A stretch of 50,601 nt of DNA from Sporisorium sorghi (Eukaryota; Basidiomycota; Ustilaginomycetes; Ustilaginales; Ustilaginaceae): the NCBI GenBank assembly GCA_023212695.1, contig JALCCG010000157.1:1-50601 (forward strand), written 5' to 3'. How positions within the stretch are numbered: the first letter of the stretch is position 1; the number at the start of each line of letters is the position of its first letter. Under the pieces are notes generated by a model that worked only from the letters and a program-made list of their open reading frames with translations, was not told where the DNA came from and searched no databases. Shown here piece by piece: positions 1-50,601 of this stretch. The position numbers and the translations under genes were made by a program.

Positions 1-546
1 AGCAGATAATGATGCAGTTCTTCCAGTCTTTTGCACAGCATCAGGAGCAGATGGAAGCCACCATCTCATACACTCAACGTCAGCTGCAAGCATGGACTCA
101 CAAGTGCAAGGCCCAGCAAGGTGGTTGGAATCAGCTGTCTAAAGCACGAGTACTCCATCAGAGTGATCTGCCACGCTTGCTAGCAGAGTGAGAACAGGCT
201 GGCTCCTAACCCACTGGCACCAGCACCAGCACCAGAACAGGAGCCACAACCTGAAGCAAGCAGAGTTCCTGCAGGCACATGGACTCTGCCACTGCCTCCA
301 CCATTCCCAGGTTACAACTATCTCATGGGTCTTCCACCCCTCTCACCACCATTCCCATCCTTCCCCAGGTCCAGCTCAGTCCAATATGACCTGCCTGGTC
401 CTTCTTCACAGTATTGATGAGAGGAGGGGGACTTGTCTGTTGGTGAAAAAATCCTCCTCCCATGGGCAAGTCCCCCTCCACATTCAAAAATATAGTGTAG
501 CTGCTGCCTGAAATTTTCAAAATCAATTTCCTGGAAATTTAGGAAA
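1..546 (+). pseudogene. Degenerate coding remnant, possibly transposon-derived
   Basis: A Gln-rich reading frame runs from the window edge to a TGA at 189-191 (FFQSFAQHQEQMEATISYTQ is readable). After it, another frame carries a Pro-rich tail (PGYNYLMGLPPLSPPFPSFP) that ends near 415. The two pieces look like the C-terminal end of one protein broken by stops and frame changes. Base composition is less GC-rich than the housekeeping genes and resembles the transposon island at 21.7-25.5 kb. I do not recognise the family. The 5' part lies outside the window, so it could also be the last exons of an unknown gene. Confidence 0.3.
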
Positions 547-676
547 TTCAACTTTCAGACTGTCTCTCAGAGACAGTTATTTTCGTCAATTTTGACCATA
601 TAAGAAAATAAAGCTAAGTTGTTGACTTATGTACAGAAGTCGGTGTCAATTATTCAGTACACAGATATGACTTATG

Positions 677-888
677 ACACTCAGCACTGAGTGTTCAGAC
701 TCAGTGCTGTGATTCCTAAGTTGTGATCTTGGGAGAGTGTTGTGATGTTCTGGAGTCCCATGTGTGAATGATCCAGACTGTGATGTTGGGGTGTCAGTCA
801 TGGTAGGATAATATTGAGTAATGAATATAGCATAGTGGCCGGAAGCTTTGAATACAGCTGTCAAGTTTCAACACTCAGCACTGAGTGT
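677..888. repeat. Twice-occurring near-palindromic 18-mer (677-694 and 871-888)
   Basis: The 18-mer ACACTCAGCACTGAGTGT is present identically at 677-694 and 871-888. Its arms ACACTCA/TGAGTGT are inverted repeats around GCAC. Between the copies, at about 698-710, lies a related inverted fragment (ACTCAGTGCTGTG). This pattern suggests ends of a small non-autonomous element or a repeated protein-binding site. I cannot decide which. Confidence 0.55.
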
Positions 889-986
889 TGAGAGTTGCTT
901 GGTGATCTTGGGATTGGTTGGATAAGTTAGTGATTTGATGGTATTTCTCTCTCATCTTTGTGCGTTCTCGGGCCCTTATATACATG

Positions 987-1054
987 AGCGCTTGACGACG
1001 ACGATCATACGCTGATCGAGCGCCTCGCTCATATGATCTTCGTCGTCGAGCGCT
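987..1054. repeat. 22-bp imperfect inverted repeat with 24-nt loop
   Basis: The left arm 987-1008 and right arm 1033-1054 pair at 20 of 22 positions (AGCGCTtGACGACGA / TCGTCGTCgAGCGCT core). It could form a strong hairpin in DNA or RNA. No coding frame explains it. Confidence 0.6.
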
Positions 1055-1597
1055 GCTGCATCCCTCAAGGCATGCTTGACCGAAACATGTCCGAGTGGTG
1101 GGAGCTAGAACCTTGAGTCAGTGAGCGATGATCGAAACCTTGTGGCTGCCCGCACCTCATTTCCACAGTTGCTTTGAAGCTAGAAGTGTGCACGAATGCT
1201 ACGAATCTCCTTGTGCATGATCGCAGCTCGCGCACCGCATTTTACCACTGCCTTGAGCCTTGACGAGCACACGACTCACTTGAACTTGGAACAGCTCGCA
1301 GACAACCTTGGCAAATGCTTTTGAGTCTGGACGAGCGCACGTTAGAACACTGCGCACTCTTTGCCACAAGATGGTGCACAGATCGAGTCCCTTTGATCAA
1401 TGACACTCGATTTCTGCACTAAGGCTGCAGCTCAGTTCTGTCCAGCCAAAGGCGATACTGTATAGCAGCACTCTTGCACGAGTTTTGCCTCAAGCGCTCG
1501 ACATGCTCTCGCCGAAGCTGCTTCTGTCCTCCTTCCTTGTTCCTCTCTTACTCTCATCAAGACCAGCACGGCGTCAAGCTCTTCTCTGGCTTTCAGG

Positions 1598-2506
1598 ATG
1601 CCTGTCCGTTGGACGTCTCGCTCGGGCACGACCCACGTGTTCGATGCTGAACATGGCGAAGACTATGACGATGCTGCAGTGGTGGAAGCCATCCAGGATC
1701 CGGAAACCCCACTCAAGGTTCTGCAAGAGATTTTGAACCAATGTGCCAGCGCTATCGTCTTTTGCAAGAGCACCATTGCCTCTCTCGTCGAAAGGTTCGC
1801 AGGCGGTCAGAACCAGGAGACCTTGCGTCTTGCGCCTTCAGCGTGCTATTGGGGCTATATTATGCTGCACGCGGAAGCCGCCAACGTGTACATACGTGTA
1901 AGGAACAACGTCCAAGTCGACGAACGTTTTGCAAGCGACAGACCCTTCCCAAGCTTCGCGTCTCCCCTGCAGCCTCAGGTCTATGCCAGAGACGATCCGA
2001 CCAATGTTCACCTGGAGCAATTCCTTCGAATCACTGGATGGACGGTTGAGCAGACCAAGGCCATCCCCATCCAAGGCGAGCAAGGCGAGCAAGGCTGGCG
2101 GGACACGTGGATCTTTCCTCGAACATTGTCAAGCACTCGTCCTGCCTCGACAAGTGCGCTCAGCAACGATGCGGTGCTTCTCAAAGAAGTGCAAGCTATG
2201 TCGAGCTTCTTCAACATTTCAACCAACGATGCGCTTCAAGTCTTACAGGATGGGCGCAACCTCGAAGCGGCAAGCCAGTCGAGCCTCCGAGGCACTGGCA
2301 CTGACCCGAAGGGAAAAGGCAAAGCTAGGGAAGTTTCGCACGACAAGGAAGACCAAGCTGAGGAAAGCGACACTAGCTCGGAAGACACTTCGGTGCAGTG
2401 GCTCAACGAAGCCGAGATAGGCAGATGCTTTTTGAAGTACAAGAGAGACTTTGAGCGCAAGTACAACCAGACACAATGGCACCATTCCCTGGGTGCAAGG
2501 GAGTGA
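1598..2506 (+). CDS. Hypothetical protein, 302 aa
   Basis: A single uninterrupted frame runs from ATG 1598 to TGA 2506. The N-terminal two thirds (to about residue 225) have a mixed, globular composition with predicted helices (for example LKVLQEILNQCASAIVF). A low-complexity Ser/Asp/Glu-rich stretch follows (residues about 235-275), then a short basic and aromatic tail. There is no signal peptide, membrane span or motif I recognise. It lies between the repeat-rich left edge and the mitochondrial carrier gene. Codon bias is weaker than in neighbouring housekeeping genes, as expected for a lineage-specific or lowly expressed gene. An upstream exon cannot be excluded. Confidence 0.6.
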   Translation: MPVRWTSRSGTTHVFDAEHGEDYDDAAVVEAIQDPETPLKVLQEILNQCASAIVFCKSTIASLVERFAGGQNQETLRLAPSACYWGYIMLHAEAANVYIRVRNNVQVDERFASDRPFPSFASPLQPQVYARDDPTNVHLEQFLRITGWTVEQTKAIPIQGEQGEQGWRDTWIFPRTLSSTRPASTSALSNDAVLLKEVQAMSSFFNISTNDALQVLQDGRNLEAASQSSLRGTGTDPKGKGKAREVSHDKEDQAEESDTSSEDTSVQWLNEAEIGRCFLKYKRDFERKYNQTQWHHSLGARE

Positions 2507-3162
2507 GCAATGGCACTTTCGATGCTGAAGGACGAGTTCCTTGATAAGTGCTGGGCCCTTGATGACGAACAAAGTTCCTTCACATGTGCATACAGTATGC
2601 TCAGCGACTATAATCTGTCCTGATCCTGTAGTCTTGTTCACTTGGCTTGCAATCCATTCGCACTTGACGAGATCTGTGCGCACACATATGAGTGCTCGTC
2701 TCTCTAACCAAGCGACTCTCAGCGCGTTGAGCTTCCGCTAGCTCTCCTCTGCTGAGTCGGCTGAATCACAATCACAAATGTGACTGTCTTGGCCACTGGG
2801 AAATGGGTGGCACATCCAAATTGGGCAAGCGTGACTTTGAATCGACAATTTGGCAGCATCTTTTTCTTTGCTCAATTTTTTGCTCAATTCTTTTTGGGTC
2901 AGCGAGCGAAGCTCAGTTTTCTGACTCCACCTCATCATCTTCGCATCTTCGCATCACCACACCATCGACATATCCTACTCGCCACAAGGACCATGCTCGC
3001 TACAAGAACATCGTAAAGGGTCTCACAGCTTTCATTGCGACGACTACAGCTCCAGTCGATCCCACTTCTTCGTCTTGCAGGGCTGGCTCCCCGCTGCGCC
3101 ACAGCTTGGCCTCCACTTTCTTTCCTTCCAGTGCGAATCACGACTCGCAGGCCTTTCTCAAC
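2507..3162. other. Intergenic region / 5' leader of the carrier gene
   Basis: About 650 bases between the unknown gene and the carrier start. An in-frame upstream ATG exists at 2803. The extra 120 residues it would add are Ser-rich, not carrier-like, and mitochondrial carriers normally need no presequence, so I treat this as leader and promoter. The stretch at 2855-2900 is T-rich. Confidence 0.5.
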
Positions 3163-4905
3163 ATGGCGACGACTTCTTCATCACAAGCCTCATCATCGCG
3201 GCTCGCCGATTCAGGCGACACAGATGCCTTTCCCACCATGTCGGCCACCTCGCTCGAGGGCAAGCGACGCGGCAGCTTTGGTCAGGGCACGCCACGCAAA
3301 CCCGTCTCGCGCAGCAAGAAGGCCGTCGCTGCTGTCACGGGTGCCGTTACCACTTCGTTTCTCATGACACCGTTTGATGTCATCAAGACAAGGTTGCAGA
3401 CGCAGGCTAGTGCTGAGCCACTGTTCTTTCCGTCGCAGCACCTGGCTTCGGTTTCAGGCCCGCTGCCGGCATCGACATCGATATCGGGGTCGAACAAGGG
3501 CAAGGGTAAAGGTGTTGTGCGAGGATCATCATCAGGCTTGGCTTCAGGAGCGATGCAAGCTCATCCAGCAACATGTTGCCAGCAGACGTTTTTCAGTTCG
3601 AATCGACAGCCAGAGTCGATCTTGTGCCGGTACGACCCACGCCGGGCCTCGTCTTCGTCCACGACGGCATCGACACCAGCAGCTTCTTCATCTGCATTCT
3701 TCACACCGGCATCATCATCGAAAACTCCGTCAACACGATCGTCAGCGCCACGAACCACATCGACGCGCTTCGGTCGCCACACCACCTCGTTTGCCCCATC
3801 CCCGACTCCGCCTCGATCGAGCGTCCGCGTGCTGCCGTCGCCGCCACCTGCACCTGTGGGATACATGCACCCAACCCCGTCGGCAGTCACGGCGAACGGC
3901 TCGTCCTCGTGCGCGTGTGCGTTTCCGGACTCGACCGTCGCTGCGCGCGAGCTCAAAGCCGCCGCTGCCAAGCAGGGCCGCCTGACAGGTCTGTGGGATG
4001 GCGTGATCAAAGTTGGTCGAGCCGAGGGCGTGCGCGGGCTGTGGCGCGGGCTGGCACCTACGTTGATGATGACGGTGCCGGGGCAAGTGACGTACATGTC
4101 GTGCTATGACTTCTTCCGTACGGCTCTGCTGGCGTCGGAGGATACGGGGCGGGTGCAGGCTGCCTTCGCGCAGGATTCAGCGGCGAATGGGCGCGAGCTC
4201 GGGCTGGCGGGCAAAACCCCGTCATTGTCGGCGGTGACTGCGCAGTCGCTCTACGCGTCCCTGCTTGCTGGTGCGCTTGCTCGCGGGCTATCAGCGACAC
4301 TCGTGACGCCGCTCGAGCTGATCCGCACGCGGCTGCAGGCGTCATCGCGCGCCCAGGCGAGCCTCTCGAGCATCCTGCGCGGTTTGTGGGTCGAGATGCG
4401 CACCACGCAGTTGCGCAGTGGCGGTGGCCCGCTGATTCTGTGGCGCGGGCTGACGCCGACGCTGTGGAGGGACGTGCCGTTCAGCGCGATCTACTTTGCG
4501 GGGTACGAGGCGACCAAGCGCTCGCTCACGGGCGGCGGGCTGGGCGAAGGCAATGCGTCCGGCAGCGGCGAGGAGTTCGGTGTGGCGTTTGTAGCGGGTG
4601 CGCTGTCGGGCAGCTTTGCAGCGGTCGTGACGCACCCGTTTGACGTGGTCAAGACGCGCCTCCAGACGCAGGGTTCCGGGAGAGAGGTCGAAGGGAGGCT
4701 GTCCGGCTCGCTGCGTGGAGCGGGCAGCGCGCAGACGCACAGCGGGAATGTGTGGGCCGCTATGCGGAGCATTGTCAAGAGCGAGGGGAGCAAGGGGCTG
4801 TGGAAAGGGCTCACTCCGAGGACGGCTAAGGTGGCGCCGGCGTGCGGCGTCATGATTGCGAGCTTTGAGGTTGTGGGTCGGGCGTTGGCGGATTTGGATA
4901 TCTGA
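3163..4905 (+). CDS. MTM1: Mitochondrial carrier, Mtm1/SLC25A39-40 type, 580 aa
   Basis: This is an inner-membrane SLC25 carrier with three repeats. The signature motifs are PFDVIKTRLQTQ near residue 70, TPLELIRTRLQ near 382 and HPFDVVKTRLQTQ near 490. The Mtm1 class is indicated by VPGQVTYMSCYDFFR, LWRGLTPTLWRDVPFSAIYF, and PRTAKVAPACGVMIASFE at the C-terminus. Members (SLC25A39/40, yeast Mtm1) are linked to mitochondrial glutathione import and earlier to manganese delivery to Sod2. After the first signature a long matrix-loop insert of about 180 residues is Ser/Thr/Pro-rich and contains Cys pairs (TCCQQ near residue 136, SILC, and CACAF near 247). Such a Cys-bearing loop is the known sensor and regulatory region in SLC25A39. 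The start at 3163 sits in a good context (AACATGGCG). No intron is needed. Its 3' end converges with HEH1, 255 bp away. Confidence 0.85.
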   Translation: MATTSSSQASSSRLADSGDTDAFPTMSATSLEGKRRGSFGQGTPRKPVSRSKKAVAAVTGAVTTSFLMTPFDVIKTRLQTQASAEPLFFPSQHLASVSGPLPASTSISGSNKGKGKGVVRGSSSGLASGAMQAHPATCCQQTFFSSNRQPESILCRYDPRRASSSSTTASTPAASSSAFFTPASSSKTPSTRSSAPRTTSTRFGRHTTSFAPSPTPPRSSVRVLPSPPPAPVGYMHPTPSAVTANGSSSCACAFPDSTVAARELKAAAAKQGRLTGLWDGVIKVGRAEGVRGLWRGLAPTLMMTVPGQVTYMSCYDFFRTALLASEDTGRVQAAFAQDSAANGRELGLAGKTPSLSAVTAQSLYASLLAGALARGLSATLVTPLELIRTRLQASSRAQASLSSILRGLWVEMRTTQLRSGGGPLILWRGLTPTLWRDVPFSAIYFAGYEATKRSLTGGGLGEGNASGSGEEFGVAFVAGALSGSFAAVVTHPFDVVKTRLQTQGSGREVEGRLSGSLRGAGSAQTHSGNVWAAMRSIVKSEGSKGLWKGLTPRTAKVAPACGVMIASFEVVGRALADLDI

Positions 4906-5160
4906 AGAGGAGGAGGAGGACCAAAAGCTTGTCCAACAAGTGTCATACAAAAGCATCGTCTTCGTTTGCATCGTCCCAAATCGTACAGTTTCTGACACAA
5001 GCTCTGGAGTGCGTCGGTGCGGTTTGGCTGAGGATTTCGAGTTCATTTATCTGTGAGTGTGTGTGTGATGTGTGGCTACGCTACATGCATGATGTCAATC
5101 GGATCGAAACGGCTCACACCCAGCCTAGCTGTGCACTTCGTTCAACGTATTCGTCCTCAC

Positions 5161-7560
5161 TTACGCCACCGGCCTTCCCTGCTCCACCCTCGGCGACGAC
5201 CCCTCAGCGCCCCTCCAGCCCTCCATCCCGACCCACTGCCACACCCGCAGCCACTCGCCCTTCTTCTGCGCCTGCCTTACCCGCACATTCGAGTTCTCCT
5301 CCACCACGCTTGCCACCTTCTTCCACAGCCTGTTCCTCGCGCCCGCGTGGTGCACTCCGCTCAACACGTGATCGCGCAGGTGCGAGAGGGGCACAAAGTC
5401 GTCCGGGTGCACGACGGGGTCGCGCGCGTGCAGGTACTCTTGCTCCTGCAGCTTGTCCAGTGCCACCTGCACGAGTTGGGCCACCTGGGCGCGTTCGGCT
5501 CGGGCGGCTGCCAGCCGGTGGCGCAGGTAGAACAGTCCAGCGATCGCAGTGAACAGCAGGAAGACGTACAGCCGCGCGCGCAGCACCCACCCTTTCAGCG
5601 CCAAGCGCGACCGACACGACAGCGACAGCGACGCTTGCTTGGCCGCCAAAAAGTACTGCTGCGCCGCCTCGTCGCCGCTGCCTTCACCCACAGTTGTGAC
5701 ATTGGAGACGGGAATGCGGACAATGTTGCTCCGCGGATCCGTCAGCTCAAACAGCGCCATGTACCAGATCTGCTCAAAGTACTCCTCGTCCACCCTTGCA
5801 TCCCTCGTCGCCGACATGGACCGCTTCACTGCCCCCTCGGCAATCGCGTACGTCAAGTTGCCCTCGGCACCCACCACCTTCTTGGGCAAAGCGCGCACGG
5901 TGGCATGCGTCTTTTGCGTACCGCACACAATCTCGCCCTTAAACTCGGCCAACATGTGCGAGATAGCCTGCGCCAACTCCGAGGCCAGCACGAGCTTCTG
6001 CGTGTCCGGGTGGCAGCGCGGCGCCGTCATGCTGAGCGGCAGCACCACATTGGCGAGCGGGATGTGCGAGCGCAGGTTGGGCTGCAGCACCCAGTCGTCG
6101 GACGAGCAGCCGAGCACCTTGCCGTACGCGCAGTCGGCGTGTGCGGGGCAGGGCGTGCATGCAGGCTGCAGGCGCGAGGGCAAAAGCGTCAGGTCGTCGA
6201 GCGTCTCGTTGTTGGCCTGGGCAAACGCAAGCGCAGTGAGGCGACGGTCTTCGACGATCGAGTTGGTGTCCGAGCCAGTGTTGCAGAAGCCGAGCGCGTG
6301 CGTCTCTCGAGCGTACCAGACGATGTACGAGAGAATGGTGATGGCGACAAGAGCAATCATAGATGAGAGAAGGTGGTCGATAAAAGACTTGCCCGAACGC
6401 TGTTCCCGACGTCGCTGCTTGTCCCTCTTGCGTCGAAGGTTGCGCATCTTGGCAAGGGCCGAAGGAGATGTAAAGGTGTCGAGATCAAAGTCGTCGTCAT
6501 CGTCGCCGTCGTCCGCAGCTTCCGCACCCGAGTCCGCTGGTAATGCCTGCTTGGCGTGTCGGGCCGTCGCTTCGTCATCAGCAGCGTGCCCGCCGGTAGA
6601 GTCGGCCGAGGTGGTACCAGTGAGGCGGCTGATGATGCGAGGAGGAGTGGTCTTGGCAACGGCTTGATCCATGTAGTTCCGCAACGTGCTGCCGACACTG
6701 GGGCTAGCTTGCTGAACTTGTTTGGAAGGCGAGTCGGGGGTAAGCGACGAGTTGGACGTCTTTTTGCGCAAAGTGGAGCTGCCGTCGGTGGTCTTGCGGC
6801 GTGTCTTTCGTGCGGAAGCGGCGGCTTTGGCAGCGATGCCAGGTGCGGGAGAAGCCTCGCTGCCAGACTGGAAAGGGTTGCTGTCGGAAAAAGTGCCGTC
6901 GTCGTCGCTCCTTGCGCCGCTGTAGCTGAGACGTCCGGCTCTGCGAGAGATGGGTGCGGGAGGCGAGGTGTTGGCATCGAACGAGACGTGACGCTTGGAT
7001 GCATTGTCTTCGTGGTCTGACGCTTCGGTGGGAGCGGCAACGACAGCTGGAGCGGTTTTGCGGGGTCGACCAGGTCTCCTCTTGACGGGAGCTTCCACCT
7101 CCTGCGGCTCCGGTTTTGGTTCGGTTTCCTTTGTATCGGTCTCGGCCTCGCTTTCGGTGGATGCGGCGAGCTGGCTGGGCAAGGACGACTTTCTGCGGGT
7201 TGACATACGGGTTCCAGAGGGGGTTTTGGCAGGGGTCCTGGAGGCAGAAGCTGCAGCGGAGGGCGTGGCGACCTCGCTCTTTCTGGGACGACCCGGCCTG
7301 CGTTTTGCGGGAGTCTGCTCTGGCGTTGCATGGTCGCGCATGTCGATGATACCGCTGGAGCTTGCGACGATGGAAGCATTCTTCTTGCGGATGGACGCGG
7401 TTTTGGGGAGAACCTCTTCGTTGAAGTGCTGAACGAGCTCGGCCTTTCTTGCAATGCTACTGAATTTGACCTCGTGCTCCACCAAGATGTTGCGCAGCTG
7501 TGGCATGGTGAGCGAGTTGGGGTCGAAGCCCTCGCGCATGTATTCGTCGCGTTCGACCAT
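5161..7560 (-). CDS. SRC1: Inner nuclear membrane protein, HeH/LEM-like + MSC domain (Heh1/Src1), 799 aa
   Basis: The N-terminal helix-extension-helix domain (residues about 9-50, FDPNSLTMPQLRNILVEHEV...RKAELVQHF) is the DNA/chromatin-binding fold of Src1/Heh1/MAN1 proteins. Two AT-hook-like RRPGRPRK motifs follow near residues 85 and 160. Then comes a long Ser-rich linker, a first membrane segment (about 390-415, IALVAITILSYIVWY), a lumenal part with paired Cys residues (CTPCPAHADC), a second membrane segment (about 660-680, VFLLFTAIAGLFYL) and a C-terminal MSC winged-helix region. Family members tether chromatin and rDNA to the nuclear envelope. An in-frame ATG exists upstream at 7632. I chose 7560 because MVERDEYMREGFDP begins directly before the domain, as in homologues. 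Single exon; convergent with MTM1. Confidence 0.85.
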   Translation of the reverse strand: MVERDEYMREGFDPNSLTMPQLRNILVEHEVKFSSIARKAELVQHFNEEVLPKTASIRKKNASIVASSSGIIDMRDHATPEQTPAKRRPGRPRKSEVATPSAAASASRTPAKTPSGTRMSTRRKSSLPSQLAASTESEAETDTKETEPKPEPQEVEAPVKRRPGRPRKTAPAVVAAPTEASDHEDNASKRHVSFDANTSPPAPISRRAGRLSYSGARSDDDGTFSDSNPFQSGSEASPAPGIAAKAAASARKTRRKTTDGSSTLRKKTSNSSLTPDSPSKQVQQASPSVGSTLRNYMDQAVAKTTPPRIISRLTGTTSADSTGGHAADDEATARHAKQALPADSGAEAADDGDDDDDFDLDTFTSPSALAKMRNLRRKRDKQRRREQRSGKSFIDHLLSSMIALVAITILSYIVWYARETHALGFCNTGSDTNSIVEDRRLTALAFAQANNETLDDLTLLPSRLQPACTPCPAHADCAYGKVLGCSSDDWVLQPNLRSHIPLANVVLPLSMTAPRCHPDTQKLVLASELAQAISHMLAEFKGEIVCGTQKTHATVRALPKKVVGAEGNLTYAIAEGAVKRSMSATRDARVDEEYFEQIWYMALFELTDPRSNIVRIPVSNVTTVGEGSGDEAAQQYFLAAKQASLSLSCRSRLALKGWVLRARLYVFLLFTAIAGLFYLRHRLAAARAERAQVAQLVQVALDKLQEQEYLHARDPVVHPDDFVPLSHLRDHVLSGVHHAGARNRLWKKVASVVEENSNVRVRQAQKKGEWLRVWQWVGMEGWRGAEGSSPRVEQGRPVA

Positions 7561-7710
7561 CTTGGCTGTCGTCGCGACCGCCTTGCGGTGAAGCAAGCTG
7601 TGCGGTGCCCAAGAGGATGGATGGAACGCCAAAGACGAACAAGATGATGGTGGTGGTAGGAAGGAAAGAAGAAGCGAAAGATCGAGTGCGGGATATCTTT
7701 CTCAAAACTC

Positions 7711-7745
<35 letters not shown>

Positions 7746-8553
7746 CCCGCGCCGCCGCTTGTTGGAAGGCGGTCGAGGAGGAGAGCGCAGCTGGTCGTGC
7801 ATGGATTTTTGCAATTTACTTGGACCCTTGAGCCTCACGCGTGTCACAGTGAGGACAGCTATCACGTGACTGAAATAGGCCTAACATTGACGCAAATTCT
7901 AATCGTTGATGATGACGTAATCGAACTTTGACGAAAAAAACTCGATACTCAGGGTAAATCGACGAGTGGCGATGCGCTCCAGATCGTGGACAGGGCAGCG
8001 GGTAAGGGTCAAGGGCGCTGCGTGTAAACGTTCTATCTAAGCGGTAAAACATGGCTAAAACGAGTCGAGATGTGTTTGAGCCTCGACTTCCGCTTTCGAA
8101 AATTTGGGCGAGGCGGAAACATCCGTCAATCCTCGTCGGGCAAAACCCGAGGTTGCGGAAAGCAGCGAAAAAATTTCGAGCGAAATTGAGAGAGAGAGAG
8201 AGAGGCGCAAGAGGAGGCAGAGGCGGCTGAGACCGTGTCAGTTTCTGTCGCTCTGCGTGAGGCAGGGTCAACTGCATGAGCTTGCATGCCGTCACTGGAG
8301 AAAACGTTCTTGACAAGTGTGTTCAGCTGACCGACGTGTCGTTTGGACAAACTCTCACTCTCCCGACATTGTGACTCGCCTCTCTTTGTCGAGCGTTTCA
8401 GTCGTAGCATCCTCTTTGATCATCCACCACCACATCATCATCTTCGTCGCTACTGATTCAAAGTCGACTCTCTCCAGCTGGAAAATCGTGCTCGCAGCTT
8501 TACTGCCACTGTCCTACTCACACCTAGAGCCACCACTCAGGACACACCACACC
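7561..8553. other. Divergent intergenic region with T32 and GA tracts
   Basis: About 1 kb separates the SRC1 start from the start of the plus-strand Ser-rich gene, so it should hold both promoters. It contains a run of 32 T at 7714-7745, a GA repeat at 8188-8204, and pyrimidine-rich sequence before the downstream ATG. No gene is supported. Confidence 0.5.
7714..7745 (+). repeat. Homopolymer T32
   Basis: An uninterrupted run of 32 T lies about 150 bp upstream of the SRC1 start codon (A run on the coding strand). Its length is probably unreliable in the assembly. Poly(dA:dT) tracts often exclude nucleosomes at fungal promoters. Confidence 0.9.
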
Positions 8554-9132
8554 ATGTACTCGACATCTCCCTCCTCGTCGTCGATGGCCTCGTCGTCGGG
8601 TCGCTCTTCGCCCGAGCACCAATCGCAACAGCAGCCCACATCAAAACCGCAGCGCAGCAACTCGTTCCTCCTCCCGCAATTCTTCTTTCCTACCAACAAC
8701 AACGCTAACGCCACCAATTCGGAAAACTCGTCGTCGCATCCGGTCACGAATGCACTGCTCTCCCAACCGCCTCGTCGTACGAGCTTCGGCGCTGGGTTTT
8801 CGAACAGCGGCCGGCTGTCTGCGCTGAGCGCGTTCGGGTTCATGTCGTCCTCGCCCGGTCTGAGCACTTCGCCCCCTGCGTCGTTTGCTGGGGCTGCCGA
8901 GCTGTCGAAACAGTCGGGGAGCGCTGTTGGGTCTCCGGCGTCGGAAACGCTGCCGACGTGGCCGTCGAGTACAACGGGACAGCAGAACAGCAGTAACAAT
9001 GCGACGTCGGCAGGCCCGGCTGCTGCACTGGCTCCTCCGGCGAAACGCCACCTCTGCTTCCCCGACGGCATGGGCGGCACGGTTTGCTACGAGGTCAAGG
9101 ACCGCAGTCGTCGTGGCTCTGCTGTCAACTAG
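8554..9132 (+). CDS. Small Ser/Asn-rich hypothetical protein, 192 aa
   Basis: The frame starts at ATG 8554 (context ACACCATGT) and ends at TAG 9132. The protein is Ser-, Gln- and Asn-rich and likely disordered. It has short conserved-looking islands: SNSFLLPQFFFPTNN near residue 39, RRTSFGAGFSNSGRLSALSAFGF near 77, and a C-terminal CFPDGMGGTVCYEVKDRSRRGS. The RRxSF and RRGS motifs look like basophilic kinase sites (inference). No signal peptide or membrane span. I do not recognise a family; it may be a fungal phosphoprotein regulator. It converges with the FAD monooxygenase, 211 bp between stops. Confidence 0.6.
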   Translation: MYSTSPSSSSMASSSGRSSPEHQSQQQPTSKPQRSNSFLLPQFFFPTNNNANATNSENSSSHPVTNALLSQPPRRTSFGAGFSNSGRLSALSAFGFMSSSPGLSTSPPASFAGAAELSKQSGSAVGSPASETLPTWPSSTTGQQNSSNNATSAGPAAALAPPAKRHLCFPDGMGGTVCYEVKDRSRRGSAVN

Positions 9133-9343
9133 ACGCACGCATACACAACGTGTTCGTTGTCTCTCTCTTTTGGTTCTTGAGCTGAGCAGCCCACCGCTCT
9201 CAGCATTCTCACACGTCATTGGTTTTCCTCACTCTCGTTTTGACGGCTCATGTGCCATTCGTAACAGCATCTCTATCACGCCTAGCAAATCTAATCTCTT
9301 GTTATTGTCTCCACTATCTCTACATCTGATGCATTCGCTCCGT

Positions 9344-10624
9344 TCACGCCTTGACAACTTTTTCCGGTTCAAAAGCAGCAAACGTAGGGAAGGGCGCATC
9401 GAGCTCGTCGACCAGGCCATTCTCAAACGTCTTGCCAACCACGCCGTACTTGCGCACCAACCATGGAATGCTTACGATGTACGCGACGACCGAGACGAAC
9501 CTCCTGAACATCCACCTCGACCACGCATATTGCGGGTGCGCAATGCCCGGTATGAACCAGGGGATCTGCTGGATCTGCTCGACGAATGGGCGGAACTGCG
9601 CCTCGTAAGCCTCGAACGCAGCCGTAGGGTGTGCGCCCGGCGTCAACTGCGACAAGTGCCCTGCGAGGAGGTATGCGCCGTCGATGGCGAGCGACGTGCC
9701 CATGCCCGTAAACGGCGTCGGGGCGTAAGCGGTGTCTCCGAGGCAAATCACCCTGTTACGGTGCCACTTGCGCATGCGGATCTGCTGGACGGCCTGGAAG
9801 TACAAGTCGTCGGACTTCTCCATCTGGCGTAGGAGCCGGGGGGTCTTCCAATCCACTTCGCCGAGTTCGCTACGCAGCAGGTCCATCTGCAGCGCCTTGT
9901 TGTGGCTGCGCGCGGCGCTGCTCCAGGCCTGCTTCTTTTCGGGCGTGAGTGGCTTCACGGTGATGCACGCGCGCGTGGTGCCGTGGTTATCCGGGCGGGT
10001 CATGATGCTGCGCCCGTTGAGCCCTTGGTAGTAGTCCCAGTACTCGCTGTCCTCTTCTTCGCGCGGAACGGTCGCGTAGACGCAGAAGCAGTTCTTGTCC
10101 ACCACTTCCACCGCGTTGTCGCCAAACACCTCGCGGCGCACGCGCGACCACTGCCCGTCCGCCGCAACCAACACGTCCGCCTCCTCCACCCCACCCGTGC
10201 TCAGCTCAACCCGCACCTTCCTCTCGCTGTTCTCCAACACCTTACTAACCGTAGTCCCGAACCGGAACTCCACACCGGGCATCGACTCCACAGCGTCGTA
10301 CAGAATCTCCGCCAGGTCGCCGCGGCACACCTCGAACTCGGACGTCGGGCTCCCCACCGTGCCCTGCACTGGGAACGACGCAATCACCCGGTTATCGGCG
10401 TCGACAAATCGCGTACCCTTCTCCGTAGTGCTGTGACTGCGCAGTTGCTCAAGTAGGCCCATCTTGTGGATCACGTTGAGCGCCGTGCCGTTCACATCGA
10501 TGTTCTGCCCTTGCAGCAGCATCGTGGGCGACTTTTCGAGGATCGTGACGCGGGCTCCGGCGCGTGAGAGGAACCATGCCAGGGTGGGGCCTGCGATGCC
10601 GCCGCCGCTGATGATGACGTGCAT
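9344..10624 (-). CDS. FAD-dependent monooxygenase (class A flavoprotein), 426 aa
   Basis: The N-terminus begins at once with a Rossmann dinucleotide-binding motif (IISGGGIAGPTLAWFLSRAG). A DG motif follows near residue 155 (VLVAADGQWSRVRREVF), then the second FAD-binding GD motif near residue 296 (VICLGDTAYAPTPFTGMGTS). This order is typical of PHBH/TetX-like aromatic hydroxylases, which use NAD(P)H and O2 to hydroxylate small molecules. Length matches the family, so the gene is complete. A hydrophobic stretch near the C-terminus (FVSVVAYIVSIPWLV) could touch membrane. No biosynthetic cluster partners are next to it, so the substrate cannot be inferred. It is probably involved in detoxification or catabolism. 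Confidence 0.85.
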   Translation of the reverse strand: MHVIISGGGIAGPTLAWFLSRAGARVTILEKSPTMLLQGQNIDVNGTALNVIHKMGLLEQLRSHSTTEKGTRFVDADNRVIASFPVQGTVGSPTSEFEVCRGDLAEILYDAVESMPGVEFRFGTTVSKVLENSERKVRVELSTGGVEEADVLVAADGQWSRVRREVFGDNAVEVVDKNCFCVYATVPREEEDSEYWDYYQGLNGRSIMTRPDNHGTTRACITVKPLTPEKKQAWSSAARSHNKALQMDLLRSELGEVDWKTPRLLRQMEKSDDLYFQAVQQIRMRKWHRNRVICLGDTAYAPTPFTGMGTSLAIDGAYLLAGHLSQLTPGAHPTAAFEAYEAQFRPFVEQIQQIPWFIPGIAHPQYAWSRWMFRRFVSVVAYIVSIPWLVRKYGVVGKTFENGLVDELDAPFPTFAAFEPEKVVKA

Positions 10625-11470
10625 GTTGGAGGGGATGTGGTTGGGTTGTGCGTGTGTTGTGTGTGAGGGGGTAAGAGGTGATAGCTAGACGTGGTGGTTG
10701 TGGTGCTAGGTGGTGCTGCTTGCGAGCGTGGACTGTCGTTGTTGTTGTTGTTGTTGTTGTTGTATGGAGGATTCGATCAACTGGACGGCGGGTCGACGGT
10801 GCTCCTTATATAGACGATCGTTGCTGTCCCAGAACTGGTAAAGCGTCAACCCCTGAGGAGGAGACGGTTCTTGCAATAGACCATGTTGAAAGGGTTGATC
10901 GTAACGAGGTGGTTCAGAAAAAACACTGACCCCGCCGACGGCTATTGTATACATCCGAACAAGAAAGCTTCAAAGCCGATCCGCGCTGGACACCAAGTGG
11001 AGCATCGCCATAAGCTTTCCGCGGACGAGGTCATAGCGCCCTAACTCGGGTCAGATGCTGTCAGCCCTTCAACAAGACCAGTTGGCCCGTTTCGTACTAA
11101 CGTACGAGGCCGAATAGTGCATGCCGATGATATCAGCTTGGTTTGCACTCGTTGGAGGATCGCCGTGGAGTTGCTCGATGCGAGGTCCAAGCGTGAAGCT
11201 CGAAGCGATGGGAAGGAAATTCCGCGGGCTGGCCGCCTCGCTTCCATGCATGGAAGCCGCTTGCTTTGGTGACTCAAGCCAAGATGGCCCTATGTGAAGT
11301 CACGCTGCAGACAGCGAAAAAAAGTTGACTCTGTTAGATCGAGTCGCAATCTCGTCCTCCACCTTTTTTTACGCCCTCATGCAGGCATCCGTGCTCATCA
11401 TCGTGGCTAAGAACAACACACACGAGGGAAAAAGAGGGCAAAAACACAACGCGTGTCTCTTCCGTCAGCT
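10625..11470. other. Divergent intergenic region with (GTT)n
   Basis: About 850 bases between the monooxygenase start (minus) and the next plus-strand gene. It contains a GTT microsatellite of about eight units at 10738-10763. No gene is visible. Confidence 0.5.
10738..10763 (+). repeat. (GTT)n microsatellite, about 8 units
   Basis: Uninterrupted GTT repeats lie about 115 bp upstream of the monooxygenase start codon. Confidence 0.9.
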
Positions 11471-12943
11471 ATGTTTGAGACTACCATCCATCTCGGCGCA
11501 GCTAGCTCCTGCGTGTCAAGAGGGGCTGCTGTAACGGGGAGATCAGCGGCGATGAACGCAGCGTGTACTGCGGCTGTTCCGTCTTCCTCTGCTGCGGCCG
11601 GGGCGGTGGCGAGCTCGTCGACCACGCCGCCGCTGGCGAATACGGCGCACTTCCGGTTGGGGCGGACGAGCCGGCGCAGCAGCAGCAGCGGGTCGAGCTC
11701 CAGCAGCAGCAATGGCTTTGCGACTAATGGAGGTGGCGGCAATAACGCATCGGCGCCACTGCAACAGGGAGTGAGCGCAAGCAGGAAGCGCCGGCGCCAC
11801 AGCACGCTTTCGAGTGGGATCGCGTCCGGGTCGGAGGAGGGGGAGGAGGGCGAGAGAGCTCCGCCGATGTTTAGGTTGCGGCTGGGGAGCTACGTGTCGG
11901 ATCTGCGGCTGGCAAGGACGAGGAGCCAGTCGCCGGGCTCACCGTTGCTTCAGCAGGCATCGGGGGCGCCGGTGTCGCCGTCGGGCGCGGTGAGGCTGCG
12001 CCACCAGCTGAGTATTCAGACGACGGCGGCGATGCAGCAGAAGGATCAGCAGCAGCAAGAAGGAGCGAGTGCAGTGACACCAGCAGCGTCGATGTCAGTG
12101 TCGCCGACGTCGATGATAGCGAATAAAGACTCGGACGTGGAGATGGACCTCGACGTGCAGTCCACGTTCCAGGCGATGCAGGTCGATTCGCCCACGGCGT
12201 CGCCTTCGCCTACGATCGCCACGAGTATGCCGTTCTTCGCCGCCATTTCTACTCGCGAAGCACCATCGCCACCACCACCAGCGCAAGCATCAGCAGCAAG
12301 TACAGCAATGCAGCGCACCGTAAGCGCCGCCAGCGGCGCCCGGCTCAGCCCAATCCCAAGCTCGCTCCTCACACCGCTCGTCACCGACACCCGATACCCG
12401 CCGCGCGCTGCGTCGCCGCTCTCCGCGCCGGCGTCAGCTTCGTTCCCAGCCATCTCGCTCGCCGCTAGCAATGATGCAGCAGCCGTGTCGCCGGGCGTAT
12501 TCCCCTCCGCCTCCGTGCTCGCAGCGCGCAGGAGCTCGATACAGTCAGCATCGCTGGGTATGGCATCGCAGCAGGCACAGCAGCAGCAACAGCACGCGCC
12601 GGCATCGCCCTCGCCACTCGCAAGAATGCTCTCGTTCCCCCCTCCGACTCAGACTTCCACAGCATCGTCCCAGGATACCCTACCGCATCAGCATCAGCAT
12701 TTTGACTCCATCGCATCAACTCAGCATCAAGACTTGGTTTCGTTCCAGCTTCCGATTCAGTCCCAGTCCCAATCGCAACAGCAAACGCAAAATCAGACCA
12801 GGTCGAGGTCCAGCTCGACGCCGCCCTCGCCGGTCGTGGGTGCAGTCGCAAGTGAAGGGCAGCACCCGCCACCGGCGATCGCACCGCTGTCGCCGCTTCG
12901 ACGCCATTCGGATGGCCCGCCACCGTCGAGGGTGCGATACTAG
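11471..12943 (+). CDS. Low-complexity Ser/Gln/Ala-rich hypothetical protein, 490 aa
   Basis: The first ATG in this open frame is at 11471 (MFETTIHLGAASSC); the frame stops at 12943. The protein is dominated by Ser, Ala, Pro and Gln runs and is probably intrinsically disordered. A basic island (SRKRRRHSTLSSG near residue 107) could be a nuclear localisation signal. Short ordered-looking islands are MFRLRLGSYVSDLRLARTRS near residue 133 and VRLRHQLSIQTT near 176. It ends RRHSDGPPPSRVRY. Many SP sites suggest a proline-directed kinase target (inference). No known domain. Third-position GC bias supports real coding. It converges with the DUF7704-type gene, 169 bp apart. Confidence 0.6.
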   Translation: MFETTIHLGAASSCVSRGAAVTGRSAAMNAACTAAVPSSSAAAGAVASSSTTPPLANTAHFRLGRTSRRSSSSGSSSSSSNGFATNGGGGNNASAPLQQGVSASRKRRRHSTLSSGIASGSEEGEEGERAPPMFRLRLGSYVSDLRLARTRSQSPGSPLLQQASGAPVSPSGAVRLRHQLSIQTTAAMQQKDQQQQEGASAVTPAASMSVSPTSMIANKDSDVEMDLDVQSTFQAMQVDSPTASPSPTIATSMPFFAAISTREAPSPPPPAQASAASTAMQRTVSAASGARLSPIPSSLLTPLVTDTRYPPRAASPLSAPASASFPAISLAASNDAAAVSPGVFPSASVLAARRSSIQSASLGMASQQAQQQQQHAPASPSPLARMLSFPPPTQTSTASSQDTLPHQHQHFDSIASTQHQDLVSFQLPIQSQSQSQQQTQNQTRSRSSSTPPSPVVGAVASEGQHPPPAIAPLSPLRRHSDGPPPSRVRY

Positions 12944-13112
12944 GAGCAGCGCTCGGCGTCTTGTCGCACAGAAAGAGTTCCAATGTCATTTTCAGCGCCG
13001 TTGTGGCGTTGCTGCATTCCAAGTTGACCAAAAATTGTGTGATGTAGAGTCGAGCAAGGTGGATGGGATCAAGCCTTCTTGACCTTGGCAGCGGCGATGG
13101 GACTGCCTCGCG

Positions 13113-13999
13113 CTACGCCTGTCCACCAGAGCACGCGGAACTGTTCGCAACCATCCGAAAGTTATATCCAGTCAGCTGGCTTGCTCTGCCTCTCTTCTTC
13201 CACCAACCAAAACTTATGCAGAAAAGGATGAACGTGATGACGATGTTTCCGAAGAGCTGTGTCCGCGCAATCGATCACACCGTGTTAGTGGGGTTCGATA
13301 GTACGCGGGAAACAAAGCTTCGGTGCGGGACTTACCAAGCTATTCCAGCTGGCCGGCTTAGCCAGCAGCGCAAACTTGTCGAGCGCCGTCGCCTTGTGGA
13401 TGCCGACCAGGCCGCGTTTTGCCGGTGGGCCGTTGGGCAGCAGGTAGATCGTCAGCCCGATATGAGTCCCTGTCACCACCACCGTCCGCACAAATGTCAG
13501 CTCCTATCCTCGCCTTCGTTCACATTGCGAGCGTACTTACAGTCAGCAACGCCAAGCACGACGAGCAAATACCTGATCAACCTCTCCAACGTATCATCCT
13601 TCGTGCCTCTCAAATGCCGGCGCAGCGCATAGAACATCAACGCCGAATTGAGCATAATGAGCAGGTAACAACTCCCGAGCTGGCCGAGCGCCATGCGCGT
13701 CGCGTCCGTCAGCACCCCCGCCTGCCGCAGCGAGTACTGGAGTGTGCTCGCGGGGAAGAAGGCCGGCGGGATAAGTTCGTGATTGTACCGCTCGGGGAGG
13801 ACGAGTGCATACACCGCGCCCGCGAGCACGCTGAGTGGCTCGAGGATGCCGAAGAATATGTACTGTCGAGCAAAGATGGTTAGTCAAGGTGGGTAAATGA
13901 GAGAGGAGGGGAGAAGGCGGGAGAGGGGCTTACCCAGTGGTCTGGCAGCGCGTCTAGCGCAGCCTTTGTCGGCGGCTTGGTTGGCGATTTCGCTGGCAT
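13113..13999 (-). CDS. Four-exon integral membrane protein, DUF7704-like, 221 aa
   Basis: Spliced model, minus strand: exons 13934-13999, 13541-13862, 13336-13469 and 13113-13256. The introns are short GT-AG types (71, 71 and 79 nt). The third has a perfect CTAAC-type branch site (CCACTAACAC), and phases match at every junction. The product begins MPAKSPTKPPTKAALDALPD. It has about four membrane segments: YIFFGILEPLSVLAGAVYAL, LGSCYLLIMLNSALMFYAL, LIRYLLVVLGVADWTHIGLT and LFGNIVITFILFCISFGWW. This architecture resembles small fungal DUF7704 membrane proteins of unknown function; the assignment is from memory of that family pattern. It is the most intron-dense gene in the window. It diverges from SPC24. 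Confidence 0.75.
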
Positions 14000-14411
14000 G
14001 TTTGAGGACGGCGGTGTGGTAGTGGTCGAGAGGAAGGATGGATTGCCGGCGGTGAGTGACAGATTGCGGAGTGTACAAGCATGGGTCACGTGACATTACG
14101 CGGCTTTGGACTGTTAGGGTTTGGGTTACAAACAAAAATTAAAAAAAACTGCCTCGCGCGTCTTGTTGAACCAACACTTTTTTGCGAATCAACACTTGCG
14201 ACCCCTGCATGAAGCAGAGTCACCACCAGCAGCAACAGCGACAGGGCTTGCTCGTTACAACCACCATCATCATCATTCTCGGCATCACCAGTCATCATCG
14301 TTTCCATCGCTGCAACAATCGGACTCATCCAAAGACACGGACTTCATCTCCGCTGCTACGTTTCGAACCGAGGATTAGACGCTGGCATCTCGTGCAACTC
14401 ATACACACAAC
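14000..14411. other. Divergent promoter region, DUF7704-like gene / SPC24
   Basis: 412 bases between two divergent start codons. It includes an A-run near 14143 and a CAC/ATC-rich stretch before the SPC24 ATG. No gene is seen. Confidence 0.5.
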
Positions 14412-15164
14412 ATGTCCACCACCGCGCCAAAAGAGGACACGGCGCAGCACATGCCGCCTCCCCCCTCCACCACCTTCCCGACCCCTACGCCGCTAGACGA
14501 ACGCCTGACTGATGACGACATCGACTCGCTCATCGCCTCCCTCTCGCCGACCTCGGAACTCGACCACCTGCGCTCTATCGAAAAGACGATCCGCGAAACG
14601 CAGTCGCGCCGCAAACGCGAAGAAGAAGAATACCGCGCCAAGATCCACGCATTGGAATCAGCGCTAGCGGACCTCAGGAGGCAGTCGACGCGGCAAGCGG
14701 CCGAGTGGCGCTCGCTCGCCCAGCACGCCGAGACGATTGAGAAGCTGGATAATAGGAACTTTGACCTCGCCAAGAAGATCAACGAACAGGAAGCCACGCT
14801 CAGCAGCATGCAGAACCAGGTCGTCGAGCTCAAAAGGCTCAAGGACGAGCTCGAAGAGGTCGATGTCGAGGACGAGACCGAGATGGACCGCGATGCGTAA
14901 GTTCCACCACCCGCACGATATCTGATACCTGTGACAGCGTACTGACTGTCGTTTTCGTTGGTGAGCAGACTGTGCCTCCGCATCTTCCGCAGCCTCGGCT
15001 TCCTCCCCTCGAAAGGAGAAGCACAAGACGAATGGTCCAGCATCCTCGTCCGCTCCGACACCCGCAACACGGCAATCCAGTTCGACATCGCCACAGCACA
15101 CCTCAAGCAGAACGAGATCTCGCCGCTTATTCTAGCTGATCAGCTGTGGAAGGCTGCCGAATGA
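14412..15164 (+). CDS. SPC24: Kinetochore protein Spc24 (Ndc80 complex), 2 exons, 226 aa
   Basis: Exon 1 is 14412-14896 and exon 2 is 14969-15164. The 72-nt intron starts GTAAGT and ends AGCAG, and the split codon GC|A restores the frame. Residues about 45-155 form a long charged coiled coil (IEKTIRETQSRRKREEEEYR onward). The C-terminal globular domain comes from exon 2 (LCLRIFRSLGFLPSKG...WSSILVRSDTRNTAIQFDI), which matches the Spc24 RWD-like fold that pairs with Spc25. In the Ndc80 complex this end docks onto the inner kinetochore (Mis12 complex, CENP-T), linking centromeres to microtubules. Length fits the family (about 200 aa). Its 3' end converges with GID4, 182 bp away. Confidence 0.85.
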
Positions 15165-15346
15165 AAACTCACCTTTCTAACTGCACTTCATGTATCTATA
15201 CAGCCTCTCGAATACCCACTCATCTCGATGCAAAACACACGGAAGCACGTTCGCGAGAGATCAGCACGTGCGATGAAAATCTGAGGGGAAGAGCAGATGC
15301 GAGAGGAAAAGAATCCAAGAACGATGTCGATTGCGAAGCGTTGCTG

Positions 15347-18151
15347 TCAACGCATCTCGAAGCTACTCGAGCCGCTCTCGGCGGTATGGTGCAGACTGAG
15401 CTGCTGGTACGGCTCGGAGTTCTCGTGAAAGTAAAACCCAGACATCTTGCCACCCGCGCCGCAGTCGTCCTCCTCCTCGGCGCACAGGTCCGGCCACATG
15501 CCCGCAAACGCATCGTCCCCGGGCGGCGGCAGGTGCGGGCTCGTAGGCGACGCGGGCCAGAATCCAGGCCCCGAGTGCGACGCCGGCGAGTGAGGCGGCT
15601 GGTAGATCGGGTCGTAGTACGTCGAGTGCTGCTGTTGGCGCTGCTGCTCGTGGTGGAACGCGTGTGCGAGTTGCACGTTGGATGAGGAGAGCGGGTAGGA
15701 GGGTGCAGACAGCGAGAGCTCCCGCCGGCGTTGTGTGCGTGCAGCGTACCACTGCTGTCCCGATACTGCTGGACCTGAGGTTCCACTCGACGCAGCCGCA
15801 GCCGACGGACGCGAAAGGCTCGGCGACCCCGCAGGCGACAGATGCCCGCCCGTAGTCGCACTCCCCATCGACACATTACTGCCACTCCTTCCCCTCGTCT
15901 CCCCTGCACCGCCAGCCGTTGACCGCCCCGCACTCTCCCCCAGCTCCACACAGACATAGTAGAACCCAGCAAAGCTCGCCCCGTTGATATCCCTCACCCT
16001 ATGATCCGGCACCAAAAACTTCTCCTTCCACCGCATAAACACAAACGGCTTGTTCAAGTGATTGAACCTCAACCCGGGCTTCGACAGCGCCGACCTGAGC
16101 GGCCGGAACGGCGGGAAGCGCGCCCAGTGCTTCAAGTCGTCCGCCTCCGTGGCGCCCCACTTGCCCGTGACAAACCCATATCGATCGCCAATGATTTCGG
16201 CATCGAAGTACGTGGTGAGCTCCGGCCAGTCCTCGGTGAGCCCGCGGATGTTGAGGTAGCCGCACAGATGCGATGCCTCCAAATCGACGTTGACGACGCG
16301 CACGGTGACGTCGTACGAGTTGCGTCCGGATTTCTGCGTGCCGTTGAAGGTGGCGCCGGGGTAGAGGCAGCCTCTGCCCTTGGGTGGGGTGCGCAGGCGC
16401 GACAGCTCGGCGAGCGGGTCAGGCTTGTACGGGTCGAACCACCGCACGTCGCCCCACTTGGCAGCCAGACCGTGCGACACTTTACGATCGTCATCATCGA
16501 CGTCCATGCTTTGAGCTTCGTCGTGCCGCCTCTTCTCCGCCGAACTGGAAGCGGCGTAGGGATACGAGAGCGGGTCTGCGTGGTATCGCACGGATCGAGT
16601 CGGGTCGATGCCAGCAGCATGCTGCGCGCACGATGTGGCTAATGAAGTGGATGTGGAAGACGAGACGAGCGAGGGTGGTCGTGTCTGCCTCGCCGAATTG
16701 TAGAGCTCGTCTGCGATGGCATGCGTCGAAAGCTGGCTGAGGCGTGGTCGAGTCACTGCGCCTGGTCCGTAGGGGTCGTTGTCGTCGTTTGACGGCGCTG
16801 CTGCTTTTGAGGTAGAATTGACGTTCGAAGCGCCGACGGCGGCAAAAGGTGTAGTGGTGGGACCTGTTGACGAGCTAGAGCGACTCGGACGCCGCGCCGA
16901 GGACGGCCGACGCTGTTTCCCTCCAGCAGTGATTGCGTCGGCAGATCCAGGCACTTGGATGTGCGATGTAGACCCTTGTGAAGTCGCTGATGCATGCTGT
17001 GATTGAGACGATCGAGCAGGCAAAGACGCAGAAGATGCAAAAGAGTGAGCGGCCTGCAAAGAGCCAAGCGCAGGGACAGTCTCGGAAGCAGGAGTGGCTG
17101 CAATGGAAGGAGGGAAGCTGACAATAACAGGAGCAGAGGCGGCGCTTACACTCTCTGGACCATTGTAGCTGAGGCTTCTAGAAAAGCTGCCCGATCTGCC
17201 GAGCGTGGACGAAGAGGGTTCTCTGTGGTCCGCCGCCGTATGGTGTTGATCCGGAGTGGCGGCAAAGCGGATCCTGCCACGGCTTGTCGAGCGTGTCACG
17301 CGTGGCGGTGAAGTAGGCGATGTCAAGGCTGATGCGATGGGAGCACGATCGAGGGGTGGGAAGCCGGAAGGATCCTGCATGTGAACGTCGTCGGCGGATG
17401 GAGCAAGCGAGGCATCACCGCCAGCTCCCATGTTGTCGACAGAAATGGTGAGATGCATCTGAGGAGCGGTGGTAGGGCTGCTTGCATCTGGCGCGGCGGC
17501 CGAGGAAGCAGTCGACTGCCCACTGCCAAGTGCGATTGCGCTGCTGCTTGACGAGGTTATTTGTGGCTGCTGCGTATCGATGATTTGTGTCGACGCTGAG
17601 GTGGACGCTGGGTGCGCGGAGGGTGCGGCAGGGTCTGCGTGTTGAGCAGCGCAATGTGTGCAGATCGCATGTCCATCTGCATCGGTGGGGATTGCTTCGT
17701 CGGGGCCTAGGTGACGCGAGAGGGCGACGGCAGCAGCAGCATTGATTGCCGAGGTAAGGCTCTGATGCGGCTGGAGACGATGCTGTGAGCGGATCGAGTC
17801 CGGAGCGAAAGCGTACGAGGATGGGCTGGGTGCCGAGATGGAGGCGGAGGAAGGGGTGCGAGGCAGCGGTGGCTGACGATCGTGTGAGGATGGACCGGCA
17901 TCGAGCAGCTGCCCACAGCGAGCGCAGTGCTTGGGTTGCGCGAGGCTGGGTTCGGAGCGCCTCAAACCATCGTTGCTGCTGCTGCCGTCAGGATCGTTGA
18001 TGGCATTTCGAGATGCATCATGGCTTGGGGGTGCGACCTCGGTGTTGGTCGAGCGACTTTGATCTGGAGCAGCGCTTGATACAGCTGGATCCGACTCGAC
18101 TGCAGCTTGGCTGGATGTGCTTGGCACGGTGAAAGATGGTCCTGGCGTCAT
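15347..18151 (-). CDS. GID4: Gid4/Vid24-type substrate receptor of the GID/CTLH E3 ligase, 934 aa
   Basis: The conserved Vid24 beta-barrel lies at residues about 590-735. It starts GCLYPGATFNGTQKSGRNSY, continues with CGYLNIRGLTEDWPELTTYF and KHWARFPPFRPL, and ends VPDHRVRDINGASFAGFYYV. Gid4 recognises N-terminal Pro degrons on gluconeogenic enzymes for glucose-triggered degradation. Unusually, the domain is preceded by about 590 disordered residues and followed by about 200 more; yeast Gid4 is about 360 aa in total. The N-terminal extension contains two CxxC pairs (KHCARCGQ near residue 77, AICTHCAAQ near 162) that might form a small zinc site. One open frame, ATG at 18149-18151. Confidence 0.85.
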   Translation of the reverse strand: MTPGPSFTVPSTSSQAAVESDPAVSSAAPDQSRSTNTEVAPPSHDASRNAINDPDGSSSNDGLRRSEPSLAQPKHCARCGQLLDAGPSSHDRQPPLPRTPSSASISAPSPSSYAFAPDSIRSQHRLQPHQSLTSAINAAAAVALSRHLGPDEAIPTDADGHAICTHCAAQHADPAAPSAHPASTSASTQIIDTQQPQITSSSSSAIALGSGQSTASSAAAPDASSPTTAPQMHLTISVDNMGAGGDASLAPSADDVHMQDPSGFPPLDRAPIASALTSPTSPPRVTRSTSRGRIRFAATPDQHHTAADHREPSSSTLGRSGSFSRSLSYNGPESVSAASAPVIVSFPPSIAATPASETVPALGSLQAAHSFASSASLPARSSQSQHASATSQGSTSHIQVPGSADAITAGGKQRRPSSARRPSRSSSSTGPTTTPFAAVGASNVNSTSKAAAPSNDDNDPYGPGAVTRPRLSQLSTHAIADELYNSARQTRPPSLVSSSTSTSLATSCAQHAAGIDPTRSVRYHADPLSYPYAASSSAEKRRHDEAQSMDVDDDDRKVSHGLAAKWGDVRWFDPYKPDPLAELSRLRTPPKGRGCLYPGATFNGTQKSGRNSYDVTVRVVNVDLEASHLCGYLNIRGLTEDWPELTTYFDAEIIGDRYGFVTGKWGATEADDLKHWARFPPFRPLRSALSKPGLRFNHLNKPFVFMRWKEKFLVPDHRVRDINGASFAGFYYVCVELGESAGRSTAGGAGETRGRSGSNVSMGSATTGGHLSPAGSPSLSRPSAAAASSGTSGPAVSGQQWYAARTQRRRELSLSAPSYPLSSSNVQLAHAFHHEQQRQQQHSTYYDPIYQPPHSPASHSGPGFWPASPTSPHLPPPGDDAFAGMWPDLCAEEEDDCGAGGKMSGFYFHENSEPYQQLSLHHTAESGSSSFEMR

Positions 18152-19006
18152 GGTTGCGAATTTGCGATACGCTGTTGGTTATATCGTATCAGAGCAGAGC
18201 GAGTTGGCTCATTCCATCGATGCAAGAGCGAATAAGGCGGAGCAACAGAGTGGCTATTCCGACCGATGAGCCTGAGCGCAGCAAAGATGCCGTCGAAAGC
18301 GCTGCTTTGAGTCCAAGGTGGCTAGAATGGTCGGCGATTCCTTTGGTCGACCTGTGTGACTCGAATCAGGCAGCAGCACCTGTCGCACTTGAATCCGATT
18401 TGGTGCCTTTGTGCCGATGCTGTGTAGAAATAGAGAGAACGGAACCAAGCAGAGATCACTCGGATCGCTCCGATGTCGATGATGGATCAGAACAAGGGAG
18501 AGAAAGAAGCGGCTTTCCCGTGAGACGACGATGAAGAGTTAATAATCAACTCCACACCTCTGCAGCAGCTCTCTGCGAGTGTGTGACTCTCTGTGACTGA
18601 CGACAGACAAGGTTCCACGCCCGCATCATCGTCAGGGCGAAATGCCCACCCGCCCTTTTCCCACCCAAGGCTCCACGCAGGAGAGAGGGCGCGCTAAAAA
18701 AAGCGTCCTTTGTCTCTTTCAGCTGGGCTGTCGAGCCCTCTGAGGCCAAACTTCAATCAAAAATCAACCCTGCATCAGCCTGCATCAACTCCGGCCCAAG
18801 AGCTGCTTGCTGCTTGCGTGCTTTTTCCCGTTTGCTTTCCTCAGCCGCTTTTTCCCGTCTGCTCTTCGTTCTTCCTTCGTCGAGAGCAAATTGCATCATG
18901 CTGCTCAGCTGCTACACAAACATCTGAATGATCAGAGACGAAAATGCTATCTCACAGCATACACACATCATCCACAAGGCTCTGAGAAACAGACTTGATC
19001 TATACT
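18152..19006. other. Intergenic region, GID4 upstream / GPI1 downstream
   Basis: About 855 bases. Nothing with coding character on either strand. It should contain the GID4 promoter (minus) and the GPI1 3' UTR. Confidence 0.5.
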
Positions 19007-21190
19007 CTATTCAGAAGACGACGGAGGCCGAAGCGAACGGCCGAAAACACATCGCAGCAGCATGCTCGGAACCTCGACGAGACCACCGACATGCTGTCCG
19101 TACCCCTCAAAGATATCGCCAACCGTGAGAGGTCGAGACCGCAATCGGAAGCGACCCACTTCCAGTGCAGGCGCACCATCTGCTGTGCCGGGCACATCCT
19201 GCAGCCATACACCAGCCGGCAGCCGATGAGGATCCTTGATACGCAGCATGAGCGCAAACAGCGGCAAGTGGTTGAGCAGTCCTAAACACGTCTCTACCGC
19301 GCCTGCTTCGAACGCCACGAGTCCGAATCGTGCCAGCCCGAAAGCCAGATAGTAGACATAGACCGTCGGGAATAGGAACGCCACCAGTGTAAATAGCAAC
19401 GTCCCCAACAGCAGCTGGTCCAGCTCGTAGCTCGCATCGTCCAGCCGCCCACCTCGCAGCGCATTCCGCTTCTTGCCTCGAAACACATCGAACAGCGACG
19501 AGAGCACGTACACAAACCCACGCAGCGTTCGAAACGACAGGGTGTAAAATATGGTCAAGTGCAGCGTGCACATCGACACCAAGTCTTGCACCATGCACAG
19601 CACCATCGTCACTCCCATCCACCGTCCCGCGAACGCTACAGCGACAATGACGCTCTCCAATCGTGGGAGGATGTGAGCAAGGCCTTGGACATGCCAAGCC
19701 ACCGTGAGCGAAGAGTAGGCATCGCTGAAGAAGAGCGACAGCTCCGTATTGAGTTTCAAACCCGCCGGCCAGTTCTCGAGCCACGATAGCAGCCACAGCA
19801 CCGCGTCGAGCAGATAGCGTTCCGACAAGGTGCGTGCCAACTCGGCGAGCAGCGCCTTGTTCTGAAGCAGCAGCACACTGGCTGCGTGGCCCAGGATGAC
19901 GTCGTTGGCGATCAGCCAGATCGCGTTCCAAAGTCCGATGTAGGGCGCAGCGATCTCGTCGATAGGCAGCTTCTGTTGCTTGCGCAAGTACCGCAACCGC
20001 GATGCCAGCCGGGGAGCAACCACGAGCTGCGAGATGCGCACGTCCAGTTGACGAGCGCTTGCCGACACGTTGGTCAGCCGCAGAGATTTGGCTTTGGCTT
20101 CAGACGACCGTTTGGCGACACCGTCAATCACAACAGCAGGCTCTTTCGGAGTGTAGAGCGGATGTCGAAGTGCTCCTTGAACAGCAAGAGCGATCCAAGT
20201 CGTCGCTCTGTCGATCCTTGAAAGCAAGCCCGATGGCTTGGGTGCCATGGTGTCATGGAGAGAACTTCCAGCCACTCCGTTGCCAGCATTTGTACTGCTG
20301 GACGTTTCACGAAAGGTGGCCAGATGCTCGTGTAGGGCTTGCAGCTGGTTGATCACCTCGATGGATTTGCGCAGAGCCGTACCTCGAGGCAACTGGCCTT
20401 CACCTGGTCGAACGCTGCGAAAAGATCGCCAAAGAACTGGATCTAGATGGAGCAGCTGTAAGAACTTGTTTTCCAGCGTGGATGGCGCGAAATCATTGGT
20501 CGTCAGACGAGGTCCAGCGGACAGCTGTGCGTCGGGCACAAGCAGGGCAGAGGCGGTAGAGACGAGCTTCATACCAGACACAGGCGCTAGTCGAAGCGAC
20601 TCGAGCGCAAAGTACTGCAGCATCCGCGAGTTGGGCACGCTGTAGCTGACAAGACCAATCGCGCACGGAGCATTGTGTGCATATCCGGCTTCGGTGTTGA
20701 CCTGGCCATTGGCAGTCTGCGGTTGGTCGACGCGGACCGAAGCTACCTTGGGTAGCTCGTTGTGCGACCGAGGTTCAGAGATGGACAGCCAGATCGAGCT
20801 GCTACTCCGCACAGCGAAGGCGGAGGCGTCGACCGTGACATCTGCATCGTTCCTGGTCGCTAAGGATCCTACAATCGAGAGACGATGCGACGCGATCGCG
20901 TCCGAGACAGCTTCGATGTCCAAGGCTTGCAGAGTGCCGATAACGACGACGGCTGCTTCGCGCGAATGGCCAGGGACAATCCTGCCGACAAGCAGCGTTG
21001 GGCACGTCTTGTTGCCGAGCGCAGAGACGAGGCTGGACAGATCGACGAGCTTGTCCGGCCAAAAGACGAGCAAGGTGTCGATGCGAGCGGCGTCGAGGAC
21101 CGCGGCGGCTTCGTTTTCCTTGACCGCGCCTGGCTGTTGCCCGAGTCTCGACGACTCTTTCTTTGGTTTAAAATCTTCAAAATGTGGCAT
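19007..21190 (-). CDS. GPI1: GPI-GlcNAc transferase subunit Gpi1/PIG-Q, 727 aa
   Basis: The second half (residues about 390-660) carries the Gpi1 family core: LWNAIWLIANDVILGHAASV, WLENWPAGLKLNTELSLFF, FDVFRGKKRNALRGGRLD and LDQLLLGTLLFTLVAFLFPT. Several hydrophobic membrane segments surround these motifs. Gpi1/PIG-Q stabilises the ER enzyme complex that adds GlcNAc to phosphatidylinositol, the first step of GPI anchor synthesis. The N-terminal 300 residues are less conserved and cytosolic in homologues. Start at 21188-21190 (MPHFEDFKPKKESS). Single exon. Its upstream flank borders the transposon island. Confidence 0.85.
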   Translation of the reverse strand: MPHFEDFKPKKESSRLGQQPGAVKENEAAAVLDAARIDTLLVFWPDKLVDLSSLVSALGNKTCPTLLVGRIVPGHSREAAVVVIGTLQALDIEAVSDAIASHRLSIVGSLATRNDADVTVDASAFAVRSSSSIWLSISEPRSHNELPKVASVRVDQPQTANGQVNTEAGYAHNAPCAIGLVSYSVPNSRMLQYFALESLRLAPVSGMKLVSTASALLVPDAQLSAGPRLTTNDFAPSTLENKFLQLLHLDPVLWRSFRSVRPGEGQLPRGTALRKSIEVINQLQALHEHLATFRETSSSTNAGNGVAGSSLHDTMAPKPSGLLSRIDRATTWIALAVQGALRHPLYTPKEPAVVIDGVAKRSSEAKAKSLRLTNVSASARQLDVRISQLVVAPRLASRLRYLRKQQKLPIDEIAAPYIGLWNAIWLIANDVILGHAASVLLLQNKALLAELARTLSERYLLDAVLWLLSWLENWPAGLKLNTELSLFFSDAYSSLTVAWHVQGLAHILPRLESVIVAVAFAGRWMGVTMVLCMVQDLVSMCTLHLTIFYTLSFRTLRGFVYVLSSLFDVFRGKKRNALRGGRLDDASYELDQLLLGTLLFTLVAFLFPTVYVYYLAFGLARFGLVAFEAGAVETCLGLLNHLPLFALMLRIKDPHRLPAGVWLQDVPGTADGAPALEVGRFRLRSRPLTVGDIFEGYGQHVGGLVEVPSMLLRCVFGRSLRPPSSSE

Positions 21191-21816
21191 CTTGTCGAAG
21201 ACAGTCTACCACGACCTCGAGCAGGTACGCGGAGGACACAAAGCTGCTGGCGTAGACAGACTGAGCATCTGGAAGAGAGGGCCTGCTGGATCATCAAAGC
21301 GAACATCGCGCGATAGAGGAACTTGTCAGTCATTCTGCTGCTCCGTCCAACATCGGTGTCCTCTCCGCAATTGCTGCCGCTTCCATGTGTGATCAGCCAA
21401 AAATAGGCAATAAAGTGGTTGTCCTCTGACCCTCTAAGCTGATTCGGCTTACAGGTGTATCGGATCAGGTCTGTGAAAGTGTTTCTCATCCTTTGAGACA
21501 CGGAAGGGCGAGGCGCACGGCGATGAAGCTGGAGTACTTACTTGTGTGACGATAGAAAAAGGCGAAGTGCAGCCGGAATGAAGTGGATGATGTTGGAGGA
21601 GAAGAAAGAAGGGATCGTCAAAACAAGAAGAGCGAGCGCACGTCAAATTCTTCACCTGGGAGCAATTCTCACACGAGATATACTCTCGCACGAGAATGAT
21701 GAGTCACGTCCATCCCGTAAGTGTACGGAGGCTAGTATATATACTAGCCTCCTAGATCCCTGCATCCGAAATTGATCTCGTTACTTCCGTCAGCTCACGC
21801 ATATAGCTTGAGTATT
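21191..21816. other. Intergenic region between GPI1 and Fanzor remnant
   Basis: No gene is visible. It holds the GPI1 promoter and, at 21727-21752, a perfect palindrome. The part from about 21,700 rightward probably belongs to the mobile island. Confidence 0.5.
21727..21752. repeat. Perfect 26-bp palindrome next to Fanzor 3' end
   Basis: The half-site GGAGGCTAGTATA is followed directly by its exact reverse complement, with no loop. It lies 65 bp beyond the Fanzor stop codon, on the side where Fanzor/TnpB guide RNAs and element ends are found. A second small overlapping inverted repeat (CCGTA/TACGG) is at 21715-21728. It may be an element terminus, a target-site feature or an RNA hairpin. Confidence 0.7.
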
Positions 21817-24029
21817 TTAGAACAGGAAACTGCTACAAATTTGCGAATCTCTACGAGAGCGAGTCGGGCGTTCACCTCTGAGCCACGACAGGCTGGCGTG
21901 AATTGCACTGAAAAGCACGCTCACATCCCTTTGCACATGGCTGGTGGTCAATGCCACCCAAGCCGCCAGCTGCCAGCCGGTTGTATCTGGTGGTGGTGTG
22001 GAGACTATAGTGTGTGGCATCTGACTGCCGAGCATGTTGTAGGCGCCGTTGTGGTCGCGGTCAGACACATAGCAACAGTGCAAACAATCAAAGTGACGAC
22101 TGGAGCCGAGGCTGTGATTGAGCTCACCGCAAGTGCCACACGTCTTGGAAGTGTATGCTTTGGGCTGGATGAGCAGGACGGTGGGCCTGGACTTGTGATG
22201 GTAGCGCGCATCGACTGAAACATCAAAGCACTTTACGGCAAGGTGGTTGATGAAGGCAATACGGCCCCAGCCGAGGAGCCTTTGTCGAGTCGAACGAGCG
22301 AGCGAGCAGCCTCTTCTGTGGCGACGGATCATTTGCCTGACCTCCATCCTCAGCATGATGATGACATCTGAGGAGGAGGCAAGGAAGTTGGCTGCTCGAC
22401 AATGCAGGTCGGTGACTAGGTTGTGAATATGCTTTTGTAGCCTCTTTGAGCGCTTGAGGAGCTTGTGCCTTTCGCTCGAGGAGAGAGCATACGGCACAAG
22501 TGGCGGATGCTCGTGCGGTGGGTGTGGTGGGCGGTGTGGTGGACATACAGGCTGGGGTGGATGCGGCGGCTGTGCTGGCTGCGGTGGATGACCCTGGCGA
22601 TGGGTGTGCTGAAGCTGAGGTCGATGTGGTTGAGGAGTGCGAGGAGGATGAGCACAAGGAGGATGAGCGCACTCGGGGCTGTGCAGGAAACGGAGAGGGC
22701 GGGAGTGACTGCCTTTGCGAGCGGCGACTCTGCAGCTTGGCATCCTGTCTGCGAAGTTCCTCAAGCCGAGCACCATCCTCAACACATCTGACATCCATCG
22801 CTGTGCCAGTGGAGCTGTCCCACACTGACAATGGGGTGGAGACACTGGGATCAGCCGACTTGATGGTGATAGGGCCTGTCAGTACAAGGGCAAAAGGAAT
22901 GAATGTCAATACTATTCCATGACTCAAAACGAGCAGAACTAGCAGTGGATTAGAGCTAACTTACCTTCAAAGAGGTGTTCTCGAGCTTGGAGGGTCGAGG
23001 CAGGGATGTCGAAAGGGAAGAGAAGGTGCCACTGTCCATAGCAATCAAGCTGTATGCCCCATTCATGGTGAATTTCATACTTGGTGGATCTGGCCAAGGG
23101 TTTGGGCAGACACTTGTCACGCAAGAAGCGCCTCTGTGCCTGGCCACATAGATGAATCTTCACCAGGGTGTCCAACGTTGTACCACCAGCTTTTGTGACA
23201 CACCTTGGAGCCAGCTGGAGCTTCATGTCGATGATCTTGTCACCCTCCATGCGGAACTGAATGGAACCTGCATCTTTTGCAAAGTAGAGAGAAAAGCTGT
23301 GCCATGTGTCCTTGGCTTTCGTTCTTGGAGAAATGGCATGCAGGTTGTCATTTTGCGTAATGAGAGATTTTCGAGCCTCGACGGTGGGATCAACAGCAGA
23401 GCGGCGGGTCTGTGATGGGCATTTTTTGAGGAAGCGGTGTTTCTTTACGAAATTGCTGTTGTTGTTGCAAATGATGGTATACAGATCTTTTTCATCTGGC
23501 AGTCACTGTGTTGTTCGATGTGGTTGACATGGTGTAGTGCCCGATTGAACGAGATGTTTGCACAACTGCTCCACTCATGCAAGATCTCCTTGAGCTTGGT
23601 AGAGGGTTTCAAGTGATACTTGTGTGTGCGGAGGTTGGTGATTGGTGGCTTGGCTACGCTTGCAGCAGAAGTGGTGGTGGTGGTGGTGGCAACGGCAACG
23701 GCAGGAGCAGGCTCAGAAGGTTTGGCAAGTGCGGCCTTGACCTGGTCTCCAAGGTCTGCAGGCTCAAGCTGGCCGCAATCTGTTGGAAATGTTGTATCTT
23801 CCCGCTCAATCATGGTTGTTGAGGCAAACGGCCAGGAGATGGGGATATATGTGTTGCTAGTCAGACCGGGATACGAAAACGTCGATGTGGTGGTCTGAAC
23901 CCAGCAGCGCTCAAGCACGGTGTTTGTTGGACGGTTGTGATTGATGATAGCCCAAACCTCCTCGGAGGGTGGGATGAGGTGGTGGTACAGGTCAGCGAGG
24001 TTCGTGTCATAGAAAGCTTGAGTGCTCAA
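21817..24029 (-). pseudogene. Decayed Fanzor (eukaryotic TnpB-like RNA-guided nuclease)
   Basis: Pieces in order on the minus strand. (1) 23813-~23500: ATG at 23813, Thr/Ala-rich leader, then a TnpB-like N-terminus (RTHKYHLKPSTKLKEILHEW, CANISFNRALHHVNHI). The frame stays open upstream to 24029 without an ATG. (2) ~23500-22965, frame changed: NFVKKHRFLKKCPSQTRRSA, FSLYFAKDAGSIQFRMEGDK, IHHEWGIQLDCYGQWHLLFP. (3) A GT-AG intron, 22964-22876. (4) 22875 onward: RuvC-I, IKSADPSVSTPLSVWDSSTG (Asp codon 22850-22852), then RLEELRRQDAKLQSR. (5) A Pro/Ser-rich linker with a second frame change. (6) 22,490-21,817: KRLQKHIHNLVTDLHCRAAN, zinc ribbon SKTCGTCG...FDCLHCCYV, and RuvC-III SDRDHNGAYN. The order matches Fanzor1. 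A Lys (AAA, 22159-22161) sits in PKAYTSKTC where I expect the relocated catalytic Glu. Probably inactive. Confidence 0.8.
22876..22964 (-). other. Predicted 89-nt spliceosomal intron in the Fanzor gene
   Basis: The 5' site reads GAAG|GTAAGT (minus strand) and the 3' site CTGACAG|GCC. Removing it joins a phase-1 codon (G|GC) and makes HLFEG continue into PITIKSADP, placing the RuvC-I motif correctly after the wedge-like region. This supports a host-adapted eukaryotic gene rather than recent bacterial contamination. Confidence 0.7.
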
Positions 24030-24049
24030 GGAGCAATAGTGAGCGCTCT

Positions 24050-25358
24050 TGTTCCTCGAGCGCTCGGGGGTTAAAAAGAAGACCCTCCTCCAACACAGAA
24101 GAACTGGACAGGTTACTTGCAGAATGAGTCAACAGCCAACCAAGCAGGGGAGTTATGGTCAATGGTCATCTGATCAAGCAGCAAGGGCAAATCCTCCAAG
24201 CCAGGCTCAATTCTACCCTCCCTGTGGATCAGCAGCTTGCCTTGAAGTTCTCTAATGGGTGGTTGGTAGAAGTTCTGCAACAGGCACTCATTCAAGCTGC
24301 AGATTGTTCATGGAGAGTCAGGTAGTGTCCAGCAAGACATCATTGACAAGGAGTTGCCAGCACTCAAGCTCCTCATCCAACAATACCATCCTGATGATGT
24401 CTTCAATGCAGATGAAACTGGTCTCTTCTACAATATGCCACCCAACAAGACCATTGGATCATCTCCAGCATCAGGCTTAAAGAAGAACAAGGCCAGGATC
24501 ACCATACTTTTTGCCTGCAACAGCACTGGCACAGGGAAGCTTGATCCTTTCTTCATTGGCCATTCTCAGCAGCCCCATGCCTTCAAGAAACAGAGCCTAG
24601 AGCAGCTTGGGGTCCAGTACTCTGCCAACACAAAAGCCTGGATGACCAGCTCACTTTTCCAGACCTGGCTCTCCTCCCTGGACACCTACATTGGTCAGAC
24701 TCCTGGCAGACATATACTGCTTCTTTTGGACAACTTCTCTGGTCATGGGACGCCTCAAAAGCCATTGACAGGGCTGCAAAACATCACCATCCACTTTCTG
24801 CCTCCAAACACCACCTCAAGAATCCAACCACTTGATGCTGGGATCATTGCCTCCTTCAAGAAGCACTACAGAACCAGACAATATGGCATGGCACTTTTGG
24901 AAGCAGAACTTGGCAGCAAGGACATCTACAAGCTGGACATCCTCACAGCCATGAGGCTCTCTCAGCAGATCTGGAAGGAGCTTGGTCCCAACATCATTGG
25001 GAATTGCTGGAGACATACTGGCTTTGGTTGATTGGGAGGGGGAAGAGGCAACTGCAGAAGGTGATCTGGCTGTAGAACAGCGGCTGGAGGTGTCTATCAG
25101 GCGGCTAACAGAGGTAAGGAGGAGGAGGAGGAGGAGGAGGATGGTGATGCAGACATGGAGGAAAGTATGGATTTCTGTACTCCCCCTCCCCCCACATCTT
25201 CAGGGAAGTGCACAGCTGCTACAGAGGAGCCTCAAGCAGGTGTAGAAGAGCAGCTCAAAGCCCTGAGGCTAACTCAAGACATCTTCACCAGGCAAGGTCT
25301 TCTGACTCCAGATCTTCAAGCTGCATTCACTCATTGCATGGCCAATCTTAGCATTTGA
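24050..25358 (+). pseudogene. Decayed pogo/Tigger-type DDD transposase
   Basis: A DDE_1-superfamily transposase with all three acidic residues readable: NADETGLFYN (first Asp), LLLDNFSGHG (second) and SRIQPLDAGI (third, pogo-type DDxD). The N-terminal CENP-B-like part is recognisable (HLIKQQGQILQARLNSTL, KFSNGWL, NRHSFKLQIVHGESGSVQQD), but it is broken. A TGA at 24125-24127 sits where LLAE-W-VNSQ is expected, and a one-base shift lies at about 24263-24270. The catalytic core is open from 24270 to 25031. The acidic C-terminal tail (Glu run, then ALRLTQDIFTRQGLLTPDLQ) is reached only through further stops or shifts and ends at 25358. The first helix-turn-helix is missing; the sequence stops being transposase-like at about 24,050, beside the Fanzor start. 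Not functional. Confidence 0.85.
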
Positions 25359-25519
25359 TCATACCTACAATTGACAGAGATAGTCTCCAAAGAAATCTGC
25401 ACAGTCATAGCTGCTCTAGAAGCTGAGATATGATAATATTGAGTGTAAGTCACATTTTTCAGGACACCAGAAATTTTAAAATAAATAATGTGTCATTCAT
25501 TTCAAGAGGTTCGACTGTA
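25359..25519 (+). mobile_element. Right end of pogo-like element: 3' UTR and candidate terminal inverted repeat
   Basis: Read on the minus strand from 25517, the end is CAGTCGAACCTCTTGAAATG, which looks like pogo/Tigger termini (CAGT-GAACCTC type). It is followed outward by TA (25518-25519), the expected target duplication. Sequence composition changes at this point from AT-rich to GC-rich. I could not find a matching left terminal repeat in the window. Confidence 0.6.
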
Positions 25520-27253
25520 GCGGCCGTGCTGCCGCGGAGCTCAAATCTCGCTAGACACGCCAAGGATTGCGCTTTCTTCGCGCGTTGTCATGCTCGTCAA
25601 AGCGAGTGCAGGGTGAAAGAGCTAGGGATTCCGAACTTCCGATCGCCTCTCTCTCTGGCGATCACTGGACGTCGACAATCTGCTGTCCTTGGTCGGGGTG
25701 TGGCTTTTAGCTCAAAGTCGCAAAGGGGACACGGCCGGAACGACATTTGAGGTCACTGACGCCCCCCCCCCCCTCGATAGCCGCCGTCCGACAGCTCTTG
25801 GGGCGCGGAAATGCGAGGGCGGCGTCAGTGGCGGCTGCAGATCTGATCGGGACCGGTCAATTTTCCTGGTTTCGTTTTTGACCGGTCTGCATCGCCCGTG
25901 GTTTGCGCTGTGTGATCCAGGCGACGGCTTGGCGCTCGGCAAACGCGACTTCACGGCACGAGGCGAGACACTCCTTTCACTGCCATTGCGGTGCGCGGCT
26001 GAACACCTCGCTGAGCAGAGGCTAGCTCCGCGGAAAGTTTCCAGCCGACACACAGTGCGCAAGAGTCGATCGGGCGTGGGTGGGGTCTAGATCGAAGCCA
26101 GCTCTTGGCATCTCGCGAGCGGTGCCGAGTTGGATAGCTTGGCGATCGGGGTAAGGCGAGAGCGAACGTCGCACTCTGGGTGTGCGATGCTCGAGCTTCG
26201 ACACGGCATCCACACCGTTGCGCGATGAACAAGGCGGCCTTCAGCGGTGTCAGGTCACGATGCTTCCCAAGAGCGGCATCGATCGCCGGCGGGCAGCGAG
26301 CGAATCCTGCATGCCAAGACAAAATCGCCGAAAGAGCCGAGATACCGACGCAGTGGTCAGCTCCTAGCAGCTCTCGCCTCGCTGCGTCAGCTCTACCGGG
26401 TCGTTAGAGCGAGAAGCTCTCCTTGCGCGGGATCAGCTGGGCTTGCACAGAGGTTGCGCACGTCGACGCCTGTCACGCATGCGTTAGTAAAGCTCTTCCC
26501 ACGCCAAGTCGTTGCGACTGTCACCGTCACGCCCGTGTCATTCAGGCACGCTACTTACTGAGCCTTGTAGAAGTCGCCTGTAGCACCTCGCTCGGCTCTG
26601 GGACCTCGCCTTGCTGTGTCGCAGCTCTGTCGACTCATGGGCTGATGCGACGACTAAGGAGGAGTCTCTCGTGCGCCACGAAACGCTCTTCTCCGCGCAC
26701 GATCACCTGCCACACATGCCAGTGTCAGTCTCTGCCATGCGACTGGTCGTGGAGCAAATCATGCGCTGATGACTCGCGTGCTGCTGTGGTGTACCTGCCG
26801 ACCGATCTGACGATTGACGAGCTTCTACTCGGCCCCGATGATCGTCCCGGCTTTGGTCGGGCTCTGAAGACAGCGCCATGGGACGGAGCGGCTACGCTCT
26901 CGTCACCCGCCGGAACAATGTCGGGGGTGTCTGCGGCAACGGTCGGTTCTGAGTCTTCTACCTGTGTGCTAAGATGGACCCCGCAATGGCGGCTGCGAGT
27001 GGCACAGAGACGACGCTGGCGAGGGCGTCCGGATCGACAGGAGCGCACGAGGTGCGAGGCGCAGGGAACAATAGCATACACTCAGACCCGCCGTGTGGCT
27101 CGAATCCATGTCCTCCCACGTCTGCGTCTGGGGCCTTGTCACTGATTCACGAAGCCGCACCGTCCTCCTGCCATCCTCCATGCATCATCATCACACCTCG
27201 CCACGCATTCAACCCTGCAACCCAACCACCAACGCACCGGCTTACTCTCCACA
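25520..27253. other. 1.7-kb region without a supportable gene
   Basis: GC-rich sequence with a run of 13 C near 25,765. Frames on both strands are short and lack the third-position bias of real genes here. It lies between the mobile island and the small acidic gene and may be a decayed gene or older element. Confidence 0.45.
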
Positions 27254-27499
27254 ATGTCCACCATCGACACGCTGTACCTCGAAGAGCCGACGGGCGTCAT
27301 CTACCACTACGGCGCCATCTGGGACGGCAGCGTGGTGCGCCTCACGGACTACGACGAGTGGATCTCGTGCGGGAGCGACTTGATCGACTTTTCAGACGAC
27401 TCGGCAGACGAGTTGCCGTGCTCGGTGCCCGTGTACCCCTGTATCACAGCGCGCGCTGCACGGGCGGGTGCACGTCGACGTACGCACGTCCGCTTGTGA
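27254..27499 (+). CDS. Small acidic hypothetical protein, 81 aa
   Basis: ATG 27254 in good context (CCACAATGTCC) to TGA 27499. Codon use is strongly biased to C/G third bases, like the highly expressed neighbours. The protein is acidic in the middle (DLIDFSDDSADELPC) with a basic tail (ARAGARRRTHVRL). It begins STIDTLYLEEPTGVIYHYGA, which looks like a compact beta-rich domain. There is no known family. The stop is 73 bp from the stop of CPA2 on the other strand. The basic tail could be read-through of a missed splice site. Confidence 0.5.
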   Translation: MSTIDTLYLEEPTGVIYHYGAIWDGSVVRLTDYDEWISCGSDLIDFSDDSADELPCSVPVYPCITARAARAGARRRTHVRL

Positions 27500-27572
27500 C
27501 CCGCGTACACAGTTGTAGCTATCGATGGAATTTTCAAAACGCTTTTTATATACATGTAGGGGGGGCGGGGCG

Positions 27573-30500
27573 CTACTTGTTGGCCTGGGCCTCTTCTTTG
27601 ACAAAGTACTTCCACGGCTGGACTTCGGAGGGGATCTTGCCCTCCTCGTAGCCGCGCAGGCAGCCGTGCGGCATCCTGGCCGCCAAAGCGTCGACGAACA
27701 GCTCTGCGGAGCGCGCCTCGTTGAGCAGCGGGATGCCGAAGTCCACCGCGTTGCGGCGGGCGACGTAGTCCTGGTCGAGCAGATCGCGGCCGCGGAACTT
27801 GGCGAGGTTGATGACAATGTTGATCTCGTGCTCGTCGAAAACCTCGCGCAGCTTGCGCTTGTCCTTAACGGGGAAGCGGATGCGCTTGGCGCGCACGCCA
27901 TCGAGACCGTTGAGGAACTCCTCGACCTCCGCGTCCGAGCAGTAGAGCTTGAAACCCAAGTCAAAGAGCTTCTTGGCAATACGAGCCAGCTGGGGCTTCT
28001 CGATGTCTCCACCCATCAGCACGCCAGTGTTGGCCTGCGGCACGCGGAACGCCGTCTGCGACGCAATGCTCGCCCACGCCGCCTCGTACAGGTCCTTACC
28101 GAACGAAGCCACCTCGCCCGTCGACGCCATCTCCACACCCAGGTACGGATCCGCACCCGCCAAGCGCGTCCACGAGAACTGCGGCACCTTGATCGCCACA
28201 TAGTCCCTCTCCTGCGCCATCAGGTCCACCGGCTCCGGCACGTCCTTGCCCACAATCGCATTCGTCGCAATGTCGATAAAGTTAACGCCCAGCACCTTGG
28301 ACACGAAGGGGAACGATCGCGACGCACGCAGGTTGCACTCGATCACCTTGAGCGCCGCCTCGGACTCGCCCTCGGCGGTGGGCTTGCGGATCACCTGCAT
28401 GTTGAACGGCCCGCTGATGTTGAACGCCTTGGCCACTTTTTGCGCGATGACCTTCAAGCGGGCCAGGTCGTTCGGGTCGAGCGAGAACGGCGGCAGCACC
28501 AGCGTGGCATCGCCCGAGTGCACTCCGGCGTTCTCGACGTGCTCCGAAACGGCGTGGACGAGCAGCTCGCCCTTGTACGCCACGGCATCGACGTCGATCT
28601 CCTGCGCATTGTCGATAAACTTGGAGACGACGACGGGGTAGTCGGTGTTGACCTCGGCCGCGGCGGTGAGGTGGTGCTCGAGCGTCGATTCGTCCCAGAT
28701 CACATTCATGGCCGCACCGGAGAGCACGTACGACGGACGCACCAGCACGGGGTACGACACCCGAGCAGCGAACTCCTTGGCCTTCTCCACCGACGTCGCC
28801 TCGGTCCACTCGGGCTGGTCAACGCCCACATTGTCGAGGATCTGCGAGAACTTGTGCCTGTCCTCAGCCGAGTCGATCATGAGCGGGTCCGTGCCCAACA
28901 CATTCACGCCCGTCGCCTTGAGTCGCAGCGCAATGTTCTGCGGCAGCTGTCCACCGACACTCACCACCACGCCGGTGGCGCCCTCGAGCTCGTAGATGTC
29001 CATGACGCGCTCGAAGCCGAGCTCCTCGAAGTAGAGGCGGTCGGCCTCGTCAAAGTCGGTCGAGACGGTCTCCGGGTTGTAGTTGACCATGATGGTCTTG
29101 TGGCCCATGCCGCGCACCTTGCGGGCGCACGTGACGGCGCACCAGTCGAACTCGACCGAGCTGCCGATACGGTAAACGCCCGAACCGAGCACCATGGTGC
29201 CGTCGTTGTCAAACTCGACGTCGTGCGTGGTGGCGTTGTAGGTGGTGTAGAGGTAGTTGGTCTGCGCGGGGTACTCGGCGGCGACGGTGTCGATGCGCTT
29301 GACAAAGGGGGTGAGGCCGAACGCCTTGCGGTGGGCGCGCACCTCGTGCTCCTTGGCGTTGGTGAGCTTGGCGATCTGACGGTCCGAAAAGCCGCGCTGC
29401 TTGGCGAGCTTCATGAGCTCCTTGTCGACGGCCGAGAGCCAGCCGAGCTTCTCGAGCTGGCGGTTGATGGTGACGATGTTCTCGAGCTTGTAGAGGAAGA
29501 AGCGGTCGATCTTGGTGAGGTCGTGCAGCTTCTCGACCGAGTAGTCCTCGACGAGCATGGCGTAGGCGATGGCAAAGAGACGCGTGTCCGTGGGCACGGA
29601 GAGAGCGTGGTCGAGGTCCTCGGGCACAGTGTATGCATCGAAACCGTCGTAGGCCGGGGCGACCTGTCGGATGGCCTTCTGGAGCGACTCCTCAAAGGTG
29701 CGTCCAACGGACATGACCTCGCCGACCGACTTCATGGACGAGCCGACCTCGCGGTTGACGTGCTGGAACTTGCCCAAGTCCCACTTGGGGATCTTGGTGA
29801 CAATGTAGTCGAGCGCGGGCTCGAAGCAGGCGGTGGTGCTCTTGGTGACGGCGTTGGGCAGCTCGGGGAGCGTGTATCCGAGAGCGAGCTTGGCAGCCGT
29901 GTAGGCCAGAGGGTAGCCGGTGGCCTTGGAGGCGAGCGCCGAGGAACGCGAGAGACGGGGGTTGACCTCGATCACACGGTACTCTCGGCTGTCCGGGCTG
30001 AGGGCGTACTGGATGTTGCACTCGCCGACGATGCCGAGGTGACGGATGACCTTGAGGGCAGCAGATCGGAGCATGTGGTAGTTGTCGTCCGAGAGGGTCT
30101 GGGAGGGAGCGACGACGATCGAGTCACCGGTGTGGATGCCCAGAGGGTCAAAGTTCTCCATGTTGCAGCAGATGATGGCGTTGTCCTCCTGGTCACGGAG
30201 CACCTCGTACTCGGACTCCTTCCAGCCCTTGAGCGACTTCTCGACGAGGATCTGCGGGCTGAGCGAGAGCGAGCGGGCGGACAGGTCACGCAGCTCGTCC
30301 TCGTTGTCCGCGAAACCGGAGCCGAGACCACCAAGCGCGTAAGCGGCACGGACGATGACGGGGTAGCCGATCTCGGCGGCGGCCTTGAGCGCCTGGGGCA
30401 CGGTGGAGACGGCCTCGGACTTGGCGACGGGGATGTTGATCTGGTCGAGCGCCTGGACGAAGAGGTCGCGGTCCTCGCACATGCGGAGGACGTCGACCTG

Positions 30501-31154
30501 GGAACCGAGCACCTTGACGCCGAGGCGGTCAAAGACGCCCATCTCGTCGAGCTTGACACCGACGTTGAGGGCACTCTGACCGCCAAAGGTGAGCAGGACA
30601 CCGTCGGGGCGCTCCTTTTCGAGGACGTAGGCGACGTACTCGGGGGAGATGGGGAGCAAGTAGATCTGGCTGGCGAGTTGATGCGAGGTCTGGATGGTTG
30701 CGATATTTGGGTTGATGAGGATGGTCTCGATGCCCGACTCCTTGAGCGCCTTGATGGCCTGCGAACCGGAGTAGTCGAACTCACCGGCCTGGCCGATGGA
30801 GAGACCACCAGAGCCGACGAGGACGACCTTCTTGACGTCGGAGCGCTCGACCTTGGGGAGGTACTTGCTCCATTTTTGGAGACCCGTAGCGGCGGGCTCG
30901 ATGTGCTTGACGGCAGCGCCAGCGACGGGGCAAGGCGTGGGTTCCTTGAGGAGCGCCGAGGTGGAGAATCGCGAGCGGAAGACCTGGCTGCCCGAGGTAG
31001 CGAGGAGGAGGGTCTTGCGATTCAACGAGGCGGCGGTTGCGGCTTGGCTGTGAAGGTTGCGAGCCGCGAGGGGCAGCTGCGAGGTGGAAGCCACCTGCGA
31101 AGAGGCTGAGGCCGAGTTGGCGCCTCGAGAGAAGGCGCGGATGCTTCGGTACAT
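27573..31154 (-). CDS. CPA2: Carbamoyl-phosphate synthase (arginine-specific), large subunit, mitochondrial, 1193 aa
   Basis: Synthesises carbamoyl phosphate from bicarbonate, ATP and ammonia delivered by the Cpa1 glutaminase subunit (not in this window), for arginine synthesis. Residues 1-70 are rich in Arg, Ser and Ala without acidic residues, as expected for a mitochondrial targeting peptide. The duplicated synthetase halves are clear. The first has GSGGLSIGQAGEFDYSGSQA near residue 113 and RLSRSSALASKATGYPLAY. The second has VLGSGVYRIGSSVEFDW near 653, and VIECNLRASRSFPFVSKVLG. A C-terminal MGS-like allosteric domain begins near 1050 (GVLMGGDIEKPQLARIAKKL). Full length and uninterrupted. 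It stands alone without glutaminase or ATCase domains, which separates it from the pyrimidine-pathway fusion enzyme. Confidence 0.95.
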   Translation of the reverse strand: MYRSIRAFSRGANSASASSQVASTSQLPLAARNLHSQAATAASLNRKTLLLATSGSQVFRSRFSTSALLKEPTPCPVAGAAVKHIEPAATGLQKWSKYLPKVERSDVKKVVLVGSGGLSIGQAGEFDYSGSQAIKALKESGIETILINPNIATIQTSHQLASQIYLLPISPEYVAYVLEKERPDGVLLTFGGQSALNVGVKLDEMGVFDRLGVKVLGSQVDVLRMCEDRDLFVQALDQINIPVAKSEAVSTVPQALKAAAEIGYPVIVRAAYALGGLGSGFADNEDELRDLSARSLSLSPQILVEKSLKGWKESEYEVLRDQEDNAIICCNMENFDPLGIHTGDSIVVAPSQTLSDDNYHMLRSAALKVIRHLGIVGECNIQYALSPDSREYRVIEVNPRLSRSSALASKATGYPLAYTAAKLALGYTLPELPNAVTKSTTACFEPALDYIVTKIPKWDLGKFQHVNREVGSSMKSVGEVMSVGRTFEESLQKAIRQVAPAYDGFDAYTVPEDLDHALSVPTDTRLFAIAYAMLVEDYSVEKLHDLTKIDRFFLYKLENIVTINRQLEKLGWLSAVDKELMKLAKQRGFSDRQIAKLTNAKEHEVRAHRKAFGLTPFVKRIDTVAAEYPAQTNYLYTTYNATTHDVEFDNDGTMVLGSGVYRIGSSVEFDWCAVTCARKVRGMGHKTIMVNYNPETVSTDFDEADRLYFEELGFERVMDIYELEGATGVVVSVGGQLPQNIALRLKATGVNVLGTDPLMIDSAEDRHKFSQILDNVGVDQPEWTEATSVEKAKEFAARVSYPVLVRPSYVLSGAAMNVIWDESTLEHHLTAAAEVNTDYPVVVSKFIDNAQEIDVDAVAYKGELLVHAVSEHVENAGVHSGDATLVLPPFSLDPNDLARLKVIAQKVAKAFNISGPFNMQVIRKPTAEGESEAALKVIECNLRASRSFPFVSKVLGVNFIDIATNAIVGKDVPEPVDLMAQERDYVAIKVPQFSWTRLAGADPYLGVEMASTGEVASFGKDLYEAAWASIASQTAFRVPQANTGVLMGGDIEKPQLARIAKKLFDLGFKLYCSDAEVEEFLNGLDGVRAKRIRFPVKDKRKLREVFDEHEINIVINLAKFRGRDLLDQDYVARRNAVDFGIPLLNEARSAELFVDALAARMPHGCLRGYEEGKIPSEVQPWKYFVKEEAQANK

Positions 31155-31422
31155 GGTGATGAGCGCGACCTTGTGGGGTTAGGAATAGGAGCAGCGGCGC
31201 AGGAGGATGGTGCGACCGTGCGTGCGAGCTTTGTTTGTTCGGTTGTTTGCTTTGATCCGAAGAAAAACGTGGAGAAGCGCGGAGATTGCGTGGGCTGTGT
31301 TTGACAGGAGGGCGGCGATCCAGGGTCCCGCTGTAGCCAAGCCAAGCCGAGCCTTGACAAGAAGGGGAAGAGGAAGAAGAGGATGCTGTTGGAGGAAGAA
31401 AAGAAGAGGAAGAGGAAAAAGG

Positions 31423-31676
31423 CCGGACTGATATGCGTGCGGCAATTTGAGCGGGAATGGAGGAGACTGACGAACAAGAAGAAGGGAAAAAAAAAAAAAN
31501 NNNNNNNNNNNNNNNNNNNNNNNNNNNNNNNNNNNNNNNNNNNNNNNNNNNNNNNNNNNNNNNNNNNNNNNNNNNNNNNNNNNNNNNNNNNNNNNNNNNC
31601 CGGACTGATATGCGTGCGGCAATTTGAGCGGGAATGGAGGAGACTGACGAACAAGAAGAAGGGAAAAAAAAAAAAA
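31423..31676. repeat. Assembly gap (100 N) between two identical 77-bp copies
   Basis: The 77 bases at 31423-31499 reappear exactly at 31600-31676, both ending in 13 A, with N at 31500-31599. Two contigs that overlap at an A-run were probably joined with a fixed-size gap instead of being merged. Confidence 0.9.
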
Positions 31677-31937
31677 GAAAAGTTTTGCTTCGCTGACTCG
31701 TTTGTCCCACTGACACACTTGCACTGGAACTCACATCTACAAACATCAACCCACTCGCACTGCAAGCTTGTAGAAAAAAAAAAAGAGCTGATTGCTGATT
31801 GGTCGGTTCAGCGCTGGCTGTCTTCTTCTTGTGTGACTCAGAAGAGATCAAGCGCTGAGATTAGAATTGCCTCTCGAAAAGAAAGCAGCGAGTCTGTGCG
31901 TTCAAGTCGGATGCAAAATTTCCAATTTATTTATTAC

Positions 31938-31980
<43 letters not shown>

Positions 31981-31981
31981 T
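31938..31981 (+). repeat. (TAT)n microsatellite
   Basis: About 14 uninterrupted TAT/ATT units in the region upstream of CPA2. Confidence 0.9.
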
Positions 31982-32498
31982 TCCACATCTCTGACCGCAG
32001 CTTTGTCTTTTCGCAAAGAAAGCTGCTGCTGCTGCTGCTGCTGTTGCCGAGATGGCATCTTCCGATCGTTGACAGCGATCTCAACTGGCAGCAAAGAAAG
32101 CGGTCCCATCTGCCAAGATTCACGGGCAACTGCCGCTCGAATATCGAAATCGGCCGATCGTAAACAGGATCACCGATCGTCGACGTCAAAAGTGGGATGA
32201 GGAGGATCGTCGCTACTCATCAACAAGCTCTCTCTCACACTCTCGCACATCACAGGAAGCTCTACAATCACAAAGATGGTGTGGCGTGATAGCACGAAAG
32301 TCAAGCTTCCGAGTTTATTCATGAAGGCTTTGTCCTCAAATCACATGCTTTCTGCATGCTTTCCGGAGCAGGGCTGAGTGCGGCAAAGCTTGAACTGCGG
32401 AAAGCGTTCTTGAGCAACAAGGAGAGCCGAAGGCTTCCTGGACTGCCTTTTCATGCCATCACACGGTTCACTGTGCGAGTCGAGTCTTTCGAGACGGC

Positions 32499-32504
32499 TA
32501 TAAA
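32499..32504 (+). promoter_or_regulatory. Candidate TATA box of the small gene at 32604
   Basis: TATAAA lies 105 bp upstream of the ATG, in GACGGCTATAAAGTC. This distance fits a fungal core promoter with a leader of some 50-70 nt. Confidence 0.45.
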
Positions 32505-32603
32505 GTCTTGCTCCTCGTCCCCTTCCTCCCTTGCCACCATCCGCCTTCCACCTCGCCACAATCATATACACATACACATTGACCCAAGAGCTTCCTAGCT
32601 GCA

Positions 32604-32906
32604 ATGGTCAAGAAAGAACTCTTCAAGCACGAGTACGGCTCGGTCGACGAGCTCGTCGACCAAGACGTCAAGTCGCCCAAGCGGGCCAGAAAGGAGGCCA
32701 AGACCGAAGCCGACTCCGCCCCCCGATGGTCAAGCCCAAGCGATCCCGCGCTGGTCAGATGTGAGTTCCAGTCATCTTCTCTCCATCTCGTTTCCGCATG
32801 ACCAATTCGATTAACGTCTCTCCGCCTCTTCTCTCGCCCATCTCTCTTCTTGCAACGATGCTGCTGCCAGATGGTGAAGGGCGAATCGATCAAGCCCGAC
32901 ATCTAG
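32604..32906 (+). pseudogene. Small Lys-rich protein gene with apparent 1-base frameshift
   Basis: Exon 1 starts at ATG 32604 (MVKKELFKHEYGSVDELVDQ) and reaches a consensus 5' splice site at 32761 (GAT|GTGAGT). The 3' site is at 32870 (TGCCAG). As written, the spliced frame runs on without a stop into DBP7 coding sequence. If the C6 run at 32719-32724 had five C, exon 1 would end in phase 0 and exon 2 would read MVKGESIKPDI and stop at 32906. That would give a coherent 63-aa basic protein (mainly Lys, Glu, Asp). I therefore suspect a sequencing error or a real one-base insertion. The function is unknown; the Lys-rich KSPKRARKEAK stretch suggests a nuclear location. Confidence 0.45.
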
Positions 32907-33055
32907 CGCATCCGCAGAATCCCGCTGCTTCACGATCACCACCGACCGACGATCGTATTCTGCTTCACATCACATTCCCGCACATCCAACACTGTCAGTC
33001 ACCCCCCAAAAATGCCTCTCTGATTGACAAACACCAAACACTACGTCTCCACCCA

Positions 33056-35995
33056 TCAAGCGATCTGGAACTCATCCGCACCATGCGCACCCAGAACCCC
33101 ATGCTTCTTGCTCATCTTACCCAACGCCCTCACTTTCGCATACATCCTCGCCTCGGCATCAGTCTGCTTAGCCTTCCCATCCGCCACGCCAGCCGCCGCC
33201 GCCGCCCGCGCCGCCTCCCTCGCGAGCTTCTTGCTGCGGTTCGAGCCATCCGCGTTCGCTACGATGCTCGCGGTCAACTTGGCCAGGGCGGCTTTGTCGA
33301 GTTCGAACGCATCGCCTGCCTTGTTGGTTGAGCGTTTGGTTGCTGCCGCGCGTGTTTCGTAATCCGATCCTGCGTCTTCGTCTGAGGAGGTGTCGCTGTC
33401 TGTGCTGTCTGGCGCGGTGTTGCGGATGCGGTTGTTGGTTTCCTTGGTGGTGGCGGTGGCGATGGTGGAGCTCTTGGCGCCGAGTGAGCGGGGTGCTTCT
33501 CTGAGCGCGAACGCTTTGGCGAGGTGTCCGAGGTGCAGGGCGCGGACGTTGAAGTACTGCTTCTCGTCGGCCGAGTGTGTGGCGTATGCTCTGACGTGTG
33601 AGAGGAAGGCTTTGCGAGCGAGGAGGCTGGGACGGTCGCCTGAGATGACCCAGCGCTCGAAGGCGAGCTGCACCTCGGTTGCGCGGGATTGGTACTCGAG
33701 CGTGCCCTGGGTGCCGCCCATGCCGTGCTGCAGCACGAGCTCGATCGACGCCTGGTTGATCTTCCTACCGCCGTGGTTCTTGGACGACACGTGCTGCTCG
33801 TCGCCCTGGATAGTCATGTGCTTTTCGAGCACGTCGTCGACCCAGCCGAGCTCCTGCGGGAGCACGAGTAGCCAGCTCTCGCCGCTGCGCCCCACGCGCG
33901 CCGTACGCCCTACGCGGTGGAGGTACTCCTCGATCCCGCCCTCCGTCGGCGGGTCGAGCTGCACGACACACCCGACATCGGGCAAATCCAATCCGCGGCT
34001 CGCCACGCTCGTGCACAGCAGTATACTCCCCCTGAACCCACCTTCCTCCTCTTGCTGCGCTTGCTGCGCTTGCTGCGCTTGCTGCTTGCTCGCGCCCGAG
34101 AAGCCTTTGAGACTCGCAATGCGCTGCTGCTGGCTCATGGAGCCGTGCAGGCGGAAGATGGGCACGCCGGGGATGAGTTCCGACGTCGTATGCGCCGGCA
34201 GCTGCTCGTCGTCCGCATCGGCGGGGGAATCGGGGTCGTTTTCGAGCGCGTTCATGCGGGCTCCGCCGAGCGCGGCGTAGTGGAAATCGACCGAGTCGGT
34301 GCAGCTCATAAACACGATCACTCGACCCGCTCCGGCCTGGCGTACGGCTGAGTCGGTGTCTTGGGACTGACGCCGGGCGCGCGAGATGTAGGCGCGCAAC
34401 AGCGAAAGCAGCGTGACGAGCCGCAGCTTGGGAGGCGTCGTGACGAAGCTCTGTGCGAGCTGCGCCGGGGCGGCGAACTTGACCGGCTCCTTTTTGGCGA
34501 TAACGCCGTCGTCGGTGGGTGGAGCGGTTGTGGATGTGCTTTGAGTTGCTTCGGGAGTGTGATCCTTGACACCGCGGATGATCTTGGGGTTGATCAGCGT
34601 CTTACCTGCCAGGACCTGGACGTTTTCGTCCAAGGTGGCAGAGCAGAGCACGACCCGCCTGGCATGCGCCCACCACGTCATACCGAGCGTGTCCATGACG
34701 TCCTCGTCCCGGATCCAGTCCGGATCACCTGGCGCGATCCCCTCTTCGTAGCCCGGCATAGCCTGGCGCGCCGCAGTGCATGCGAGGTTGCGCCGACCGT
34801 CAAGCGCCCGAACAATCCCCGTGAGTTGCTCTTCGAAACCCATCTCGAGCAGTCGATCCGCTTCATCCAACACCAACCACCGGCACTTACCCACGTCGAA
34901 GCTGGACGTGTTCTGCAGATGGTCGAGCAGCCTTCCTGGTGTCGACACAAGGATGGGGCATCCCTTGCGCAGACGCTGTTTCTCGTGGTTCTTGGTGGAT
35001 CCACCGGACAGCAACCCCGGAACGAGCCATCGCGTCCTCCTCACCGCTCCTCCTCCTCCATCCTCGCTCTGCTCCTTAAGACTAAGCGCAAGCGAAACCA
35101 GCTTCCCCAGCACCTCGTAAATCTGCCGTGCCAGCTCCCGCGTCGGCGCCAACACGATAGCGAGCGTCCCCACCGACCTGTCGATAAACGACTCCTGGCA
35201 CAGCGGCAGCAGGCTCTGCACGATGGGCAGCAGGTACGTCAGCGTCTTGCCCGACCCGGTCTGCGCCTGGATGAGGATATCGCGATCGAGACCGGGGTGC
35301 AGGAGATGCGGAAGCGCCGCTTTTTGGATCGAGGTCGGGTTGCAGCCGATCTTGATCTTGGACGCCAGGTGGTAGACGAGCAGCGGGTCGAGACCACATG
35401 AGGCAAAGTCGGAGCTGGTGGAGGGAGCGTTGGTGGGGTCGTAGGCTTTGCGCTGGAAGGGGGTGAGAGCGGCAGAGGTGGAGTCTTCGAGCACTCCGTG
35501 CGCGGGAAAGAGCGTGCTGACTATGCCGCCTTTGGTGGGTTTGGAGGTTGGGGCGGATGTGCCGGCGCCAGCGAGGGATGTGCCTGGTTTGTGTGTCGGC
35601 GCAGCCGAAGCAGCAGCGGTAGAGGCGGATTTGCGCGTCGCTGAATCGCCCAAAGAAGTGGCTCTGCTCGCTTTGGCCGGAGCTGACGCTGGCTGAGCAG
35701 TGACCGAACGAGGATCGAAACGAGGCGCGCTCGGCCCCGCCGAAGAGGTCGACGGTCGAGCTTCGATCCTCTGCCTCTTGGCAGCGGGTGATCCGTTCGA
35801 CGTTGCAGGTGCTGGAGTCGGAGCTGCTACAGCTGCTGCTGCGGCTCCATTCTGGCTAGGCGCCTGCCTCTTTAGCTGTTGGGCGGTGCGCTTCTGAGCG
35901 AAACGAGCCTTGGCCGTCTGCTTGGGTCGCTTGGACGATCCTGCCGGTGAGGCTGCTGCAAAGTTGAGCATGATCCCATCGTCGTTGTCTTCCAT
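33056..35995 (-). CDS. DBP7: DEAD-box RNA helicase Dbp7/DDX31, 979 aa
   Basis: An ATP-dependent RNA helicase of the nucleolus, needed for early 60S ribosomal subunit assembly. Motifs in order: Q-motif region KIGCNPTSIQKAALPHLL (about residue 215), Walker A AQTGSGKTLTYLLP (about 243), PTRELARQ (about 282), TPGRLLDHL, VLDEADRLLEMGF (about 372), SAT in LCSATLDENVQVLAG (about 450), and motif VI HRVGRTARVGRSGESWLL (about 695). The Dbp7 class is supported by the FASCGLDPLLVYHLASKIKI opening and the long C-terminal part. The N-terminus is basic and disordered. A short AQQ repeat (coded by TTGCTGCGC units near 34,060) lies before motif V. Single exon; divergent from SDA1. Confidence 0.9.
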   Translation of the reverse strand: MEDNDDGIMLNFAAASPAGSSKRPKQTAKARFAQKRTAQQLKRQAPSQNGAAAAAVAAPTPAPATSNGSPAAKRQRIEARPSTSSAGPSAPRFDPRSVTAQPASAPAKASRATSLGDSATRKSASTAAASAAPTHKPGTSLAGAGTSAPTSKPTKGGIVSTLFPAHGVLEDSTSAALTPFQRKAYDPTNAPSTSSDFASCGLDPLLVYHLASKIKIGCNPTSIQKAALPHLLHPGLDRDILIQAQTGSGKTLTYLLPIVQSLLPLCQESFIDRSVGTLAIVLAPTRELARQIYEVLGKLVSLALSLKEQSEDGGGGAVRRTRWLVPGLLSGGSTKNHEKQRLRKGCPILVSTPGRLLDHLQNTSSFDVGKCRWLVLDEADRLLEMGFEEQLTGIVRALDGRRNLACTAARQAMPGYEEGIAPGDPDWIRDEDVMDTLGMTWWAHARRVVLCSATLDENVQVLAGKTLINPKIIRGVKDHTPEATQSTSTTAPPTDDGVIAKKEPVKFAAPAQLAQSFVTTPPKLRLVTLLSLLRAYISRARRQSQDTDSAVRQAGAGRVIVFMSCTDSVDFHYAALGGARMNALENDPDSPADADDEQLPAHTTSELIPGVPIFRLHGSMSQQQRIASLKGFSGASKQQAQQAQQAQQEEEGGFRGSILLCTSVASRGLDLPDVGCVVQLDPPTEGGIEEYLHRVGRTARVGRSGESWLLVLPQELGWVDDVLEKHMTIQGDEQHVSSKNHGGRKINQASIELVLQHGMGGTQGTLEYQSRATEVQLAFERWVISGDRPSLLARKAFLSHVRAYATHSADEKQYFNVRALHLGHLAKAFALREAPRSLGAKSSTIATATTKETNNRIRNTAPDSTDSDTSSDEDAGSDYETRAAATKRSTNKAGDAFELDKAALAKLTASIVANADGSNRSKKLAREAARAAAAAGVADGKAKQTDAEARMYAKVRALGKMSKKHGVLGAHGADEFQIA

Positions 35996-36466
35996 TTTGG
36001 GGCAGATGTACGCAATAGCAATGAGAAGCTCGAAAGAGAGATGATGAAGATGGTGTAGATGGACCGTTCGAGATTGAGGTGAGGCTCTTCACACTGCACT
36101 GAGCGTGACTGCTGCTGCGCTTCAGGGTCTTCTTTGTCGCTGCTTCAGAGAGAAAAAGCTCAAAAAATCTCAAATTTTCTTCTTGCTTGCTTTTTTTTTT
36201 TTTTTTGGTAGTCCCGTGTTCCGAGGTTTGGAGTGGCGCTGTTGCTCTGCTGCCTCGAATTTTTTTCAGGGTCGCTCGAAAGAGGGAAAAAATAAAAATA
36301 AAAATAAATAAATAAAAAATCAGAAAACTTTCCAAGTGCCGACTGAGCAGAACAGCAACGCAGCAGAGCAGCACAGTCTGGCAAGCAGAAGGCAAAATCA
36401 CCCGCATCCTTCACTCACCTCACTTCCGTCTACCATCATCAATCGACGGACGGATACCGGCACACA
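35996..36466. promoter_or_regulatory. Shared divergent promoter region of DBP7 and SDA1
   Basis: 471 bp between the two start codons. It contains T-runs at 36191-36206 and 36259-36265, and A/T-rich stretches near 36170 and 36290-36320. The sequence CCTGAAAAAAATTCG (minus strand, about 36257-36271) resembles the yeast rRNA-processing element TGAAAAATTTT. The regulatory role is inferred from gene function and layout. Confidence 0.45.
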
Positions 36467-39082
36467 ATGCCACCCACAACATCCCCAGCCGTCGTCAAGG
36501 CGAGCCCGCTCATCAACGAGGGCGGCCTCGTCCACAGAAGCAGAGCACGAGGTCTGCTCAACGCCGACAATCTCCCCGCTCTGCAGAACCTGCTCAAGCG
36601 TCAACCAGAGGCCTACGTCGAGGAGTTTTCCGCGCAATGGAACCACTACCAGTCGCTCAGAAGCATCTTTGCGTCTGATCTTGACGCTGGGAACCTCGGC
36701 GGTATTGGAGCCGGTGTTGCATCGGCAGGCGTTCGGATCAACAAGGACCAGGCGAGCAAGTTTGTCTCGCTCATCTCATTTGTCACGCAGCTCGCGCCGT
36801 CGTATCCCGAGATCACGCGGGACTTGCCCAATCATCTTTCGGATTTGTTGCTGAATCACCACTCGGCGCTCAGTCCTGATATCAGGGCCAGCTGCTTGCG
36901 TAGCTTGATCTTGCTGCGCAACCGCGATGTGATCACGTCCGAGGAGCTGCTCCAGACGCTGTTCCCCTTGCTCAGCGTCACCACTTCCGCTGCCGTCAGG
37001 ACATCGGTGCAAGCGACGATCCTGCAAGACATCAAGAACGCCAATGCCAAGTCCAAGAACCACCGCCTCAACCGTGTCGTGCAAGGCCTGCTCTTTGGCA
37101 TTGTGCAGAAGGGCATCGACGCCTCGTCAGGCGCATCCGCCCTGCCGCCACCCAAGAAAGGCCAGTCGGCAGGCAAGACCGAAGCGCTCTGGGCGGTGCG
37201 ACTCGCCGCCAACCTGTGGAAGAAGCAGATCTGGACCGACAGCAAGACGGTCTCGCTCCTCGCGCTCGCCTGTTTCCACCCGCACCCGCGCGTCCAGTCC
37301 TCGGCCGTGCGCTTCTTCCTCGGCGACCTGCACTCAGCCGAAGACGACGCCGACGAGTCCGGCTCAGACGACGAAGGCCCCGACATCGACGCGCTCATGC
37401 ACGCGCGCAAAGTCAACAAAAAAACCCGCAGTGGCGACAAGAAAATGCGCGCCGCCGCCGCCGTCGCCAAAAAGAAGCGCAAGGCCAAAGCCGAGTCCGC
37501 CCTCGACGGCACCGGCAAAGACACGGGCAACTTTGCAGCGCTGTACCTCCTCAACGACCCGCAGAACTTTGGCGAGAAGCTGTTCGACAACCTCAGCCGC
37601 GGCGACCGCGAGAAACGCCACACGATCGAGATCAAGATCCGCCTCATGCAGCTGCTCAGCCGCGTCATGGGCGCACACAAGCTGTGCGTGCTCAGCTTCT
37701 ACTCGTACGTCGTCAAGTATCTCGCGCCGCACCAGCAGCACATTACGCACATCCTCGTCTCGCTCGCACAGAGCGTGCACGACCAGACGCCGCCGGACGT
37801 CATCACGCCCGTGGTGCGCAAGCTGTCCGATGCGTTTGTGCACCCCGGTGTGAGCTCCGAGGTCGTCGCTGCGGGGATCAACAGTGTGAGGGAGATCTGT
37901 AGGAGGCAGCCGTGGGCGATGGAGGAGGCGCTGTTGGAGGATCTGATCAGTTATCGCAAGAGTAAAGACAAGGGGGTGTGTGCGGCGTCGCGCGGGTTGT
38001 TGGCGCTGTACCGCGAAGTGAACCCTGCGATGTTGAAGAAGAAGGAGCGCGGCAAGATGGGCTCGCTGGCCGTACAGGAGGGCCGGGCAGCCGCGCCGTT
38101 CGGTGTGGACCAGGAAGAGGTGCACGGCATCCAAGGCATCGACTTGCTCGAGAAGCACCTCGAGGCGGAGGAGGAGAAGCGCCGCGCCGCCGGTGACTCT
38201 GACAACGACGACGGCGAAGAAAAAGGCTGGGAAGGGTGGGAGGACGCGTCGGACGGCTCTGACTCGGACGACGAGTCCGAGGACGGCTGGATCAATGTTT
38301 CCTCGGACGACGAGGACGGCGGCGTTCTGCGGCTGTCGGATTCGGACTCGGACGACGACGACGAGACGCGCAAGCACAAGCGTACCGTACGGGAGCGTCT
38401 GGTCGCCGCGCGCGAGAGGCGGCAGAAGAAGCGCGCCAAGCTGCAGCGTAAAGCGGAGCGGCAGGCGAGGCGCGATGCGGGCGAAACTGACGTACCGACC
38501 TCCGAATCCGAGTCCGACGCTGAGGACATCGACGAGGACGCATCTGACGCCGAAGCCGACACCACCGGTTCGGCGATCAAGCAACAGCTAGCCGCCGAGG
38601 AGCAGCACATCTCCACGCTCGCCACGACCAAAATCCTCACCCCTGCCGACTTTGCCAAGCTGACCGAGCTGCGCATCGCCGCGGCCGAAGAAGCCATCGC
38701 GCAAGGCGGTCTCGCGGGCAGCCGGGCCAAGCGCCAGCTCGAGGAGCTCAAATCGCTCAAGCGCACCACCTCTTCCACCGCCGCCGCATTCCTGGACGAA
38801 GGCGACATCATAGGCCCGCGCAAGAAAGCAAAAGCGACGTACGAGGACCGCATGGCGAGCATCGAAAAGGGCCGCGAGGACCGCGAGAAGTACGGCTCCA
38901 AGAAGGGCAAGAAGAACAAGGAGAAGGAGAGCTCCTCGACGAATCGCGAGAAGCAGAAGACCAAGAACTTCCAGATGATCGCCCGGTCGTGGTCGGTGCG
39001 GAGCAAGAAGAATGCTAGTCTGAGGGAAAAGAGTAGAAGGTTGAGGAAGCATGTCGAGACGAGCAAGAAGCGGCTCAAGTGA
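36467..39082 (+). CDS. SDA1: Sda1 homologue, 60S subunit assembly and export factor, 871 aa
   Basis: The N-terminal NUC130/3NT-type region reads NLPALQNLLKRQPEAYVEEF and continues into helical repeats (FVSLISFVTQLAPSYPEITR, HHSALSPDIRASCLRSLILL). The middle contains VNKKTRSGDKKMRAAAAVAK and the conserved DRPEKRHTIEIK-like segment (GDREKRHTIEIKIRLMQLLS). An acidic linker follows (SDSDDESEDGWINVSSDDED), then the basic C-terminus KKNASLREKSRRLRKHVE typical of Sda1. Sda1 acts in the nucleolus and nucleoplasm on pre-60S particles, and also affects G1 progression and actin in yeast. Length is close to yeast Sda1 (767 aa) with longer acidic linkers. No introns. It converges with VTC4. Confidence 0.9.
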   Translation: MPPTTSPAVVKASPLINEGGLVHRSRARGLLNADNLPALQNLLKRQPEAYVEEFSAQWNHYQSLRSIFASDLDAGNLGGIGAGVASAGVRINKDQASKFVSLISFVTQLAPSYPEITRDLPNHLSDLLLNHHSALSPDIRASCLRSLILLRNRDVITSEELLQTLFPLLSVTTSAAVRTSVQATILQDIKNANAKSKNHRLNRVVQGLLFGIVQKGIDASSGASALPPPKKGQSAGKTEALWAVRLAANLWKKQIWTDSKTVSLLALACFHPHPRVQSSAVRFFLGDLHSAEDDADESGSDDEGPDIDALMHARKVNKKTRSGDKKMRAAAAVAKKKRKAKAESALDGTGKDTGNFAALYLLNDPQNFGEKLFDNLSRGDREKRHTIEIKIRLMQLLSRVMGAHKLCVLSFYSYVVKYLAPHQQHITHILVSLAQSVHDQTPPDVITPVVRKLSDAFVHPGVSSEVVAAGINSVREICRRQPWAMEEALLEDLISYRKSKDKGVCAASRGLLALYREVNPAMLKKKERGKMGSLAVQEGRAAAPFGVDQEEVHGIQGIDLLEKHLEAEEEKRRAAGDSDNDDGEEKGWEGWEDASDGSDSDDESEDGWINVSSDDEDGGVLRLSDSDSDDDDETRKHKRTVRERLVAARERRQKKRAKLQRKAERQARRDAGETDVPTSESESDAEDIDEDASDAEADTTGSAIKQQLAAEEQHISTLATTKILTPADFAKLTELRIAAAEEAIAQGGLAGSRAKRQLEELKSLKRTTSSTAAAFLDEGDIIGPRKKAKATYEDRMASIEKGREDREKYGSKKGKKNKEKESSSTNREKQKTKNFQMIARSWSVRSKKNASLREKSRRLRKHVETSKKRLK

Positions 39083-39258
39083 GAAAGGCGGAGAGGGTTT
39101 GTATCGGCTTTTGTTCTGTTGCAATGTCATCGTTCACATTCGTTTTGATCGTCCGTCGCCACCCGCGAATCACACATCCATCGAGAAACAAAGAAACCTC
39201 GTGTTGCAGCACAGCTATGTACAAGTCCCTCAACCCCCCACGCGCCTCGCGCACCATA

Positions 39259-41979
39259 TCAATCCAGCAAACCCCTGCCCCTCCTCCTCTCGCTCGACTC
39301 CGTAAACCGGAGCACAAAGTTGACCACCACCGCCGCCAGAATCGCGGCACACAAAATAGTCGGACCGTACGCGTCGAAGTACACGTTGCTGCTCTCGCGC
39401 TGTCTGATCTTCAACGCGCGAATAACAAAGATCACGCCCGAGTACGCGATGCCCACCAACGCCACAACGGTAAAAAACGAGCTGGCGATCAGACCCGTCC
39501 TATCGCCCGGCGAGCTGAAGTTCAACAGCCCCACAGCGAGCGCCGAGAGGTAGACGTTGAACTCGAGCCACTTGAGGAACGTGCGCTCGTTGGCGAAGTA
39601 CACCTTGGGCTCGATGCGGATGGGCACGCTGACTTTCTTGCCCGGTTGCGCGTGGAAGTCGCGCACGTACTCGACGTTGGGTCCGCGGGGCACTTCTTCG
39701 TCCTGCCCCTCGAGTGCGCGTCTCACAGGGTCGTCCTCGTCGTCCGCCTCGTCCGCCTCGTCCGCCTCGTCCGCCTCGTCCGCCTCGTCCGCCTCGTCCG
39801 CCTCGTCCGCCTCGTCCGCGTGCTCGTGACTCGACCCCTTGGTCTTCCACAACCGCTGGATGTTCTTCGGCGTCAACTTGCTGAAGAAATTCTGATCATA
39901 GCGATGAGAAGGCGCCAAGATCTCTTCGCGCGTTGGCGCCTTCGCCTTCGCCTGCGATCCACGTCCCCCCCTCTCCGTAGCCAACGGCGCCGAAGCCGCC
40001 GCCAACATCCCCCCCGCCGCACTCGACGTCTTGTCCGGATTCTCCGCAAGCTGCTTCTCCAACTCCTGCTGACGCAGCCGGATGTTGCGCTCGCGCTCCT
40101 CGCGCGCCTCGCGGATGCGCGGGTCGAACGCAGACAGCCCGACGTTGTCCGCCTCGCGCGTCTCGTCCGCCATGGCGTGACCGCGGTCAAAGTCGTCCGC
40201 GCCCTCGAATTCGTCCTCGGACACGGGCTCGTTGTAAGGCGTATGGCCGTTGCGCGACGCAGGCGTGTCTGGGCGCGAGCATCCCGCGGGACTGTGCACC
40301 ATCGAGCTGGGTCGCTCGATCACCAGGTTGCTGGAGGGCGGCTTGCGGATGTCAATGTCCATCTGGGGCAGCCAGAACGGAACCAGGTCGACGCGGTTCG
40401 GCAGCAGCGTGGCACAGCCGTGGATGAACTTGGAGAACTTGGGCACGGCTTCGACCAGGTGGCTCGAGACCAGGTCGCGGATCCACTGCGGCGGCTCCTG
40501 CCCGAGCTGCGTCTGCAGCTTGACTTCGAGTACGCCGTAAGGGAAACGCTCAACGTCCTCGGCAGGCAGCTGGTCGAAAGGATAGTCGATCCCAATATCC
40601 ATGCGCCTCCAGTTGTTACCGGCGCGCTGGCGGCCGTCCCAGTTGTCCTCGCGCACGAGCGTAAGCTCGGTATCGAGCGAAATACGCACGCGCGCATCGC
40701 CGGGCAGCTGGAAAGCAGTGCGGTTGTAGAAACTGCGCATCACGGGCTGCAGCTTACGCGTCAGCACCGAGTACTGCACCTCGTTGGCGAGCTGGAGCAT
40801 CGAGTCGATCTCCTTGTCCGACTTCTTGCCCTTCTTGCGCAGCGCCTCGAACGTCTCGTCCATGGTGTAGTCGCCTTTCATCCACGCATTGACGTTCTCC
40901 TCTTTGATAGGGAAGCGCGCCTTGACGGATTTCTCGCCGGTCCAGTCCTCGCGATGCGTCTTGCGCTCGACAAAGATCTGCTTGTTGTCCATGCCGCCGT
41001 ACCAACGCAGACGGATGGCTTCGGCGCCCTCGGTCTTTTCGAGACGGCCGAGGTAGAGTTCGAGGTCTTCATTATCGTAGTAGATCGAGGTGATGGCCGA
41101 GTCTTCTTGCTGGAACTCTTTCTCGGCGTTGAAGACGAGCACGGGGAGATGCTTGAGGATGATGAGCTTGAGCGGCACAATGTTATCCGGGTGCACCCAG
41201 TACTTTGTCGTCTGACGCACAAAGGCCGACTGGTTGCCACCGGCACTCGAGTCGCCCTGGACGGGGTTGCCACGCGTACGCACGAGGTCAAACAGCTTGG
41301 AGAGCTTGACGATGAGCTGGTCGTAGTTCTCCTTGTAGAACGGACGCGAGGAGAGGTAGTGCTGAACAAACTCCTTGCGCAACAGGCGACCGGTCTGCTT
41401 GTCGTGCTTCTTGACGACCTTGTGGAAACCCGTGTAGTTGAGCTTGGTGAACAGGGCAAGGTCGTGCACGTCTGCAATGATGATGGCGAGGCGTTCTTCG
41501 AGCTCGAGGAAACGCTCTTCGTAGGCGTCGCTGTCTTCGGTGTCGGTGTCAAACTCGTCATCGGAGCCAGCGTCGTGAGCGGCATAAAGGACATTGCCAT
41601 CGGGGCCGATGCTCCTGCGCTTGCGAGGCGCATCGTCGTCGCCCTCGGCATCGGATCCTGCATGCGAAGTGGGGCGAGAATTGGCACGGGATGGCAACGA
41701 GGTGGACGAGTTGGGACGCGAAGAGACGAGCAGGTTGACTTCGGACTGAGCCTGCTTGATACGCTCAGTGAGCTCCGAGACTTTCACTTTCTGGAAGTTG
41801 TAGACCTTGTCGAGCTCCTTGGAGAGGATGGCGACAAAGTCGTCTTCGTCCTTGTCGGTCCATACGCCATTGTTCTTGGCCATGCGGTTCTTGATCTCCT
41901 TTTTGAGCTCAGAGTACTGGAGGTACTTGTCGGCCCACTCGGCGTAGAGCGACGTCTTGATGGTGCGGCCGAACTTCAT
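39259..41979 (-). CDS. VTC4: Vacuolar polyphosphate polymerase Vtc4, 906 aa
   Basis: The N-terminal SPX domain (residues 1-190, starting MKFGRTIKTSLYAEWADKYL; NYTGFHKVVKKHDKQTG) senses inositol pyrophosphates. The central triphosphate-tunnel polymerase domain (about 220-560) keeps RLRWYGG, FVERKTHREDWTGEKSVKAR and LEVKLQTQLGQEPP, the catalytic signatures of Vtc4. Three C-terminal membrane segments form the VTC channel part (WLEFNVYLSALAVGLL; FFTVVALVGIAYSGVIFVI; ILCAAILAAVVVNFVLRF). It makes polyphosphate from ATP and moves it into the vacuole. A (Asp-Glu-Ala)8 tract precedes the membrane part. Retained tunnel residues separate it from non-catalytic Vtc2/3 subunits. Single exon, complete. Confidence 0.92.
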   Translation of the reverse strand: MKFGRTIKTSLYAEWADKYLQYSELKKEIKNRMAKNNGVWTDKDEDDFVAILSKELDKVYNFQKVKVSELTERIKQAQSEVNLLVSSRPNSSTSLPSRANSRPTSHAGSDAEGDDDAPRKRRSIGPDGNVLYAAHDAGSDDEFDTDTEDSDAYEERFLELEERLAIIIADVHDLALFTKLNYTGFHKVVKKHDKQTGRLLRKEFVQHYLSSRPFYKENYDQLIVKLSKLFDLVRTRGNPVQGDSSAGGNQSAFVRQTTKYWVHPDNIVPLKLIILKHLPVLVFNAEKEFQQEDSAITSIYYDNEDLELYLGRLEKTEGAEAIRLRWYGGMDNKQIFVERKTHREDWTGEKSVKARFPIKEENVNAWMKGDYTMDETFEALRKKGKKSDKEIDSMLQLANEVQYSVLTRKLQPVMRSFYNRTAFQLPGDARVRISLDTELTLVREDNWDGRQRAGNNWRRMDIGIDYPFDQLPAEDVERFPYGVLEVKLQTQLGQEPPQWIRDLVSSHLVEAVPKFSKFIHGCATLLPNRVDLVPFWLPQMDIDIRKPPSSNLVIERPSSMVHSPAGCSRPDTPASRNGHTPYNEPVSEDEFEGADDFDRGHAMADETREADNVGLSAFDPRIREAREERERNIRLRQQELEKQLAENPDKTSSAAGGMLAAASAPLATERGGRGSQAKAKAPTREEILAPSHRYDQNFFSKLTPKNIQRLWKTKGSSHEHADEADEADEADEADEADEADEADEADDEDDPVRRALEGQDEEVPRGPNVEYVRDFHAQPGKKVSVPIRIEPKVYFANERTFLKWLEFNVYLSALAVGLLNFSSPGDRTGLIASSFFTVVALVGIAYSGVIFVIRALKIRQRESSNVYFDAYGPTILCAAILAAVVVNFVLRFTESSERRRGRGLLD
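39742..39813 (-). repeat. 9-bp coding minisatellite, 8 perfect units (DEA)n in VTC4
   Basis: Eight identical GTCCGCCTC units on the plus strand encode repeated Asp-Glu-Ala around residue 725-745 of Vtc4, in the linker between polymerase and membrane domains. The perfect identity at DNA level suggests recent slippage and likely length polymorphism. Confidence 0.95.
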
Positions 41980-44352
41980 GGTGACGATGCAGGCTCAGAG
42001 AGGTGGAATAGGAGGCGAGGGGAGGAGAGTCAGCGTAGCGCTGTGGTCCAGAGAGTGTCGGCTGGTGCGACGAGATGCGAGCTGTCGGGAAGCGAGCCGC
42101 TGGTGAGGTGTTGGTGAGCTGCTAACAAAAACCCAACCCAACCTTATTGGACCAAGTAAAGTGAGTGAGAGTGATGGCCGAATGGGCTTGGTCGGAGGCT
42201 GATTCAGGCGCGGTCGCTGGAAGTAGGAGATTGTGTGATGAAATGAAGGGCGGAAGCGCGGCCGTCGGGAAGGTGCGATGAGGAGAAGGCGGTTGATAAA
42301 GAGGAAGAAAGAGATGAGCTCGGATCAGGCCACGAAGGTTTAGAGGCGGCGGCGATCTGGGCAGGAAGAGAGGGAAGAGCTGCTGAGGAAAATGAGCTTG
42401 AGATGAACGGACCAGCCAGCCAGCAAGAAATCGGGCTCCAGGGCTGCTAAGAGGCTAGCAAGAAAGGCGTCGGATGGGAAGCTGGTTGCAGGAAGGACGT
42501 CTCGAGCTCTATCGCGGCAACAGCAGCAACAGCAACCGTGCTTTGGAAGAGGGACAGAGAGTCGGTTAGAGTGACGAAGAAGTCAAATGCTCACAGAGTG
42601 ACGGGCTGCCCGAAAACGGAAGAGGAATGAGAGACCAAAAAAAAAAAAAAAAAAAAGGCAGGCGGCATGTGCGCTCCCAATTTTTTAGTGCCAAACGAGA
42701 AAAATGAAGCTGCAGCAGGCGAGCGGGTCTCCCACCGACCATCGATTCTTTCAAGCCAAAAAGGCAAAGGAGAGAAAGAGAAAGAGCGAGAGACAGGAAC
42801 GTGTTCAAGCAATCTACTTTCTCCGCTCGCTTGCATAGCATACACTCAATAAGCGTCACATTGTTTGCTTCCACCCAGCCATTCTCTCGATCTTGCTACA
42901 TCAGCTCATGGACTGTGTGCACCACTCAATGTTGGTGAAATTCGCACGTACCTTTGCGACGACGTCTGATGCAAACAGATCGGCGTGCGGTTCGAGCCAA
43001 GTCTTGTTGACCAAGATAAAGCGAGCTCCGAAAGCTTGGTTCTATTTTCCTAACCTCTCTCTCTCTCTCTCTCTCTCTCTGCGTCTCTGTGCCCACTTCT
43101 ATCGGGATTGGTTTGCTGTGTCGAGCTTTGCTGTTGTTGAGCTTCGTCCGCGCGAAGAGATCACCTCTGCCGCTGCGTGATCCGTGCAAATGGACGGCGA
43201 GGTGCTACTGTAGCAGCTGCGTCGGGTGATGCCGCCCTTGTGCAGAAAGCGAGTTCTAAATTTCCTGCTGTTGCTGCGTCACTTGCTCCGACTCACACCT
43301 CTCGAGAGCGACTGCGAGACCACGTTTGCAACCATGATCAGCAGCGCTAGGCCGATCGTCTTGAGCCCATACTATACCCCCACGTTGACCGCCATTGCAC
43401 GTCCTCGTCCGTGCTGTGCCGCCACACAAGAGGGAACCTTCCGTCGCTGCACGACAGTCTCACCGACATCAAACACTTGCTGCTGCTCACCGGTGACCAC
43501 ACAAATGCGCACTTGCTTTTCGCGCCTGCAGCTCTGCTCTTCTCCCAATCACATTTCGTGTCTTGACATCGGCAGAAACTTCTCACCGACGGGTCGGCTT
43601 CTCCGTCGTCGGCTGTTCGACGAGCACCGGAAACAAGCTCGACCTCAGCATGATCACTTTCCGACGTCGTTGCGCTCAGCTCGCCCCTCGGCGTTGTCGG
43701 TCGGCCCCCCCAGGCAAGCTGTGAGCTGTGAGCGGAGCTTTCAGTGACAGGCAGAAGCAGCGAAATTTCAAATTGTATCCCGTCAAAGGCTGCAGCAGCC
43801 AAGAAAACGACCAATCAGAGGCCGACGTTGATCCACGTGCTTTGTCTGCAGCGCGTCGAAGTGTGGCTTGCTTTTCCTTGCGTCGGTGATTCCGTTTTCC
43901 ATCGCTTGAGTGCACATTCGGCCCCCCACCGCCAAGTCCAGCCAGTTTCGCGCGTATTCACACTCCGATCAGCCGCCATCATCTCTCGAACGCAGATCGC
44001 AAGCCCGATGCGACAAGAGTTTTGGGCTCACCATGCCTCCTGCCGATCGTGCTGATCATCCGTCTTTCACTTCGTTGCACGTGTCCCGCTGTCAAGCATG
44101 GCGGGCGGCCTTTGCTTTCAAACACAGCCATTGACCAGGGTTGTCCTGTTGCGAGAGTTTCGATTCGATCTGTGTGGGGTATAAGAACAAGACACAGATC
44201 ACGAGAGCATCAAGGTATATCGAAAAGCGATCAAGTGGTGACGTAGAACCTTCGCACTGCAACGTGCTTGCCCATAGCGATAGAGAGGAAAAGGACCGAT
44301 CCAGTAAAGAGCCTCGCACCGATATCGGGTCATGTCGCATCAAAGGTGCAGC
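41980..44352. other. 2.4-kb intergenic region upstream of VTC4
   Basis: It contains the VTC4 promoter side, an A-run near 42639-42656, a (CT)n tract at 43055-43080, a CCAAT box at 43811, and CACGTG at 43834-43839 and 44078-44083. Frames up to about 170 codons exist but lack coding bias, and I assign none. The region also holds the 3' flank of the forkhead gene. Confidence 0.5.
43055..43080 (+). repeat. (CT)13 microsatellite
   Basis: Uninterrupted CT dinucleotides in the long VTC4/forkhead intergenic region. Confidence 0.9.
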
Positions 44353-47079
44353 TTAGCCGTTGAGCAGTCCTCGGATGTCCATCCTAGCTGCGCCATCCGC
44401 AGTGTCGGCTGAGGTAGCGCCCGCTGCCTCGGCGTCTCGGTGCAACCTCTGCTGCTGCTTGGCAGAGACAAGTGTCTCCCGCGCCTCCTGCAGCACCAGG
44501 CTCGAGTCCCGGTGCGCGGCCGTCGATGGCTCCATCTCGACATCCTCGACCGTCTGCTGGTGAGACTGCATTGCAGTCCTCGGGCTCAAAACAGAGCCCG
44601 AAGTGGGTCGCCTCGACGACAAGGCGTACGACTCAATGCCAGCATTGCCGGCGTCGTACCTAGAGGCATACTGGTGCGACGGCGTCTCGTGCATTGCAAT
44701 TGTGTGGCCGCGCATCCGGTTGTACGCCGAAAGACGGCCTTCGTCTTCGAAATCAGACCTGCGCTGCAGCACCGACGGCATGTCTTCGCGGGAAGCAGCG
44801 GCGACACTGCTGTCTTCATGCTTGACCGGCTGGGCTCCGTGTTGCGATGAGTAAGGATAGCGCCCAGCTGGTGCGTTGCGATTCATGCCCATCGATCCCT
44901 GACGGCTGACGGGAGCCGTCGACGACTGCTGGATCGACGTAGCGTGACGCTGCTCCATCGCCTCAGGCTTGAGCGAGTCCGAGTAGCTCCTCTGTCGGTT
45001 CAGCGCCTTGTGCTGGCCCACATCCGCAGACAACCTTCGCTGTACCGCCGTGTCGTCGGACGACGAGGTGAACGATGTTGCCGCCATGGAAGCCGAGGCG
45101 GGCCCAGCAGCGTGAGAAGAGGAAGCAGCAGCAGCGTTCTCAATCTCGACCAGACGCTCCAAATCGTCAAACTCGTCATTGTGCGTACGCTGACCTGAAC
45201 GAATCTGCGAGAGCACAACGGGATGCAGCGTCCACCATCCGCCCTTGCCCCTCGCCGCCTGGCTCTGCGATGGGTTGCCCGAAGAGCAGCTGTCATAGAT
45301 ATCCTGAGCGGTTCGCGCCTTCTTGATGAAGATCTTGCCGAGCGACAGATTGTGACGCACTGTGTTTTGCCAACCTTGCGAGTCCGGGCCCGACATGGGG
45401 TAGCCGGTGAAGTTGGTGCTGATCCACGTGTAGATCTCGCGCAGCGTCATGCGACCTTCCGCAGAAGACGAGATGGCTTGGGTGATCATCGACGAGTACG
45501 AGTAAGGCGGGCGTCGTCGTCGGCGACTGTGCGCGATGCGGTCCACGGGCACGGCGTGGTGAGCAGGGTTGCCAACGAAGCTGCCTCCTGGGCCCATTCG
45601 GCCGTGCTGAGGCGCAAAGTCGCTCTGGTAGCCAAAGTCTTGCGGGCCACCCTGTCCATGGTAGGCTGCGGCGCGATGCTGGGCCTGAGCCATGGCGAGA
45701 CGCTCACGTTCGAGTTGCTCGGATCGAGGAATTTCGGGATGGAAGCCAGACGGCGCGCCCACCAAGCTGCGACCCGCCTGCTGCAGAGGAAGCTGCTGTT
45801 TAGCGGCGTAAGCAGCAGAAGGATAGCGCGGCCCATCCGTGTCGGGAGACATCCCCTCGGCATGCAGCATACCAGAGGGGCGGTAGAGGTGCTCACGCGG
45901 ATCGTGACGGGGGCCGGGCGTGTAAGGACCCGAGCGCGGACTGCCGGCCTTGTCGGCGGCTGCAGCATGGCTGGAACGGCTCCACTCGGACGATGCCGGC
46001 TCAAAGTAGTCGCTGCGAGCGCGTGCATCGGCGGGCGAGCGCTGTTGGCCAGCACTCAAGGGGACAGCCATTCCTGAAGCCGAGGGCAGGAACGTGTCTT
46101 CCATGGACAGTGCGTCCATGCTGAGCGGCGAGACGGGCGTGGCGGGCCGCGAGTGGTAGTGTGGGCCGCGTGACACGACGCTGGGGTTGCTGAGCTTTGA
46201 CGCCATCTGACCAGAGACTCTTGCCGCGGGAGGCTGAAGGTGAGGAGCTTGGTTGGGACTTAGGGGAGCAAAGAGAACCGACGACTGCCTCGAAGACGGT
46301 CTCGGTGCCGGCGAGCGTCGACCGGCCACCAGAGGCTCTCTGGCTTGCTGGTGTGGAAACATGTCCCTGTGGGAACGCACCTCCTCCCAAGAGCGTGGAG
46401 GAGGAGGGACGGGCTCATCGTATCCTCCATAAGGACCACCGGAAGGACTGTTGCGACGTCCACCGATGAACGAGCCTCCGCGGACTCGTGCTGTGTTTGG
46501 ATGCGGGAGGGTCAAGGTGCTCGAGCGTCCTCGGTTGCGGTTGGGCCCGATACCGCCGGCGCGCTCGGCGGCTAGCGGGTAGGCAGGCCTGGGTAGGATA
46601 TTGAGGGGCTGAGCGTGACCCGTAAGATCTGCGCGTGAGCCAGCGCGAGGCCTCGAAGCGGATGATGCATGGAGAAGCTCGGAGCGATGTGGTGGCGATC
46701 GGAGTCGCGGGTCGGCCAGCGGGCCGTCGTAAGGTGCGTGTTCGTAGGCACGCGAGGAAGGACCTGCTGCGAACTCGTGCGATGCGGGCGGGCTAGGACC
46801 CAATGAGCCGCGAGAGGTCTGCATGTACGGGTGGTGCCAGGAGCGTTGGCGCGACTGCGGACTGGGTCTCTGCTCGACAGCATCTTGGCCGACGTCGGCG
46901 ACATGCGGAGGGCGCCCGATGGGTGGAGTGGTGTAGCGCTGAGCGCCAGAGCCTTCCATGTGTGCGTTGTCGGACTGCTTGGCGTCGTCCGAGGGGCCAG
47001 GATGATGAACGGGAGGGTGCTGGAAGTGTCGGTTGATGCCAAAGACCGGGGGTGAATGCGGTCGCAGAGAGGCTAGCAT
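44353..47079 (-). CDS. Forkhead (FKH) transcription factor, 908 aa
   Basis: The winged-helix forkhead domain is at residues about 520-625: RRRRPPYSYSSMITQAISSS, then MTLREIYTWISTNFTGYP, the recognition helix region GWQNTVRHNLSLGKIFIKKA, and a C-terminal wing ending GGWWTLHPVV. The basic RRRRR before the domain is a probable nuclear localisation signal. Both flanks are Ser/Pro/His/Arg-rich and disordered with many SP/TP sites, as in cell-cycle or developmental forkhead factors. There is no FHA domain, so it is unlike Fkh1/2 and Fhl1; it is closer to the Hcm1/Sep1/Mei4-like group. Smuts have a plant-infection forkhead factor, Fox1, but I cannot tell if this is its orthologue. Start at 47077-47079. 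Confidence 0.85.
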   Translation of the reverse strand: MLASLRPHSPPVFGINRHFQHPPVHHPGPSDDAKQSDNAHMEGSGAQRYTTPPIGRPPHVADVGQDAVEQRPSPQSRQRSWHHPYMQTSRGSLGPSPPASHEFAAGPSSRAYEHAPYDGPLADPRLRSPPHRSELLHASSASRPRAGSRADLTGHAQPLNILPRPAYPLAAERAGGIGPNRNRGRSSTLTLPHPNTARVRGGSFIGGRRNSPSGGPYGGYDEPVPPPPRSWEEVRSHRDMFPHQQAREPLVAGRRSPAPRPSSRQSSVLFAPLSPNQAPHLQPPAARVSGQMASKLSNPSVVSRGPHYHSRPATPVSPLSMDALSMEDTFLPSASGMAVPLSAGQQRSPADARARSDYFEPASSEWSRSSHAAAADKAGSPRSGPYTPGPRHDPREHLYRPSGMLHAEGMSPDTDGPRYPSAAYAAKQQLPLQQAGRSLVGAPSGFHPEIPRSEQLERERLAMAQAQHRAAAYHGQGGPQDFGYQSDFAPQHGRMGPGGSFVGNPAHHAVPVDRIAHSRRRRRPPYSYSSMITQAISSSAEGRMTLREIYTWISTNFTGYPMSGPDSQGWQNTVRHNLSLGKIFIKKARTAQDIYDSCSSGNPSQSQAARGKGGWWTLHPVVLSQIRSGQRTHNDEFDDLERLVEIENAAAASSSHAAGPASASMAATSFTSSSDDTAVQRRLSADVGQHKALNRQRSYSDSLKPEAMEQRHATSIQQSSTAPVSRQGSMGMNRNAPAGRYPYSSQHGAQPVKHEDSSVAAASREDMPSVLQRRSDFEDEGRLSAYNRMRGHTIAMHETPSHQYASRYDAGNAGIESYALSSRRPTSGSVLSPRTAMQSHQQTVEDVEMEPSTAAHRDSSLVLQEARETLVSAKQQQRLHRDAEAAGATSADTADGAARMDIRGLLNG

Positions 47080-48603
47080 CTATGCCAGATTGCTGCACCG
47101 AGCACAAGGGTCAAGGGAACAGCGAGGTGAGGAGAGAAGAGATGTTGAGGGGAATGAAGCTTTGGTGATTCCAGGTTGGAAAGTGAGGGGCTGAGGGTTG
47201 GAAGATTGTGATAGGATGGTGTCTCCTGCTGTTACTCCATCAGATGGCTGAAAGGTAAAGGCTGGAAGAGAGCAGAGCAATAGGATCAAGTTGATACGTG
47301 GATGCGACGAGCAACACGGTGAGCTGTGTCGAATGGAGCTGTGCGAGGTGCTTAGCGAGTGGACAGTGTGGTGCTTTGCTTTGTGCCGAGTGACTTGCGA
47401 TCAGACGGGAGCTGTATGCGCAAGTTGCGAGGTCGAACGGGACTACGAAGCAACTGCGCAGCTGTCAGGGTAAACGAAGGCGAGCTCGCAGCAGAGTGTG
47501 AGATACGAACGTCGATCGCGCACAAGCAGTCGACACTGAAAGAGTTTTGCAATGAAAACTCTGACAACAGCGCTGACGTAGGTATTGAAAGGCGTAGTCG
47601 GTATGCGCAGGCTGTGTTGGACTTGCTAGCTCAGGTATCCAGAATGGTTTGTCCGAGAAGAGAAAAGAGAGGTCCTGGTGCTGTGCTGTAGAGTCGAAAG
47701 GTTGGAGGTGGGTCGAAGGAATGACACGAGTTGAAATGGGACTGAACGACAAAGAGCTAGATGTGTGAGAGAGAGTGTAGGAAGCGTTGAATCCAAGGTG
47801 GTGGTGAGGAGAAAGAGAGGAGGGCAAAGACAGAGATGGGAGGAAGGGAAAGGGGCAGCGCCCGAGGCTGGCTTTTGCAACAGCCACAAAAAAGCGTTAT
47901 TGCACGCAGCAGAAGCAGCAACAGCAGCAGCAGCGAGCACACTTTCCTGTTGCAACGGATCAAGCCGAATCGAGGGCAACAGACGTAGAGAGCGTAGAGA
48001 GAGAGAGAGAGAGAGAGCAAAGGCAGGGCAGAGAGAGTAAGTTCGGCGGCGGTTGCAATGGTACGATTTCTCTCTTTCTCTCTTTTGCAGATCAATCAGC
48101 TTCAGCTGGTTGCTGCTGAGTTTTGGGTTCCAATCGCCTGGGTCCTTTTGCGTATAAGACGCGCACAGTCACACACTCGGAGGCGGCAACGGCGTTTTCT
48201 TGGTGCAGAAGCAGTGTCCGAACGGCGGCGGCTCTTGGATGATTGATGCACGAGCAAGGGCTTCGGCAGAGCCGCCGTACGCTAGCGAGAAGGGGCGCGT
48301 AGATGAAGCCAAATGTTAATCGCCCAAGATCCTGTCCGAAGGAAATAAAAATAAATCAATATAATAAATTAAAACTTTTTTTTTTCCCTTTGGATTGACA
48401 GCTCCATCGCCCGGCCAGTCGCTGATCCTTAGCAGTTGCAGAGAGAGTCAGGAGGAAAAAATTTAAAGTTAAAATCAAATAATTTTGCGAAAATTTCTCC
48501 CACACAATCACAAGGCGTTGAGCAGCAGGAGGACAGAGCACATTGGGCGTTGCTGCAAGATGGCCATGCCCACCAGCAGCAGCAGCATCTCGAGCTTAAC
48601 TCA

Positions 48604-48604
<1 letters not shown>

Positions 48605-48640
<36 letters not shown>
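48605..48640 (+). repeat. (TGC)12 microsatellite
   Basis: Twelve perfect TGC units, equivalent to CAG on the minus strand; not within a recognised gene. Confidence 0.95.
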
Positions 48641-49192
48641 ATCCGATGCCTTTGTGTGCATCTACACTGCGTCGATGCGCGCGCGCTCGCTCTCGGGGTT
48701 GTACTGGCACTGCAAGTGGATGGCTGGCGAGAGGTGCATTCCAGATTGGTGGCTGGGAGGGCGGGGCGAAGCGGGGCTGCAAGCGAGGCAGACGCAGCAA
48801 GGAAGCAGAAGCACAAGCACAAGCAGAAGGGCAAGAATTTGTACCAGGCAAACAGCCGTGGAAGCCTTGAATCCCTCGCATCCAGCATGCCCTTCTTTGC
48901 TTGTATGTGCGAAGTGTCGCTCCTCTTTTCATCACCTTCAGCCTCGTTCGCACTTGTCACCGCTTGCAAGCATTGAGACAAATGACTGCGCCCCTTCTAT
49001 CGACGCTCCTGGTTGCGGAGGGCGTCGGCAATTGCTCCAAGAGATGCTTTCGGTAAACGATACACACACATTTTGGCTACGCGAGGTGTACCAATGCAGC
49101 TCAACAAGGTTTGGTGTGAACAAAACTTCACACGACAACGCTCTGCTTCCAGCCAGACAAACAAGATCCACACTGCACTTCCTCAATGCAGA

Positions 49193-49193
<1 letters not shown>

Positions 49194-49238
<45 letters not shown>
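49194..49238 (+). repeat. Homopolymer A45
   Basis: 45 consecutive A followed by an A/G-rich stretch. Its exact length is likely unreliable. It could be the tail of a reverse-transcribed insertion, but no target duplication is evident to me. Confidence 0.9.
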
Positions 49239-49240
<2 letters not shown>

Positions 49241-49841
49241 AAAAAGAAAAAAGGAAAAGATGACGAAGAAGATCCGTCAAAGCCAAAGAGCCAAAGAGAC
49301 ACGGTCGAGCCTTCCTTCGCTCAATGGTCGGATAAGGGGCGGCGCGGCGGCGCGGCGGCGCACGAGGATCGCAGGCGAGAATGAGCACAACCGCGGCTGC
49401 CTGCCTGTCTGTCAAGAAGAAAAAATGAAAAGAAAAAAGAAAAAAAAAATCAGGCAGCACAGCGCAGAAGAAAAAGGGGAGAAAAGGTTGTTTGGAAGAA
49501 ATTCCGGTCCGCGTTGAACTGCTCAGCAGCTGCAGAAGATGCGATGCGAAGCGCCTTGACTCGCTCGATGATGATATCAAACGGATCGTCGTCTGTGCGT
49601 GCGTGCTCTTAGACTCAGTTCAGGAGGCGTGTGAGCAGATAGATCCCCACCCACCGTTCGTTCATCTGCGAGCCTCAAAGTTGCCTTTCAATGCTCGACT
49701 TGCCATGGTTACTCTTGCTCACACACGTTTGATATGAAGCCTCCCTCTCTCCCTCTACTAAGTATCGGCCATCTGATTCGACTCGACCCATCATTTCACA
49801 CAGCGCCAACTTGACTGCCTGACACTCGTAACTCTGACGTG

Positions 49842-49842
<1 letters not shown>

Positions 49843-49899
<57 letters not shown>
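49843..49899 (+). repeat. Homopolymer T57
   Basis: 57 consecutive T, the longest homopolymer in the window. Its length is likely unreliable; no gene is associated. Confidence 0.9.
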
Positions 49900-50601
49900 C
49901 CCTTTTCCTGACCATCAGAAGCTGCATCGGGAGAGAAGGAGCAAAAGAGACCCCGCCTCGGCTATTTTGTTTTGAAACCCTTTTCTGCCCTTTTCTTCTC
50001 AAAGTGGAACCGTGCGCGAGTGAGCGAGTGAGCAGAGAGAGACCTTGACAGCATGCCCCTCGGCTTTTTCTACCCGGTCGATCTAGCGTGGTCTTTGGGG
50101 GCACAGCGGCTTTGGGGCAATATCGACGAGGCGGTACAACCCGTGCTGAATTGGTTGCTGTCCTCAAGCCACAGCCGCAAGATGACGATGCTAGACGTCG
50201 GCAGGCTGGGGCAAGCTTTCTGCCGTATCTTGGATTTGTGCGCATGCGTCCGTCTATCGTTGCGGCTCTCTGCCGACAATCTAATGAAAGCGATGCTCCT
50301 TCCCTAGATGGAGAGACAGGTGGACGCTACAGTAACGAGCTTGAGTCGCGATGCCATCACTGTAGCACAGACGCACTGCTTCAACGCGGCTTTCAACGCG
50401 TGTTCGCTATCGGTCGGCTTGATTCATCCGACTGTCAGAAAGCTTGCTCTCTGCCTTTGCCTGGCTCTTCAGTCGAAGATCCTTACCAGATGCACGTTGC
50501 CATTCCGTGTGAGCCGGCATCACACAAGCTGTGGTACACCTCACTCTGGCGGTGCATGGATTCAGACCGTCTGCTTGTAAGCGCAATCGGTGCTTCGCAA
50601 T

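What the first reader, a model, noticed from the sequence alone, without database searches (positions are those of the whole stretch)
21817..24029. A Fanzor (eukaryotic TnpB-like RNA-guided nuclease) remnant in a smut-like genome
Seen: a TnpB-like N-terminus, RuvC-I (SADPSVSTPLSVWD), a CxxC...CxxC zinc ribbon preceded by YTSKTC, and RuvC-III DRDHNGA, in the right order over 2 kb on the minus strand. Known: this motif order defines the TnpB/Fanzor family, and Fanzors are programmable nucleases carried by eukaryotic mobile elements. Inference: the long N-terminal extension and intron fit Fanzor1. The copy is broken, but intact relatives may exist elsewhere in this genome.
Basis: partly seen in the sequence, partly recalled or inferred. 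Interest (0 to 1): 0.9.

Follow-up and report, generated by a model that had tools for sequence, protein, structure and literature searches.

The report
Decayed Fanzor nuclease in a smut
The stretch is the mutated remains of a Fanzor, a eukaryotic relative of CRISPR-type RNA-guided DNA cutters, in a smut fungus that also carries an unbroken relative; it matters as a little-described fungal branch of a known enzyme family rather than as a new kind of system.

Summary
In detail: 21832-24069 (minus) is a decayed Fanzor gene (Pfam TNB zinc ribbon 9.5e-12) with a real 89-bp intron. This copy is dead: its 5' end with the start codon is deleted, three length changes break the frame, DPG is DPS, and the relocated RuvC-II glutamate is lysine.

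The genome, a Sporisorium-like smut, holds at least 11 Fanzor loci. One, C222 (654 aa), is fully open with all catalytic residues; the nearest named relative is Kalmanozyma brasiliensis, 46%.

Two additions. The window copy and its closest sister differ by 170 transitions (84 at CpG, 61 at CpA) and 27 transversions, and each lost a different catalytic residue by a CpG-type change: RIP-like inactivation. And 'Fanzor1' is doubtful: sequence profile, Foldseek and VIA-align all rank mimivirus Fanzor2 first. No IS607 transposase accompanies it, so the subtype stays unassigned.

Boldest open reading: its N-terminal domain descends from a segment overprinted on tnpA in cyanobacterial IS607 elements. 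Activity and guide RNA are untested.

The parts
21832..24069 (-). Decayed Fanzor element copy (88% DNA identity to copy C288; homology ends at these coordinates)
24020..24065 (-). Terminal hairpin at the 5' end, conserved in C288; z = -3.75 here and -3.74 in C288
23514..24014 (-). Coding piece 1: what is left of the N-terminal domain and the HTH_OrfB-like start of the TnpB core
22966..23502 (-). Coding piece 2: REC/WED part; the frame is broken between pieces 1 and 2
22876..22964 (-). 89-bp intron (GTAAGT...CTGACAG), conserved in C288; an intron at the corresponding place in C192
22817..22858 (-). RuvC-I SADPSVSTPLSVWD; DPS instead of DPG, shared with C288
22018..22488 (-). Coding piece 3: RuvC-II helix, zinc ribbon, RuvC-III (PF07282); in another frame than RuvC-I
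22159..22161 (-). Codon of the relocated RuvC-II glutamate (Ealt): lysine here, glutamate in C288, C222, C424, C97, C456 and K. brasiliensis
   Evidence: Ealt definition PMC10711439 (passages)
22042..22062 (-). RuvC-III DRDHNGA, intact here; DHNHNGA in C288
21873..22022 (-). Candidate structured 3' RNA after the coding region: 35 pairs, 5 with changes on both sides in 3 sequences
24075..25519 (+). Neighbouring Tigger/pogo-like DDE_1 transposon remnant, 5' part missing, abutting the Fanzor 5' end; CpG o/e 0.05

Best explanation
The region is a dead copy of a stand-alone Fanzor gene element of a smut fungus. In life it would have encoded a TnpB-like nuclease that binds a guide RNA made from its own 3' end and cuts DNA matching the sequence next to the element; that mechanism is inferred from the family, not shown here. 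The lineage sits in the DPG + relocated-glutamate group that unites Fanzors with cyanobacterial IS607 TnpBs, and its core resembles Fanzor2 more than Fanzor1. The window copy and its sister C288 were inactivated largely by C-to-T changes at CpG and CpA (RIP-like), the window copy also by deletions; diverged low-copy relatives in the same genome, above all C222, stay open.
Against: No RNA or activity data. True ends, target duplications and a transposase could not be shown; two copies alone define the ends. The strict published Fanzor regular expression fails in 5 of 5 smut-type proteins, because the DPG-to-E spacing is 173-212 instead of 120-160 (and the last cysteine pair is CxxxxC in C222 and K. 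brasiliensis); 47 of 99 reference ORFs meet it. Energy of the 3' region is not exceptional (z 0.73 and -0.98). dS of C424/C97 is near saturation (1.5). One DxG-labelled row (L198, a truncated ORF) lies inside the DPG group. CpG decay could be plain deamination of methylated DNA rather than RIP.
Confidence: 0.87

Rival explanations
1. It is a typical Fanzor1, carried by a eukaryotic cut-and-paste transposon.
For: Eukaryotic, intron-bearing, 654-720 aa, no IS607 transposase found; Fz1 is highly spread in fungi, though Fz2 is broad there too (PMC10432273, passage).
Against: Profile, Foldseek and VIA-align all rank mimivirus Fanzor2 and TnpB/Cas12f above every Fanzor1 structure they list; no room for the SpuFz1-type REC insertion; no convincing TIRs.
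Confidence: 0.17
2. A prokaryotic TnpB/IS605 insertion or bacterial contamination misread as fungal.
For: The assembly appears to contain a bacterial contig (C211), and a database name calls the relative 'Transposase IS605, OrfB'.
Against: The copy has an intron, lies between fungal Gpi1 and carbamoyl-phosphate synthase genes, and 7 smut-type rows, one of them from Kalmanozyma, form one clade.
Confidence: 0.01
3. A former Fanzor domesticated for another job, at least at C222, so that the window copy decays from a non-mobile gene family.
For: C222 has no near copy of its gene, is open, has CpG o/e 0.85, and lies between chitin synthase and ABC transporter genes; no transposase among 20 of the larger neighbouring ORFs at 8 loci.
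Against: At least 11 scattered loci, a pair of related copies with different flanks, a Tigger junction, and intact catalytic residues argue for past mobility; synteny with other smuts was not testable.
Confidence: 0.15

Closest known systems
Mimivirus Fanzor2 (L79, PDB 9b0l)
   Different: 20% identity; listed among Fanzor2 (ISvMimi) in PMC3627910 Table 1, a group its abstract ties to IS607-type elements; the smut copies have no tnpA found and carry a low-confidence stretch between RuvC-I and RuvC-II.
Cyanobacterial IS607 'pro-Fanzor' TnpBs (PMC10711439)
   Same: DPG and relocated glutamate; joint branch 100/91.
   Different: Prokaryotic, and 36 of 50 DPG ORFs overlap a serine-recombinase-like ORF (the 50 include near-copies); none detected in the smut loci.
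SpuFz1 and other Fanzor1 (8gkh, 9ce series)
   Same: Same catalytic logic (recalled and PMC10432273 passages), eukaryotic, found in fungi.
   Different: No sequence match at E <= 10, weak fold match of SpuFz1 (TMt 0.20-0.29), further REC insertion and 30-nt inverted repeats in SpuFz1 (PMC10432273, passages).
Kalmanozyma brasiliensis 720-aa 'Transposase IS605, OrfB, C-terminal' (P0001)
   Same: 46% identity over 100% of C222; pairs with C222 in the tree (100/94).
   Different: Other smut yeast; its locus could not be read here.

Membership tests
Fanzor/TnpB superfamily | Cas12f1-like TNB zinc ribbon (PF07282) | tested here: met
   window 9.5e-12; 5 of 5 relatives 1.9e-10 to 3.6e-17
Fanzor/TnpB superfamily | WED/REC/RuvC TnpB fold | tested here: met
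Fanzor (fingerprint of PMC10711439) | DPG plus glutamate six residues before the zinc ribbon, in the smut family | tested here: met
   C222, C424, C97, C456, P0001: 5 of 5; the strict spacing regex fails in 5 of 5
Fanzor (fingerprint of PMC10711439) | The same two features in the window copy itself | tested here: not met
   DPS and lysine: a decayed copy
Fanzor | Guide RNA from the 3' end of the element | tested here: inconclusive
   5 of 35 pairs with changes on both sides, 1 of 500 shuffles as high, but only 3 sequences, structure derived from them, fold z not low
Fanzor | RNA-guided DNA cleavage | not testable with these tools
   needs expression and assay
Fanzor1 | Clade membership with known Fanzor1 | tested here: inconclusive
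   no labelled Fanzor1 rows obtainable; no PDB Fanzor1 chain listed at E <= 10
Fanzor1 | Large extra REC insertion as in SpuFz1 | tested here: not met
   only ~105 residues between strands 187-195 and 301-305 of the C222 model; whether every Fanzor1 has it was not checked
Fanzor2 (canonical, IS607-borne) | IS607 serine-recombinase TnpA in the element | tested here: not met
   PF00239 over cut-off only on contig C211, which looks bacterial; a tnpA profile built here finds nothing at E < 3 in 12 sequences (10 from Fanzor loci, the window, C211), but it misses the C211 recombinase too
Fanzor2 | Fanzor2-like core | tested here: met

The most novel reading that the evidence does not exclude
The smut Fanzors descend from an IS607-type element whose tnpB frame ran over the tnpA gene. 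Their folded N-terminal domain (C222 residues ~24-70, 'YPF.DP...LP...TWFDVK') is that overprinted segment, kept as a protein domain after tnpA was lost and shared with mimivirus Fanzor2: a gene part born by overprinting that survived the move into eukaryotes. For: the smut N-terminal profile hits L077 at 2.7e-4 and in all 17 reference proteins, 16 of them with an N-terminal stretch, before the first decoy at 0.71 (these proteins are kin, so not independent); hhalign P 9e-4, probability 22.6%, above 393 of 400 column shuffles; pLDDT of residues 31-70 rises from 24-31 to 83-94 when pro-Fanzors join the alignment; the 9b0l alignment starts at residue 24; 32 stops in the tnpB frame across 29 tnpA genes against 131.6 expected. 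Against: the reverse profile search beats nearly all shuffles only for C97 (1 of 1000 as high) and C456 (20 of 1000), not for the other six; a five-row subset gives only 5%; the ORFs were chosen for length.
Probability: 0.35. Interest if true: 0.65.

Novelty: new member of a known kind. Interest (0 to 1): 0.47.

Why it matters
Fanzors are the eukaryotic RNA-guided nucleases. In the held library no paper has both 'Fanzor' and 'Ustilaginomycotina', or 'Fanzor' and 'repeat-induced point mutation'; a broader search listed 20 of 656 papers, none of those 20 with 'Fanzor'. Supplementary tables of the Fanzor surveys could not be read and may include smut sequences. A genome holding both CpG-mutated dead copies and an open low-copy relative lets one ask how a fungal repeat defence shapes such elements, and the Fanzor2-like core without IS607 transposase adds a fungal data point to the question of how TnpB moved from IS607 into other settings.

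Tried and rejected
Protein database searches returned only 2 relatives, with candidates capped at 7993, so 'few relatives' is a limit of the search. Rfam found nothing at gathering threshold in 4 loci. Inverted repeats were sought at five loci: none at C456, C97, C288; one inside the gene at C192; five pairs at C222, of which two flank the gene but rest on T/A runs; short TIRs would be missed. The idea that the Fanzor is nested inside the Tigger was not supported: its missing 5' part was not found on the other side. The first AlphaFold model (6 rows) was poor, pLDDT 50; its Foldseek ranking also put 9b0l first and SpuFz1 22nd. Fanzor1 chains were absent from the 50 VIA-align rows shown, which does not exclude kinship. 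An 81-bp block 13 bp after the C222 stop codon, repeated once at C172 (98%), resembles the Fanzor-less 'ghost' loci described for SpuFz1 (PMC10432273, passage), but does not fold better than shuffles. No tnpA vestige in the smut loci. One search used a wrong frame for the RuvC-I piece; one search replaces it. Of 400 column-shuffled hhalign controls 7 scored 130-140; the two I looked at were 8-14-column end artefacts; the other 393 were at most 20.6 against 29.3 observed. Tigger pairs show no usable CpG rate because almost no CpG is left. An earlier count said ~26 proteins before the first decoy; recounted it is 17.

Full report
What is there. The minus strand of the window from 24069 to 21832 holds a broken TnpB/Fanzor gene. 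The C-terminal piece matches Pfam PF07282 (Cas12f1-like TNB) at 9.5e-12 and the N-terminal piece HTH_OrfB_IS605 at 3.7e-4, just under that model's cut-off; NCBIfam guided_TnpB matches the C-terminal piece at 2.9e-11, under its whole-protein cut-off. The 89-bp intron (22964-22876) has GTAAGT and CTGACAG ends, is the same in C288, and C192 has an intron at the corresponding place, while C222 is one uninterrupted ORF.

Host. The neighbouring Gpi1 gene is 78% identical to proteins of two Sporisorium species (names cut off in the listing) and 75% to S. graminicola, and the window otherwise carries ordinary housekeeping genes, for example carbamoyl-phosphate synthase, SDA1 and a DEAD-box helicase.

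Copies. Searches of the genome with the window protein, with C222, and with DNA give at least 11 Fanzor loci: C69 (window), C288, C158, C456, C222, C424, C97, C192, C468, C169 and a fragment on C379 (lower bounds). C222 is open over 654 aa with all expected motifs. C424 is open for 522 aa up to a contig edge. C97 changes frame once. C192 lacks the stretch with the relocated glutamate and the first zinc cysteines. C468 and C169 show only C-terminal pieces. The closest named relative is a 720-aa Kalmanozyma brasiliensis protein filed as 'Transposase IS605, OrfB, C-terminal', 46% over the full length; Kalmanozyma is in Ustilaginales.

Why the window copy is dead. Fanzors carry DPG in RuvC-I and a relocated glutamate six residues before the zinc ribbon (PMC10711439, passages seen). 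Here DPG is DPS, shared with C288, and the glutamate is lysine. In C288 the glutamate is kept but the RuvC-III aspartate is asparagine, and a stop codon lies inside the gene.

How it died. Over 2113 aligned sites the two copies differ by 170 transitions and 27 transversions. By the base after the mutated C, the transitions are 84 CpG, 61 CpA, 14 CpT and 11 CpC; the rates are 0.223, 0.078, 0.024 and 0.020. Both catalytic losses are G-to-A changes next to C (alignment), i.e. CpG-type. The window copy against fragment C158 shows the same (27 ts, 5 tv, CpG rate 0.458), while the diverged pair C424/C97 does not (221 ts, 228 tv, CpG 0.150 against 0.100-0.193 elsewhere). CpG observed/expected is 0.66 and 0.62 in the window copy and C288, 0.05 and 0.11 in two Tigger copies, 0.85-1.41 in the five other Fanzor copies measured and 1.07-1.13 in flanks and a gene. 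Synonymous and non-synonymous change between window copy and C288 (dN/dS 0.47, 0.34-0.67) fits a neutral CpG-type simulation (0.35-0.81). CpG loss in repeats, read as possible RIP, is published for Ustilago hordei and U. bromivora (PMC5106213, passages seen). RIP against simple methyl-CpG decay cannot be separated here.

Was the family functional? C424 against C97 gives dN/dS 0.18 (bootstrap 0.11-0.24) over 485 codons, with dS near saturation. All five proteins or open pieces checked carry DPG, the relocated glutamate and the zinc ribbon, so nuclease function was probably under selection for long (inference). The published strict regular expression fails in all five, because the DPG-to-E spacing is 173-212 and, in two, the last cysteine pair is CxxxxC.

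Placement. From these, 99 distinct ORFs were taken and 71 entered the tree; 28 were dropped for lack of a RuvC-I motif in range or a short tail. With 7 smut-type rows and a mimivirus Fanzor2 fragment the tree has 79 rows: the smut-type rows are one clade (100/99), joined to 48 DPG rows, mostly cyanobacterial, to mimivirus Fanzor2 (a long branch) and to one truncated DxG row, apart from the other 22 DxG rows (100/91). Fanzor1 references were not available.

The element. Ends are known only from two copies. The 5' end forms a hairpin (z -3.75 and -3.74). No convincing terminal inverted repeats were found at five loci and no transposase among 20 of the larger neighbouring ORFs at eight other loci. 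PMC10432273 reports that GtFz1, NlovFz2 and MmeFz2 loci also seem to lack both (passage). The adjacent Tigger remnant (24075-25519, plus strand) is cut at its 5' side at the Fanzor junction, and its missing part was not found across the Fanzor.

Guide RNA. After the coding end, C69, C288 and C169 share a stretch with a consensus structure; 5 of 35 pairs change on both sides, reached by 1 of 500 shuffles, and sliding the partners lowers pairing from 90.5% to 26.5-45.1%. Three sequences, two of them CpG-mutated, are thin evidence, and the plain folding energy is not low.

N-terminal domain. In cyanobacterial and viral DPG ORFs of at least 420 aa, 36 of 50 (near-copies included) overlap a serine-recombinase-like ORF, 35 of them with the same frame offset. 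The tnpB frame over 29 non-redundant tnpA genes holds 32 stops against 131.6 expected from synonymous reshuffling and 370 in the other forward frame (selection of long ORFs biases this). The smut N-terminal domain may be homologous to that overprinted stretch; evidence for and against is in the novel case. I did not find this stated in PMC10711439 (term search of the main text) or in two library searches.

Verdict. A real, decayed Fanzor; a new member of a known kind, with a likely subtype correction and two testable side findings.

Noticed in passing
G000 contig C211:3392-3790 (L199, L201): Bacterial Hin/Tn3-type serine recombinase ORF of 206 aa (type recalled); the 127-kb contig looks like bacterial contamination in the smut assembly, judged from this one ORF.
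   Followed up: partly
window 24075-25519 (+): Tigger/pogo DDE_1 remnant almost free of CpG (o/e 0.05); sister C81 has 30-bp inverted ends; related 3' ends sit at contig ends of C202 and C86, so the repeat probably breaks the assembly.
   Followed up: partly
window 21655-21815: Small dispersed repeat rich in palindromes, copies on C135:17530-17663 and C220:10448-10516, next to the Fanzor 3' end.
   Followed up: partly
C222:91318-91398 (L012) and C172:18045-18125 (L051): 81-bp block at 98% identity, 13 bp after the stop codon of the open Fanzor and once more without any Fanzor match on that contig.
   Followed up: partly
window 27525-31109 (+) and 27573-31154 (-): Two almost fully overlapping antisense ORFs of 1194 and 1193 aa; only the minus one has Pfam matches (carbamoyl-phosphate synthase).
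   Followed up: partly
L056-L198, DPG ORFs: In cyanobacterial and viral IS607-type elements the tnpB frame stays open across most or all of the tnpA gene in a constant frame offset.
   Followed up: partly
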